Assembly: GCA_016874175.1 (NCBI GenBank)
Contig: VGUP01000003.1
Location: forward strand, 1 to 52,826
Direction of reading: 5' to 3'
DNA from: Gammaproteobacteria bacterium
GTDB lineage: Bacteria; Pseudomonadota; Gammaproteobacteria; Steroidobacterales; Steroidobacteraceae
Length of the DNA stretch: 52,826 nt
Within the stretch, counting starts at the first letter, position 1. Each line of letters starts with the position of its first letter. The notes beneath the pieces were generated by a model, which worked only from the letters and a program-made list of their open reading frames with translations, made no database searches and was not told the origin of the DNA. A program made the position numbers and the translations under genes. Shown here in pieces: positions 1 to 52,826 of the stretch.

Positions 1-230
1 CGGCGGCCACCGAACTCGCTCGCGCTACGCTGCAGGGCGCAGGGCGCATGGCCGAACCGGGCGCCGATCTTGCCGCGCTACGTGAATCAGTCACCTCAAA
101 AGGTGGCACGACTGCTGCGGCGCTGGCATCTTTCAGCGATCAGGATCTCGAGCGCGTGGTCGCTGCAGCGGTCACCGCCGCGGTACATCGCGGCCGCGAA
201 CTCTCGAGCCAAGCTGCCGCAGGAGGCTGA
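1..230 (+). CDS. proC: pyrroline-5-carboxylate reductase, C-terminal part (truncated by window start)
   Basis: C-terminal ProC-like motif (LRESVTSKGGTTAAALASF) open from the window edge; followed directly by yggT. Confidence 0.85.
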   Translation, partial: AATELARATLQGAGRMAEPGADLAALRESVTSKGGTTAAALASFSDQDLERVVAAAVTAAVHRGRELSSQAAAGG

Positions 231-232
231 CG

Positions 233-763
233 GTGCATCAGGTCGTGTTGTTTTTGGCCGAAACTTTCTTCTCACTGCTGCTCTACGTATTCCTGTTGCG
301 AATATTGCTGCAATGGGCGCGCGCGAATTTCCGCAACCCCATCGCCGAAGCCATCGTCCGTTTGAGCAACTGGCTGATCATGCCCTTGCGACGGGTATCG
401 CCTCCGATCGGGCGCATCGACACCGCCTCGTTGATCGCTGTGTACGCCGTGGCGCTGGCGCAAACCGCTGCACTCAGCGTGATTCTGGTGGGCACGCTGC
501 CCGATGCGCTGCCTTGGCTGCTGGCGGCAGCCATCGAACTGCTGCGCTCGGCGTTGTGGCTCTATTTCTGGGCGATTTTCATCTACGCACTCGCCTCGAT
601 TATCGCTCCCGGGGTGCGCTCACCGCTGCAGGACTTACTCGAATCGGTATGCGAACCGGTGCTCGAGCGCATCCGCAGTGCTGTTCCTGCTATTGGTGGA
701 CTCGATCTGTCACCGATGTGGGCCGGTATCATCATTCAGGTGTTGTTGATCCTCATTCGCTGA
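233..763 (+). CDS. YggT family integral membrane protein
   Basis: Two repeated hydrophobic YggT-type modules; proC-yggT order. Confidence 0.85.
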   Translation: MHQVVLFLAETFFSLLLYVFLLRILLQWARANFRNPIAEAIVRLSNWLIMPLRRVSPPIGRIDTASLIAVYAVALAQTAALSVILVGTLPDALPWLLAAAIELLRSALWLYFWAIFIYALASIIAPGVRSPLQDLLESVCEPVLERIRSAVPAIGGLDLSPMWAGIIIQVLLILIR

Positions 764-930
764 GTCTTCGCCGTAGGTCGTGCGGTGCTGACGCAGCGCT
801 GAAAAAAACCTGTTTTTTCCCTCAAATTTCGCAAAAAGTGTTTGCTACTGAACGCGTGTGTGCTATTTTTCGGTGTGTTTGGCAATGCGCAAACGAGCAC
901 AAAAACCCATAAATTCAGGAGTATTCCAAG

Positions 931-1242
931 ATGGCGAAAAAGGGTGGTCCTCCGACCAAGTCGGAAATCCTCAACCAGATCGCGAAGGACACGTCCCTGT
1001 CACGCAAGAACGTGTCAGCGGTGTTCGAGTCCCTCAATGGCGTGATCAAGAAGAGCCTGCGTGCGAACGGTCTGTTCACGCTGCCTGGTCTTGCCAAGCT
1101 GAAGGTCGTCAAGAAGCCCGCCACCAAGGCGCGTGAGGGCGTCAACCCCTTCACCGGCGAGAAGATGATGTTCAAGGCGAAGCCGGCCTCAAAGAAGGTT
1201 CGTGCGATGCCGCTCAAGAATCTGAAGAACATGGTCAACTAA
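931..1242 (+). CDS. HU/IHF-like DNA-binding protein
   Basis: MAKKGGPPTKSEILNQIAKDTSLSRKNVSAVFESL...GLFTLPGLAKLKVVKKPATKAREGVNPFTGE; HU fold motifs. Confidence 0.85.
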   Translation: MAKKGGPPTKSEILNQIAKDTSLSRKNVSAVFESLNGVIKKSLRANGLFTLPGLAKLKVVKKPATKAREGVNPFTGEKMMFKAKPASKKVRAMPLKNLKNMVN

Positions 1243-1264
1243 TCATCCCTTTGAAAAGAGCTTG

Positions 1265-1302
1265 AAAAAAGGCCCGGGACGCATAGCGCCCCGGGCCTTT
1301 TT
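1265..1302 (+). terminator. Rho-independent terminator after HU-like gene
   Basis: GGCCCGGG ... CCCGGGCC stem followed by T5, preceded by A6. Confidence 0.85.
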
Positions 1303-1327
1303 AGTGGCACTCCCGATAACGAAAGCA

Positions 1328-2080
1328 TCAGCTAGGGTTGAATTCTTCGTCCTCTTCGTCCCAACCAAAGTTTTCGTCTACAGAATATATTTCCACACGC
1401 GGTGAACCGCCATCCCCTCCTGGGCCCATCCCTTTGATGCGCTCCCTCATCCGCTTCATACGCTGCTGTATACGATCATTCATCTGCTCGGGACTCAGCA
1501 CGCTCTCAGCCTTTTTACGCTGGTCGGCGGTCAGCTCCTGCCATACCTTGCTGCGCAAGTTCGCGCTCTGCTGCACGAGGCGTGCACTCATCTCACCGAT
1601 TTTTTTAGCGCATAACGCGCTTTCGCTCGCGTACTTCGCGTCGGACGGAGTCAGTTCACGCAGTCGTCGTGCCTCCGCTGCCATGTCGCGGGCGAGGTTA
1701 CGCATCTCGGGGCGCAGGGTTGCCATGATCTCGGTGATCTTGCCGAGCTGCTGTGGCGTGAGATCGAGCGTCTTGACCATGCGCTCGACGCCTCTCGGAT
1801 CGAGACCCAACGCTTCGATGATCCCACCCTGACCCATGCGACCCAAAACGCCGCGCATGACACCCCGACCATCCGGGCCTATTAGGTCTTCTGTTAGCAT
1901 ATCGTCGTTGCGAATAATGATGCGCCGCATTTCACGGCGTTCCGGACCGGGACCATCCATTCCCGGACCACCCATGCCAGGAACGGGTGGCGCAGGAGCG
2001 GGTGGCGGCGGCGGCATCTGGGCAAAGGCGACTGCTGAACCCACCAAGGCCAGCGCCGCTACGACACTCACGTATTTCAT
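1328..2080 (-). CDS. Spy/CpxP-like periplasmic protein with Pro/Gly-rich N-terminus
   Basis: Signal peptide MKYVSVVAALALVGSAVAFA; LTPQQLGKI and LTADQRKK (LTxxQ) motifs; divergent from a CpxRA-like pair. Confidence 0.65.
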   Translation of the reverse strand: MKYVSVVAALALVGSAVAFAQMPPPPPAPAPPVPGMGGPGMDGPGPERREMRRIIIRNDDMLTEDLIGPDGRGVMRGVLGRMGQGGIIEALGLDPRGVERMVKTLDLTPQQLGKITEIMATLRPEMRNLARDMAAEARRLRELTPSDAKYASESALCAKKIGEMSARLVQQSANLRSKVWQELTADQRKKAESVLSPEQMNDRIQQRMKRMRERIKGMGPGGDGGSPRVEIYSVDENFGWDEEDEEFNPS

Positions 2081-2140
2081 CGCCTTACTCCACGGAAAAA
2101 AGACCAACACATGGTCCCCGATTTCGACCCGCGCCATCCG

Positions 2141-2180
2141 ACAAGTTTCCCAAAAGTTCCGCAAAGTTCTGCAAAGTTTG
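2141..2180. promoter_or_regulatory. Phased decamer repeats, candidate OmpR/CpxR-type response-regulator site
   Basis: acaagtttcc|caaaagttcc|gcaaagttct|gcaaagtttg; AAAGTT cores about 10 bp apart in the divergent intergenic region. Confidence 0.5.
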
Positions 2181-2227
2181 GTGGCCCGGGCTGACAAAAC
2201 CGGCCATTCGTCGCACCATCGCGGCCG

Positions 2228-2944
2228 ATGTCTGCCGGAATACTGATTGTTGACGACGATCGTGATCTCGCCTCAATGCTCGCCGAATTCCTTGGCAATG
2301 AGGGCTTTCAGGTCGTGACCGCTACCGAGGGCGGCGGCGCATTAGGGCTGATGGCGGAGCGTCCCTTTGATCTGGTCATCCTCGATGTCATGCTGCCAGG
2401 CAGCAGCGGTTTCGATGTGCTGCGCGAACTCCGCCGAAGAAAACCACGCCTGCCGGTGCTGATGTTGACAGCCCGCGGCGAGGCCATCGATCGAATTTTA
2501 GGCCTTGAACTCGGTGCCGATGATTACTTGCCAAAACCTTTCGACCCCCGCGAACTTGCCGCGCGGATTCGCGCGATCTTGCGGCGCGTAGCGACTGCAG
2601 GCGACCACTCGGCGAGTGCCGAGGACCCCGCCGAGAACCTGTTGATTGGCGCCCTGAAGCTGGACGTCCGTCGGCGCCGCGCCACCCTCGGTAGTACCAC
2701 GCTCGAACTCACCGGTGCCGAATTTCGCGTGTTGCAGCAACTGGCCGCGTCGCGAGGCCAGCCAGTCGATCGTCGCCTGCTGACCGCACGAGCGCTCGGG
2801 CGCACACTCACGCTCTATGATCGAAGCATCGACACTCATGTCAGCAATCTGCGGCGCAAACTCGAGCGGCAGGGTCAAAGTGGGATCGAGATCCGCTCCG
2901 TCCGCGGCACCGGTTACGAGCTCATCGAGACCGCCTCGGTCTGA
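2228..2944 (+). CDS. OmpR/CpxR-family response regulator
   Basis: Receiver (VDDDRD, DVMLPG, KPFD) plus winged-helix C-terminus. Confidence 0.9.
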   Translation: MSAGILIVDDDRDLASMLAEFLGNEGFQVVTATEGGGALGLMAERPFDLVILDVMLPGSSGFDVLRELRRRKPRLPVLMLTARGEAIDRILGLELGADDYLPKPFDPRELAARIRAILRRVATAGDHSASAEDPAENLLIGALKLDVRRRRATLGSTTLELTGAEFRVLQQLAASRGQPVDRRLLTARALGRTLTLYDRSIDTHVSNLRRKLERQGQSGIEIRSVRGTGYELIETASV

Positions 2945-2965
2945 TCCCTTGCCGAGCGCGGGCAC

Positions 2966-4393
2966 ATGAGGCGGCTAGCCACACGCATTTTCCTCGCATT
3001 CTTTGCAGCTCTGCTGCTCAACGGGCTCAGCGCCATCGGCCTGACTTCGTGGGTATTGTCGGTGCGGCAGGAGTCGGCTGACAAAGAATTGCTGGAGGCT
3101 GCACGCACTGCGGCGGACGCGCTCGCCAAGGGGGGGCGCGCCGCTCTGGTTGATTGGGCAAGGAATCGCAGCGCTGATCATTCGCATCAGCTCGAGATCC
3201 TGCTCATCGATGAACTCGGCACAGAGCTGCTCGGACGAAAAATCCCCGGCAGCGACTCCATTGCCCAAAGCGAAACCGACGAATATATAGACTACGATCT
3301 GCCGACCGTGCTGCTCGATCTGCCGCGATCGACGCCCATCCTCGTCAGCGCCGACGACGAACCCTTTCGCTTGCTACCCGTTCCACGACGTAGCGGCCCC
3401 GCAGCCTGGCGCGATGTGCCGTTGCAATTGCTGCTGCTGGCGCTGGCGGTGACCGGGCTCGTGAGTGTGCTGCTCGCGCGTTCGATCACCCGACCCGTTC
3501 GCGCCTTACAGCAGACGACCGAGTCGTTGACCGGCGGCGCCCTCGAGACCCGTGTGCCCGTGGCGGTGCGCAGGCGCCGCGACGAAATCGGCAGACTCGC
3601 CGTCTCGCTCGACATCATGGCTGAAAGACTTGGCAGCCTGCTTCGTGGTCAACGCCAGTTGCTGCGTGATGTGTCCCATGAAGTTCGATCTCCTCTCACA
3701 AGAATTCGGCTTGCCTCGGGTCTAATGGCGCAGCGTGATACTGCCGCGGCCAGTGCTGCAAACCGAATCGACGAAGAAATCGCCAGACTCGACGAACTGA
3801 TCGACAAGATTCTCGATGTGTCGCGACTGGAGTCGGGTGCGATCGTCTTCGAACGTGAACCGCTGGAGCTATGCGGCCTGCTCGAAGGAATTCTCGTCGA
3901 TGCCAACTTCGAAGCTGCAGAACTTGGCAAGACACTGGAGAGTCGACTGGACGATGGGCCGCTGAACCTGATCGGTGATCGATATTGGATCTCGGCTGCG
4001 ATCGAGAACGTGGTGCGCAACGCCCTCAAGCATACGCCGCAGGGCTCGCAGGTTTTCGTGACCCTGGAGAGCGCCTGTCACGACGATGACAGCGTCGCCA
4101 TCCTCGTTATCAGCGACACGGGTCACGGATTGGCAGAGCCGGAGCTCGCACGCATCTTCGAGCCTTTTTTCCGCGGCAGCAAAGATGGCGATGGTCACGC
4201 CGCCTCACCACGTGCAGCCGGATCAGGCTTGGGGCTCGCCATCGCGGCGCGGGTTGTTCGGGCACACGGCGGCAACATCCAGGCAACGAATCTTCGCGAT
4301 GTCGAAGGCGTGGCGCAGGGTCTGCGCGTCATCCTAACGTGGCCCCTTGCGGCAGACACGGTTGCCCCATCCCGAGTTACAAGCGCACCCTGA
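2966..4393 (+). CDS. CpxA-like sensor histidine kinase
   Basis: TM, HAMP, H-box VSHEVRSPLTRIRL, N/G boxes SGLGLAIAARVV. Confidence 0.9.
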   Translation: MRRLATRIFLAFFAALLLNGLSAIGLTSWVLSVRQESADKELLEAARTAADALAKGGRAALVDWARNRSADHSHQLEILLIDELGTELLGRKIPGSDSIAQSETDEYIDYDLPTVLLDLPRSTPILVSADDEPFRLLPVPRRSGPAAWRDVPLQLLLLALAVTGLVSVLLARSITRPVRALQQTTESLTGGALETRVPVAVRRRRDEIGRLAVSLDIMAERLGSLLRGQRQLLRDVSHEVRSPLTRIRLASGLMAQRDTAAASAANRIDEEIARLDELIDKILDVSRLESGAIVFEREPLELCGLLEGILVDANFEAAELGKTLESRLDDGPLNLIGDRYWISAAIENVVRNALKHTPQGSQVFVTLESACHDDDSVAILVISDTGHGLAEPELARIFEPFFRGSKDGDGHAASPRAAGSGLGLAIAARVVRAHGGNIQATNLRDVEGVAQGLRVILTWPLAADTVAPSRVTSAP

Positions 4394-5452
4394 GACCGGA
4401 CTCAGCACTTTCGGATATGAGCTTGCCACGATGCATACGCGCCACCGCCGCCGCAATGGCAAGTCCGAGACCGGCGCCCGGCTGTCGCGAGGGGCGCGCG
4501 AGGCGAACGAAAGGTTTGACGGCTTGCTCGCGAGTTTAGGCCGGAATCCTCAGCCCGCGATCTTCGACGATGATCTCCGGACCCGTATCGTAAGAACCGG
4601 GGCGTACCGCGCGCGGCCTCGCTGTCGGCAGCGCACGCCGCAGCGAGCGACCGCCGCATGCGCATCGCCGGTGTGCGCAAATCGTGGGCGAGGCTCTCGG
4701 TGACCGTACGCATACCGGTGACCAGCGCTTCGTTTTGATCAAGCATTTCATTGAATGTTATGGTCAGGGCACCCATGGCGTCCAAGCGTTGTTGCGCAGG
4801 CGCGCGCGGCCATCTGTCCGCGCATGATTTGACGCGCGGTATCTGCTAACCCGCGCACGTACCCCAGAATGTAGCGATTGAGTATGAATCCGGTCCCGAG
4901 ACCGATCAGGATGACAAGGATGATGATCCCGACCGCCACCCGGCCAAGAGCTTTGGCGATTTCGAAGCGAGCGGTGTCGGGTTGGGTAACGATGAAAATA
5001 CTGCCGTCGGCGAGACGGGCGGATCTGACATAGGTATCGAGCCCATCGCCTTTCGGAATCCGGTACGCAGCCGAGTCTGCTTCGAGTGCCTGCTCGCTTG
5101 CGGGCACCTTGGCCAAATCACCAACGACCGCGTTACCATTCGGATCGAGCAGTACGAAGTAGCGTTTGTCGGGAATGGTCTCGTTGCTGATGCGGAAGGA
5201 TGTAGGTAACGCAGCCCGATCCTCCGCGTTGTCCATTCGCGTGGTCAAAATGATGGCGCGCTCGAGCGACTGGAACAGCTCGCGATCGTGCACGGACATG
5301 ATGCGCCACTGTAACCAGATGAAGCCGAGCACGAAGGCCACGACCATCATGCCGAGCGCAAACAGCGATGCCGTGAGTGCGCGGCGATCGAAAAGTACGG
5401 GAAGCATGTCCCAAGCATGCCACGCCGAGGATGAGAAGCCCAAATGAGTCAA
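4391..5452 (-). pseudogene. Decayed sensor histidine kinase
   Basis: TM/sensor part 4748-5452 (start probably 5407, MLPVLFDRR); HAMP/H-box (LAHDLRTP) continues in another frame; ATPase remnant EIIVEDRGLRIPA*TREQAVKPFVRL...GAGLGLAIAAAVARMHRG with TAA at 4536-4538; most of the DHp-to-G1 region missing. Confidence 0.85.
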
Positions 5453-6115
5453 TTACTGCTGATCGAAAATGACGCCGAGACGGCGGCCGAGATCGTCGCT
5501 GCGACGCGCAACAGCGGACATCACATCAGTCACGTCATGGATGGCAAAACCCGGTTGGATCTCGCCCTTGCCGGTCACTTCGATGTCGTCGTGACCGATC
5601 GCATGCTGCCCGGGCTCGACGGCCTCGGTATCGTCAAAGCCTTGCGCGAATCCGGCAAGTCGATGCCCGTCATCATGCTCTCGGCACTCGACTCAGTCGA
5701 CGAAAGGGTCAAGGGACTGCGTGCGGGCGGCGACGATTATCTCGGCTAGCCTTTTGCGACCGATGAATTGCTGGCGCGTATCGAATCATTGATTCGCCGA
5801 CATCAACAGAGTGCGGTCACCTCGTTGCAGGTCGAAGATCTTCATCTTGATCTGCTTGATCGCACCGCGACGCGGGCCGGTCGAGCACTCGATCTCACGA
5901 CCCGCGAGTTTCGACTCCTCGAATACTTTGTCCGCCACGCAGGTCAGATGGTCACTCGCACCATGCTGCTGCAGAGCGTCTGGGATATTCACTATGATCC
6001 GCAGACCAATGTGGTCGATGGGCACGTGAGCCGTCTGCGTCAGGAGGTCGATCGGGATGCCGAGCAGCCCTTGATCGTCACCGTGCGCAGCGTGGGCTAT
6101 ACGCTGCGCGGCTGA
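5444..6115 (+). pseudogene. OmpR-family response regulator with in-frame TAG
   Basis: GGDDYLG-TAG-PFATDELLARIE; stop at 5747-5749 in the same frame as the intact wHTH half 5768-6115. Confidence 0.85.
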
Positions 6116-6729
6116 GTCGAGCGCGCCACGAACGCCGCCACGACATCGCGCAGCTCGTGTAGCCGAGCGTGGAAAAAATGGTCGGCCTCGGGCAGTCGGA
6201 CCAAGCTTGACGCACCGCTCGCGCGTACCCACTGCTCGACCGCGTTCGCATCGACCATATCATCGCGATCACCCTGAATCACGAGCCAGGGACTCTGCGG
6301 TGGCGAAATCTTTGAAAAGTCCCAGCGGCTAACGGGCGGCGCCACCGTGACGAGCAGCGCTGGCGATACTGGTGCGCGCAGCGCGATCCATGCACCGAAC
6401 GAAAAACCGCCCAGCCAAAGCGGCAAATCAGGCCAACGCTCACGTGCCCACTTGGCGAGCGCGATGACGTCATCGACTTCGCCGCGACCGTCGTCATGCA
6501 CCCCCGCCGATGCGCCTACCCCGCGAAAATTGAAGCGAGTGACCACGGCACCGGCGGCCAAGAAAGCCTTGGCGACGGTGTGAATGACCTTGTTGGCCAT
6601 CGAGCCACCGAACAACGGGTGGGGATGACAACAAATCGCCACCGCCACGGGCGTCCCCGACGGCGACTCGACCAAAGTTTCGATGTCGCCGGCCGCACCC
6701 GGAAACAGTATCCGTTCGACAGCGGTCAC
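6097..6729 (-). CDS. alpha/beta hydrolase
   Basis: CCHPHPLFGGSMANKV, GGFSFGAW nucleophile elbow. Confidence 0.85.
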   Translation of the reverse strand: MTAVERILFPGAAGDIETLVESPSGTPVAVAICCHPHPLFGGSMANKVIHTVAKAFLAAGAVVTRFNFRGVGASAGVHDDGRGEVDDVIALAKWARERWPDLPLWLGGFSFGAWIALRAPVSPALLVTVAPPVSRWDFSKISPPQSPWLVIQGDRDDMVDANAVEQWVRASGASSLVRLPEADHFFHARLHELRDVVAAFVARSTQPRSV

Positions 6730-6747
6730 GCGGGTGGACCCACCGAC

Positions 6748-8043
6748 TCAGGGTTGGCGATGGACGGTACCGTCTTTCATCACGAAGTTGACGCGACGCA
6801 TCGCCGAAATATCGGCGAGTGGATCGCCGGACACGGCAACCAGGTCAGCAATTTTGCCAACCTGCACGCTGCCGAGACGGTCGTCGATCTCGAGAAACTT
6901 TGCAGCGACCGACGTTGCCGACTTGATGGCTTCGAGGGGTGGCATACCGGCCTCGACCATGAGGACGAATTCCCGCGCATTATCGCCATGCGCCGAAACA
7001 CCCGTGTCGGTGCCGAAGACGATCTTTACGCCGGCTTCGTAAGCCTTGGCAAAAGTCCCCTGAATCTGCGGCCCGATCATCGCCGCCTTCGGTCGGACCA
7101 GCGCCGGAAAGAACCCGTCTTCTTTCGATCGATCGAACACCCAACGCCCCGCGGTGATGGTCGGCACGTAGCACGTGCCCCGCTCCTTCATGAGTGCGAT
7201 GGTTTCGTCGTCCATGAAAGTGCCGTGCTCGATACTGTCGACACCCGCGCGTACGGCGCGCTTCATGCCCTCGGCGCCGTGGGCATGTGCGGCCACCTTG
7301 AAGCCGTAGTCGCGAGCGGTGGCGACGATGGTGCGGATTTCGTCTTCGGTGAATTGCGGATTCAGTCCGTTCTTTGCAATCGACAGCACGCCACCGGTCG
7401 CCGTGATCTTGATAAGGTCCGAGCCCTCTTTGTAGCGTTGACGAACGGTCTGGGCACCCTGCTCTGCGCCATTCACCACGCCGTCGACCGGACCGACGTT
7501 GCCGCCACCCAAAAAATCCGCCCAACCATTGGTGGGATCGGCGTGACCACCCGTGCTGGCGATCGACTTGCCCGCAGCAAAGATTCGCGGCCCGGTCACC
7601 TTGCCGGCGTTGATGGCATTGCGCAGCGCAATGCTGGCGAGAAAGCTGTCGCCGAGATCGCGCACCGTGGTGAAACCCGCCTGCAAGGTACGCGCCGCGT
7701 AGAGCACACCATCGAGTGCAACATCAGGACCGTCTTTTTTGAACCGATCGAGTTCGCTAGTCCGACTGTACTCGCTGGTCAGATGCACATGCATATCCAT
7801 GAGTCCGGGCATCAGCGTCGACTTGCGCAGATCGATGACCGTGTCGCCAGCCGCGGGCTTGCGATAGCCCGACTCGATGCCGGTAATGCGACCTTGATCG
7901 ACCACCACCGTACGCTCGGTCATGACCTGATCGCTGACACCGTCAATTACACGCCCGGCATGAATCAAGGTTGCCGCCTGCGCGCCGCTCGCGAGCACGG
8001 CCACCACACAAACGAATGTCGCACCGATGGTTCTGGTGATCAT
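6748..8043 (-). CDS. Exported amidohydrolase-family metalloenzyme
   Basis: Signal peptide; DMHVHL, HAHG, SIEHGT, FGTDTG motifs. Confidence 0.85.
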
Positions 8044-8055
8044 GACTAACCCCGC

Positions 8056-8520
8056 TCAGCGAATCGAAACCAGCTCGACGTCAAACACCAGCGTCGCCCC
8101 ACCCGGAATCACTCCGCTCGCTCCGCGTACGCCGTATCCGAGTTCCGCGGGAATGACGAGGCGACGCTTGCCGCCCACTTTCATGCCCGCAACGCCGAGA
8201 TCCCAGCCGCGGATTACCTTGCCGCCACCAACCGTGAACGAAAAGGTACTGCCGTGATCGCGCGAACTGTCGAAATTGCGACCCTTGCCCTCGGCTTTCG
8301 CCGGATCGTGCAACCAGCCGGTGTAGTGAACTTCAGCGGTCTGGCCATTGGTGACTTCGGGGCCCGCTCCAAGGGCCAGGTCTTCTTTGATCGGCTCTGA
8401 CATCGCGGTCTCCTGCGCTTGAGTGTCCCCGCGATCAGACGCCGGCAACGGAGGAAGGTAGATTGCGGCCACCAGCACCATGGTGACGGCAACGATCAAC
8501 GACCAGGCAACGGTTCTCAT
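8056..8520 (-). CDS. FKBP-type peptidyl-prolyl cis-trans isomerase
   Basis: VHYTGWLHD, VIRGWDLGVAGMKVGGKRRLVIPAELGYG. Confidence 0.9.
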   Translation of the reverse strand: MRTVAWSLIVAVTMVLVAAIYLPPLPASDRGDTQAQETAMSEPIKEDLALGAGPEVTNGQTAEVHYTGWLHDPAKAEGKGRNFDSSRDHGSTFSFTVGGGKVIRGWDLGVAGMKVGGKRRLVIPAELGYGVRGASGVIPGGATLVFDVELVSIR

Positions 8521-8924
8521 TTCTTTGACTCCGCAGCACTCTGAAAAGCCAGCGAGACCGAATTGATGCAGTAACGCAGTCCCGTAGGCTGCGGTCCATC
8601 TTCGAAAACATGCCCGAGGTGAGCATCGCAATTGGCGCAGACCACTTCGGTACGCACCATGCCGTAGCTGTTGTCACGATGCTCGCGTACCCGATCGCCG
8701 GCGAACGGCGTCCAAAAACTTGGCCAGCCGGAGCCCGAGTCGTATTTGGTATCCGAATGAAACAGTTCGTTGTCACAGCAGACGCAGGCGTACACCCCAC
8801 GCTCTTTGTGATAGGTGTAGGCGCCCGTGAACGCGCGCTCTGTGCCCTTGTTGCAGGTTACTTCGAATGCCAGCGGCGAGAGCCGTGCGCGCAATTCTTC
8901 GGCGGTGGGAACGGGCTTGCTCAT
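8517..8924 (-). CDS. msrB: Peptide-methionine (R)-S-oxide reductase
   Basis: CVCCDNELFHSDTKYDSGSGWPSF, CANCDAHLGHVF, RYCINSVSL. Confidence 0.92.
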   Translation of the reverse strand: MSKPVPTAEELRARLSPLAFEVTCNKGTERAFTGAYTYHKERGVYACVCCDNELFHSDTKYDSGSGWPSFWTPFAGDRVREHRDNSYGMVRTEVVCANCDAHLGHVFEDGPQPTGLRYCINSVSLAFQSAAESKK

Positions 8925-8953
8925 GGCCCGATTATGGCACGCCCCACGGCGGG

Positions 8954-10861
8954 TCAGCCTGATGCCATCAATTGCCCGAGCAACTTGTTGAGTCGGCGCA
9001 CGAACTCACCCGGGTTCGCGACCACCCCCGACTCGGCCAATTTGGCCTGGTCGTACACCAGCAGCGCGAGTTCGCCGAACTCGTCTTCGGCAGCGGTCGC
9101 GTCGAGTCGCTTGATGAGCGGATGGCCGACGTTGATCTCGATTGCGGGCTTTGCCTCCGGCACGGCTTGCCCCGTCGCCGCGAGAATACGGCGCATTTGC
9201 GCACCCATATCGCCCTCATCGAGCACCAGAACGGCGGGGGAATCGGCGAGGCGGGAACTGACCTTTACCTCAGCAACGCGCTCATCGAGCGCATCCTTGA
9301 TGCGCTTCAACAATTTCTTGTTTTCTTTAACGGCCTCTTCAGCGGCGGTCTTGTCGGCCGCGCCCTCGAGGGTGCCGAGCTCAAGATCGCCGCGCGCGAC
9401 ATCCTTGAAGCGCTTGCCTTCGAACTCGCGCACGTAGCCCATCATCCACTCATCGACACGATCAGCGAGCAACAGCACTTCGATGCCCTTGGCGCGCAAC
9501 TGTTCGAGGTACGGACTGCCGCGTGCCGCAGCGATCGAATCGGCGATCAAATAATAAATGCGCTCCTGGCCGCTCTTCATCCGGGCCGCATAGTCGGCAA
9601 GAGTTGCCTTCGGCTCGTCGGACTCTTCGCGGGTGCTCGCGAAGCGCAGCAACGGCAGGATCTTGTCGCGGTTCGCGGCATCTTCGCCTGTACCTTCCTT
9701 CAGCACTGGGCCGAATTCTTTCCAGAAGGTCACATACTTTTCCGGCTCTTCTTTGGCGATGCGGGCGAGCAAATCGAGCGCGCGCTTGGTAAGCGCGGCG
9801 CGCATGCCCTCGACCTCGGCATCTTTCTGCAACAACTCGCGGGAAACGTTCAGGGGCATATCATTGGAATCGAGCACGCCGCGGAAAAAGCGCAGATACA
9901 TCGGTAAAAACTGCTCGGCATCGTCCATGATGAAGACGCGCCGCACATACAGCTTCAGACCGCGCGAGGCGTCGCGCTGATAAAGGTCGAACGGGGCACG
10001 ACCCGGCACGTACAGCAACGAGGTGTACTCGCGCTTGCCCTCGACCTTGTTGTGGCTCCAGGCGAGCGGCTCGGCAAAGTCGTGTGCGATGTGCTGATAA
10101 AACTCTTTGTATTCTTCGTCCTTGAGATCGCTACGCGGGCGCGTCCACAGCGCCTGCCCCTGGTTGGCAGGCTCCCAATCGAGACTCGCTTCGCCCTCCT
10201 TGCGTATCAGCACCAGAAAGGCGATGTGATCCGAGTAGCGTCGGACCAGCGAGCGCAGGCGCCAGCCATCAGCGAATTCTTTGGCTTCTTCCTTGAGGTG
10301 GAGCACCACCATCGTGCCGCGCTCGTCGCGGGCGGCCGGCTCGATGGTGAACTCACCGTCGGCCTTCGAAGCCCAGCGGATACCGGACGCCGCAGGCTCA
10401 CCCGCTTTGCGCGAATAGACCTCGACCTCGTCGGCGACGATGAACGCCGAGTAGAAGCCCACGCCGAACTGGCCAATGAGCTTCGAATCCTTTTGCTGAT
10501 CGCCAGTCAGGCGCTTGACGAAATCTGCCGTGCCCGACTTCGCGATGGTGCCGAGGTGGGCGATCGCCTCCTCGCGATTCATGCCGATGCCGTTGTCACG
10601 GATCGAGAGGGTGCGTTTGCCGGCATCGAAGTCGATCCAGACCTTAAGCTCGGATTCGCCAGCGAGCAAATCCGGCTGCGCCAATGCCAGAAAACGCAAC
10701 TTGTCGTTGGCGTCCGAGGCATTGGAAATCAGCTCGCGCAGAAAAATCTCGCGGTGACTGTAGAGCGAATGGATCATGAGGCGCAGCAGTTCGCGCACCT
10801 CGGCCTGAAAACCGTGTTTCTCGGGGGCGGGAGCAGTACCCGCAGCAGTGGACTCGGTCAT
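8954..10861 (-). CDS. htpG: Molecular chaperone HtpG (Hsp90)
   Basis: [36 protein letters not shown]; full-length Hsp90. Confidence 0.95.
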
Positions 10862-10889
10862 GGCAAATCTCCTCGGAACCCCAGACGGG

Positions 10890-10917
10890 TCTTGGGGTGC
10901 TAGCCGCCGATTTCAAG
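10890..10917 (-). promoter_or_regulatory. Sigma-32-type heat-shock promoter of htpG
   Basis: On the minus strand: CTTGAAA (10917-10911), 13-nt spacer, CCCCAAGA (10897-10890), just upstream of htpG. Confidence 0.75.
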
Positions 10918-10954
10918 GGGCAGCGTCGAGAGTCGCCCGCGCAACGACGCACCA

Positions 10955-11014
10955 GGTCAGCTTGGCACAGGGTCGGCCTGGCACGAGGTCAGCCGGGAAC
11001 TGGTCAGCTACGGA
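10955..11014. repeat. Degenerate ~16-bp tandem repeat (GGTCAGCyTGGCAc), 4 copies
   Basis: ggtcagcttggcacag/ggtcggcctggcacga/ggtcagccgggaact/ggtcagctac; ggtc at 10955, 10971, 10987, 11002. Confidence 0.6.
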
Positions 11015-12392
11015 CGATGCGATAGCAAGGTACGTAGGCGGCACCCGGCAGCTTCATGCGCTGCTGCGCCACGAACCCCGTCAGCAACTCATCGAGCATG
11101 GCCATGATGGCCGGGTCGCCCACCAGCTCGAACGGCCCATGGCGCTCGATCGCGCGGATGCCGTGCTCCTTCACGTTGCCGCTGACGATACCGGAGAACG
11201 CCCGGCGCAGATCCGCAGCCAATTGGTGCGCCGGCTGCTCACGATGCAAACGCAAAGTACGCATCGAGGCATGGGTGACTTCGAACGGACGCTGGAATTC
11301 CGGATCGATCCGCAGCAGCCAGTTGAAATTGAAGGAGTCCGAATGTTTCTTGCGATAGTCGCGCACCTCGTCGACACTGCGATCCATGATGCGCGCCACT
11401 TCGGCCTGATCTTCGATCACGATGCGGATGCGATCGAGGGCAGCCTCGCCAACGGTTTTGGCGAGGAAGTCACGAATTTTTTCGAAGTAGGCCGCACTCT
11501 TGCGCGGCCCGGTGAGCACCACCGGGAAGCGTTGTTCGGCGTTGGCCGGATCGAGCAGGATGCCGAGCAGATAAAAGATTTCTTCGGCCGTACCCACACC
11601 ACCCGGAAAAACCACCAGGCCGTGCGCCACCCGCACGAAGGCCTCGAGACGCTTTTCGATATCCGGCATGATCACGAGATTATTGACGATCGGGTTCGGC
11701 GGCTCGGCGGCGATGATCCCGGGCTCGGTCAAACCGACGTAGCGGCCAGCGACGATGCGCTGCTTGGCATGGCCGATAGTTGCGCCTTTCATGGGGCCTT
11801 TCATGGCGCCAGGTCCGCATCCCGTACACACATCGAGCCCGCGCAGCCCGAGCTCGTAGCCGACGCGTTTGGTGTATTCGTACTCTTCGCGATTGATCGA
11901 ATGTCCGCCCCAGCAGACGATCAGGTTCGGTCGCGATTTATGATCGAGCAAGCGGGCGTTGCGCAGGATGTGGAACACCGCATTGGTGATCGACTGTGGC
12001 CGTGCCAGATCGAAGCGACCACTATCGACAATTTCATTGGCGGTATAAACGATGTCACGCAACACTGCGAACAGTAATTCTTTAGTACCCTGGATCATCT
12101 GCCCGTCGACGAAGGCCATCGCCGGGGCGTTGCGAATCTCGAGCTTGACACCGAAAGCGTGCCGCAAGATCCGAATGTCGAAGTCGCGATAACGATCGAA
12201 GATTTCGCGAGCGTCGTCGGTATCGCTACCGGCATTGAGAACGGCGAGTGCACACTGCCGAAAAAGCGGATAGAGGCCACCCTGCCCGGTCGACAACAAC
12301 TGCTCGATCTCGTCCTGCGACAGACTCTCGAGGGCGCCGCGCGGGGCGACGCGGGCGTCGACGACTTCGGGGATGACGATGCTGGTTTCCAA
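11004..12392 (-). CDS. ppnN: PpnN-like nucleotide 5'-monophosphate nucleosidase (LOG family)
   Basis: PGGVGTAEE motif, CTGCGPGAMKGPMKGA; TTG start at 12392 gives METSIVIPEVV. Confidence 0.85.
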   Translation of the reverse strand: METSIVIPEVVDARVAPRGALESLSQDEIEQLLSTGQGGLYPLFRQCALAVLNAGSDTDDAREIFDRYRDFDIRILRHAFGVKLEIRNAPAMAFVDGQMIQGTKELLFAVLRDIVYTANEIVDSGRFDLARPQSITNAVFHILRNARLLDHKSRPNLIVCWGGHSINREEYEYTKRVGYELGLRGLDVCTGCGPGAMKGPMKGATIGHAKQRIVAGRYVGLTEPGIIAAEPPNPIVNNLVIMPDIEKRLEAFVRVAHGLVVFPGGVGTAEEIFYLLGILLDPANAEQRFPVVLTGPRKSAAYFEKIRDFLAKTVGEAALDRIRIVIEDQAEVARIMDRSVDEVRDYRKKHSDSFNFNWLLRIDPEFQRPFEVTHASMRTLRLHREQPAHQLAADLRRAFSGIVSGNVKEHGIRAIERHGPFELVGDPAIMAMLDELLTGFVAQQRMKLPGAAYVPCYRIVRS

Positions 12393-12436
12393 GAGGCACT
12401 CCGTGGTCGGCTTTGCGCAAGGATAGCCGGAGGGGA

Positions 12437-12940
12437 TCAGGGGCGGATGTTGATCGGCGTACCGTCGGCCACCAGCATCCAGAATTCCATCATGTCGGCG
12501 TTGGTAAGGGCGATGCAACCATCGGTCCAGTCCTCGCGAGCGTAGTGCTCCGGGGGCCAGCGCGGCTCGTTGGGTAGCCCGTGGACCATGATGGCACCGC
12601 CAGGCTTGACGCCGGCTTTGCGTGCTCGCGCTACATCACGCGAGTCCGGATATGACACGCGTACCGAGAGGAAGAACTCGCTGCGCGGATTGCGCGTATC
12701 GAGAACATAGCGGCCCTCCGGGGTTCTGAAGTCGCCTTCCTGCTGCTTGTGGCCGATCGGGTTGAGGCCCAAAGAAATCCGGTAACTGCGCAGCAGTCTG
12801 GATTTCTGCCACAACTCGAGCCGACGCTGTGCCTTGTGCACAACGACCTCGGTCGCTGCGGGCAGCTGCGTCAGCGTCGCCCGCGCAGCCGTGGGCAGCA
12901 GCGCGAGCACACAGAGCAAAACGATGACCGCCCGCGTCAT
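12437..12940 (-). CDS. L,D-transpeptidase (YkuD)
   Basis: Signal peptide; HGLPNE and DGCIALTNADM (catalytic Cys) motif. Confidence 0.85.
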   Translation of the reverse strand: MTRAVIVLLCVLALLPTAARATLTQLPAATEVVVHKAQRRLELWQKSRLLRSYRISLGLNPIGHKQQEGDFRTPEGRYVLDTRNPRSEFFLSVRVSYPDSRDVARARKAGVKPGGAIMVHGLPNEPRWPPEHYAREDWTDGCIALTNADMMEFWMLVADGTPINIRP

Positions 12941-12947
12941 GCCGGGA

Positions 12948-14378
12948 TCAAAGGCTGGAGTCGGTCGACACCGAAGGGCTCGGCGGCGGGCTGCGTGCCG
13001 CACGATCGGCCAGCGTGGCCGGGCGCTCATCGGGCAGTTGCAGCGTCCGTCCGCGCCGCAGCTTAGCAGAAGTCGACAAGCCGTTGAGCTCGGCCACCCG
13101 GTTCACGTTGTAACCGTACTTCCGCGCGATCTGCCGCAGCGTCTCGCCCCTCTTGACCCGATGTGTCCGCGGCCCTACCTGCGCGACGAATAACTGGTTA
13201 GCACCCACGCGTTGAATGAATTCGACCGTCGTCATTTTCTGCTCGGCGGGCAGGCGCAATCGATAGCCGCGGGGCACGAAGCGCGAGCCGGACCAGACGG
13301 GCGGTCGCAGTGCCGGGTTGAGCTCGCGCAGTTGCGCCATCGGCACACCTAGCGTTCGCTCGAGCTGCGAGGTAGCGGCGTATCCCGGCATTTCGACCTC
13401 GTGAAAACTCATCTCCGGTGCGCGGACTAACCCAGGAAAATAGCGCGTGGCGTTTTGATCGATGGTGAGCGCGGCGAGGAACGACGGGAAAAAGTTTCGC
13501 GATGCAAAACCGAAGGAGCGACTCTGATAGCGGCGCGCGATGATGGCGAAATCGTCGGTACCCATGGTCTCACGTGCCCGGCGCATGCCGGCAGGACCGT
13601 GGTTGTAGGCCGTGATCGCCAGCGGCCAGCTGCCGAGCAGCCGGTAATTGTTAAGCAACAGGCGCGCCGCCGCTTCAGTCGAGCGAAACGGATCGAGTCG
13701 CTCATCGACGATATCATCGACGCGCATGTAGAGCCGACCGGTCGAACGCATGAACTGCCACAGGCCGGAGGCACCGACCTTCGAGTACGCCGTCGGCGTA
13801 AACGACGACTCGACATGCGGCAGCGCAGCCAGCTCGGGCGGCAAACCGAGGCGTGAGAAGGTCGATGCAATGTGCGACTCCCAGGTTCCGGAGCGCACGA
13901 TCCCGGCGCGAAAGCGGTCTGCCTGACCAAGCTGAAAACGCACTTCGTCGCGAGCTGCACGCAAACGCGCGGGCGTGGCCTCGCTCCCCCACAGCTCGAT
14001 CACGCGCCGGGCATCGGCTGAAGCCTGCGTGAGATCGCTGTGCTCTAGCGCCTTCGCGGCCTCATCGAGAGCGCTGTTCCAGCGCTCGCGAGCTTGGGAG
14101 ATTCGCTGGCGGCGCATGGCAGAACCGGACGGTCCCGCGGCGGTAAGATCGACAATTTCATAGACGACCGCGAGATTGCGCTCGTCGTGCATGAAGCCCT
14201 GCAGTGTGGTGATTTCGCTGTAGACGCGAATCCAGAAATCGACATCGCGCTGCAGTTCGGGGGGCCGCGGGATCTCCAGCGAGATGGCCGGGACCGCCGC
14301 CTGCTGCGCAGGCGCGACCGGCAGCAGGAAAAAGACTGTGACGAGAAGAGTGCTTGCTGTGGAAATTATCCGGCGCAA
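12948..14378 (-). CDS. MltD-like lytic transglycosylase with LysM domain
   Basis: SLT domain LPHVESSFTPTAYSKVGASGLWQFM; C-terminal LysM HRVKRGETLRQIARKYG. Confidence 0.88.
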   Translation of the reverse strand: MRRIISTASTLLVTVFFLLPVAPAQQAAVPAISLEIPRPPELQRDVDFWIRVYSEITTLQGFMHDERNLAVVYEIVDLTAAGPSGSAMRRQRISQARERWNSALDEAAKALEHSDLTQASADARRVIELWGSEATPARLRAARDEVRFQLGQADRFRAGIVRSGTWESHIASTFSRLGLPPELAALPHVESSFTPTAYSKVGASGLWQFMRSTGRLYMRVDDIVDERLDPFRSTEAAARLLLNNYRLLGSWPLAITAYNHGPAGMRRARETMGTDDFAIIARRYQSRSFGFASRNFFPSFLAALTIDQNATRYFPGLVRAPEMSFHEVEMPGYAATSQLERTLGVPMAQLRELNPALRPPVWSGSRFVPRGYRLRLPAEQKMTTVEFIQRVGANQLFVAQVGPRTHRVKRGETLRQIARKYGYNVNRVAELNGLSTSAKLRRGRTLQLPDERPATLADRAARSPPPSPSVSTDSSL

Positions 14379-14382
14379 GGCC

Positions 14383-15093
14383 TCACCCGCACTTGGAATC
14401 GCCGCAGTTCAGGCAGGTCATGCAGCCGTCCATCATCACCACGGCCGCCGTGCTGCACTTCGAGCAAAGCTGCGCGCCCTCGGGGAAGTGCGACTTTGCG
14501 AACGCATCGGCCTGCTTGCTGCGGGCTTCGAACTCGGCACGCTTTTCGTCGACGAGCTTCTTTTGATGCTCGTCGAGCTCGGGTCGACCCATGAGGCCGA
14601 TGGTCTGCAAGTGTTTCTCGATGACATAGCCGAGCTCGGCAATGATCGAGGGCATGAACTTGCCACCGGGCTGCCAATAGCCGCCGCGCGGATCGAACAC
14701 AGCTTTCAATTCTTCGACCAGGAAAGTGACATCACCACCCTTGCGGAACACGGCGGAAATGATGCGCGTCAGGGCAACGATCCACTGATAGTGATCGAGG
14801 TTCTTCGAGTTGATGAACACCTCGAACGGACGTCGCTGTTCGTACTCGGTACCTTCGTTGAGGATGATGTCGTTGATGGTCACGTACATCGCGTGATCGG
14901 AGACCGGTGTCTTGATTTTGTAGGTCGAACCGATCAGCACCTCGGGGCGCTGCACTTCCTCTGTGAGTCTGACGACTTTGCCACCATGCGACGTCGTGCG
15001 CTCGGGAGCTGCGGCAGGAGCCGGCTCTGCACCCGGCTTCTGCACACGATATTTGGAGATCTTGCGATCGATCTTAATAGCGGCCATTTGCAA
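14383..15093 (-). CDS. NrdJb-like accessory/C-terminal protein of class II ribonucleotide reductase (TSCPD type)
   Basis: C-terminal CSKC...CLNCGDSKCG; adjacent to nrdJ large chain. Confidence 0.8.
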   Translation of the reverse strand: MQMAAIKIDRKISKYRVQKPGAEPAPAAAPERTTSHGGKVVRLTEEVQRPEVLIGSTYKIKTPVSDHAMYVTINDIILNEGTEYEQRRPFEVFINSKNLDHYQWIVALTRIISAVFRKGGDVTFLVEELKAVFDPRGGYWQPGGKFMPSIIAELGYVIEKHLQTIGLMGRPELDEHQKKLVDEKRAEFEARSKQADAFAKSHFPEGAQLCSKCSTAAVVMMDGCMTCLNCGDSKCG

Positions 15094-15100
15094 CTGATCC

Positions 15101-17248
15101 TCAGAACTTGCCGTAGTAGCCTTCTTTCAAGGCGTCGTACAAATTTGCGGCGGTGTGTTTCTCGCCGTCGTATTCGATTTCCTCATCGCCCTTCACCGAC
15201 ACCTCGGAGCCGTCTTCGAGCGTGAACACGTAAGTGGTGTTCTTGAGGTCCTCTTCCTTGACGAGCACGCCCTGGAAAGCCTCTGGGTTGAAGCGGAAGG
15301 TCGTGCAACCCTTCAGCCCCTTCTCGTGGGCGTACAGGTAGATATCTTTGAAAGATTCGTACTTGAAGTCGGTCGGGACGTTCGCGGTCTTGGAGATCGA
15401 GGAGTCGATCCACTTCTGCGAGGCGGCCTGAATGTCGACGTGCTCGGTCGGCGTGATGTCGTCTGCCGTCGTGAAATAGTCGGGCAACTTCTCGGCCGGA
15501 TTGGTCGAGTTCGGCATGGCCTTCGAGTTGATGAGCTCGCGGTACGCGAGCAGCTCGAAAGAGAACACGTCGACTTTTTCTTTGGACTTCTTGCCTTCGC
15601 GAATGACGTTGCGGAAATAGTGATGCGCGAACGAGGGCTCGATACCGTTGCTGGCATTGTTGGCGAGCGACAGCGAGATTGTGCCGGTCGGCGCAATCGA
15701 GGTGTGGTGGGTGAACCGCGCACCGACCAGCGCCAGCTGATCGACCAGCGCCGGCGCCACCGTCGCCACACGCTGCATATAGCGGCTGTAGCGTGCGTGC
15801 AGCACGCGTCCGGGGATCTTGCTGCCGACCTTCCAGCCATCGCGCGCCATCTCGGGACGCTTGCGCAGCATCTCGGCAGTGACCGTGAACTCTTCGTTCA
15901 TGATCGGCGCGGGTCCTTTCTCGCGCGCGAGTTCGAGCGCCGCATCCCAGCCGGAAACCGCCATCTCTCGCGAGACGTCTTCGGTGAACTGCACGGACTC
16001 GGGCGAGCCGTACTTCATGCGCAGCAGCGCCATGGTGCTGCCGAGACCGAGGAAGCCCATGCCATGCCGGCGCTTACGCAGGATCTCGTTGCGCTGCCCC
16101 TCGAGCGGCAGTCCGTTGACCTCGACCACGTTGTCGAGCATGCGCGTGAATACTTTGACGACCTCGCGATACTCCGCCCAGTCGAACTCGATCTGCTCGG
16201 TGAAGGCGTTACGCACGAATCGCGTGAGGTTGACCGAACCCAGCAGGCACGAGCCATACGGCGGCAGCGGCTGTTCGCCGCAGGGGTTGGTGGCGCGGAT
16301 GTTCTCGCACCACCAGTTGTTATTCATTTCATTGACGCGGTCGATGAGGATGAACCCAGGCTCCGCGAAATCGTAGGTGGACGACATGATGACGTCCCAC
16401 ATGCGTCGCGCCGGCAGCGTCTTGTAGATCTTGCAGGCGACGAGCCCACTTTCGCCGACCACGAAGTTCTCGGAATAAGGCCACTCGCGCCAGACGTATT
16501 TGCTCTCGTCAGCAAGGTCGGGCTTGTCGGTTTCGAATTCTTTGCGCAGCAGCGGGAAAGCGAGCTTCCACTCGCGGTCCTCGCGGACTGCCTGCATGAA
16601 CTCGTCGGTGATCAGCAGCGACAGATTGAACTGACGCAGGCGGCCGTTCTCGCGCTTGGCGCGGATGAACTCCATGGCATCCGGGTGACCGACATCGAAG
16701 GTGCCCATTTGCGCGCCGCGACGACCGCCCGCCGACGACACCGTGAAGCACATCTTGTCGTAGATATCCATGAACGACAGCGGACCCGAGGTGTAGGCGC
16801 CGGCGCCCGAGACGTAGGCACCCCGCGGGCGCAGCGTCGAGAATTCGTAGCCGATACCGCAACCGGCTTTCAGCGTGAGACCCGCCTCGTGAACCTTGTT
16901 GAGGATGTCGTCCATCGAGTCGCGGATCGTCCCCGACACGGTACAATTGATGGTCGAGGTCGCCGGCTTATGCTCGAGCGCGCCCGCATTCGAGGTGATG
17001 CGGCCAGCGGGAATGGCCCCGCGACGCAACGCCCAAAGAAATCGCTCGTACCAATGCTCGCGCCGCGCGGTCGCTTCAACATCGGCGAGGGCGCGGGCGA
17101 CACGCTGGTAGGTGTCGTCCATGGTTTTGTCGATGGGATCGCCACTCTTGGCAACGAGGCGATATTTTTTGCCCCAAATGTCCATCGACGCTTCCTGGAA
17201 CGGAATACCGTCGACGTCTTTCGCCTCGAGTTTGACGACGCTGTTCAT
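15101..17248 (-). CDS. nrdJ: Adenosylcobalamin-dependent ribonucleoside-diphosphate reductase, catalytic chain
   Basis: NCTVSGTIRDSMDD, NPCGEQPLPPYGSCLLGSVNL, TGTISLSLANNASNGIEP; ATG at 17248 (upstream start 17266 possible). Confidence 0.9.
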   Translation of the reverse strand: MNSVVKLEAKDVDGIPFQEASMDIWGKKYRLVAKSGDPIDKTMDDTYQRVARALADVEATARREHWYERFLWALRRGAIPAGRITSNAGALEHKPATSTINCTVSGTIRDSMDDILNKVHEAGLTLKAGCGIGYEFSTLRPRGAYVSGAGAYTSGPLSFMDIYDKMCFTVSSAGGRRGAQMGTFDVGHPDAMEFIRAKRENGRLRQFNLSLLITDEFMQAVREDREWKLAFPLLRKEFETDKPDLADESKYVWREWPYSENFVVGESGLVACKIYKTLPARRMWDVIMSSTYDFAEPGFILIDRVNEMNNNWWCENIRATNPCGEQPLPPYGSCLLGSVNLTRFVRNAFTEQIEFDWAEYREVVKVFTRMLDNVVEVNGLPLEGQRNEILRKRRHGMGFLGLGSTMALLRMKYGSPESVQFTEDVSREMAVSGWDAALELAREKGPAPIMNEEFTVTAEMLRKRPEMARDGWKVGSKIPGRVLHARYSRYMQRVATVAPALVDQLALVGARFTHHTSIAPTGTISLSLANNASNGIEPSFAHHYFRNVIREGKKSKEKVDVFSFELLAYRELINSKAMPNSTNPAEKLPDYFTTADDITPTEHVDIQAASQKWIDSSISKTANVPTDFKYESFKDIYLYAHEKGLKGCTTFRFNPEAFQGVLVKEEDLKNTTYVFTLEDGSEVSVKGDEEIEYDGEKHTAANLYDALKEGYYGKF

Positions 17249-17262
17249 GCCTGTTTCGGGCC

Positions 17263-17406
17263 TCAAAATCCGATAAAAACAACCAATTCATAGAGGACGC
17301 CAATAACGAGAGGACCCAAGGCCGCCAGAGGCACCCACGGATACTTGTTCTCTTTCTTGGTGGTGGGCCGAATAACGACCACTTCCCCTGCCCCCGACTC
17401 CTTCAT
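17263..17406 (-). CDS. Small (47 aa) single-TM protein leading the nrdJ operon
   Basis: MKESGAGEVVVIRPTTKKENKYPWVPLAALGPLVIGVLYELVVFIGF*; ends 14 nt before nrdJ ATG; below the ORF-track cutoff. Confidence 0.5.
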   Translation of the reverse strand: MKESGAGEVVVIRPTTKKENKYPWVPLAALGPLVIGVLYELVVFIGF

Positions 17407-17421
17407 CTGCGCATTGAACCC

Positions 17422-17437
17422 GCACAAGATGTTGTGT
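17422..17437. promoter_or_regulatory. Putative NrdR box 1
   Basis: gcacaagatgttgtgt; resembles consensus acaCwAtATaTwgtgt. Confidence 0.6.
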
Positions 17438-17598
17438 CGACGGCGAGAGAGTAAGCACGCCTCCGGAGAGCGTCAAGGCTTAATCTGCTTTTCGGATACG
17501 CTTATTTAGTTCAGATAAATCATGTACTTATAAAAAATCGGGCTGTAAAAGTCTTGTCTGTCTGATGTCAACAGCCGAATGCTGGTTGTAGTTTGCAA

Positions 17599-17614
17599 GT
17601 ACAAGATGTTGTGT
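17599..17614. promoter_or_regulatory. Putative NrdR box 2
   Basis: gtacaagatgttgtgt; shares exact 14-mer acaagatgttgtgt with box 1. Confidence 0.55.
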
Positions 17615-17705
17615 TTCTGCTCCTTTCCACACAATGCGCACAAGTTATCCTCTTGAAAGCCGGGCCAAGATCCGCATATCCCCTCCCCCAAGCCGGAGAT
17701 CACGC

Positions 17706-19217
17706 ATGAAAGACGCGCGTGCCAACGCGACCCCTTACCGAGCGCTGTACCAAGCATTGCTCGGCGCGCTGCTCGCGGCCGTGTCTTTGCCGGTCACGGC
17801 ACAAACCGTGGACGCCGCGGCCGAGCCCCGCACCGACGCCCTACGCAGCGATAGCATCCGCAGCAGTGATAGCGCGCGCTCCGTGGCGCCCATGCCCTCG
17901 CTCGCGCCCATGATCAAGCGAGTGTCACCGGCGGTCGTCAGCATCGGCATTCAAGGCGCGGTGCGCGAACAGGGTCGCAACCCGCTGTTCGACGACCCTT
18001 TCTTTCGACGCTTTTTCAACGTTCCGCCCGATTCGGGGGCACGCGAGCGGCCCTTCCAGTCGGCTGGCTCTGGGGTGATCGTCGATGGCAAACAGGGCTA
18101 CATCATCACCAACGCGCATGTGGTCGAAAATGCGCGCGAAATCACCGTGACCCTGTCCGACCAACGACAGTTTCCGGCCAAGGTTGTCGGCACCGACCCA
18201 CGCACCGACATCGCCGTCATCCAGATCAAATCGGGGAGCCTCGCGCAGGTCGTGCTTGGTGATTCCGATCGTCTCGAGCCCGGCGATTACGTCGCGGCCA
18301 TCGGTAATCCCTTCGGACTGCAGCAGTCGGTGTCCTACGGCATCGTCAGTGCACTCGGCCGCTCCGGCATGAACCCCGATGGTTTCGAGAGCCTCATTCA
18401 GACCGATGCCTCGATCAACCCCGGCAATTCCGGCGGTGCGCTCGTCAACCTGCGTGGCGAACTGGTCGGCATCAACAACATGATTCTCTCGGGCAGCGGC
18501 GGCAACATCGGCATTGGTTTTGCCATCCCCGTGAACATGGCGCGCAGCGTCATGGACCAACTCATCAAATATGGCTCGGTCAAGCGCGGTCAGCTCGGCG
18601 TGACCATCGCCCCCGTCACGCCCGATATCGCCGAGGCCTTGGGCATCAGCACGGCCGGCGGCGCGCTCGTCACCCAGGTGCTCAAAGATTCCGCAGCGGC
18701 ACGCGCCGGAATTCGCGCAGGCGACGTCGTCTCTTCCATCAACGGCCGCAGCGTCAAATCGGCGGCCGAGTTCCGCAACGCGATCGGCTTGCTGCGCGTC
18801 GGTGACAAGGTTGAGCTCTCGTTGCTGCGTGACGGTGAGTCGCGCAAATTGACCGCCGAGGTGGCCGACCCGGCCGCACAAACTCCGGCCGCTGCCGAGG
18901 GCAACGACAAAAACGTTCCCGAAGGCGGCCAGCATCGCGCCCTCGAAGGCGCACAACTCGAAGACAGCCCGGGCAGCAGCGGTGGCGATAACCGTGGCAA
19001 CGGCGCCGGCGTGCTGGTGCGCGCAGTGGCCGCAGGTAGCCCGGCTGCGAACGCGGGCCTGCGCGCCAACGATCTGATCGTCGCCGCGAATGGCACGCGG
19101 ATCACCAACCGCAGCGATCTCAGCAATGCTTGGCGGGCCACCAGCAATCGCGGCGGCAGCACACTTGTGCTGCAGGTCAGGCGCGCTGGCGAAACGACCA
19201 TCATCCTGCTGCGCTGA
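17706..19217 (+). CDS. DegP/MucD-type Do-family serine protease with two PDZ domains
   Basis: TNAHVVENA (His), DPRTDIAVI (Asp), NPGNSGGALVN (Ser); PDZ repeats. Confidence 0.92.
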   Translation: MKDARANATPYRALYQALLGALLAAVSLPVTAQTVDAAAEPRTDALRSDSIRSSDSARSVAPMPSLAPMIKRVSPAVVSIGIQGAVREQGRNPLFDDPFFRRFFNVPPDSGARERPFQSAGSGVIVDGKQGYIITNAHVVENAREITVTLSDQRQFPAKVVGTDPRTDIAVIQIKSGSLAQVVLGDSDRLEPGDYVAAIGNPFGLQQSVSYGIVSALGRSGMNPDGFESLIQTDASINPGNSGGALVNLRGELVGINNMILSGSGGNIGIGFAIPVNMARSVMDQLIKYGSVKRGQLGVTIAPVTPDIAEALGISTAGGALVTQVLKDSAAARAGIRAGDVVSSINGRSVKSAAEFRNAIGLLRVGDKVELSLLRDGESRKLTAEVADPAAQTPAAAEGNDKNVPEGGQHRALEGAQLEDSPGSSGGDNRGNGAGVLVRAVAAGSPAANAGLRANDLIVAANGTRITNRSDLSNAWRATSNRGGSTLVLQVRRAGETTIILLR

Positions 19218-19224
19218 CCAACGC

Positions 19225-20142
19225 GTGCGACCGCTCGAAATAACTTTGGTGGGTGGTACCGGCTTTGTCGGCAGTGCCCTCGCCGCGCGCCTTGCTGCCG
19301 AAGGTCATCGGCTGCGACTGCCCACTCGCGATCCGCGCGCGGTGCGGCAGCTTTCGGTGCTGCCCAACGCGGAACGCAAGCGCATCGATGTGCACGATCC
19401 GGTCGCGCTACGCGATGTGGTCGCCGGCAGCGATGTCGTCGTCAACCTGGTCGGCATCCTCAATGAAAAAGGCTCTTCGGGAGCAGGCTTCACCCGCGCC
19501 CATGCCGAACTCACGCGCAAAGTAATCGCCGCCTGCATCGAGAGCGGCGTCCCGCGCTATCTGCACATGAGCGCACTCGGGGCGGACGAAAACGGTCCGA
19601 GTCATTACCTGCGATCAAAGGGGGTCGCCGAGCGCCACGTGCGCGCCGCACCAAGCTCGCTCGACTGGACGATCTTCCGCCCCTCGGTAATCTTTGGTCG
19701 CGGCGACTCGCTGCTCAACCGCTTCGCGTCCCTGCTGGCGCTGAGCGGCGGCATCCTGCCGCTGGCGCGCGCTCAGGCGCGCTTCGCCCCGGTATGGGTC
19801 GAGGATGTGGTGTCGGCGTTCATGCTCGCTCTGCGGGGCGGAGCCACGAGCCACGAGTCCTACGATCTTTGCGGCCCCAAGGTCATGACCTTAGCGGACC
19901 TCGTGCGTCTCACGGGCGAGGTCGCGGGTACCGGCGCACGTGTGATCCCGCTTCCGGATGCCATCGGTCGCGTACAGGCCTTCGTCATGGATTTCGTGCC
20001 TGGCAAGCCCTTCTCCACGGATAACTATCGTTCCCTGAGGGTCGACAACGTTTGTCGCGACAACGGGTTCGACCGTCTGGGGATCACCCCGAGCTCGCTC
20101 GCCAGCATCGCCCCCACCTACCTCGGTCGTCGCTCGCGTTAA
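19225..20142 (+). CDS. NAD-dependent epimerase/dehydratase, NDUFA9-like
   Basis: GTG start; LVGGTGFVGSALAARLAAEGH Rossmann motif; complex I NDUFA9-like. Confidence 0.8.
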   Translation: MRPLEITLVGGTGFVGSALAARLAAEGHRLRLPTRDPRAVRQLSVLPNAERKRIDVHDPVALRDVVAGSDVVVNLVGILNEKGSSGAGFTRAHAELTRKVIAACIESGVPRYLHMSALGADENGPSHYLRSKGVAERHVRAAPSSLDWTIFRPSVIFGRGDSLLNRFASLLALSGGILPLARAQARFAPVWVEDVVSAFMLALRGGATSHESYDLCGPKVMTLADLVRLTGEVAGTGARVIPLPDAIGRVQAFVMDFVPGKPFSTDNYRSLRVDNVCRDNGFDRLGITPSSLASIAPTYLGRRSR

Positions 20143-20151
20143 CATCGGCGG

Positions 20152-21369
20152 GTGAATACCTATCTGGTCGGGGGTGCAGTGCGCGATAGGCTGCTCGGTC
20201 GCCCGGTCGCCGAACGCGACTGGGTGGTCGTCGGCGCGACGCCGGCCGACCTCGAAGCGCGCGGTTTTCTGCCCGTCGGAAAAGATTTTCCAGTGTTTTT
20301 GCACCCGCAAACTCTCGAGGAATACGCGCTCGCCCGTCTCGAGCGCAAGATTGCGCCAGGCTATCGCGGTTTCACCACGCTGTTTTCGCCCGAGGTCACC
20401 CTCGAACAGGATCTCGCGCGACGTGACCTGACCATCAACGCCATGGCGCAAGATGCCGCCGGCAATATCTTTGATCCGTTCGGCGGGCGCGCCGATCTCG
20501 AGCGTCGCCTGCTGCGACATGTCTCGCCAGCCTTCGCTGAAGACCCTGTGCGTATCCTGCGCGTTGCACGTTTTCTGGCACGATTTGCCCCGCTGGGCTT
20601 CACGATCGCCGCCGACACCTTCGCCCTGATGCGCCGCATGGTGGAGGCCGGCGAGGCCGATGCGCTCGTGCCCGAGCGCGTCTGGCGCGAACTGGCGCGT
20701 GCGCTTGATGAGCCCTCGCCGCGTTCGGCTATCGATGCGCTGCGCGAATGCGGCGCCCTGCGCGTGGTACTGCCCGAGCTCGACGCCCTGTTCGGCGTGC
20801 CGCAACGGCCGGAGTGGCACCCCGAAGTCGACACCGGCGAACACATCATGCTCGCCCTGCAGATAGCGGCGATGCGCGACGCCCCGCAAGCGGTGCGCTT
20901 CGCCGTCTTGGTCCATGATCTTGGCAAGGCGCTGACCCCGCGTGCGGAATGGCCACGGCATCATGCTCACGGAACGCTCGGTCTGCCGGCGATCGAAGCG
21001 CTGTGCGCGCGCCTGCGAGTGCCGCAGGAGCACCGCGAACTCGGTTTGCTCGCCAGCCGCTTTCACACGTACGTGCATCGCGGTCTCGAGCTGCGCACCT
21101 CGACGCTGCTCGAGTTACTCGAACATGCCGATGCCTTTCGCCGACCCGAACGCTTCAAAGAATTCTTGGAAGCCTGCGAGTGCGACGCCCGCGGTCGAGG
21201 CGGACTCGCCGATGCTCCCTACCCGCAGCGCGCCCGAGTCGAGCAGGCTTTCGCCGCCGCGCGCGCAGTGGCACTGAGTGCCGACGAACGCGCTGACCTC
21301 GCCGGCGCAGCCATCGGCGAGCGACTGCGCAGCAAACGGCTCGCGGCCCTCAACATTGCGGTGCCCTAA
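20152..21369 (+). CDS. cca: Multifunctional CCA tRNA nucleotidyltransferase
   Basis: GTG start; [39 protein letters not shown] motif [11 protein letters not shown]. Confidence 0.92.
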
Positions 21370-22676
21370 AGAGACGAGCGCAGATCCTGCAGGCTGAACG
21401 CCGGGTCGAGCACCGGCGCGGCTGGCGCGCCGGGCACTTTGTTAGGCGCCATGCCGAAAGCCTGATCGGCTACGGCTACCTCGCGCGTCAGCAGCATGAA
21501 CTTCACGGCCTCGCCCATTTCGCCCGGCAGCAGCAGCGTACGCGCGCCACGCGCAAGCGCGATGTGTCGCGGATCGGTGGGGTCGAGCCCCGCCGTGGCT
21601 GATGCCAATTGCTGATCGATACCGGCACCCAAAAGAAATCCGGCCTGTGTCGTGAACCCGGAAATTTGGAAACCCGCCTGCGTCGCGGCCTCGGCAACTG
21701 CCGTGAAATCGACCCAGGCCGTGATGTCGCAGAGCCCCGGATAAATGAAGGGATCACCGTGCGCCTGGTGCCGATAGTGACAGCGCAAGCTGCCCGCCAT
21801 GCGCTGCGGATGCAGCAGTTGTCCACGCGGCAAACCGTAATCCGCGATCAGCACGGCGCCGCGCGTCATGGCCACCGCGAGCGCCGCAAACCACGCTGCC
21901 AGCGACGGCTGCCACTCACCGCAATAGCCTTCAGGTAATCGGTCACCGATGGCCACTTTTTCCTTGGCATCTTTTTCTTTGAATAGTCGGGCCGCCGTCA
22001 TGCGGAAGTCATCGTCGTCGGCGCAAGCGCCATCGGCGGGTCGCATGCGCCACTCGAAACGCGCTGCCGAGAGCCCGCCCGGAGCGAGCCCAACGCCCAA
22101 TCGCCACAGTTCGCCACCACGCACCACGAAGCGCTCGCAGGGCAGCGCATCTAGGATTTCATTGGCGAAAACTACCCCTGCGAAATCTTTGGGCAAAGAA
22201 TCGAGCCAATCCAGCTTGACCTTGCCGGCTGCTGTACTCGCCAAAAGTCGCTGCTGGCGCTCGCGCAGATCAGCGCTGACCTCGAGCAGCCGGTAATGCT
22301 GCGGCGGCGGATCGCCGCTCGACAGCACGCCGAGCGCCTCGGCTGCAAATTGGCCAGTGCCCGGACCGAATTCGAGCACTTCTTGCGCCTCCTGCCGGAC
22401 AAGCCAGTCAATGAATCGGTGCGCACAGCAACGCGCAAACAGCGGCGAAATCATCGGCGCAGTCACAAAGTCGCCCGCAGCACCGAATTTGCTGGCCCCG
22501 GCGCTGTAGTAACCCAGGCCCGGCGCGTACAGCGCGAGCTGCATGTACTCGGCAAACGACAACCACCCGCCCGCCGCTGCCATGCGCTCGGCGATGTACT
22601 CGGTAAGCCGCCGGGAATGCGCGAGCGCGTCGACTTCAGGCGGGGGCAGCGTTACGCGCTCGGTTGTGAGACTCAT
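21366..22676 (-). CDS. SAM-dependent methyltransferase, MidA/NDUFAF7 family
   Basis: [44 protein letters not shown]. Confidence 0.85.
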
Positions 22677-22768
22677 CGCGTCTTAGCCACGCAAGCCGCG
22701 GCTGCGCAGGTGGGGTAACCCGCAGGATTCTGGGTCGTGCCGCGAGTCTCGGTCATAATACGCTCGCC

Positions 22769-23554
22769 ATGACGCTCGACACTTCCCTGCAGCCCCCCGT
22801 CAGACCCGACCAGCCGCTTGCCGGCAAGGTTGCGTTGATCACGGGAGGCGCACGTCGGGTCGGCGCAGAGATCGCTCGCGTGCTGCATGGCGCCGGTGCC
22901 GACATCGTCGTGCACTATCAAAATTCTGCGCGTTACGCCGCGGCCTTGGTGAAGAGCCTGGAAGAGACACGCGCCGGCAGCGCCGCCAGCATCCACGCCG
23001 ACTTGCTCGAGACCGCAAGACTCGGCGAACTCGTGAGCTTTACGCTGCAGCGTTTTTCGCGTCTCGACATCCTCGTCAACAATGCCTCGACGTTCTACCC
23101 GACGCCGGTCGGCGAGATCACCGAAAATCATTGGGACGATCTGGTGGGCTCGAACCTCAAAGCCCCGCTTTTTCTGTCGCAGGCCGCGGCGCCCGCGCTG
23201 CGCTTGTCGCAGGGTCTTGTTTTGAACATCGTCGACATTCACGGCATGCGGCCGCTGCGTCGCTACCCGGTGTACGGTGTCGCAAAAGCGGGGCTCATCA
23301 TGCTCACCCGCTCGCTCGCTCGCGAGCTCGGCCCGCAGGTGCGCGTCAACGCCATCGCGCCGGGTCCGGTGATGTGGCCCCACGATGGCGTCGCCGATAC
23401 CGCACTGCAACAAAAAATCGTCGGCCGAACCCTGCTCAAGCGCACCGGCTCGGCGCTCGACATCGCGCGTACTGCGCTTTTCTTTGCTGCCGACGCGCCC
23501 TACATCACAGGGCAGATCATGCCGGTCGACGGCGGTCGCAGCGTCGCCTGGTAA
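22769..23554 (+). CDS. Pteridine reductase-like SDR
   Basis: ALITGGARRVGAEIARVLH; YPVYGVAKAGL; next to folK/folB. Confidence 0.85.
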   Translation: MTLDTSLQPPVRPDQPLAGKVALITGGARRVGAEIARVLHGAGADIVVHYQNSARYAAALVKSLEETRAGSAASIHADLLETARLGELVSFTLQRFSRLDILVNNASTFYPTPVGEITENHWDDLVGSNLKAPLFLSQAAAPALRLSQGLVLNIVDIHGMRPLRRYPVYGVAKAGLIMLTRSLARELGPQVRVNAIAPGPVMWPHDGVADTALQQKIVGRTLLKRTGSALDIARTALFFAADAPYITGQIMPVDGGRSVAW

Positions 23555-23574
23555 TTGCGAAGCGCAGCAGCGCT

Positions 23575-24090
23575 TCACCCCGCCTCCGCTGACCCGCGGT
23601 CGGCGAGCCCGAGAGCAACGCGCGTCATGGCGTGTGCGGCGTGGTCGAACCGCGCCCATAGCGCCGCGATGGTTTCGCCCGCCGTCGGATGCACATGCTC
23701 TCCCGCGATGTCCGCCAGCGGCCCCAACATGTACGGCCGGCGCAAAAGATCCGGCCTAGGCAGCACGAGACCCGGTCGCTCGGTGATGAGATCGCCGTAC
23801 AGCAGGATGTCGAGATCCATGCGGCGCGGCGCCCACTTCGGCGCATCGCGCGTGCGACCGCAAAGACCCTCGATGCGCTGCAATTCATTGATGACCTCAT
23901 CGACGCTGCACGGGGTGTCGAAACCCGCGACGTAATTGATGAAATCCTCACCCTCGAAACCGACGGCGGCATTGCGATAAGCCGGCGAGAAATCGACCTT
24001 GCCGAAAGAGCGCTGCAACTCTTGCGCCGCCAGACGCAGGTTGCACACGGCATCGACGTTGCTGCCCGCAGCGACGTATACTCGAGTCAT
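23575..24090 (-). CDS. folK: 2-amino-4-hydroxy-6-hydroxymethyldihydropteridine diphosphokinase
   Basis: YVAAGSNV, RDAPKWAPRRMDLDILLYGD, LPRPDLLRRPYML. Confidence 0.9.
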   Translation of the reverse strand: MTRVYVAAGSNVDAVCNLRLAAQELQRSFGKVDFSPAYRNAAVGFEGEDFINYVAGFDTPCSVDEVINELQRIEGLCGRTRDAPKWAPRRMDLDILLYGDLITERPGLVLPRPDLLRRPYMLGPLADIAGEHVHPTAGETIAALWARFDHAAHAMTRVALGLADRGSAEAG

Positions 24091-24142
24091 GACGCGACGA
24101 TCCGCTGCAGACCGCCGACCTGCAGATTGCTCGACCGTTCGC

Positions 24143-24529
24143 TCACGAAGCAGCGGCAAGATCGGCGCGGGTACGCTCGATGGCGACGCCCACGTCGCGC
24201 GAGCCGCGGATCGCACCCGGTTTATTCACCGAGAGCCGCACCCACTCGATGCCGAATTCTTTGAGGATCATCATCGCCATGCGATGCGCCATCGTCTCGA
24301 CCAGCATGAATTCGGACGACTCGACGAAGCCGATGACGCGCTTGGCGACGCTCTTGTAATCGAGCGTATCGACGACATCGTCGTTGACCGCGGCACGCGC
24401 GCAGTCGACCGGCAGCTCAAGATCGATCTGTACGCGCTGCTTGATACGGCGCTCCCAATCGATGAAACCGATGATGCACTCGACCTCCAATCCGCGAAGG
24501 AAGATCGTGTCGCCTCTTTTGCTCGTCAT
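24143..24529 (-). CDS. folB: Dihydroneopterin aldolase
   Basis: IFLRGLEVECIIGFIDWERRIKQRVQIDLEL. Confidence 0.9.
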   Translation of the reverse strand: MTSKRGDTIFLRGLEVECIIGFIDWERRIKQRVQIDLELPVDCARAAVNDDVVDTLDYKSVAKRVIGFVESSEFMLVETMAHRMAMMILKEFGIEWVRLSVNKPGAIRGSRDVGVAIERTRADLAAAS

Positions 24530-24533
24530 CTGC

Positions 24534-25607
24534 TCAAAACTCCTGCTTGACCTGCTCTCGGTAACCCGCCTCGCGCTGCTGGCCCGGCGGTCGCAGCGTA
24601 TCGAGTGGCCACTGCGCTCGCGCGCGAATCCCCAGCCCGTCCCGCTCACCGGCGCTCAGCCGCGCCTCGCCGGCGACCGCAATCATGGCCGCGTTATCGG
24701 TACAAAACTCGAGGCGCGGATAGTACACGCGCACGCCGACCCGGGCCGCTGCTGCATCGAGCCGTTCACGCAAACGACGATTGGCACTCACGCCACCCGA
24801 AACCACGAGCGCATCGAGACCCGTCGCCGACATGGCGCACAAACTCTTGGCCACCAGGGTGTCGACCACCGCTTCTTGCAGCGCATGCGCGATGTCGGCA
24901 CGCTCCTGATCGACCACCTCCGCAGGCAGCGCACGCACCGCGTGCAGCACGGCGGTCTTCAGCCCCGAGAAACTGAACTCGAGCCCGGGCCGATCGAGCA
25001 TGGGGCGCGGAAATTCATGTCGCTTCGCGCGACCGCGCTCGGCCAAGCGCGCAAGATGTGGACCACCCGGATAAGGCAATCCCAGCAATTTCGCGCTCTT
25101 GTCAAAGGCTTCGCCTGCGGCGTCGTCACGCGTTTCACCAAGCAGCGTGTAGCGACCGATACCCGCGCATTCGATGAGCATGGTGTGTCCACCCGACACC
25201 AACAGCGCGACATGCGGATACGGCGGCGGCTCGGGCTCGAGCAAGGGCGCAAGCAGGTGGCCCTCGAGGTGATGCACGCCGATGGTCGGCACACCCCAAG
25301 CCTGCGCGAGCGATCGCGCGAGCGCAGCACCCGTGAGCAACGCACCGATGAGACCAGGTCCTGCGGTGTAAGCGATACCGTCGATTTTGGCCGCGGAATC
25401 CTCGCCCGCCGCCTGCGCTAGCACGCGCTCGACGATCGGCAGCAAGCGTTGCACGTGATCGCGCGACGCCAGTTCGGGCACGACACCGCCATAGATTTGA
25501 TGCAAATCGATTTGCGAGAACACCTCGTGCGCAAGCAAGCCGCGACCGGTTTCGTAGACCGCGGCCGCCGATTCGTCGCAGGAAGATTCGATCGCCAAGA
25601 TACGCAT
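24534..25607 (-). CDS. tsaD: tRNA threonylcarbamoyladenosine biosynthesis protein TsaD
   Basis: [26 protein letters not shown]; full length. Confidence 0.95.
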
Positions 25608-25714
25608 GGATGACTCGGAATTTTGCCTTTTGCCTAGAGGCTCATTAGAATCCCCGCCCCTGTTACCGCAGGGCGCGATAGGAATTCCCTACTAATCAAG
25701 GGGTTGAGGTTTCG

Positions 25715-25927
25715 ATGCCGAGCGTTCGTGTTCGTGAAAATGAGTATTTCGACGCTGCCCTGCGTCGCTTCAAGCGCGCCTGCGAGAAAGCCGGTGTGCT
25801 CACCGAGCTCCGCCGCCGCGAATTCTACGAAAAACCGACGCAAGAGCGTAAGCGCAAAAAGGCGGCCGCCGTGAAGCGGCACCAGAAGCGCTCTTCGCCG
25901 CGGATCAGCGCGCCCCGCGCCCGCTGA
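25715..25927 (+). CDS. rpsU: 30S ribosomal protein S21
   Basis: [50 protein letters not shown]. Confidence 0.95.
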
Positions 25928-25956
25928 TTCAGCTCGTAGATCCGCAGAGGCCCACG

Positions 25957-26406
25957 ATGTCGCTCAAAAAGCGCATCACTCAGGATATGAAGGACGCGAT
26001 GCGCTCCGGTAACAAGGAGCGTCTCGCGACTATTCGCATGCTGCGGGCTGCGATCAAGCAGCGCGAAGTCGATGAGCGCATCACGCTCGACGACGCGCAG
26101 GTGCTTGCGGCCATCGAAAAGATGATCAAGCAGCGCAAAGAAGCCATCAGCCAGTTCGAAGCGGGCGGACGCGCGGATCTCGCCGAAAAAGAAGCCGCCG
26201 AGATCAAGCAGCTGCAGGCTTATTTGCCGCAGCAACTCTCGTCCGCCGAACTTGAAGCCCTGATTGTGGCTGCGGTCGCCGAAACCGGTGCCGCCAACAT
26301 CAAAGACATGGGCAAAGTGATGGGCCTCGTCAAAACCCGCGCCGCAGGCCGTGCCGATATGGGCGCCGTCAGCGCTCTCATCAAAGCGAAGCTCGGCGGC
26401 AGCTGA
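25957..26406 (+). CDS. GatB/YqeY domain protein
   Basis: YqeY-type full length; between rpsU and dnaG. Confidence 0.92.
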   Translation: MSLKKRITQDMKDAMRSGNKERLATIRMLRAAIKQREVDERITLDDAQVLAAIEKMIKQRKEAISQFEAGGRADLAEKEAAEIKQLQAYLPQQLSSAELEALIVAAVAETGAANIKDMGKVMGLVKTRAAGRADMGAVSALIKAKLGGS

Positions 26407-26430
26407 TCCAACCCCGTATCCTTGTCGCCC

Positions 26431-28290
26431 ATGAGCGGGCGCAACACCGGGCGCATTCCCCAGAATTTCATCGACGATCTGGTCGGTCGTACAGACATCG
26501 TCGAACTCATCGGCGCGCGGGTGCCGCTGAAAAAAGCAGGGCGCGAGTTCCGCGCTTGTTGCCCGTTTCACGATGAAAAAACGCCGTCGTTCTGGGTCAG
26601 CCCGGACAAGCAGTTCTATCACTGCTTCGGCTGCGGCGCGCACGGCACCGCGCTTGGCTTCCTGATCAACTACGACCGGCTGAGCTTTCCGGAAGCGGTC
26701 GAAGAACTGGCCGCGCGCGCCGGCGTCGAAGTGCCGCGCGAAGCCCGCGCCGACGACGGTCGCAGTCGCGACGAAGGCGATCTCGCCGAGCTGATGGGTG
26801 AAGTCGCCAAGTACTGGGCGGGCAAACTCAAGGCCGACGCGCGCGCCTCGCGCTATCTGTCCGAGCGCGGTCTGACCGCCGACACTATTCAAAAATTTGG
26901 TATCGGATATTCGGCCAATTCATGGAATGACACCCTTAATCGTTTCGCTAATGATTCAAAAAAGCGCGAAGCGCTCCTCGCCTGCGGCCTTGTGATCGAA
27001 CGCGAGGGCAGTGCCGGTCGCGATGGCGACCGCTACTACGACCGCTTTCGCGATCGCGTGATGTTCCCGATTCGCGATGCGCGCGGACGGGTGATCGCCT
27101 TCGGCGGCCGCATCATCGATCAGGGCGAGCCTAAGTACCTCAACTCCCCCGAAACCACGCTGTTCCACAAGGGCCGCGAGTTGTACGGGCTGTACGAAGT
27201 CCGACGAAGCCGTGCGCCGCTGCGCCGGCTGATGGTGGTCGAGGGCTACATGGATGTCGTACGCCTGCATCAGGCGGATATTTCCTACGCCGTGGCCACG
27301 CTCGGCACTGCGACCACGCCCGAGCATTTGAAGCGCGCCTTTCGGCTGGTCAGCGAAGTGGTCTTCGCCTTCGATGGCGATCGTGCGGGGCGCGCTGCGG
27401 CTTGGCGGGCGCTCAACAATTCTTTGGCCGAGATCCGCGAAGGGCGGCAACTCAAATTTTTGTTCCTGCCCGATGGCCACGACCCCGATACCTTGGTTGG
27501 CGAAGAGGGTCGCGAGGCTTTCGAAGCGCGACTCGATGGCGCGCTGCCGCTCTCGGAATATCTGGTGCAAGAACTCGCGACGCAGGTCGATCTGGCCTAT
27601 GCCGACGGCCGCGCACGCTTCGCGGAACTCGCGCGGCCACTCGTCAGCAAAATCCCCGAGGGCGTTTATCGGGAACTTTTGGTCGAACGCCTCGCCGAGG
27701 CCATCCGCCTGCCCGCCTCGCGCCTGCGTGATCTGTGGGCGAACGCGGCAACCGAAACCAGCCGTGGCCCGCGCGCACCGAGCACATCGCGCCTGCAAAA
27801 CGCGGACGGTCGTGGCGGCACCGGTGGCAGCAAGTCGTCGGCGACGGCGGGCCGCGGCGGTCTGATGCGACAAGCGGTGCTGGCGCTCGTGCATCACCCG
27901 AAGGTGGCGACTCGACTGCAAGACGCCGATCTCGCCACGCTCACGGGGCTCGATGAACCCGGCGCCGACATCCTCCGCGCGCTGATCGCCGATCTGCGCG
28001 AACAACCCTGTGCGAGCACCGGGCAGCTGCTCGAACGCTGGCGCGAACGGCCGGAGGCCGAGCGATTCGCGCGTCTTGCGGCCGTCGAGTCGCTGATCCC
28101 CGGCGACGAAGCCGCCTTGCAGGAGCTGCGCAACGCCCTGGCACGCATGCACGACGAACAGCGGCGGCGACGCTTCGACGCCCTGCTCGAACGCGAAAAG
28201 TCTGTGGGGCTGTCAGCCGACGAACGCACGGAACTGCAACAGCTGATGACGAGTCGAATCGGCGGTTCGACCAGCCCCGATCGCCGCTGA
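26431..28290 (+). CDS. dnaG: DNA primase
   Basis: CCPFHDEKTPSFWVSPDKQFYHCFGCGAHG zinc finger; TOPRIM domain. Confidence 0.95.
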   Translation: MSGRNTGRIPQNFIDDLVGRTDIVELIGARVPLKKAGREFRACCPFHDEKTPSFWVSPDKQFYHCFGCGAHGTALGFLINYDRLSFPEAVEELAARAGVEVPREARADDGRSRDEGDLAELMGEVAKYWAGKLKADARASRYLSERGLTADTIQKFGIGYSANSWNDTLNRFANDSKKREALLACGLVIEREGSAGRDGDRYYDRFRDRVMFPIRDARGRVIAFGGRIIDQGEPKYLNSPETTLFHKGRELYGLYEVRRSRAPLRRLMVVEGYMDVVRLHQADISYAVATLGTATTPEHLKRAFRLVSEVVFAFDGDRAGRAAAWRALNNSLAEIREGRQLKFLFLPDGHDPDTLVGEEGREAFEARLDGALPLSEYLVQELATQVDLAYADGRARFAELARPLVSKIPEGVYRELLVERLAEAIRLPASRLRDLWANAATETSRGPRAPSTSRLQNADGRGGTGGSKSSATAGRGGLMRQAVLALVHHPKVATRLQDADLATLTGLDEPGADILRALIADLREQPCASTGQLLERWRERPEAERFARLAAVESLIPGDEAALQELRNALARMHDEQRRRRFDALLEREKSVGLSADERTELQQLMTSRIGGSTSPDRR

Positions 28291-28380
28291 CTAGACGGGT
28301 TGGCGCTGTTCAGAAACAGCGTTTTCGCGTACACTTCCCGGCTGGCTTCCCCCGGCACGGGCAACGCCCGACAAACACCC

Positions 28381-30789
28381 ATGAGCAAGAAAACCAAGGC
28401 TACTTCTGGCAAGAAACCCGCGCGCCCAGCTGCCGCCCGCAAGGCGGCACCGGTGGCCAAGCCTGTTGCCAAGTCGGCGGCAAAGGCCGCCAAGCCAGTC
28501 GCCCCGAAGCCCGCTGCAGCCGCCAAGCCTGCTGCCACCAAACCGGCACAGAAGTCTGCCGTCGCTGTTGCCAAGGCCCCGGCGCCCAAGGCCGCGGTAG
28601 CAGCGAAACCCGCCTCAGCCAAGGCGCCAGCGCAAAAGGCGGCCGCCAAACCAGCCGCGCCTGCCAAAGCCGCTACGTCAACCAAAGCCGCTGCGCCGGC
28701 CAAAGCCACTGCGCCGGCCAAAGCCACTGCGCCGGCCAAAGCCACTGCGCCGGCCAAAGCCACTGCGCCGGCCAAGCCCGAGGCCAAACCGACCGCACTA
28801 TCGACGCCGGCACCCGCTGCAGCACCTGCAGCGACCGCAGCCGCAGCGACCGCTGCAGCAACCAAGCCGTCGAAGTCCAAGGCCACCAAAGCAGCCAACA
28901 ACGAAGGCAGCAAGGTCCAGGCCATGCCCGAGCGGCGCCCGCTCGCGCTGCCCGAAGAGCGTCGGTCACAGCTCAAGCAGCTGATCGCGCTCGGCAAGGA
29001 GCAGAGCTACCTCACCTACTCGCAGGTCAACGATTACCTGCCTTCCGAGATCGTCGATCCCGAACAGATCGAAGAAATCGTCAACACCATCAACGATATG
29101 GGCATCCCGGTGTACGAAAAAGCACCGGAGAGCGAGTCCATCCTCGCGCCCGAGACCACCGCGCCCTCGGATGAAGAGGCGATCGAAGAGGCGGCGGCGG
29201 CGCTCGCCGCGCTCGATGCCGAATTGGGCCGTACTACCGACCCGGTGCGCATGTACATGCGCGAAATGGGCACGGTTGAACTGCTGACGCGTGAAGGCGA
29301 AATCAGCATCGCCAAGCGCATCGAAGAAGGTCTCGACTCGGTACGTACGCAAATCTCGCTGTACCCGCCAACGTACGGGTTCATCTTCCGCGCATACGAA
29401 AATGTGAGAGCCGGTACCGGTCGCCTCGCCGACATCATCGTCGGCTTCATCGACCCGAACGCCCCTGACGTCATCGCCCAGCCACAGACCCCGACCAAAG
29501 TTGAAGCGGCGGCGCCTGTAGAGTCCGAGGAAGAATCCGACTCCGGTGACGATAGCGAAGAGACCGTCGACACTGGTCCCGATCCGGTCGAGACCGCCGA
29601 GCGCTTTGCGTCGCTGCAAAAGCTGCGCGCACAAATGCTCAATTCCCTTGCCAAAATCGGCATAGAAGACCCAAAGACACAGAAGATCCGCAAGAAACTC
29701 GCGGCTGAGTTCATGGAACTCAAGCTGTCGCCGAAGATGTTCGAGGCGCTGATCGATAACCTGCGCGCACACGTCAATGAAATACGCCAGCTCGAGCGCG
29801 ACATCATGGTGATCGCCATCCGCGATGCCGGCATGCCGCGCAAAGAATTCATCACCTCGTTCCCGCGCAACGAGACCAACGATCGCTGGGTCGCAAAGCA
29901 CGCCAAGGCCGGCAAGAAGTGGTCGGCCCCGCTTGCTCGTTTCGCTGACGACATCCGCAAGAAGCAGTTGCTGTTGGGCGAAATCGAGAAGATTCACTAC
30001 CTCACCATCTCCGAGATCAAGGACATCAATCGCGAGGTGTCGATCGGTGAAGCCAAGGCACGGCGCGCCAAGAAAGAGATGGTCGAGGCCAACCTGCGTC
30101 TGGTGATCTCGATCGCAAAGAAATACACCAACCGCGGCCTGCAGTTCCTCGACCTCATCCAGGAAGGCAACATCGGCCTCATGAAGGCGGTCGACAAGTT
30201 CGAATATCGTCGCGGCTACAAGTTCTCGACCTATGCCACATGGTGGATCCGCCAGGCTATCACGCGTTCGATTGCCGACCAAGCACGCACCATCCGCATT
30301 CCGGTGCACATGATCGAGACCATCAACAAGCTGAACCGCATTTCGCGGCAAATGCTGCAAGAGATGGGTCGTGAGCCCACGCCCGAAGAATTGGCCGTGC
30401 GCATGGAGATGCCCGAAGACAAGGTTCGCAAGGTCCTCAAGATCGCGAAAGAACCGATCTCGATGGAAACACCCATCGGCGATGACGAAGACTCGCACCT
30501 GGGTGATTTCATTGAAGACACCTCGGTAGCCTCGCCGATCGACCAAGCTACGGCCGAATCACTGCGCGAGACCACGCATGCCGTACTCTCGCAACTGACG
30601 CCGCGCGAAGCCAAAGTGTTGCGGATGCGCTTCGGTATCGATCTCAGCACCGACCACACCCTCGAAGAGGTCGGCAAGCAGTTCGACGTCACGCGTGAGC
30701 GTATCCGTCAGATCGAAGCCAAGGCCTTGCGCAAATTGCGTCACCCGAGTCGCTCGGAGCAGCTGCGCAGCTTCTTGGTCGAAGACTAA
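28381..30789 (+). CDS. rpoD: Primary sigma factor RpoD with ~180-aa Ala/Lys/Pro-rich N-terminal extension
   Basis: Region 1.1 to 4.2 intact ([44 protein letters not shown]); extension 28381-28923. Confidence 0.93.
28687..28776 (+). repeat. 18-bp tandem repeat (gccactgcgccggccaaa) x5 inside rpoD extension
   Basis: Five contiguous units, first and last with one substitution each; encodes (ATAPAK)n. Confidence 0.92.
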
Positions 30790-30826
30790 GGACCGTCGCA
30801 GCAGCGCGCGCGCAGAGTCTGCCTGG

Positions 30827-31804
30827 ATGAAACTCGCGCAGCTCCGCTATCTGGTCGCGATCGTCGAGTCGGGCTCCAGCATCTCGGCGGCGGCCGAGAA
30901 GTTGCACGTCTCGCAGCCAGGCGTCAGCCGGCAACTCAAAGTCCTCGAGGACGAGCTCGGACTCGAGCTGTTCGTACGCGATGGCAGAGCCCTCACGAGG
31001 CTCACCCCCGCGGGTCAGCGGGTCTTTGAGCGTGCGCAGCGCGTGCTGCGCGAGACCCAGGCCATCCGGGCGATGTCTCTCGATGCCCGCGATCCCGAAC
31101 GAGGCTCGTTGTCGATCGCGACCACGCATACGCAGGCGCGATATGTGCTGCCATCCGTAATCGAATCATTTCGTAAACGCTATCCGAAGGTGAAGCTGCA
31201 TCTGCAGCAAGGGACTTCCGAGCAAATCGCCGAAATGCTGACGGCTGGGCAAGTCGATATCGCCATCTCGACGGGAGCTCGCGAACGGTTGCCACACTGC
31301 ATCCTGCTGCCTTGCTACGAGTGGCACCGCCGAGTCATCGTGCCCAAGCAACATCCGCTCGCGCGCAGCAAAACACTGACGCTGGCCAAGCTTTCGACCT
31401 ATCCGCTCGTGACCTACGTCTTCAACATGACAGGTCCCGCCTCACTCCCGGACGCTTTTGCCGCCGCGGGACTCGAGCCCGATATCGCCTTGACGGCGCG
31501 AGATGCCGACGTCATCAAAACTTATGTGCGCCTGGGCTTGGGCGTGGGTGTCGTCGCGGCCATGGCGATCGATCCGCGCGAAGATGCGGATCTGGTCTCG
31601 TTCGACGCCGCACACCTTTTCCCGCGGCATCTGACCTGGGTGGGTTTTCGTCGCGGCAGTTTTTTGCGCCGCTACAGCCTCGATTTCATCCAGGGGCTCG
31701 CCCCGCATCTCGAGCGTAACCAGATTCAAAAAGCAGAACGGGCCACCGATCAGTCCGCGGTCGACACTTTGTTCGCGGGCGCACCACTGCCGATATACGC
31801 CTGA
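30827..31804 (+). CDS. LysR-family regulator, CysB/Cbl-like
   Basis: LRYLVAIVESGSSISAAAEKLHVSQPGVSRQLKVLEDELG; CysB-like effector domain. Confidence 0.85.
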   Translation: MKLAQLRYLVAIVESGSSISAAAEKLHVSQPGVSRQLKVLEDELGLELFVRDGRALTRLTPAGQRVFERAQRVLRETQAIRAMSLDARDPERGSLSIATTHTQARYVLPSVIESFRKRYPKVKLHLQQGTSEQIAEMLTAGQVDIAISTGARERLPHCILLPCYEWHRRVIVPKQHPLARSKTLTLAKLSTYPLVTYVFNMTGPASLPDAFAAAGLEPDIALTARDADVIKTYVRLGLGVGVVAAMAIDPREDADLVSFDAAHLFPRHLTWVGFRRGSFLRRYSLDFIQGLAPHLERNQIQKAERATDQSAVDTLFAGAPLPIYA

Positions 31805-31870
31805 CCCGCCGACATCCTTTCGCTAGAATATGTGTCATCCCGATCCAAAAAATTCGCAGAGGAATACGCA

Positions 31871-32911
31871 ATGGCTCTGATCTCGATGCGACAGCTGCTC
31901 GATCACGCTGCCGAACACGGCTATGGGGTCCCCGCCTTCAACGTCAACAACCTCGAACAGGTTCAGGCGATCATGCAGGCTGCCGACAAGACCGACAGCC
32001 CGGTGATCATGCAGGCCTCGGCGGGTGCGCGTAAGTACGCCGGCGAGCCCTTCCTGCGTCACCTCATCGAGGCCGCCATCGAAAGCTACCCGCATATTCC
32101 GATCGTGATGCACCAAGACCATGGCGCAAGCCCCTCGGTGTGTGTGCAGTCGATCCGTTCGGGCTTCTCGAGCGTGATGATGGACGGCTCGCTCAAAGAA
32201 GACGGCAAGACACCGGCGTCGTACGAGTACAACGTCGAAGTCACGCGACATGTGACGCGCATCGCCCACGCCGTCGGTGTGTCGGTTGAAGGCGAGCTCG
32301 GTTGCCTCGGCTCACTCGAGTCGGGCAAGGCCGGCGAAGAAGACGGCCACGGTGCCGAGGGCCAGCTCTCGCACGACCAACTGCTTACCGATCCGGATCA
32401 GGCCGCGGACTTCGTCGCCAAGACTGGCGTTGACGCTTTGGCCATTGCCATCGGTACCTCGCACGGCGCCTATAAATTCAGTCGCAAGCCCACCGGTGAC
32501 ATTCTCGCGATTCAGCGCATCCGCGAAATCAACAGCAAGATCCCCAACACCCACCTCGTCATGCACGGCTCGTCATCAGTGCCACAAGAATGGCTGCAGG
32601 TCATCCGCGAAAACGGCGGCAAACTGCGCGAAACCTATGGCGTACCCGTCGAAGAAATTCTCGAGGGCATCAAGCACGGCGTACGCAAGATCAATATCGA
32701 TACCGATATCCGGCTCGCCATGACCGGCGCCATCCGCCGTCACTTCAACAAAGATCCGGCCGAATTCGATCCACGAAAATATTTGAAAGAAGCGATGCTC
32801 GCAGCGCGCGAGATTTGCGTTGCTCGTTACGAAGCATTCGGCTGCGCCGGTAAGGCGTCATCAATCAAAGTATTGCCGCTCGAAACGATGGCGAAGCGCT
32901 ACGCCGCCTGA
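31871..32911 (+). CDS. fba: Class II fructose-bisphosphate aldolase
   Basis: [41 protein letters not shown]. Confidence 0.93.
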
Positions 32912-32958
32912 CCGCTGCCGCGCCACGCGCGACCAGCTGCGCAGTGCAACATCGAAAG

Positions 32959-32987
32959 GCCGTGGGCTCGCGCTCACGGCTTTTTTT
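32959..32987 (+). terminator. Rho-independent terminator after fba
   Basis: GCCGTGGGC-TCGC-GCTCACGGC stem then T7. Confidence 0.85.
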
Positions 32988-33545
32988 CATGGTCGTTTTT
33001 TATGCACCTGATCGAATCGTGCCTCCAGCTCCGGGTTCGCGCCGCGCAGCTGATCGACCACATCCTTGGCCCAGTCGAAGTAAGCACGCTGCCGGTCGAT
33101 GGACCAGCCGTTAGGCGGCGCAGAAATCATGCTGCGCAAGTTGCAGATCTTGTCGCCGAGTTTGACTTGCCGCGCCGCCGGCGAAGTCAGTCGCGCTCGG
33201 GACACCTGCAACTTCTTGCGTGCTCGCCAATGCAGTGAGCGCTCGTCCGTTACCTCCATGACGATACGCGCAACCTGTTCGCCAAACTCACCCTGAAGCT
33301 CTTGCAGCGAGGTCTGCGTATCTTCGATGGTGTCGTGCAGCAGCGCGGCAGCGAGCACCACCGGATCCCACACTCCTCCCCTCGAACCAAAGTACATCCG
33401 CAAGATCAAGCGGGTGGTTGATGTAAGGCAGATGTCCTCGGCCCTTGCGCCGCTGATCCCGATGCTTCCAAGCCGCAAAACGCGCAGCCCGCAACACAAG
33501 GCCAAAGTCGGCCTCATCGACAGCAGCGAGATGACTACGGGACAT
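32987..33545 (-). pseudogene. MESH1-like small alarmone hydrolase (HD domain) with a frameshift
   Basis: AARFAAWKHRDQRRKGRGHLPYINHPLDLADVLWFEG in one frame, GVWDPVVLAAALLHDTIEDTQTSLQELQGEFGEQVARIVMEVTDERSL in the next; break near 33380. Confidence 0.75.
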
Positions 33546-33565
33546 GCGCGCTTGACCGCCCGCTC

Positions 33566-34426
33566 TCAGGGCGTGAACACCGCCCGCATCTCGCGCACGA
33601 AGCCCGCGAGATCACGCGGCGTACGTCCGGTGATTTCTTTGAAAGTCGATGTGGTCTCGGCGACATAGCCTGCCGCGACCTCGGCGAAAATATCGCAGAC
33701 TGCATCGAGATGCCATTTGCTTGCGAGAAACTTGCCGAGGTAAGCCTTGTACTCGGCGGGATCTTGCGGCACATAGGCAATCGGTCGGCCCAGTTCACGA
33801 CTGAAAACCTTCGCAGCCTTGTGAAAGCTCAGCTGGTCGGGGCTGGTGATGTCGTAACTCTTGTTCTCGTGTCCCGAGGTCGCAAGACAATGCGCCGCGA
33901 AGAACCCGGCATCGCGCGAGTCCGCCATGGCGGCAGCACCGCGCTCGCCAAAAGGATAAAAGAATTGGTTTCGGGACTTGATAGTCGCAGCATTCGCCAA
34001 GAAGTTCTGCATGAAAAAACTAGGCCGGACCATCGTCCAGGCCACGCCCTTCGACCGAATGTATTCCTCTGAGTCCCAATGCATCCGATGCGTACCTATC
34101 TTGGCCGTCGGCAGAGACTCCATCGAAGAAATCTTCAGAATGTGTTGCACACCGCACTCGACGGCGACATCGACGATTCGCTTTTCCATGGTCAGCTGGT
34201 TTTCGCCATTCGGCAGGATGACCGCGACTTTGCTCACCCCGCGCATCGCCGCGCGCAGGCTATCGGCATCACCCGCATCGCCAAAGGCCAGTTCGACTCC
34301 CAGCGCAGCGAGCGGTGCCGCCTTGTCCTTGTTACGCATCAGAGCTCTGACGCCCAGCCCTCTGGCAACCAGCTCCCTTGCGGCGTGGCTTCCGGTACGG
34401 CCAGTCGCTCCCGTAATCAGTATCAT
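33566..34426 (-). CDS. NmrA-like NAD(P)-binding protein
   Basis: MILITGATGRTGSHAARELVARG. Confidence 0.85.
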   Translation of the reverse strand: MILITGATGRTGSHAARELVARGLGVRALMRNKDKAAPLAALGVELAFGDAGDADSLRAAMRGVSKVAVILPNGENQLTMEKRIVDVAVECGVQHILKISSMESLPTAKIGTHRMHWDSEEYIRSKGVAWTMVRPSFFMQNFLANAATIKSRNQFFYPFGERGAAAMADSRDAGFFAAHCLATSGHENKSYDITSPDQLSFHKAAKVFSRELGRPIAYVPQDPAEYKAYLGKFLASKWHLDAVCDIFAEVAAGYVAETTSTFKEITGRTPRDLAGFVREMRAVFTP

Positions 34427-34493
34427 CGCGTCTCCCCCGTGAAATCGGTTCAATCGAGTCAGGAATGGATAACACACTCAACGAAGGCCAACC

Positions 34494-34973
34494 ATGATTC
34501 CAAGCATCTGCGACCTCTCCGACGCGAATATCGGCAAAGTCCAGACTCTCCGTCCGGGATTTCGTCACTTCGGGCTACTGAGCAAATTCCACGGTCGGGT
34601 TACAACCATTCGCTGCCTTGAAGACAACGCATTGCTCAAGTCGACTCTCGGCACCCCCGGCGACGGACGGGTCATGGTCGTCGATGGTGGCGGCTCGCTC
34701 GAACGCGCGCTGTTTGGCGACATGCTCGGAGCACTGCTTCGCGACAACGGCTGGGCGGGAATCGTCATCAACGGCGCCGTGCGCGATGTGGAGGTCGTAA
34801 GGCAGATGCCGATTGCAGTTCGCGCGCTCGAGATCTGCCCTACACAGCCCAACAAGCTGGGGACCGGCGAGCGTGATGTCGTCGTCAGCTTTGGCGGGGT
34901 CACCTTTAACCCCGGCGACTGGCTCTACGCGGACGAGAATGGCGTCATTGTCAGTACGACGCCGCTGACGTAA
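34494..34973 (+). CDS. RraA-family protein
   Basis: GDGRVMVVDGGGSLERALFGDMLGALLRDNGWAGIVINGAVRD. Confidence 0.88.
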   Translation: MIPSICDLSDANIGKVQTLRPGFRHFGLLSKFHGRVTTIRCLEDNALLKSTLGTPGDGRVMVVDGGGSLERALFGDMLGALLRDNGWAGIVINGAVRDVEVVRQMPIAVRALEICPTQPNKLGTGERDVVVSFGGVTFNPGDWLYADENGVIVSTTPLT

Positions 34974-34995
34974 GGGGTGGCTATCCCTGCCGATC

Positions 34996-35577
34996 CTAAA
35001 GCCAACGTACTTTGCCCGACAGGTCAGCAGGTCGAATAACCGCCTTTGAAAGCGGGACTCCCACATGCAAAAAACCCAGGATTTGCTCCTCTTCCGCCAA
35101 GCCCAGCGCCCGCTTCACCGTCGCACTGTAGGCGTGTGATCCGGTCTTCCAGGCAGCACCAAGGCTCATCGAATGCGCAGCGACCCAAAGATTTTGAATG
35201 GCGGCGCCCACTGCGACGAGCTGCTCAACCGCGGGCACTTTCGGATGCGGCTGCGGCAGCGCCGAAACAACAATGAGCACCGGCGAACGAAACGCCTTGG
35301 AAGCCTCGCGCTGCTGCGCCTCAGCGTCGGCGTCCGGCGTCTTCTCCAGCAACGCCGCACTCATCGCATCACCCAAGATACTGCGAGAACTGCCTTCGAG
35401 AATCGTGAAGCGCCAGGGCGCAAGTAAGCCGTGATCAGGTGCCCGTACCGCTGCCGTCAGCAACGTTTCGATCTGGTGTCGAGCTAGAGACGTATCAGCA
35501 AATTTTTTTGTCGAACTGCGGGAAACGATCGCATCAAAAACCGATCCCGGCGCCGTGTTATCTGAACTTCCGGTCAC
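34996..35577 (-). CDS. Nitroreductase family protein
   Basis: SRSSTKKFADTSLARHQIETLLTAAVRAPDHGLLAPWRFTIL; GTG start. Confidence 0.85.
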   Translation of the reverse strand: MTGSSDNTAPGSVFDAIVSRSSTKKFADTSLARHQIETLLTAAVRAPDHGLLAPWRFTILEGSSRSILGDAMSAALLEKTPDADAEAQQREASKAFRSPVLIVVSALPQPHPKVPAVEQLVAVGAAIQNLWVAAHSMSLGAAWKTGSHAYSATVKRALGLAEEEQILGFLHVGVPLSKAVIRPADLSGKVRWL

Positions 35578-35579
35578 TT

Positions 35580-35615
35580 GTATCCTCCTCCCGCCACTGG
35601 GCGGGTGGAGGATAC
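35580..35615 (-). promoter_or_regulatory. Long hairpin covering the nitroreductase Shine-Dalgarno
   Basis: Minus strand GTATCCTCC-ACCCGCC-CAGT-GGCGGGA-GGAGGATAC-AA-GTG; 9-bp + 6-bp stem with one mismatch; SD GGAGG in 3' arm. Confidence 0.6.
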
Positions 35616-35723
35616 GTCAGACTCTACTTTGGGGGAATCCGCGGAATAATCGGCGGTCGAATCGTGTCTCTGTCGGGCGGCCTGTCAACACCAAGCAGCG
35701 AGCCAAAACTGATAAACGCGCAC

Positions 35724-35846
35724 TCACTGAGAATGACAGCGGGAGATTGCACGGCCATTACACTTTGCTGAGGAGAACGCGCATAACAACAGCATTCCAA
35801 GGAGGGCGCGGCCGCCCTTGGTTTTACGGTATCCAGTTATTTTCAT
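35724..35846 (-). CDS. Possible short ORF (40 aa) with signal-peptide-like N-terminus
   Basis: aggag RBS-like then MKITGYRKTKGGRALLGMLLLCAFSSAKCNGRAISRCHSQ*; may be a truncated remnant. Confidence 0.3.
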   Translation of the reverse strand: MKITGYRKTKGGRALLGMLLLCAFSSAKCNGRAISRCHSQ

Positions 35847-35914
35847 TTGAAACTCCTAAAAGATTTTTGAGAGATCTACATCGGCCCGACATCGTGACGT
35901 TTTCTCATTCATTC

Positions 35915-36131
35915 TCAAGCGCCATTTTTGGTATTACAATGAAGAAACGCACTAGACAGTTCGTGTTTGGTGCTTATTTCGGATGCATTGACGGAGTTCT
36001 GTTCAATTCTGCCGATGGCTCTCACGGCCTTTGTAACTATAGGGTGCTCATCCCCCAGCAAATCACGAAGTCTTTTTACGAGAGTTTCCAAATAAGATTG
36101 ACGTTGGTCCGTTTTTCGAACTACTTAAAAC
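35915..36131 (-). pseudogene. 3' remnant of the IS-disrupted Ser/Thr kinase (TPR end)
   Basis: VRKTDQRQSYLETLVKRLRDLLGDEHPIVTKAVRAIGRIEQNS...*; TPR-like (LGDEHP) reading toward the same strand as the kinase. Confidence 0.6.
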
Positions 36132-36981
36132 TAGAGTTCGGTGCCTCGGAGCCGTTTCCTGACCATCGTTTTGCGAACTCACTCGGGGTCAGATGACCGA
36201 GCGACCCGTGTGGACGGCAGTGATTGTAGTCCTGCCTCCACGCCTTCAAAACCTCTTTCACGTGGTCGAGCGTAGCAAACTCATTCACGTTCAGACACTC
36301 ATCACGCAGCCGTCCATTAAACGACTCAATCATCCCGTTCTCGGTGGGTTTGCCGGGTCGGATGAAGTCGAGCTTCACGCCTCGGAAATAACACCACTCG
36401 TCGAGCGCTTTGGACGTAAATTCCGTTCCGTGGTCGACAGTTATCGCAAAAGGTAAAGATCTCTCGAGCGCCACTTCGTTCAACGCATCGATGACACTTT
36501 GACCCGTCAAAGAGAAATCCGCCTGCAGCGCCACACACTGTCGATGCCACTTGTCGATGATCGTCAGTACGCGGAACTTCCGACCACTGGCAAGCTGATC
36601 GTGGACGAAGTCCATGGCCCAGTACTGCCCGGCCGCCAGCGCTGTGGGCGAGGGACCGCGGTGCAGGCTGATGCGCTTCTTTCGTCGCACTCTCATACGC
36701 ACCTGGAGGCCCTCCAGCTTGTACAGCCGATGCACTTTGTTCCGGCCTACCTTCCAGCCCTCTCGAGTTAGCAAAATGTGCAGACGTTCGTATCCGAACC
36801 GCGGCCTCGCTGTTGCCAGCTCGCGTAACCGCTGTCGTAGTACGCTCACATCGCGTGCCTGCGAGCGGTAGTACCACGTCGCCACCCGCAAGCCGATGAG
36901 CCGGCAGGACCGCTGCACGCTCAACCGAAAGCAATCTTGTATCCATCGTGCAATATCTCGGCGCCGGTAGACCGCTAAATC
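36121..36981 (-). CDS. IS3-family transposase OrfB (made by -1 frameshift from OrfA)
   Basis: AMDFVHDQLASGRKFRVLTIIDKWHRQCVALQ, TVDHGTEF, RPGKPTENGMIESFNGRLRDECLN (DDE). Confidence 0.92.
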   Translation of the reverse strand, partial: DLAVYRRRDIARWIQDCFRLSVQRSCRLIGLRVATWYYRSQARDVSVLRQRLRELATARPRFGYERLHILLTREGWKVGRNKVHRLYKLEGLQVRMRVRRKKRISLHRGPSPTALAAGQYWAMDFVHDQLASGRKFRVLTIIDKWHRQCVALQADFSLTGQSVIDALNEVALERSLPFAITVDHGTEFTSKALDEWCYFRGVKLDFIRPGKPTENGMIESFNGRLRDECLNVNEFATLDHVKEVLKAWRQDYNHCRPHGSLGHLTPSEFAKRWSGNGSEAPNSSFK

Positions 36982-37288
36982 TTTTTTTTAACCACCTCCT
37001 GCAGGATGTGACGATCCAGCGTCAGATCGGCTACCAAGCGCTTCAGGCGCGCGTTCTCGTCTCGCAGTTGACGCAGCTCCCGCACCTCAAGAAGGCCTAG
37101 GTTCCCGTATCGCTTCTTCCAGACGTAGAACGTCGCTTCGCTGATACCCATCTGCCGACAAACATCCCCAACCGGCTGCCCTGCGTCAGCTTGCTTGAGC
37201 GCAAATAGGATCTGTTCTTCGGTGAACTTCGATTTCTTCATCGCTTCCTCTCCTTGCATCGCAAGGACCCCGGAAGCACCTTACTCCA
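36132..37288 (-). mobile_element. IS3-family insertion sequence (orfA + orfB)
   Basis: orfA HTH 36975-37259, orfB DDE integrase 36121-36981 frame; imperfect IR TGGAGTAAGGTGCTTCCGGGG / TAGAGTTCGGTGCCTCGGAGC; outer ends approximate. Confidence 0.85.
36975..37259 (-). CDS. IS3-family transposase OrfA
   Basis: MKKSKFTEEQILFALKQADAGQPVGDVCRQMGISEATFYVWKKRYGNL; A8G slippery run at 36981-36989. Confidence 0.92.
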   Translation of the reverse strand: MQGEEAMKKSKFTEEQILFALKQADAGQPVGDVCRQMGISEATFYVWKKRYGNLGLLEVRELRQLRDENARLKRLVADLTLDRHILQEVVKKKI

Positions 37289-37297
37289 GTTGTAAAC

Positions 37298-39271
37298 TCA
37301 TATGAAATAACGGGGGGACGTCACCATCCCTAGTCGACTCTGAATACGACCAGAGAGAGCTCGAAGCTCTCTAACTGCGTCTTTAGTTTCGCGCAGGCTA
37401 TCGAGAGAACTAGAAAAGCCTTCCTCTGCACGATCGAAATCGCTGTTTCGTAGCGCGATCCAGCCTCGATACCAGTCATATTCCGCTCTTTGCTGCTTAA
37501 GGAGAGGAAGCTTCATTGATAACTCTGCTATTCGACCTAAGTAAATCGCAGCGATGGCGTGCTCTCCTGTTTGCATACAGGCTTCGACAAAATCGAAAAG
37601 CGCCGTTAACAGCGCGCGCGAGGGTCCGTCCCGCTCTAACAGCGCAACACGTTTCGCGGATGTCTTTTTCGTTTTTTCGCGGTCGCCAATCTGACTCCAA
37701 ACCGTAGCAATAGCCGAATAGATGTCGGCTTTAACCCGATAGTCGAAATCCGGTGCAGCATCTAGTACGCTCTCGCCTGAAAGCAATAACTGTTTAGCCG
37801 GAATATCCCTCCTCCCATGCAGCTCAGGGTTGGCGTTTTCGAATAGCCCAATAAGGAAGTCGCGGGTGGCGGTTGCGCGGCGCGACTCGATGCGAGTCTC
37901 GCGGGCTTGCAGTACGGCGATGACGGCGGCGACGGTGACCGCAGTCACCGCCGTGGTACCGATGCCGACTGTCCAGGCATTGCAGGCGATGAATTTTCGA
38001 ATCGCGAGGAGGCGCGACGGCGGTTTTGCACGTACCGGATGACCTTCGAGCCAGCGTACGAGATCAGCGCGCAGCACTTCGGCGGAGGGGTATCGATCGG
38101 TCGCGTTGCGAGCCAGCGCTTTAAGCAAAACGGCGTCGAGCTCACCCCGCAGGATGCGCAGCAAGCGTCGAGGTGTCGATTGACACACGTCTGCGGTGCC
38201 CGGGTCGATCTTGGCGCGACTTGGGGTGCGCAGATGCCCTTCGGTGATCGCCATCTCGAGCTCAGCGCGCGATCCGTTTTGGGTGATGAACGGTGTCGAA
38301 CCGACGAGCAACTCGTAGAGCATCACACCCAACGAGTAGACGTCGGAGGCCAGCGTCAGTCGGGTTTGCTGCACCTGCTCGGGGCTCGCGTAGCGGGGCG
38401 TCATCGCCCGCGACAGGGAACGCGAGAGCGCATCGGCGGGCGAGGATACGGTGTCGTCTCCCATCAGCTTGGCAATACCGAAGTCGAGCAGACGAATTTC
38501 GGCGCGTTGATTGACGAGAATGTTCCCGGGTTTGAGATCCCGATGCAGTACGAGGTTGGTGTGCGCGTACTGAACGGCGTCGAGAACCTGCAAGAACAAG
38601 CGGATGCGACCATCCACCGTCAGTCGATGTTCATCACAGTAGTGATCAAGCCGCTGACCTTCAACATATTCGAGCGCCAAAAACGGCCGTCCAAGCTGAT
38701 CGACGCTGGCGTCGTACAACCTCGCGATATTCGGATGCTCGAGTGAACCGAGGATATCGCGCTCGCGCGCCATGCGACTCGCGAGATCTCGCGCCCAAAC
38801 CATGCGCGGAAGATTGAGTGCGATTTTGCGCTTGATGGTGCCGTCGGTGCGCTCGGCCAACCACACCGAGCCCATCCCGCCATCACCGATTTGTTGCAGC
38901 AATCGGTAGGGACCGACGAGGTCGCCGATCAGCACGGCCGCGGGGGGAGTTAGAACCTCTGCAGCGGTGAGCGCTCCGTCGATGAAATGACGAGTCTCGA
39001 TGCCGGCCTGCACTTCGAGCAGCCGACGCAAGGGTTCGCGCAACGCATGCTGTGCCGCGGGCAATGATTCGACCCAGGCACTGCGCTCGTGGGCTGGCAA
39101 GGACATTGCCTGTACCAGCGGCTGCTGCAACGCCCAAGGCCAGTGCGGCTCTCGCCCCCATGGGTTTGAGTCGAACGGTCTCGTTGCCACTCGTCGGCAC
39201 GATTCGCCGGCCGTCGGGGCGCAACAGTCGAAAAAATCGATATACCGATTGCTCTTGCGTGAGTTCGGCAA
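37298..39271 (-). pseudogene. Ser/Thr protein kinase with TPR-like C-terminus, 5' part, interrupted by IS3
   Basis: IGDGGMGSVWLAERTDG, VLHRDLKPGNILV, LLDFGIAKL; ends at the IS; N-terminal part of the ORF out of frame with a GntR gene. Confidence 0.8.
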
Positions 39272-39491
39272 CGAATGTGCCCTTGCCCTGCCGACGATCG
39301 ATGATTTTTTCGGCCTCCAGGGCGTCCGTCGCTTTGCGTATCGTCCCCTGACTCACCCCGAGCTGCAGCGCAAGCGCCTGCTCGCTCGGTAATAACTCGC
39401 CCGGCCGCCACTCGCCCTCGACGATTCGGCAGACGAGCGCGTCCTGGATCTGCGTGTAGAGGGGTCGGTAGGGCCGGCGGTCGGTTTCCAT
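39150..39491 (-). pseudogene. Truncated GntR/HutC-type regulator (DNA-binding domain only)
   Basis: METDRRPYRPLYTQIQDALVCRIVEGEWRPGELLPSEQALALQLGVSQGTIRKATDALEAEKIIDRRQGKGTFVAE; UTRA domain absent; 3' limit approximate. Confidence 0.7.
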
Positions 39492-39554
39492 GACCAATCG
39501 ATCCTCGTAAGGTCGATGACCGGCTGCAATAGGAAATCTTCGATGGCGGAGATG

Positions 39555-39584
39555 CGTTAGCATCGGCGTCAGCCGTTGCTAACG
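39555..39584. promoter_or_regulatory. Inverted repeat CGTTAGCA-N14-TGCTAACG upstream of glpK / GntR remnant
   Basis: Perfect 8-bp arms in the divergent intergenic region. Confidence 0.45.
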
Positions 39585-39610
39585 ATAAAAGTCATGAATG
39601 GGAGTTATTC

Positions 39611-41113
39611 ATGAGCCGCTGGATCCTCGCCCTCGATCAAGGCACGACGAGCTCACGCTCCATTCTTTTTGATCACGCCGGCAACATCGTCGCGACGGCG
39701 CAGCGCGAGTTCACGCAGCATTTCCCGCAATCGGGCTGGGTGGAACATGACGCACTCGAGATCTGGGATACCCAGCGCGCAACCATCGACGACGTCTTGA
39801 AAAAAACGGCCGCGAAACCCGGGGATGTCGCCGCAGTGGGTATTACCAATCAGCGCGAAACCACGGTTCTTTGGGATCGCGCGACTGACCTGCCCATTGC
39901 CCCGGCCATTGTCTGGCAAGATCGCCGCGCCGCAGAGACGTGTGCCGCACTACGCGCCGCCGGACACGAGGCGGAAGTCACGCGGCGCACTGGCTTGCTA
40001 CTTGATCCGTATTTCTCGGGCACTAAACTCGCATGGCTGTTGGATCACGTGCCGCACGCGCGCGCTCGAGCTGAGCGTGGCGAGCTGTGCTTCGGCACGA
40101 TAGACAGTTGGCTCGCCTGGAAGCTGTCGGGTGGCAGGCACCACATTACCGATGTCACCAACGCGAGCCGCACCTTGCTGCTCAATCTCGACGGCGAATG
40201 GGACGAGGGTATGCTCAACTTGCTGCGTATCCCGCGAGCGGTACTGCCCAAAGTGCTGTCATCCTCTTTTGACGTCGGCGTCAGGGTCGCCATCGGCGAT
40301 CTCGACGTACCCCTCACCGGCCTTGCCGGCGATCAGCAATCGGCGCTATTTGGACAGGCCTGTCTGCAACCGGGCATGGCAAAGAATACCTATGGCACCG
40401 GCTGTTTCATGCTGCTGCATACGGGAACACGCCCGCTTGCTTCGCATCATCGATTGCTCACCACCATCGCGTGTACGCCCGGCACAGGCGAGCGACGCAG
40501 ACCGCTGCAATATGCATTGGAGGGCAGCGTTTTTGTCGGCGGTGCAGTCGTTCAATGGTTGCGTGACGGTCTCGACTTCGTGAACCACGCCGGAGAAATC
40601 GAAGCGCTGGCCACCAGCGTTGCCGATCACGGTGGGGTTTACGTGGTTCCAGCGTTCACTGGTCTCGGCAGTCCACATTGGGATCCGTTCGCGCGCGGCT
40701 CGATCGCAGGCATCACGCGCGGCACGACGCGCGGGCATATCGCCCGTGCTGCGCTCGAGGCAATAGCCTTTCAGAGTGCAGAGTTGTTGCTCGCCATGCA
40801 GAAAGATGCGGCGGTGCCGCTGCACGAACTGCGGGTAGACGGCGGCGCATCACGCAACGATTTTTTGATGCAGTTCCAATCGAATCTTTTAGGCGTGCCG
40901 GTGATCCGACCTGCCGTGACCGAGACCACGGCATTAGGCGCGGCCTATCTTGCAGGTCTCGCGACCGGCTTCTGGAAATCGACTGACGAGATCGCGGCCC
41001 GCTGGCGCGTAGAGCGGCGCTTCGAGCCGAAGATGTCCCGCGATGCGGCGGCTGCACGCATGCACGAATGGTCGCGCGCGGTCGAACGCTCACTCGGCTG
41101 GGCGAGCAGCTGA
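39611..41113 (+). CDS. glpK: Glycerol kinase
   Basis: [41 protein letters not shown]. Confidence 0.95.
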
Positions 41114-41165
41114 ACTGGGCGCAGGCTGCCAGCAGCCAATCGCCAGCGCGGTTATGGGTAGTGAG

Positions 41166-41939
41166 CTAGTCGTCGTCGGAACGTTCAGGTCCGTTCTTCA
41201 GTCGCGTTTGATGCGAGTGTACGAATTTGTTTCCGTACACGTCTTCGCCTTTGTGATATCGACGACCGACGCCATCGGGTCGCAGCGGATCGCGCTCGGT
41301 GCGTTCGCGACCGAAGTCACGCGCTGCCTGCTGCTCGGCAGCGATCTGCTCGGGCGTGAATAAACTGCAGCCATCGACAAGGTCGAAGTTTTCCACGAAC
41401 TGGCGGGGGATGGGCATGACACCCGCGATGACGTCGCCCACCTGAATCTCCACCGGAAAGTTCGCGCGAGTGATTTTGAGATTGAAGGTGAAATCGCGGC
41501 GCAGGTTGTCGGTCTCGACCACACCCGCCATATTCTGCAAGCCATCAATGAAATAATTGGGTGGCTGCAAGGTCATGAGGTTGATACCGGGCGGCGTGCG
41601 CAGCGCGAAGGCCGCCTGAACGGTGACGATGCCAAGCCCGAAGTTGGAGACCATGGTCTGCAGGCTGCCATGACGGGTCTCGTCTTCGGTGTTATGGATA
41701 GTGACTATGGTATCGGCGGGGTCCGGACCGCCATTCCAAAGAAAAGTCGCGCGCCACAAGGAGCGCATCGCAAGCCCGTACTGATTGCCGATCACCAGCG
41801 GCAGGCAAAAATACGCATGGCGCGAGAACCAGTCACGCTTGTTGCGCCCACGCAGATTGAAGTAGACCTGCTCGTGCTTGCCACGATAAAAATCGTCGTA
41901 GGGAATGGCGGCGATGGTATTATCGGGAACCTTGATCAT
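41166..41939 (-). CDS. DUF6065-like protein
   Basis: FCLPLVIGNQYGL, FLWNGG, FGLGIVTVQAAFALRTPPGINLM, MAGVVETDNLRRDFTFNLKITR; family from memory. Confidence 0.6.
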   Translation of the reverse strand: MIKVPDNTIAAIPYDDFYRGKHEQVYFNLRGRNKRDWFSRHAYFCLPLVIGNQYGLAMRSLWRATFLWNGGPDPADTIVTIHNTEDETRHGSLQTMVSNFGLGIVTVQAAFALRTPPGINLMTLQPPNYFIDGLQNMAGVVETDNLRRDFTFNLKITRANFPVEIQVGDVIAGVMPIPRQFVENFDLVDGCSLFTPEQIAAEQQAARDFGRERTERDPLRPDGVGRRYHKGEDVYGNKFVHSHQTRLKNGPERSDDD

Positions 41940-41957
41940 GTGACGACAAGTTACAGT

Positions 41958-42560
41958 TCAAAATTCGAAGCGGTGGTCAGGATCGAAAGTAATGAAAGAC
42001 GCGATGGTGTGTCGCATGCCGCGCGTCACTCGACGCACTCCATGCAGGAAAAACATCGTACCCGGAAACACCACCAGCATGCGCGGTTGGGGCTTGAGTT
42101 CAAGCCCAAGATTCGGGAAGTGGATCTCGCCGCCATCATAGTCATCGTTCAAATAAATGACCGTAGCGAAGTCGCGCCAAGGATACGGATGCGGAGCGCC
42201 ATGCGGATTTTCGCTGTCGGCATGCGGCTGCAACTCGTAGCCGGGTGGCCAGCGCGCGTAGTTGATGAGGTCTGAGTAAAGCGGCGGCTGCGGTCCGAGT
42301 TGCTCGGTCAGTACGGCGGTGAGCTTGGCGATAGCCCGATCGCGGGTCTGGCGAAATATTCCGCGGATGAGCTCATCGTCGATATCCGTGGGCGTGAGCG
42401 TCCGGCCTTTCCAATAATCGCCGGCATCAGGCATGCCAAAGGCGGCATCATTACGCTCCGCGAAGCCGAGCAAAGCGGCATATTCGTTAACGGTGAGAAA
42501 CGCTGGATCGATCAGCGGAAAGATCGGCAGCGCGTCGATATCAGCGCGGGACGCGCGCAT
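41958..42560 (-). CDS. Prolyl-4-hydroxylase-like 2OG-Fe(II) oxygenase
   Basis: LQPHADSE (HxD), DFATVIYLNDDYDGGEIHFPNLGLELKPQPRMLVVFPG, LHGVRRVTRGMRHTIASF. Confidence 0.88.
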   Translation of the reverse strand: MRASRADIDALPIFPLIDPAFLTVNEYAALLGFAERNDAAFGMPDAGDYWKGRTLTPTDIDDELIRGIFRQTRDRAIAKLTAVLTEQLGPQPPLYSDLINYARWPPGYELQPHADSENPHGAPHPYPWRDFATVIYLNDDYDGGEIHFPNLGLELKPQPRMLVVFPGTMFFLHGVRRVTRGMRHTIASFITFDPDHRFEF

Positions 42561-42563
42561 CGG

Positions 42564-42800
42564 TCAGGCCTCGGGCGCCGGCGGCGGGTCGTTGGAGATG
42601 GTCGTCTGGGCAGCGGCGTTTTCGACAGCCTTGATTTGCGCCACACGCATCCGCAGCGTGCGCTCCATGACATCGAGCGCGGTACCTTCTGGCCAGCCGT
42701 TGCGAATCATCGATTCGAGCACTGACTCGGGGCTTTGGCCGGCCTCGATTTGCTTGACGATCCAATGCCGCAGTTGCGGCGTGACCCTGCCGTGACTCAT
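42564..42800 (-). CDS. Small helical protein resembling an N-terminal module of some 2OG oxygenases
   Basis: MSHGRVTPQLRHWIVKQIEAGQSPESVLESMIRNGWPEGTALDVMERTL; ATGA overlap with the symporter gene. Confidence 0.6.
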   Translation of the reverse strand: MSHGRVTPQLRHWIVKQIEAGQSPESVLESMIRNGWPEGTALDVMERTLRMRVAQIKAVENAAAQTTISNDPPPAPEA

Positions 42801-44293
42801 GACGCGGAGGATAGCCGAGTCCCCTTGCCGATGGGCAAGAGGGCGAAACCTACGCAAAGCGCCGCTCCGAGCGGAAACAGCCAAGGAAATGCCACCAACT
42901 CACGCTCGCTGGTGAAGCCGAAAAACTGTGCGTTATGGACCAGTAACACGCCGATGAGTGAAACCGCCACGCCTAGCGGCGCGTTACGGATCCGTTCGCG
43001 CGAGACGAACAAGGCGAGCAGAAAAAGTCCGAGCATCGGACCATAGGTGTACGCCGTCATGGCGAAAGCGAGCGGAGTCAGCCGTTCGTCGGAGCCTGCC
43101 AGCAGCAAGGCGAAGCCACCCAGAACCAACGCCCAGACGATCACCAGAATGCGCGACAGCATCACCGCCCTCGCCTCGTCTAGCGTGCCGTTGCGATGCC
43201 CCTCGTGAAACATGGTGATACTGGTCTCGGAAAGCGCCGAAAGCACCGGGCTCGACATGGCCGCCGCAAACAGCGCTGCCACCATGAAGCCGCGTAGTCC
43301 GGTCGGCATCTCGGACAGAATAAATGCCGGGAAAATACGATCGACGTTTTCGGCTATCAGCGGTGCGAACGCCGGGTCGACCGCGTTCAAGCTGTAATAA
43401 CCCCAAAGGGCGACGCCCACCATCAAAAATAACACCACGACCAGCTCGCCGAGGTTGCTGACATAAAGCGCAATGCGCGCCTCGCGTACCGATCGACAAC
43501 ACAGCATGCGCTGCGTGTTCAACTGATCCGTACCGTAGGCCGCAAGATTCTGGAACGGCATCGCGAAGGCACCGGCCCAAAGCGTGAAGTTGACGCGCGG
43601 ATCGGTGCTCCACTCGATGACATGCGTCTTGCCCGCAGAATCCGCAGCTGACAACAAGCCTGTTAAGCCATCGGGAAAGGTTTGCGTAACAAAAAGAATC
43701 GCCATTAAACCGGCGGCGACGAACATGCAGAACTGCAGCACGTCGGACCAAACCACGGCACGAATTCCGCCGAGCATGGTGCTGAGCGCGGCCACACCTA
43801 CGCTGAGCGCGACGCAACCGGCAAAATCGAGGCCGGTAAGCAACTCGAGGACGAGCGCGACCGCAAACACTCGAACACCCTGACCGAGCACCGCACCAAT
43901 GAAAAAGAGCAGCGCCGACAGTTTGCCGAACACCGGGCCGAGCTTGTCGCGGATGAAGTCGTAGGGACTCGCGTAATTCTTTTCGTACAGACGCGGCAAA
44001 ATGAAGTGTCCGAGAATGGTCTTGGAAATAAGCCCCGCCAAACAGAACTGCAGATAGCGAAAGTCGCCGCCTTGTGCGAATACCAGCGCCGGCACGCCGA
44101 TGAAGGTAACGCCGCTCACTGCGGTGGCGACGATCGACATCGACACGGCATACCAAGGCAAAGAGCGCGAACCGAGGAAGTACTCGCGTGTGCTGCCCTG
44201 CAAATCTTTGACGTGATGACCGATCCAGGTCACGAGGGCGAAATACGCCCCAACCATCGTCCAGTCGAGTACATGAAAATAATTGCTGCCCAC
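42797..44293 (-). CDS. Sodium:solute symporter (SSS family)
   Basis: Multi-TM; STREYFLGSRSLPWYAVSMSIVATAVSGVTFIGVPALVFAQGGDFRYLQ. Confidence 0.88.
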   Translation of the reverse strand: MGSNYFHVLDWTMVGAYFALVTWIGHHVKDLQGSTREYFLGSRSLPWYAVSMSIVATAVSGVTFIGVPALVFAQGGDFRYLQFCLAGLISKTILGHFILPRLYEKNYASPYDFIRDKLGPVFGKLSALLFFIGAVLGQGVRVFAVALVLELLTGLDFAGCVALSVGVAALSTMLGGIRAVVWSDVLQFCMFVAAGLMAILFVTQTFPDGLTGLLSAADSAGKTHVIEWSTDPRVNFTLWAGAFAMPFQNLAAYGTDQLNTQRMLCCRSVREARIALYVSNLGELVVVLFLMVGVALWGYYSLNAVDPAFAPLIAENVDRIFPAFILSEMPTGLRGFMVAALFAAAMSSPVLSALSETSITMFHEGHRNGTLDEARAVMLSRILVIVWALVLGGFALLLAGSDERLTPLAFAMTAYTYGPMLGLFLLALFVSRERIRNAPLGVAVSLIGVLLVHNAQFFGFTSERELVAFPWLFPLGAALCVGFALLPIGKGTRLSSAS

Positions 44294-44342
44294 GACCGAT
44301 GTACCTCGGAGAATCGTTAGGTAGCCACGTCAGGTCGCCCCG

Positions 44343-45143
44343 TTAGGCGACCGCCGACCGGCGCAGGGTCCGTCCCGAGCCGCGGCCCGGATAGACGCGA
44401 CCGTTCGCACCGGGATACGCATAACCGTTGATGAGTATACGACGTGGAACGTCCGATTCGTTCGACATACTGCCGTGGATGGCGTAAGGACCAAAGAATA
44501 GAACGCTTCCTGCACGACCGGTGATAGTCACGGCTTGCGACTCATCGAAGAACGCTGGCGTGTCGGTGCGACCCATCGGTATGTTGTAGTCATAGGACTC
44601 GGCAGACAAGCGCAACGTATCGCTACCGCGGACCGCGCTGCGAGGAATGAACTTCAACGGACCATTAGCCTCGGTCATGTCATCGATGAGCATGATGGTC
44701 TGCACGTAGGAGCCGCGACCGTTGAGATCCCGCCAAGTGCCCGGGCCCTTGTCGCGGTGCTGCACATCCTGATGCCAATCGAAGGAGACCCCATCCCGCG
44801 GCATCTTGAAGTGCGCCTGGCAAAGCAGTTGCTCGCAATGGTCGCTGCCGAGCAGATCGAGTGCGGGCTCGATCAAGCGCCGATCAGCGCCGAGCGCCAG
44901 CAGGTCAGGCTCTGCGCCTCCGGCCCATACAACCCGCTTGACGATGACCTCGCCTTTGGGCGGGGCTTCGAGCACGAAATAGGCGCCTTCATGGTCTTGG
45001 GTGCTACGCAAAACCTGCGCCGCGCCATACAGTCGCTCGAATGCCGCCCGGGCCGTGCGCATCTCATCGAGGCTGAACAGCCCCCCCACGACCGTCCATC
45101 CTTGAGCAAAGAACTCATCCACCTGTGCCACCGAAAATCTCAT
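44343..45143 (-). CDS. Phytanoyl-CoA dioxygenase (PhyH) family 2OG oxygenase
   Basis: VSFDWHQDVQHRD (HxD), NGPLKFIPRSAVRGSD, GSVLFFGPYAIHGSMSN. Confidence 0.88.
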   Translation of the reverse strand: MRFSVAQVDEFFAQGWTVVGGLFSLDEMRTARAAFERLYGAAQVLRSTQDHEGAYFVLEAPPKGEVIVKRVVWAGGAEPDLLALGADRRLIEPALDLLGSDHCEQLLCQAHFKMPRDGVSFDWHQDVQHRDKGPGTWRDLNGRGSYVQTIMLIDDMTEANGPLKFIPRSAVRGSDTLRLSAESYDYNIPMGRTDTPAFFDESQAVTITGRAGSVLFFGPYAIHGSMSNESDVPRRILINGYAYPGANGRVYPGRGSGRTLRRSAVA

Positions 45144-45266
45144 CGCTGACACTCTAGCCGATCCGCAGCAAAGCAGGCGGGTCGACGAATGGATCGCTTG
45201 GTGCCAATATCGTTTGCGGTGGATTCTCGCCCGACCCACGGTCACTTTTCGACATCAGCGCCCGCC

Positions 45267-46427
45267 ATGACCGATCGCAACCGAACTTTGGATGTGTTTC
45301 GCGGCGCGACTGTCGCCCTGATGATCCTCGTGAATAATCCGGGCTCATGGGCGAGTCTCTATCCGCCACTTGCGCATGCGACTTGGCACGGGTGGACACT
45401 CACTGATCTGGTTTTTCCATTTTTTTTGTTTGCAGTAGGTAACGCTATTGCACTAACCCCGACGCGCACCGCCAGCAACACCCAATTTTGGAAGCGCTGG
45501 ACACGTCGAACGCTGCTGATATTCGGTATCGGTCTGTTGCTCAATGTCTGGCCCTTCGTCAAGTGGGGAGCGGATGGCGGCCTGCAGTTCAAAGAGTTCG
45601 AAACGCTGCGCATCATGGGGGTTTTACAGCGGATCGCCCTGTGCTGGGCGTGCGCGGCCCTGATCGTGCGTAGCGGCGGTGTACGTGCCGCCTGGTTTTG
45701 CAGTGCATTTTTGCTGATCGGCTATTGGTGGGCGTGTGTCGCTTTCGCCCATGGAGTCGACCCGTATTCACTCGAGGGTTTCTTTGGTACCACGTTGGAT
45801 CGAGTGCTGCTCGGTGAATCTCACCTGTACCGCGGCGAAGGTGTGCCCTTCGACCCCGAGGGGCTCGCAAGTACCGCTCCAGCCATCGCTCAAGTGCTAC
45901 TCGGCTACGCAGTCGGCCACTTTTTATTGCAACGTCAGCAAGCGAAATCCCTCGTTCGCGACCTGCTGTTAATCGCCATAGTTGCCGCCGCAGTCGGCTC
46001 GTTCGCACACGAGCTGATGCCGATCAACAAAAAACTCTGGACGTCGAGTTACGCACTGTTGACGACGGGGCTGGCGACGCTATCGATTGCCGTGCTGCTG
46101 CAGTGCCTAGACCGATGGCGATGGCAGCATCTATTCATCGAACCGTTGCTGCGCGGCTGTGAGGCGTTTGGCCGCAATGCCCTGCTGATTTTCGCACTCA
46201 CCGGCCTCGTACCGCGAACCCTTGCACTGATCCGCTTCGAAGAGAGTACTGACCTGGCGGGTAATCCGCAGTACGTGACGCTACTCTCTCGCTTGCATCG
46301 CGAATTCTTTGCGCCGTTGTCAGCCGATCCCCGACTTGGCTCTTTCCTGTTTGCAGTGGTGACACTGTTGGTCTATTGGCTCGTGGCAGAATGGCTACAC
46401 CGACGACGCTGGTACTTCAAGGCATGA
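45267..46427 (+). CDS. NagX/MurT-like (COG4299) membrane protein
   Basis: RTLDVFRGATVALMILVNNPGSWASLYPPLAHATWHGWTLTDLVFPFFLFAVGNAIAL. Confidence 0.8.
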   Translation: MTDRNRTLDVFRGATVALMILVNNPGSWASLYPPLAHATWHGWTLTDLVFPFFLFAVGNAIALTPTRTASNTQFWKRWTRRTLLIFGIGLLLNVWPFVKWGADGGLQFKEFETLRIMGVLQRIALCWACAALIVRSGGVRAAWFCSAFLLIGYWWACVAFAHGVDPYSLEGFFGTTLDRVLLGESHLYRGEGVPFDPEGLASTAPAIAQVLLGYAVGHFLLQRQQAKSLVRDLLLIAIVAAAVGSFAHELMPINKKLWTSSYALLTTGLATLSIAVLLQCLDRWRWQHLFIEPLLRGCEAFGRNALLIFALTGLVPRTLALIRFEESTDLAGNPQYVTLLSRLHREFFAPLSADPRLGSFLFAVVTLLVYWLVAEWLHRRRWYFKA

Positions 46428-46437
46428 TTTTGTACAG

Positions 46438-47682
46438 ATGAAACACCGCTCGAAACTCTCCGCCACTTTCTTATTGGTCTGGTCACTGCTGACTTCGCTG
46501 CCAGGCCTATCGGCCGAGCAGCGCAAGGTGGAACTCGGGATCGACGTTCTACTAGCGCCGGGCAGCCCTTATCTCGAACTGGTGGCGGGCAAGCGCGTGG
46601 GACTGATCACCAACCCGTCTGGCGTCGACGGCAACCTGGTGCCGACAGTCGATCGGCTCGCCGGAGATTCGCGATTGTCTTTGATCAGACTGTTTGGTCC
46701 TGAGCACGGCATCCGCGGTGAAGTTCCCGCTGGCGAAACCATCGCTGACGGGCGTGATCCGCGGACCGGCGTCGCCGTAGTGAGTCTCTATGGCAAAAAA
46801 AAGCGCCCCTCGAAGACGGCGCTGGCTGGCGTCGAAGTGATTCTTTTCGATATTCAGGATATTGGTTCGCGCACCTACACGTATATTTCAACGCTTGGGG
46901 AAGCACTGCATGCATGCGCTGCGACGCGTATTCCGCTCGTGGTCCTGGATCGGCCGAATCCCCTGGGTGGGCTGAACTTTGAGGGTACGCTCGTCGAAGA
47001 TCGCTTCCGCAGCTTTATCGGCTGGGGTCCGGTGCCAGTGACGCATGGCATGACGCTCGGCGAAGTGGGTCGCTATTTCAATGACCAACTCGGCATCGGC
47101 TGCGATCTGCATGTGGTGCCGATGCGCGGCTGGCGACGCTCGATGAGCTGGGATGACACAGGCCTCATCTGGAGCATCACCTCGCCCCATGTTCCCTCGG
47201 TAACCCAAGCCTATCTGTACACCACTACCGGTATGGTGGCCTCGACGGTCAAAGATATTAACGAGGGTGTCGGTTCAACGATGCCGTTTGAAATCATCGG
47301 CGCGACGTTTTTGGATGCCGCCCGGCTCGAAGAGTCACTGCAGGCCTTGCAGCTTCCGGGCGTACTTTTCCAGGCCATCCACTACAAGCCGTTTTATGGC
47401 AAGTATCGCGATGCGCCGATGCAGGGCGTCCGCCTGCGCATTACCCATCCGTCGGCCTACCGACCATTGCGCTCGGCGGTTGCGATCCTCAGCACACTAC
47501 GCAGGCTATATCCGGAACGCATCGTATTTCGCGAAGATCGGGCCATTGGCACACACTGGGGAAGTCTGAGCTTGCGTCAACAGCTCGAGGCTGGGATGGA
47601 TATCGCCGCGATAGAAAACTCCTGGCTGTCGAACACCAAAGAGTTCGCCATTGCCCGACAACGCGCGCTGCTTTACGACTAG
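46438..47682 (+). CDS. DUF1343 / NamZ-like exo-beta-N-acetylmuramidase, exported
   Basis: GKRVGLITNPSGVDGNLVPTVD, LFGPEHGIRGEVPAGE, IQDIGSRTYTYISTL, LDRPNPLGG. Confidence 0.85.
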   Translation: MKHRSKLSATFLLVWSLLTSLPGLSAEQRKVELGIDVLLAPGSPYLELVAGKRVGLITNPSGVDGNLVPTVDRLAGDSRLSLIRLFGPEHGIRGEVPAGETIADGRDPRTGVAVVSLYGKKKRPSKTALAGVEVILFDIQDIGSRTYTYISTLGEALHACAATRIPLVVLDRPNPLGGLNFEGTLVEDRFRSFIGWGPVPVTHGMTLGEVGRYFNDQLGIGCDLHVVPMRGWRRSMSWDDTGLIWSITSPHVPSVTQAYLYTTTGMVASTVKDINEGVGSTMPFEIIGATFLDAARLEESLQALQLPGVLFQAIHYKPFYGKYRDAPMQGVRLRITHPSAYRPLRSAVAILSTLRRLYPERIVFREDRAIGTHWGSLSLRQQLEAGMDIAAIENSWLSNTKEFAIARQRALLYD

Positions 47683-47706
47683 CAGCGAACGCGAAATCGG
47701 CGCCTC

Positions 47707-49122
47707 TCAGCTCTTCAGCGCCACCAGTACCTCATCGAGCATTTTCTTTGCATCGCCGAAGAGCATGCGGTTGTTGTCCTTGACGAACAGCGGGTTGTCG
47801 ACGCCGGCATAACCCGAAGCCATCGAGCGCTTCATCACGATCGAAGTTTTCGACTTCCAGACCTGCAACACGGGCATGCCGGCGATCGGGCTCGTCGGAT
47901 CATCTTCAGCGGCCGGATTCACGATATCGTTCGCGCCGATCACGATCGACACGTCGGTACCCGGGAAATCGTCGTTGATCTCGTCCATCTCGAGCACGAT
48001 GTCGTACGGTACTTTGGCTTCGGCGAGCAGCACATTCATGTGCCCAGGCATGCGCCCTGCGACCGGATGAATGGCAAAGCGCACGTTCACGCCTTTCTCG
48101 CGCAGCAGTTTGGTGATTTCGTAGACCGTATGCTGCGCCTGCGCTACCGCCATGCCATAACCCGGAATGATGATGACGCTCCGTGCCGAACGCAGCATCT
48201 CCGCCGTTTCGCTGGCGCTTACCGATGTCACCTCGCCTGCGGGCTGCGCCCCGCTTGCGGCTGCAGGCGTCGTACCGCCGGTAGTGCCGAAGCCACCGGC
48301 AATGACGCTGACGAAGTTGCGGTTCATTGCGCGGCACATGATGTAGGAGAGGATGGCGCCCGATGAGCCGACAAGCGCACCGGTGACGATCAGCAAATCG
48401 TTGGCCAGCATGAAGCCCGTGGCCGCAGCAGCCCAACCCGAATAGCTGTTGAGCATCGACACCACGACCGGCATGTCGGCACCGCCAATGGCGACCACCA
48501 TGTGTATGCCGAAGAGCAGCGCGATGACCGTCATGATGAGTAGCGGCGTCATCCCCGCCTCGATACTCGGCGCGGCGACAAACTGCACGCCAAGCCAGAT
48601 CACCACCAGCAAGGCCAAAAGATTGAGCCAGTGCCGCGCGGGCAACAGCAGCGGTTTGCCGCTGATTTTGCCCGACAGCTTGCCGAATGCGATGACCGAG
48701 CCCGAGAACGTCACGGCACCGATCAGGATGCCGATGTAAATCTCGACTTCGTGAATGGCTTTTTCGGCGCCCTCGTAGACGATCGAGGTGTCGACGTAAC
48801 TCGCGAAGCCGACAAAGCAGGCGGCGAGGCCCACGAGGCTGTGCATCAAGGCAACGAGCTCGGGCATCTGCGTCATCTGCACGGTACGCGCCGCGTACAA
48901 ACCGATGGCAGCACCAATGGCCAAGGCGCCGACGATCCACGGCAGTCCCGCACCCAGATCGACCCGCGGACCAAGCACAGTGGCGAGAACCGCGAGGGCC
49001 ATGCCCACCATGCCGTAGAGATTGCCGCGCCGCGAGGTCTCGGGATTCGACAGACCGCCGAGACTCATGATGAAGAGAATGGCGGCGCCGAGATAAGCAA
49101 CCGTTGCGAGATTTTCGGACAT
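47707..49122 (-). CDS. pntB: NAD(P) transhydrogenase subunit beta
   Basis: [50 protein letters not shown]. Confidence 0.95.
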
Positions 49123-49134
49123 GTCGGCAGCCTC

Positions 49135-50733
49135 TTACTTGCGGAACATCGCGAGCATGCGACGAGTCACGGCGAAGCCGCCGAACATGTTGATCGCCGT
49201 CAGCGCGAGCGCCGCTACGGCAAGACCTAAAATCAGCGCATCGGGTCGATCAGTCACCCCCTCTCTCAAGGGTGGCGCGACCTGCACGATGGCGCCAACG
49301 GCAATGATGCTGGAAATGGCGTTGGTCACGCTCATCAATGGCGTATGCAGCGATGGCGTAACGTTCCAGATCACCATGTAGCCAATGAAACAGGCCAGCA
49401 CAAAGACCGTGAAGTGACCGAGGAACGAGGCGGGCGCATAAGCACCAGTCAACCAGAAAAGCGCAGCGCCTACGGCAAAGACACCGGCAAGTGACTGGCC
49501 CGACATGGGCTCGCCGCCACCGCCGTGCCCATGGGAAGATTTCTTTGCTGCGGCAGGCGCCGTGGCGGCAGCAGCCTTCGCCTGTGGCGGAGCCGCTGAC
49601 AGTCGCGGCGGTGGTGGCGGCCAAGTTACCCCGCCTTCCTTGATCACCGTCGCTCCGCGGATGGCCTCGTCTTCAAAATTGACGTTGATGTTGCCATCTT
49701 TGGTCTTGCAGAGTTCTTCGGTAAGTCGCAGCAAATTGGTGGCATACAGCGTCGACGCCTGCTTCGAGAGTCGGCTCGGCAAATCGGTGTAACCGATGAT
49801 CGTCACGCCCTCACGCACCACGACCTCGCCCGGCGCGGTCAGTTCGCAGTTGCCGCCCTGCTCCGAGGCCAGATCGACGATGACGCTACCCGGCCGCATC
49901 GAACGAACCATGTCTGCCGTGATCAATTTGGGGGCTGGCTTGCCGGGAATGAGCGCCGTCGTGATGATGATGTCGACGTCCTTGGCCTGCTTGGCAAATA
50001 CATCGCGCTGCGCTTTCTGAAAGCCCTCGCTCATGACTTTGGCATAGCCGCCAACGCCGCTGCCTTCTTCCTGATAATCGACGGGCACGAATTCAGCACC
50101 CATCGACTTCACCTGATCGCCGACCTCCGGGCGCGTATCGTTGGCGCGAACGATCGCGCCGAGTCCGACCGCAGCGCCGAGCGCCGCAAGGCCTGCCACA
50201 CCCGCACCGATGACGAATACTTTGGCCGGTGGCACCTTGCCCGCAGCGGTGATCTGCCCGGTAAAGAATCGCCCGAAGTGATGCGCAGCCTCAATGACGG
50301 CGCGATAGCCGGCAATGTTGGCCATGGACGACAACGCGTCCATTTTTTGAGCACGCGAAATTCGCGGCACGCTGTCCATCGCCAGCACGGTCAAACGACG
50401 CTCGGCCATCTGCTTCATGAGTTCCGGGTTCTGCGCCGGCCAGATGAAGCTGATCAAGGTGGTACCCGGTCGCATCGCTGCGACTTCTTGCGTAGACGGG
50501 GCGCGTACCTTGAACACGATGTCGGACGTGGCCAGCAGCTCACTCGCGCTGGCAGCAATGCTTGCCCCTGCTGCGGTAAACGCAGCATCGCTGAAATTTG
50601 CGGCCTCGCCGGCACCGGACTCGACGCGGACACCGAAGCCGAGCTTGAGCAGCTTTTCGACCACTTCGGGAGCTGCGGCCACGCGCTTTTCACCGGCAAA
50701 AGTTTCCCGCAGGACACCTATCGTCAGGGGCAT
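49135..50733 (-). CDS. pntA: NAD(P) transhydrogenase subunit alpha (alpha1-alpha2 fused)
   Basis: PLTIGVLRETFAGEKRVAAAPEVVEKL; C-terminal TM part after a Pro/Ala linker. Confidence 0.93.
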   Translation of the reverse strand: MPLTIGVLRETFAGEKRVAAAPEVVEKLLKLGFGVRVESGAGEAANFSDAAFTAAGASIAASASELLATSDIVFKVRAPSTQEVAAMRPGTTLISFIWPAQNPELMKQMAERRLTVLAMDSVPRISRAQKMDALSSMANIAGYRAVIEAAHHFGRFFTGQITAAGKVPPAKVFVIGAGVAGLAALGAAVGLGAIVRANDTRPEVGDQVKSMGAEFVPVDYQEEGSGVGGYAKVMSEGFQKAQRDVFAKQAKDVDIIITTALIPGKPAPKLITADMVRSMRPGSVIVDLASEQGGNCELTAPGEVVVREGVTIIGYTDLPSRLSKQASTLYATNLLRLTEELCKTKDGNINVNFEDEAIRGATVIKEGGVTWPPPPPRLSAAPPQAKAAAATAPAAAKKSSHGHGGGGEPMSGQSLAGVFAVGAALFWLTGAYAPASFLGHFTVFVLACFIGYMVIWNVTPSLHTPLMSVTNAISSIIAVGAIVQVAPPLREGVTDRPDALILGLAVAALALTAINMFGGFAVTRRMLAMFRK

Positions 50734-50844
50734 GTCGACCTCGTCAAACTGGCTGCGGGGCAGAACGTACCCCGGGGCGCAAATGATACTCGAAAGCGCT
50801 CCGTCGGCAGGCCGACCGGCAGCCCCGCGCCTGCGTGGCGGGCC

Positions 50845-52826
50845 CTAAAGCGTCAGCGCCAGCAAAGTCGCCTGATGGATCGCGCGCTTGGCATCGAGCT
50901 CAGCGGCGACATCGGCACCACCCACGAGGTGCACCGACACCCCCGCAGTACGCAGCGGCGCCTCGAGATCTCTGCGGGGTTCTTGGCCCGTACACAGCAC
51001 GATGTTGTCTACGACGAGGGTGCGCGGCTGCTCGCCCTCGAGGATGTGCAGACCCGCGTCATCGATATGCTGGTATTTGACGCCTGGCAGCATCTGTACA
51101 CGCTTCATTTTGAGTGCGGCGCGGTGAATCCAGCCCGTGGTTTTGCCTAGACCCGCGCCGGGTCGCCCCGCCTTGCGCTGCAACAAATACACCTCGCGCG
51201 CCGGTAGCGCGGGTAGCGGAGTGGTCAATCCACCGCGCGCGAGCGCGGGGTCGGTGACGCCCCACTCACGTCGCCATGCAGACAGATCGAGCGTCGTCGA
51301 ATGCCCCTCGTGCGCCAGAAATTCGGCGACGTCGAAACCGATACCGCCCGCACCCAGAATCGCGACTCGTGCACCCACGCTGCGCCGACCGGTCAGCACA
51401 TCGAGATAGCTCATAACCGACGGGTGCGATTGCCCGGAAATCTTTGGATCGCGAGGTGTCACACCGCTCGCGATGATCACTTCGTCGAAGCCCGCGGCAA
51501 CAATATCGTCTGCCGAGACCGCACGGCCAAGTTTTACATCGACGCCGGTTTCGCGCAGTCGCTCCGTAAAGTAACGTAGTGTTTCGTCGAATTCTTCTTT
51601 GCCAGGAATACGCTTGGCGAGATTGAACTGACCACCAATGCGCGTATCTGCCTCGAACAGCGTGACCTGATGCCCGCGCTCGGCAAGCGTCGTGGCCGCA
51701 GCCAGCCCCGCAGGGCCTGCGCCCACGACGGCGATGCGCTTGCTGCTTGCTGCCGGTTTTTTGTTGATTTCGGTTTCGTGGCAGGCATAGGGATTGACGA
51801 GACAACTTGCCAGCTGCCGCGAGAAAGTGTGGTCGAGACAGGCCTGGTTGCAGGCAATGCAGGTATTGATGCTGCGTGCGCGACCCTCGCTCGCTTTGCG
51901 CACGAAGTCGGGATCGGCCAGCAGCGGTCGCGCCATGGAGATCAGATCAGCATCGCCTTCGGCGAGCACACGCTCCGCTACCTCCGGCGTGTTGATCCGA
52001 TTGCTGGTGCACAGCGGTATCGCGAGTTCACTCCTGAGCTTGCGCGTCACCCAAGTGAACGCCGCGCGCGGAACGGAAGTGGCAATGGTGGGAATGCGCG
52101 CCTCGTGCCAACCGATCCCCGAGTTGATGATGCTTGCACCGGCACGCTCGACCGCTTTGGCAAGCTGCACCACCTCGTCCCAAGATTGGCCTTCGGGGAT
52201 GAGATCGATAATCGAGAGTCGATAGATGATGATGAAGTCGCGACCGACCGCCTCGCGAATTCGCGCCACGATCTCGACGGGCAGGCGCATCCGATTTTCG
52301 AGACCCCCACCCCACTGATCGGTGCGTCTATTGGTCGCTGCGACCAGAAATTCATTGATGAAGTAACCCTCAGAACCCATCACCTCGACGCCGTCGTAGC
52401 CAGCCTCACGCGCCAGCCGAGCGCAGCGCACGAAGGCGCGGATCTGTCGCTCGACACCGCCCGCAGTCAGCGCCCGCGGCGTGAAGGGCGTGATCGGCGA
52501 GCGTATTCGTGAGGGCGCAACCGAGAGGGGGTGATAGCCATAGCGGCCTGCATGCAGGATTTGCAGCGCGATCCGCCCACCCTCGGCATGTACTGCATCC
52601 GTAATTCTTTGATGTTGCACTGCAGCCTTGCGGGTGGCGAGTCGCGAGGCAAACGGGCTCAGCCAGCCTTCGACGTTGGGTGCATAGCCGCCCGTGACCA
52701 TCAAACCAACACCGCCACGCGCCCGCGCCGCGAAGTATTCGGCGAGTCGCGGCAGATGCTCGGCGCGATCTTCGAGCCCGGTATGCATCGAGCCCATAAC
52801 CGCGCGGTTTCGCAGCGTGGTGAAGC
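50845..52826 (-). CDS. fadH: NADPH-dependent 2,4-dienoyl-CoA reductase-like (N-terminus beyond window)
   Basis: OYE domain plus FAD/NAD domain; GFTTLRNRAVMGSMHTGLED read through the window edge; CIACNQACLDHTF Fe-S. Confidence 0.88.
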   Translation of the reverse strand, partial: FTTLRNRAVMGSMHTGLEDRAEHLPRLAEYFAARARGGVGLMVTGGYAPNVEGWLSPFASRLATRKAAVQHQRITDAVHAEGGRIALQILHAGRYGYHPLSVAPSRIRSPITPFTPRALTAGGVERQIRAFVRCARLAREAGYDGVEVMGSEGYFINEFLVAATNRRTDQWGGGLENRMRLPVEIVARIREAVGRDFIIIYRLSIIDLIPEGQSWDEVVQLAKAVERAGASIINSGIGWHEARIPTIATSVPRAAFTWVTRKLRSELAIPLCTSNRINTPEVAERVLAEGDADLISMARPLLADPDFVRKASEGRARSINTCIACNQACLDHTFSRQLASCLVNPYACHETEINKKPAASSKRIAVVGAGPAGLAAATTLAERGHQVTLFEADTRIGGQFNLAKRIPGKEEFDETLRYFTERLRETGVDVKLGRAVSADDIVAAGFDEVIIASGVTPRDPKISGQSHPSVMSYLDVLTGRRSVGARVAILGAGGIGFDVAEFLAHEGHSTTLDLSAWRREWGVTDPALARGGLTTPLPALPAREVYLLQRKAGRPGAGLGKTTGWIHRAALKMKRVQMLPGVKYQHIDDAGLHILEGEQPRTLVVDNIVLCTGQEPRRDLEAPLRTAGVSVHLVGGADVAAELDAKRAIHQATLLALTL

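Follow-up and report, generated by a model that had tools for sequence, protein, structure and literature searches.

The window, a 52,826-nucleotide stretch of a gammaproteobacterial contig, carries a run of five genes on the reverse strand between positions 41,166 and 45,143. In the direction of transcription, these encode a PhyH-family oxygenase (44,343–45,143; PF05721, 5e-21), an SSS-family symporter with a GTG start (42,797–44,293; PF00474 (SSF), 1.5e-31), a small helical protein of 78 aa (42,564–42,800) that ends 3 nt before the next gene, a P4H-like 2OG-Fe(II) oxygenase of 200 aa (41,958–42,560; PF13640 (2OG-FeII_Oxy_3), 7e-11), and a DUF6065 protein of 257 aa (41,166–41,939; PF19541, 1.9e-36). 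The four Pfam matches all exceeded their family cut-offs, and the small protein had no match in the Pfam search of the window. The gaps of 49, −4 (ATGA), 3, and 18 nt given in the original prediction for these five same-strand genes proved exact on re-checking. The nearest solved relative of the PhyH protein was the leucine hydroxylase GriE (1.5e-11) and that of the symporter was 5nv9 (2e-37). Against the equivalog model of the ectoine hydroxylase EctD, the PhyH protein scored 39.6 bits, below the cut-off of 336.5.

Comparison across the genus showed that the sole conserved unit was the triad of small protein, P4H, and DUF6065, found in 11 of 24 genomes. P4H and DUF6065 were adjacent in all 11 bacterial loci of the genus; since the triad block was conserved at the protein level in ten genomes besides that of the window, the arrangement is not due to chance. 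The PhyH and SSS genes belong to the local strand run with the triad genes and accompanied the triad in 3 of the 11 loci, namely those of the window, G012, and G002, so that the five-gene set was kept only in these three closest genomes. An SSS gene occurred near the triad at one further locus, separated from it by an AMP-binding gene of the acyl-CoA synthetase type, and the neighbors at other triad loci were AroD, FA_hydroxylase, EptA, an AMP-binding enzyme, and capsule genes. A planctomycete genome also carried the P4H–DUF6065 pair, beside which neither PhyH nor SSS was seen. The SSS and PhyH genes, which the uptake pathway would require, lie outside the conserved unit as local and incidental neighbors of the P4H–DUF6065 pair; the five-gene pathway was rejected as a conserved unit after this survey. 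As for co-occurrence in other genomes, on which the original prediction depended, the P4H–DUF6065 pair did recur, whereas the pathway including PhyH and SSS did not extend beyond the three loci. In a Pfam-wide survey of the class, DUF6065 was found in 2 of 369 genomes, which was uninformative on neighbors, and five genomes of the order with a distant DUF6065 lacked a relative of the window-type P4H. Pairing with P4H is a property of the window- and phage-type DUF6065 subfamily, not of the whole Pfam family.

Each of the 11 triads in the genus included the small protein, which was absent from the phage loci. A profile search (A3) revealed its domain fused to P4H in G000:C94, G013:C2, and G339, and the small protein corresponds to the N-terminal domain of bacterial P4Hs, here encoded separately. 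In seven genomes of the genus, DNA coding for a poly-Pro tract lay no more than about 0.4 kb from the fused P4H. Another reading, that the small protein is a RiPP-like precursor whose tail is rich in proline, was rejected because the conserved part of the protein is the P4H N-terminal domain and the tail is not conserved, two homologs having no Pro there.

In the core enzyme, P4H, the residues H113xD115, H173, and R183 were invariant across 41 bacterial and phage sequences, and the iron triad HxD…H and the 2OG-binding Arg were found within a double-stranded beta-helix (AF2 model, pLDDT 96.9). A profile search against the PDB returned P3H1 (9.5e-17), the B. anthracis P4H (1e-9), and the PBCV-1 P4H (1e-5), in agreement with the Foldseek matches to P3H1 (4e-11), PBCV-1 vCPH (1.9e-10), and bacterial P4Hs; the Chlamydomonas P4H 2jig was also among the structural matches. 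The window P4H further matched phrog_61 (4e-19). P4H is nearest to prolyl hydroxylases by both fold and sequence and is a predicted peptidyl-proline hydroxylase.

A DUF6065 search of IMG/VR yielded 127 loci, which collapsed to 59 distinct viral clusters at 90%. P4H was encoded nearby in 57 of these clusters, within 100 nt in 43, within 3.5 kb in 12, and as a fusion in 2, while 2 clusters had no P4H. The two natural fusions were in opposite orders (P4H–DUF6065 in L140 and DUF6065–P4H in L199), and both domains of each exceeded the Pfam cut-offs. The P4H and DUF6065 trees were correlated (mirror-tree r = 0.77; maximum of shuffles 0.16), and the bacterial clade was nested among phage sequences in both. 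No PhyH or SSS protein was seen among the annotated phage neighbors, and tblastn gave no DUF6065 match in cultured phages. The P4H–DUF6065 pair is mainly a phage module, widespread in uncultured phages, and a phage is the probable source of the bacterial copy. The earlier suggestion that DUF6065 is a partner of the oxygenase is upheld by the adjacency in every bacterial locus and in 43 of the 59 viral clusters, by the two fusion types, and by the correlated trees.

The phage pairs often lay directly behind tail-type proteins with long poly-Pro tracts. Runs of at least seven Pro residues were found at 25 of 59 pair loci, compared with 0 of 46 random viral loci (p = 5e-8); a random 15-mer control and matched phage sets served as controls, whereas poly-Gly phage loci were discarded as a control, since antisense frames distort the comparison once overlapping ORFs are counted. 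The poly-Pro gene was directly upstream of P4H in 16 of the 59 viral clusters, and a further five clusters, one of which is ambiguous, had a poly-Pro tract at another place on the contig (random contigs, 0 of 46). About half of the pair clusters had no poly-Pro tract on the contig, many of these contigs being short fragments. The linkage also held at the level of a cassette: a 1.74-kb segment, L516:5940–7676, comprises a 24-Pro tract, a C-terminal domain, P4H, and DUF6065, and was missing as one block in L518–L522, the flanks being 65–87% identical at the DNA level. A second with/without set, L505–L509 versus L510–L515, agreed. Because the pair and the all-proline stretches of tail proteins come and go together, the pair probably hydroxylates those stretches. 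Reciprocally, when 26 phage loci were selected by poly-Pro runs of at least 12, none carried the pair; therefore, poly-Pro does not require the pair.

We propose, with a probability of about 0.6, that P4H and DUF6065 form the functional unit, joined here by the detached P4H N-terminal domain, and that this unit constitutes a phage-captured two-component prolyl hydroxylase for poly-Pro stalks. P4H would act as a 2-oxoglutarate/Fe(II) protein prolyl hydroxylase and DUF6065 as its dedicated partner, which probably binds or presents the substrate, a long proline run in a virion or surface protein. The polyproline-II stalk may become stiffer once hydroxylated, or be primed for glycosylation. In phages the pair would act on tail-type proteins; in the bacterium, the probably phage-captured pair would act on a poly-Pro surface protein of the cell. 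Candidate substrates there are a poly-Pro lipoprotein at G000:C94 and a protein with poly-Pro and poly-Thr, truncated at G000:C60. A more extensive form of this proposal stands at roughly even odds: many uncultured phages would build hydroxyproline-rich, extensin-like tail stalks with a two-component or fused P4H–DUF6065 enzyme whose partner is a repurposed dUTPase fold, tract and enzymes would travel as one mobile cassette, and bacteria would have captured the pair for their surface proteins.

Known P4Hs and uS12 hydroxylases modify translation components. The pair could accordingly hydroxylate EF-Tu, EF-P, or a ribosomal protein to aid poly-Pro translation, making the tract a beneficiary and not a substrate. 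This would account for the joint gain and loss of tract and pair, and P4Hs from Bacillus and Pseudomonas are structurally close, EF-Tu being named as the modified protein in the title of one PDB entry. We consider it unlikely, however, given that most phage poly-Pro tracts occur without the pair and that, at the loci examined, the pair lies beside individual poly-Pro genes and not beside translation genes.

The fold of DUF6065 bears on another alternative, in which a degenerate dUTPase-like nucleotide binder assists the oxygenase in modifying phage DNA through hydroxylation of a base or nucleotide. The protein scored 126.2 bits against a curated Pfam cut-off of 26.6, and its AF2 model (pLDDT 91.3) gave 34 Foldseek matches in the PDB at E ≤ 1e-3, all of them dUTPases, the superposition being partial (TM 0.35 by query and 0.68 by target). 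Some phage pairs were near clamp-loader and HAD/nucleotidyltransferase genes, and the Pfam search showed a weak Tet_JBP similarity of the window P4H. However, DUF6065 had no match to the dUTPase family PF00692, and its hhalign comparison with dUTPases was not significant (probability 0.3%), the best local match covering motif 3 only; the model suggests a dUTPase-like fold, and the sequence motifs of dUTPases are lacking. With P4H sequence and structure favoring prolyl hydroxylases and the poly-Pro cassette left unexplained, nucleotide hydroxylation appears slightly less plausible still than action on a translation component. Two points count against the preferred reading: the dUTPase-like fold of DUF6065 is no obvious protein-binding module, and one pair architecture lay near replication genes.

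In the bacterium, the captured pair may instead have ceased to serve poly-Pro proteins: it could be a phage remnant that has been repurposed or is decaying, or it could act on a host protein of another kind. The triad is patchy within the genus, DUF6065 was split into two matches and appears broken in G007 and G010, and the window had no gene for a poly-Pro protein close to the triad, poly-Pro proteins being present in the window's genome and unlinked to the triad. Across the genus genomes, poly-Pro-coding DNA showed no association with triad presence, a comparison confounded by GC-rich poly-Gly genes. On the other hand, DUF6065 and the P4H active site were strongly conserved within the genus and the operon was retained with an added N-terminal domain, so we regard this alternative as improbable. 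Least probable is the originally predicted pathway, in which SSS imports a small molecule or peptide, PhyH and P4H hydroxylate it twice, and DUF6065 binds it: despite the tight spacing, its retention in the two closest genomes, and free amino-acid hydroxylases such as GriE among the PhyH relatives, PhyH and SSS are absent beside the pair in most relatives, triad neighbors are unrelated elsewhere, and the nearest relatives of P4H are protein prolyl hydroxylases.

Several known systems share features with the proposed two-component hydroxylase. The PBCV-1 enzyme vCPH hydroxylates proline-rich repeats of viral proteins, and we know of no DUF6065 partner in its literature. It is likewise a small virus-encoded prolyl hydroxylase and among the best structural matches of P4H (PDB ID: 5c5t); it differs in belonging to a eukaryotic algal virus and in its mixed proline repeats, whereas the present pairs occur in phages and bacteria, with DUF6065 paired or fused and with pure poly-Pro tracts (for vCPH, a viral collagen prolyl hydroxylase, see Eriksson et al., 1999, as cited in PMC9301287). 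Human P3H1/CRTAP/PPIB (PDB ID: 8k0e series), whose P3H1 was the best sequence and structure match, also has a dedicated non-catalytic partner, but only the catalytic domain is in common, the partner being unrelated to DUF6065 and the substrate being collagen. The trimeric dUTPases (PF00692) may resemble DUF6065 in fold, to judge from the PDB matches of its model, and differ in the respects given above. The plant P4Hs of hydroxyproline-rich glycoproteins are a functional analog in that poly-Pro and Pro-rich wall proteins are hydroxylated; they are secretory-pathway enzymes without DUF6065, and we claim kinship no further than the P4H fold. P4H-like genes of phages have been reported as marine phage 2OG-Fe(II) oxygenases (PHROG 61; PMC12774648) and as viral P4HA "auxiliary metabolic genes" (PMC9301287), and the available portions of these two papers mention neither a DUF6065 partner nor a poly-Pro cassette. 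DUF6065 itself was not mentioned in the literature searched.

In PMC9301287, the role of viral P4HA "remains cryptic", and PMC12774648 also leaves the role open; the poly-Pro tracts of tail proteins now provide the common prolyl-hydroxylase genes of viruses with a candidate substrate. DUF6065 would gain a role as a dedicated partner, and the natural comparison of phages with and without the cassette opens the idea to a direct test. Should it hold, hydroxyproline-based protein modification would be added to phage tails and bacterial surfaces.

The five genes at 41166-45143 of the window were borne out as described in the original prediction, sharing the (-) strand, with intergenic distances of 49, -4, 3, and 18 nt. 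Pfam matches confirmed PhyH, SSF, 2OG-FeII_Oxy_3 (hereafter P4H), and DUF6065, and the small protein was without a Pfam match. The cluster is bordered upstream by NagX-like and NamZ genes, which are divergent, and downstream by a convergent glycerol kinase gene; an integrase-core (rve) transposase-type gene (36121-36924) is found ~5 kb from the cluster.

The genome of the window (G000) is a small MAG of 2.56 Mb in 254 contigs, and the other members of the genus are recorded as gammaproteobacterial MAGs from freshwater; L069 (CAMCBU010000004.1) also grouped here, although its title, Klebsiella pneumoniae, looks wrong for this MAG. DUF6065 occurred in 11 of the 24 genus genomes and the window-type P4H in the same 11, and the two genes were adjacent, with the small gene ahead, in all 11 loci. 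The surroundings of this triad varied: AroD after and an FA_hydroxylase gene before, EptA after, or Wzi/capsule-type genes adjoining. In G010, an SSS gene was near the triad, but an AMP-binding enzyme intervened. Because just 3 of the 11 triads, those of the window, G012, and G002, are accompanied by both PhyH and SSS, the unit conserved in the genus is small-P4H-DUF6065. The co-occurrence anticipated for the whole operon therefore held for the P4H-DUF6065 pair, which recurs in the 11 genus genomes, a planctomycete, and phages, and failed for PhyH and SSS.

Adjoining PhyH-SSS, the genes at 45189-47682 for a NagX-like transmembrane acetyltransferase and the exo-N-acetylmuramidase NamZ suggest that this locus serves the salvage of cell-wall amino sugars, and the SSS symporter may be a part of it. 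The closest solved relative of the SSS protein was 5nv9 (2e-37), the sialic-acid symporter SiaT, and an amino-sugar role is plausible given the NagX and NamZ neighbours. The PhyH protein was similar to GriE and EctD and fell far short of the EctD cut-off.

In P4H, H113xD115, H173, and R183 were invariant, and the best PDB matches of its profile, as well as the structural matches of its AF2 model (pLDDT 96.9), were P3H1, B. anthracis P4H, and PBCV-1 P4H. For the DUF6065 model (pLDDT 91.3), all 34 PDB matches at E<=1e-3 were dUTPases, with partial superposition. DUF6065 had no dUTPase Pfam match, and its hhalign comparison with dUTPase was not significant, the best local match spanning dUTPase motif 3. 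We read DUF6065 as a putative dUTPase-like fold with a different function.

Scanning of genome contigs located the pair, with no small gene beside it, in the planctomycete MAG L072 (60% and 64% identity) and, flanked by virion-type genes, in L075 (SKFV01000118.1); the latter is a phage contig, and its filing as a Pseudomonas MAG looks wrong. A scan of IMG/VR with the DUF6065 alignment, in which P4H was not selected for, confirmed 203 relatives, of which 80 were kept, and a second scan with the phage protein as the query gave 53; clustering at 90% yielded 59 viral clusters, most of the contigs being fragments. P4H lay within 100 nt of DUF6065 in 43 clusters, within 3.5 kb in 12, and was fused to it in two, and was not seen near it in the remaining two; either gene order was found. 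Both fusions, P4H-DUF6065 (L140; 456 aa) and DUF6065-P4H (L199; 379 aa), contained both Pfam domains above cut-off. Pairwise distances of the two proteins were correlated (r=0.77, against a maximum of 0.16 in 2000 shuffles). A tblastn search of a cultured-phage collection did not find the pair. In both trees, the bacterial sequences fell within phage diversity, beside phage L186; since the roots and some branches were weakly supported, capture of the bacterial pair from phage is likely, not proven.

Two phage arrangements stood apart. Upstream of DUF6065, the loci L151, L125, L146, and L153 carry two or three P4H-like genes in tandem; these enzymes may differ in the positions on which they act. 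A second architecture (L167, L172, L176, L100, and related loci) had a DUF6065-P4H gap of 1.6-3.4 kb and was near clamp-loader and HAD/nucleotidyltransferase genes.

We propose that the pair would hydroxylate poly-Pro tracts of phage tail-type proteins. Neighbours of the phage pairs included families assigned by homology to long-tail-fibre, baseplate, and virion structural proteins, and the gene directly 5' of P4H often encoded a long uninterrupted stretch of prolines, reaching 36 residues, in mixed proline codons, usually followed by a C-terminal domain. Runs of at least seven prolines were found in 25 of 59 pair loci versus 0 of 46 viral loci sampled by means of a random 15-mer (p=5e-8), a control not matched for phage type; the poly-Pro gene was immediately upstream of P4H in 16 of the 59. 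Whole-contig searches added tracts in L140 (27 Pro), L167 (45), L190 (26), and L186 (8, twice) and an ambiguous one in L176, and found poly-Gly genes only, and no poly-Pro, in the 46 random contigs. Conversely, the pair was absent from all 26 phage loci selected for poly-Pro; the tract therefore does not depend on the pair. Near one pair locus, a phage protein with GT7-type galactosyltransferase and concanavalin-like domains (L084:5715-7151) could glycosylate a hydroxylated tract.

Matched comparisons, which involve few phages but are free of the phage-type mismatch of the random control, linked tract and pair. In L516 (contig shared with L148), the P4H and DUF6065 genes come after that of a virion-region protein whose C-terminus consists of 24 prolines and then a ~93-residue domain; the counterpart of this protein in five related phages (L518-L522) ends just short of the tract, with the next conserved gene directly after. 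BLASTN mapped the difference to L516 5940-7676, with flanking DNA 65-87% identical; thus, tract, domain, P4H, and DUF6065 were gained or lost as a single 1.74 kb cassette. The same pattern held in another matched set, which was collected by means of a neighbouring gene and includes several near-copies: L505-L509 with the pair all had 23-32 prolines beside P4H, and L510-L515 had neither DUF6065 nor the tract.

In the window, no poly-Pro gene lay beside the triad, and poly-Pro-coding DNA across the genus did not track with it. A profile of the small protein showed that the same domain forms the N-terminus of larger P4Hs (including those of G000:C94, G013:C2, and G339), present in 17 of the 24 genus genomes. 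In 7 of the 17 (G000, G009, G010, G013, G014, G015, and G020), a tract coding for poly-Pro lay no more than ~0.4 kb from the fused P4H, the neighbour, where read, being a lipoprotein with 10-12 prolines; this placement offers independent support for P4Hs of the genus probably acting on poly-Pro. On G000:C94, the fused P4H adjoins a lipoprotein with a 10-proline run (L228:4484-5365 and 5303-7108), which is one candidate substrate in G000. Another candidate is a poly-Pro/poly-Thr C-terminus on contig C60 (L227:1-140), whose proline tract is cut off by the contig edge. In G014, a secreted protein of similar type, with 19 prolines, is encoded two genes from the triad, beyond wzi (L049:929-1597); in both, at least 19 prolines precede a poly-threonine tail. 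Their neighbours are presumably YjbF/YjbH-like exopolysaccharide genes, and we take the protein to resemble GfcA/YjbE.

DUF6065 was not mentioned in the literature searched. PHROG 61 phage 2OG oxygenases are described as widespread (PMC12774648), and the use of phage 2OG oxygenases is called cryptic, with the PBCV-1 precedent cited (PMC9301287). The enzyme type is already known; what appears to be new is the DUF6065 partner with its fusions, along with the poly-Pro cassette and the capture by bacteria.
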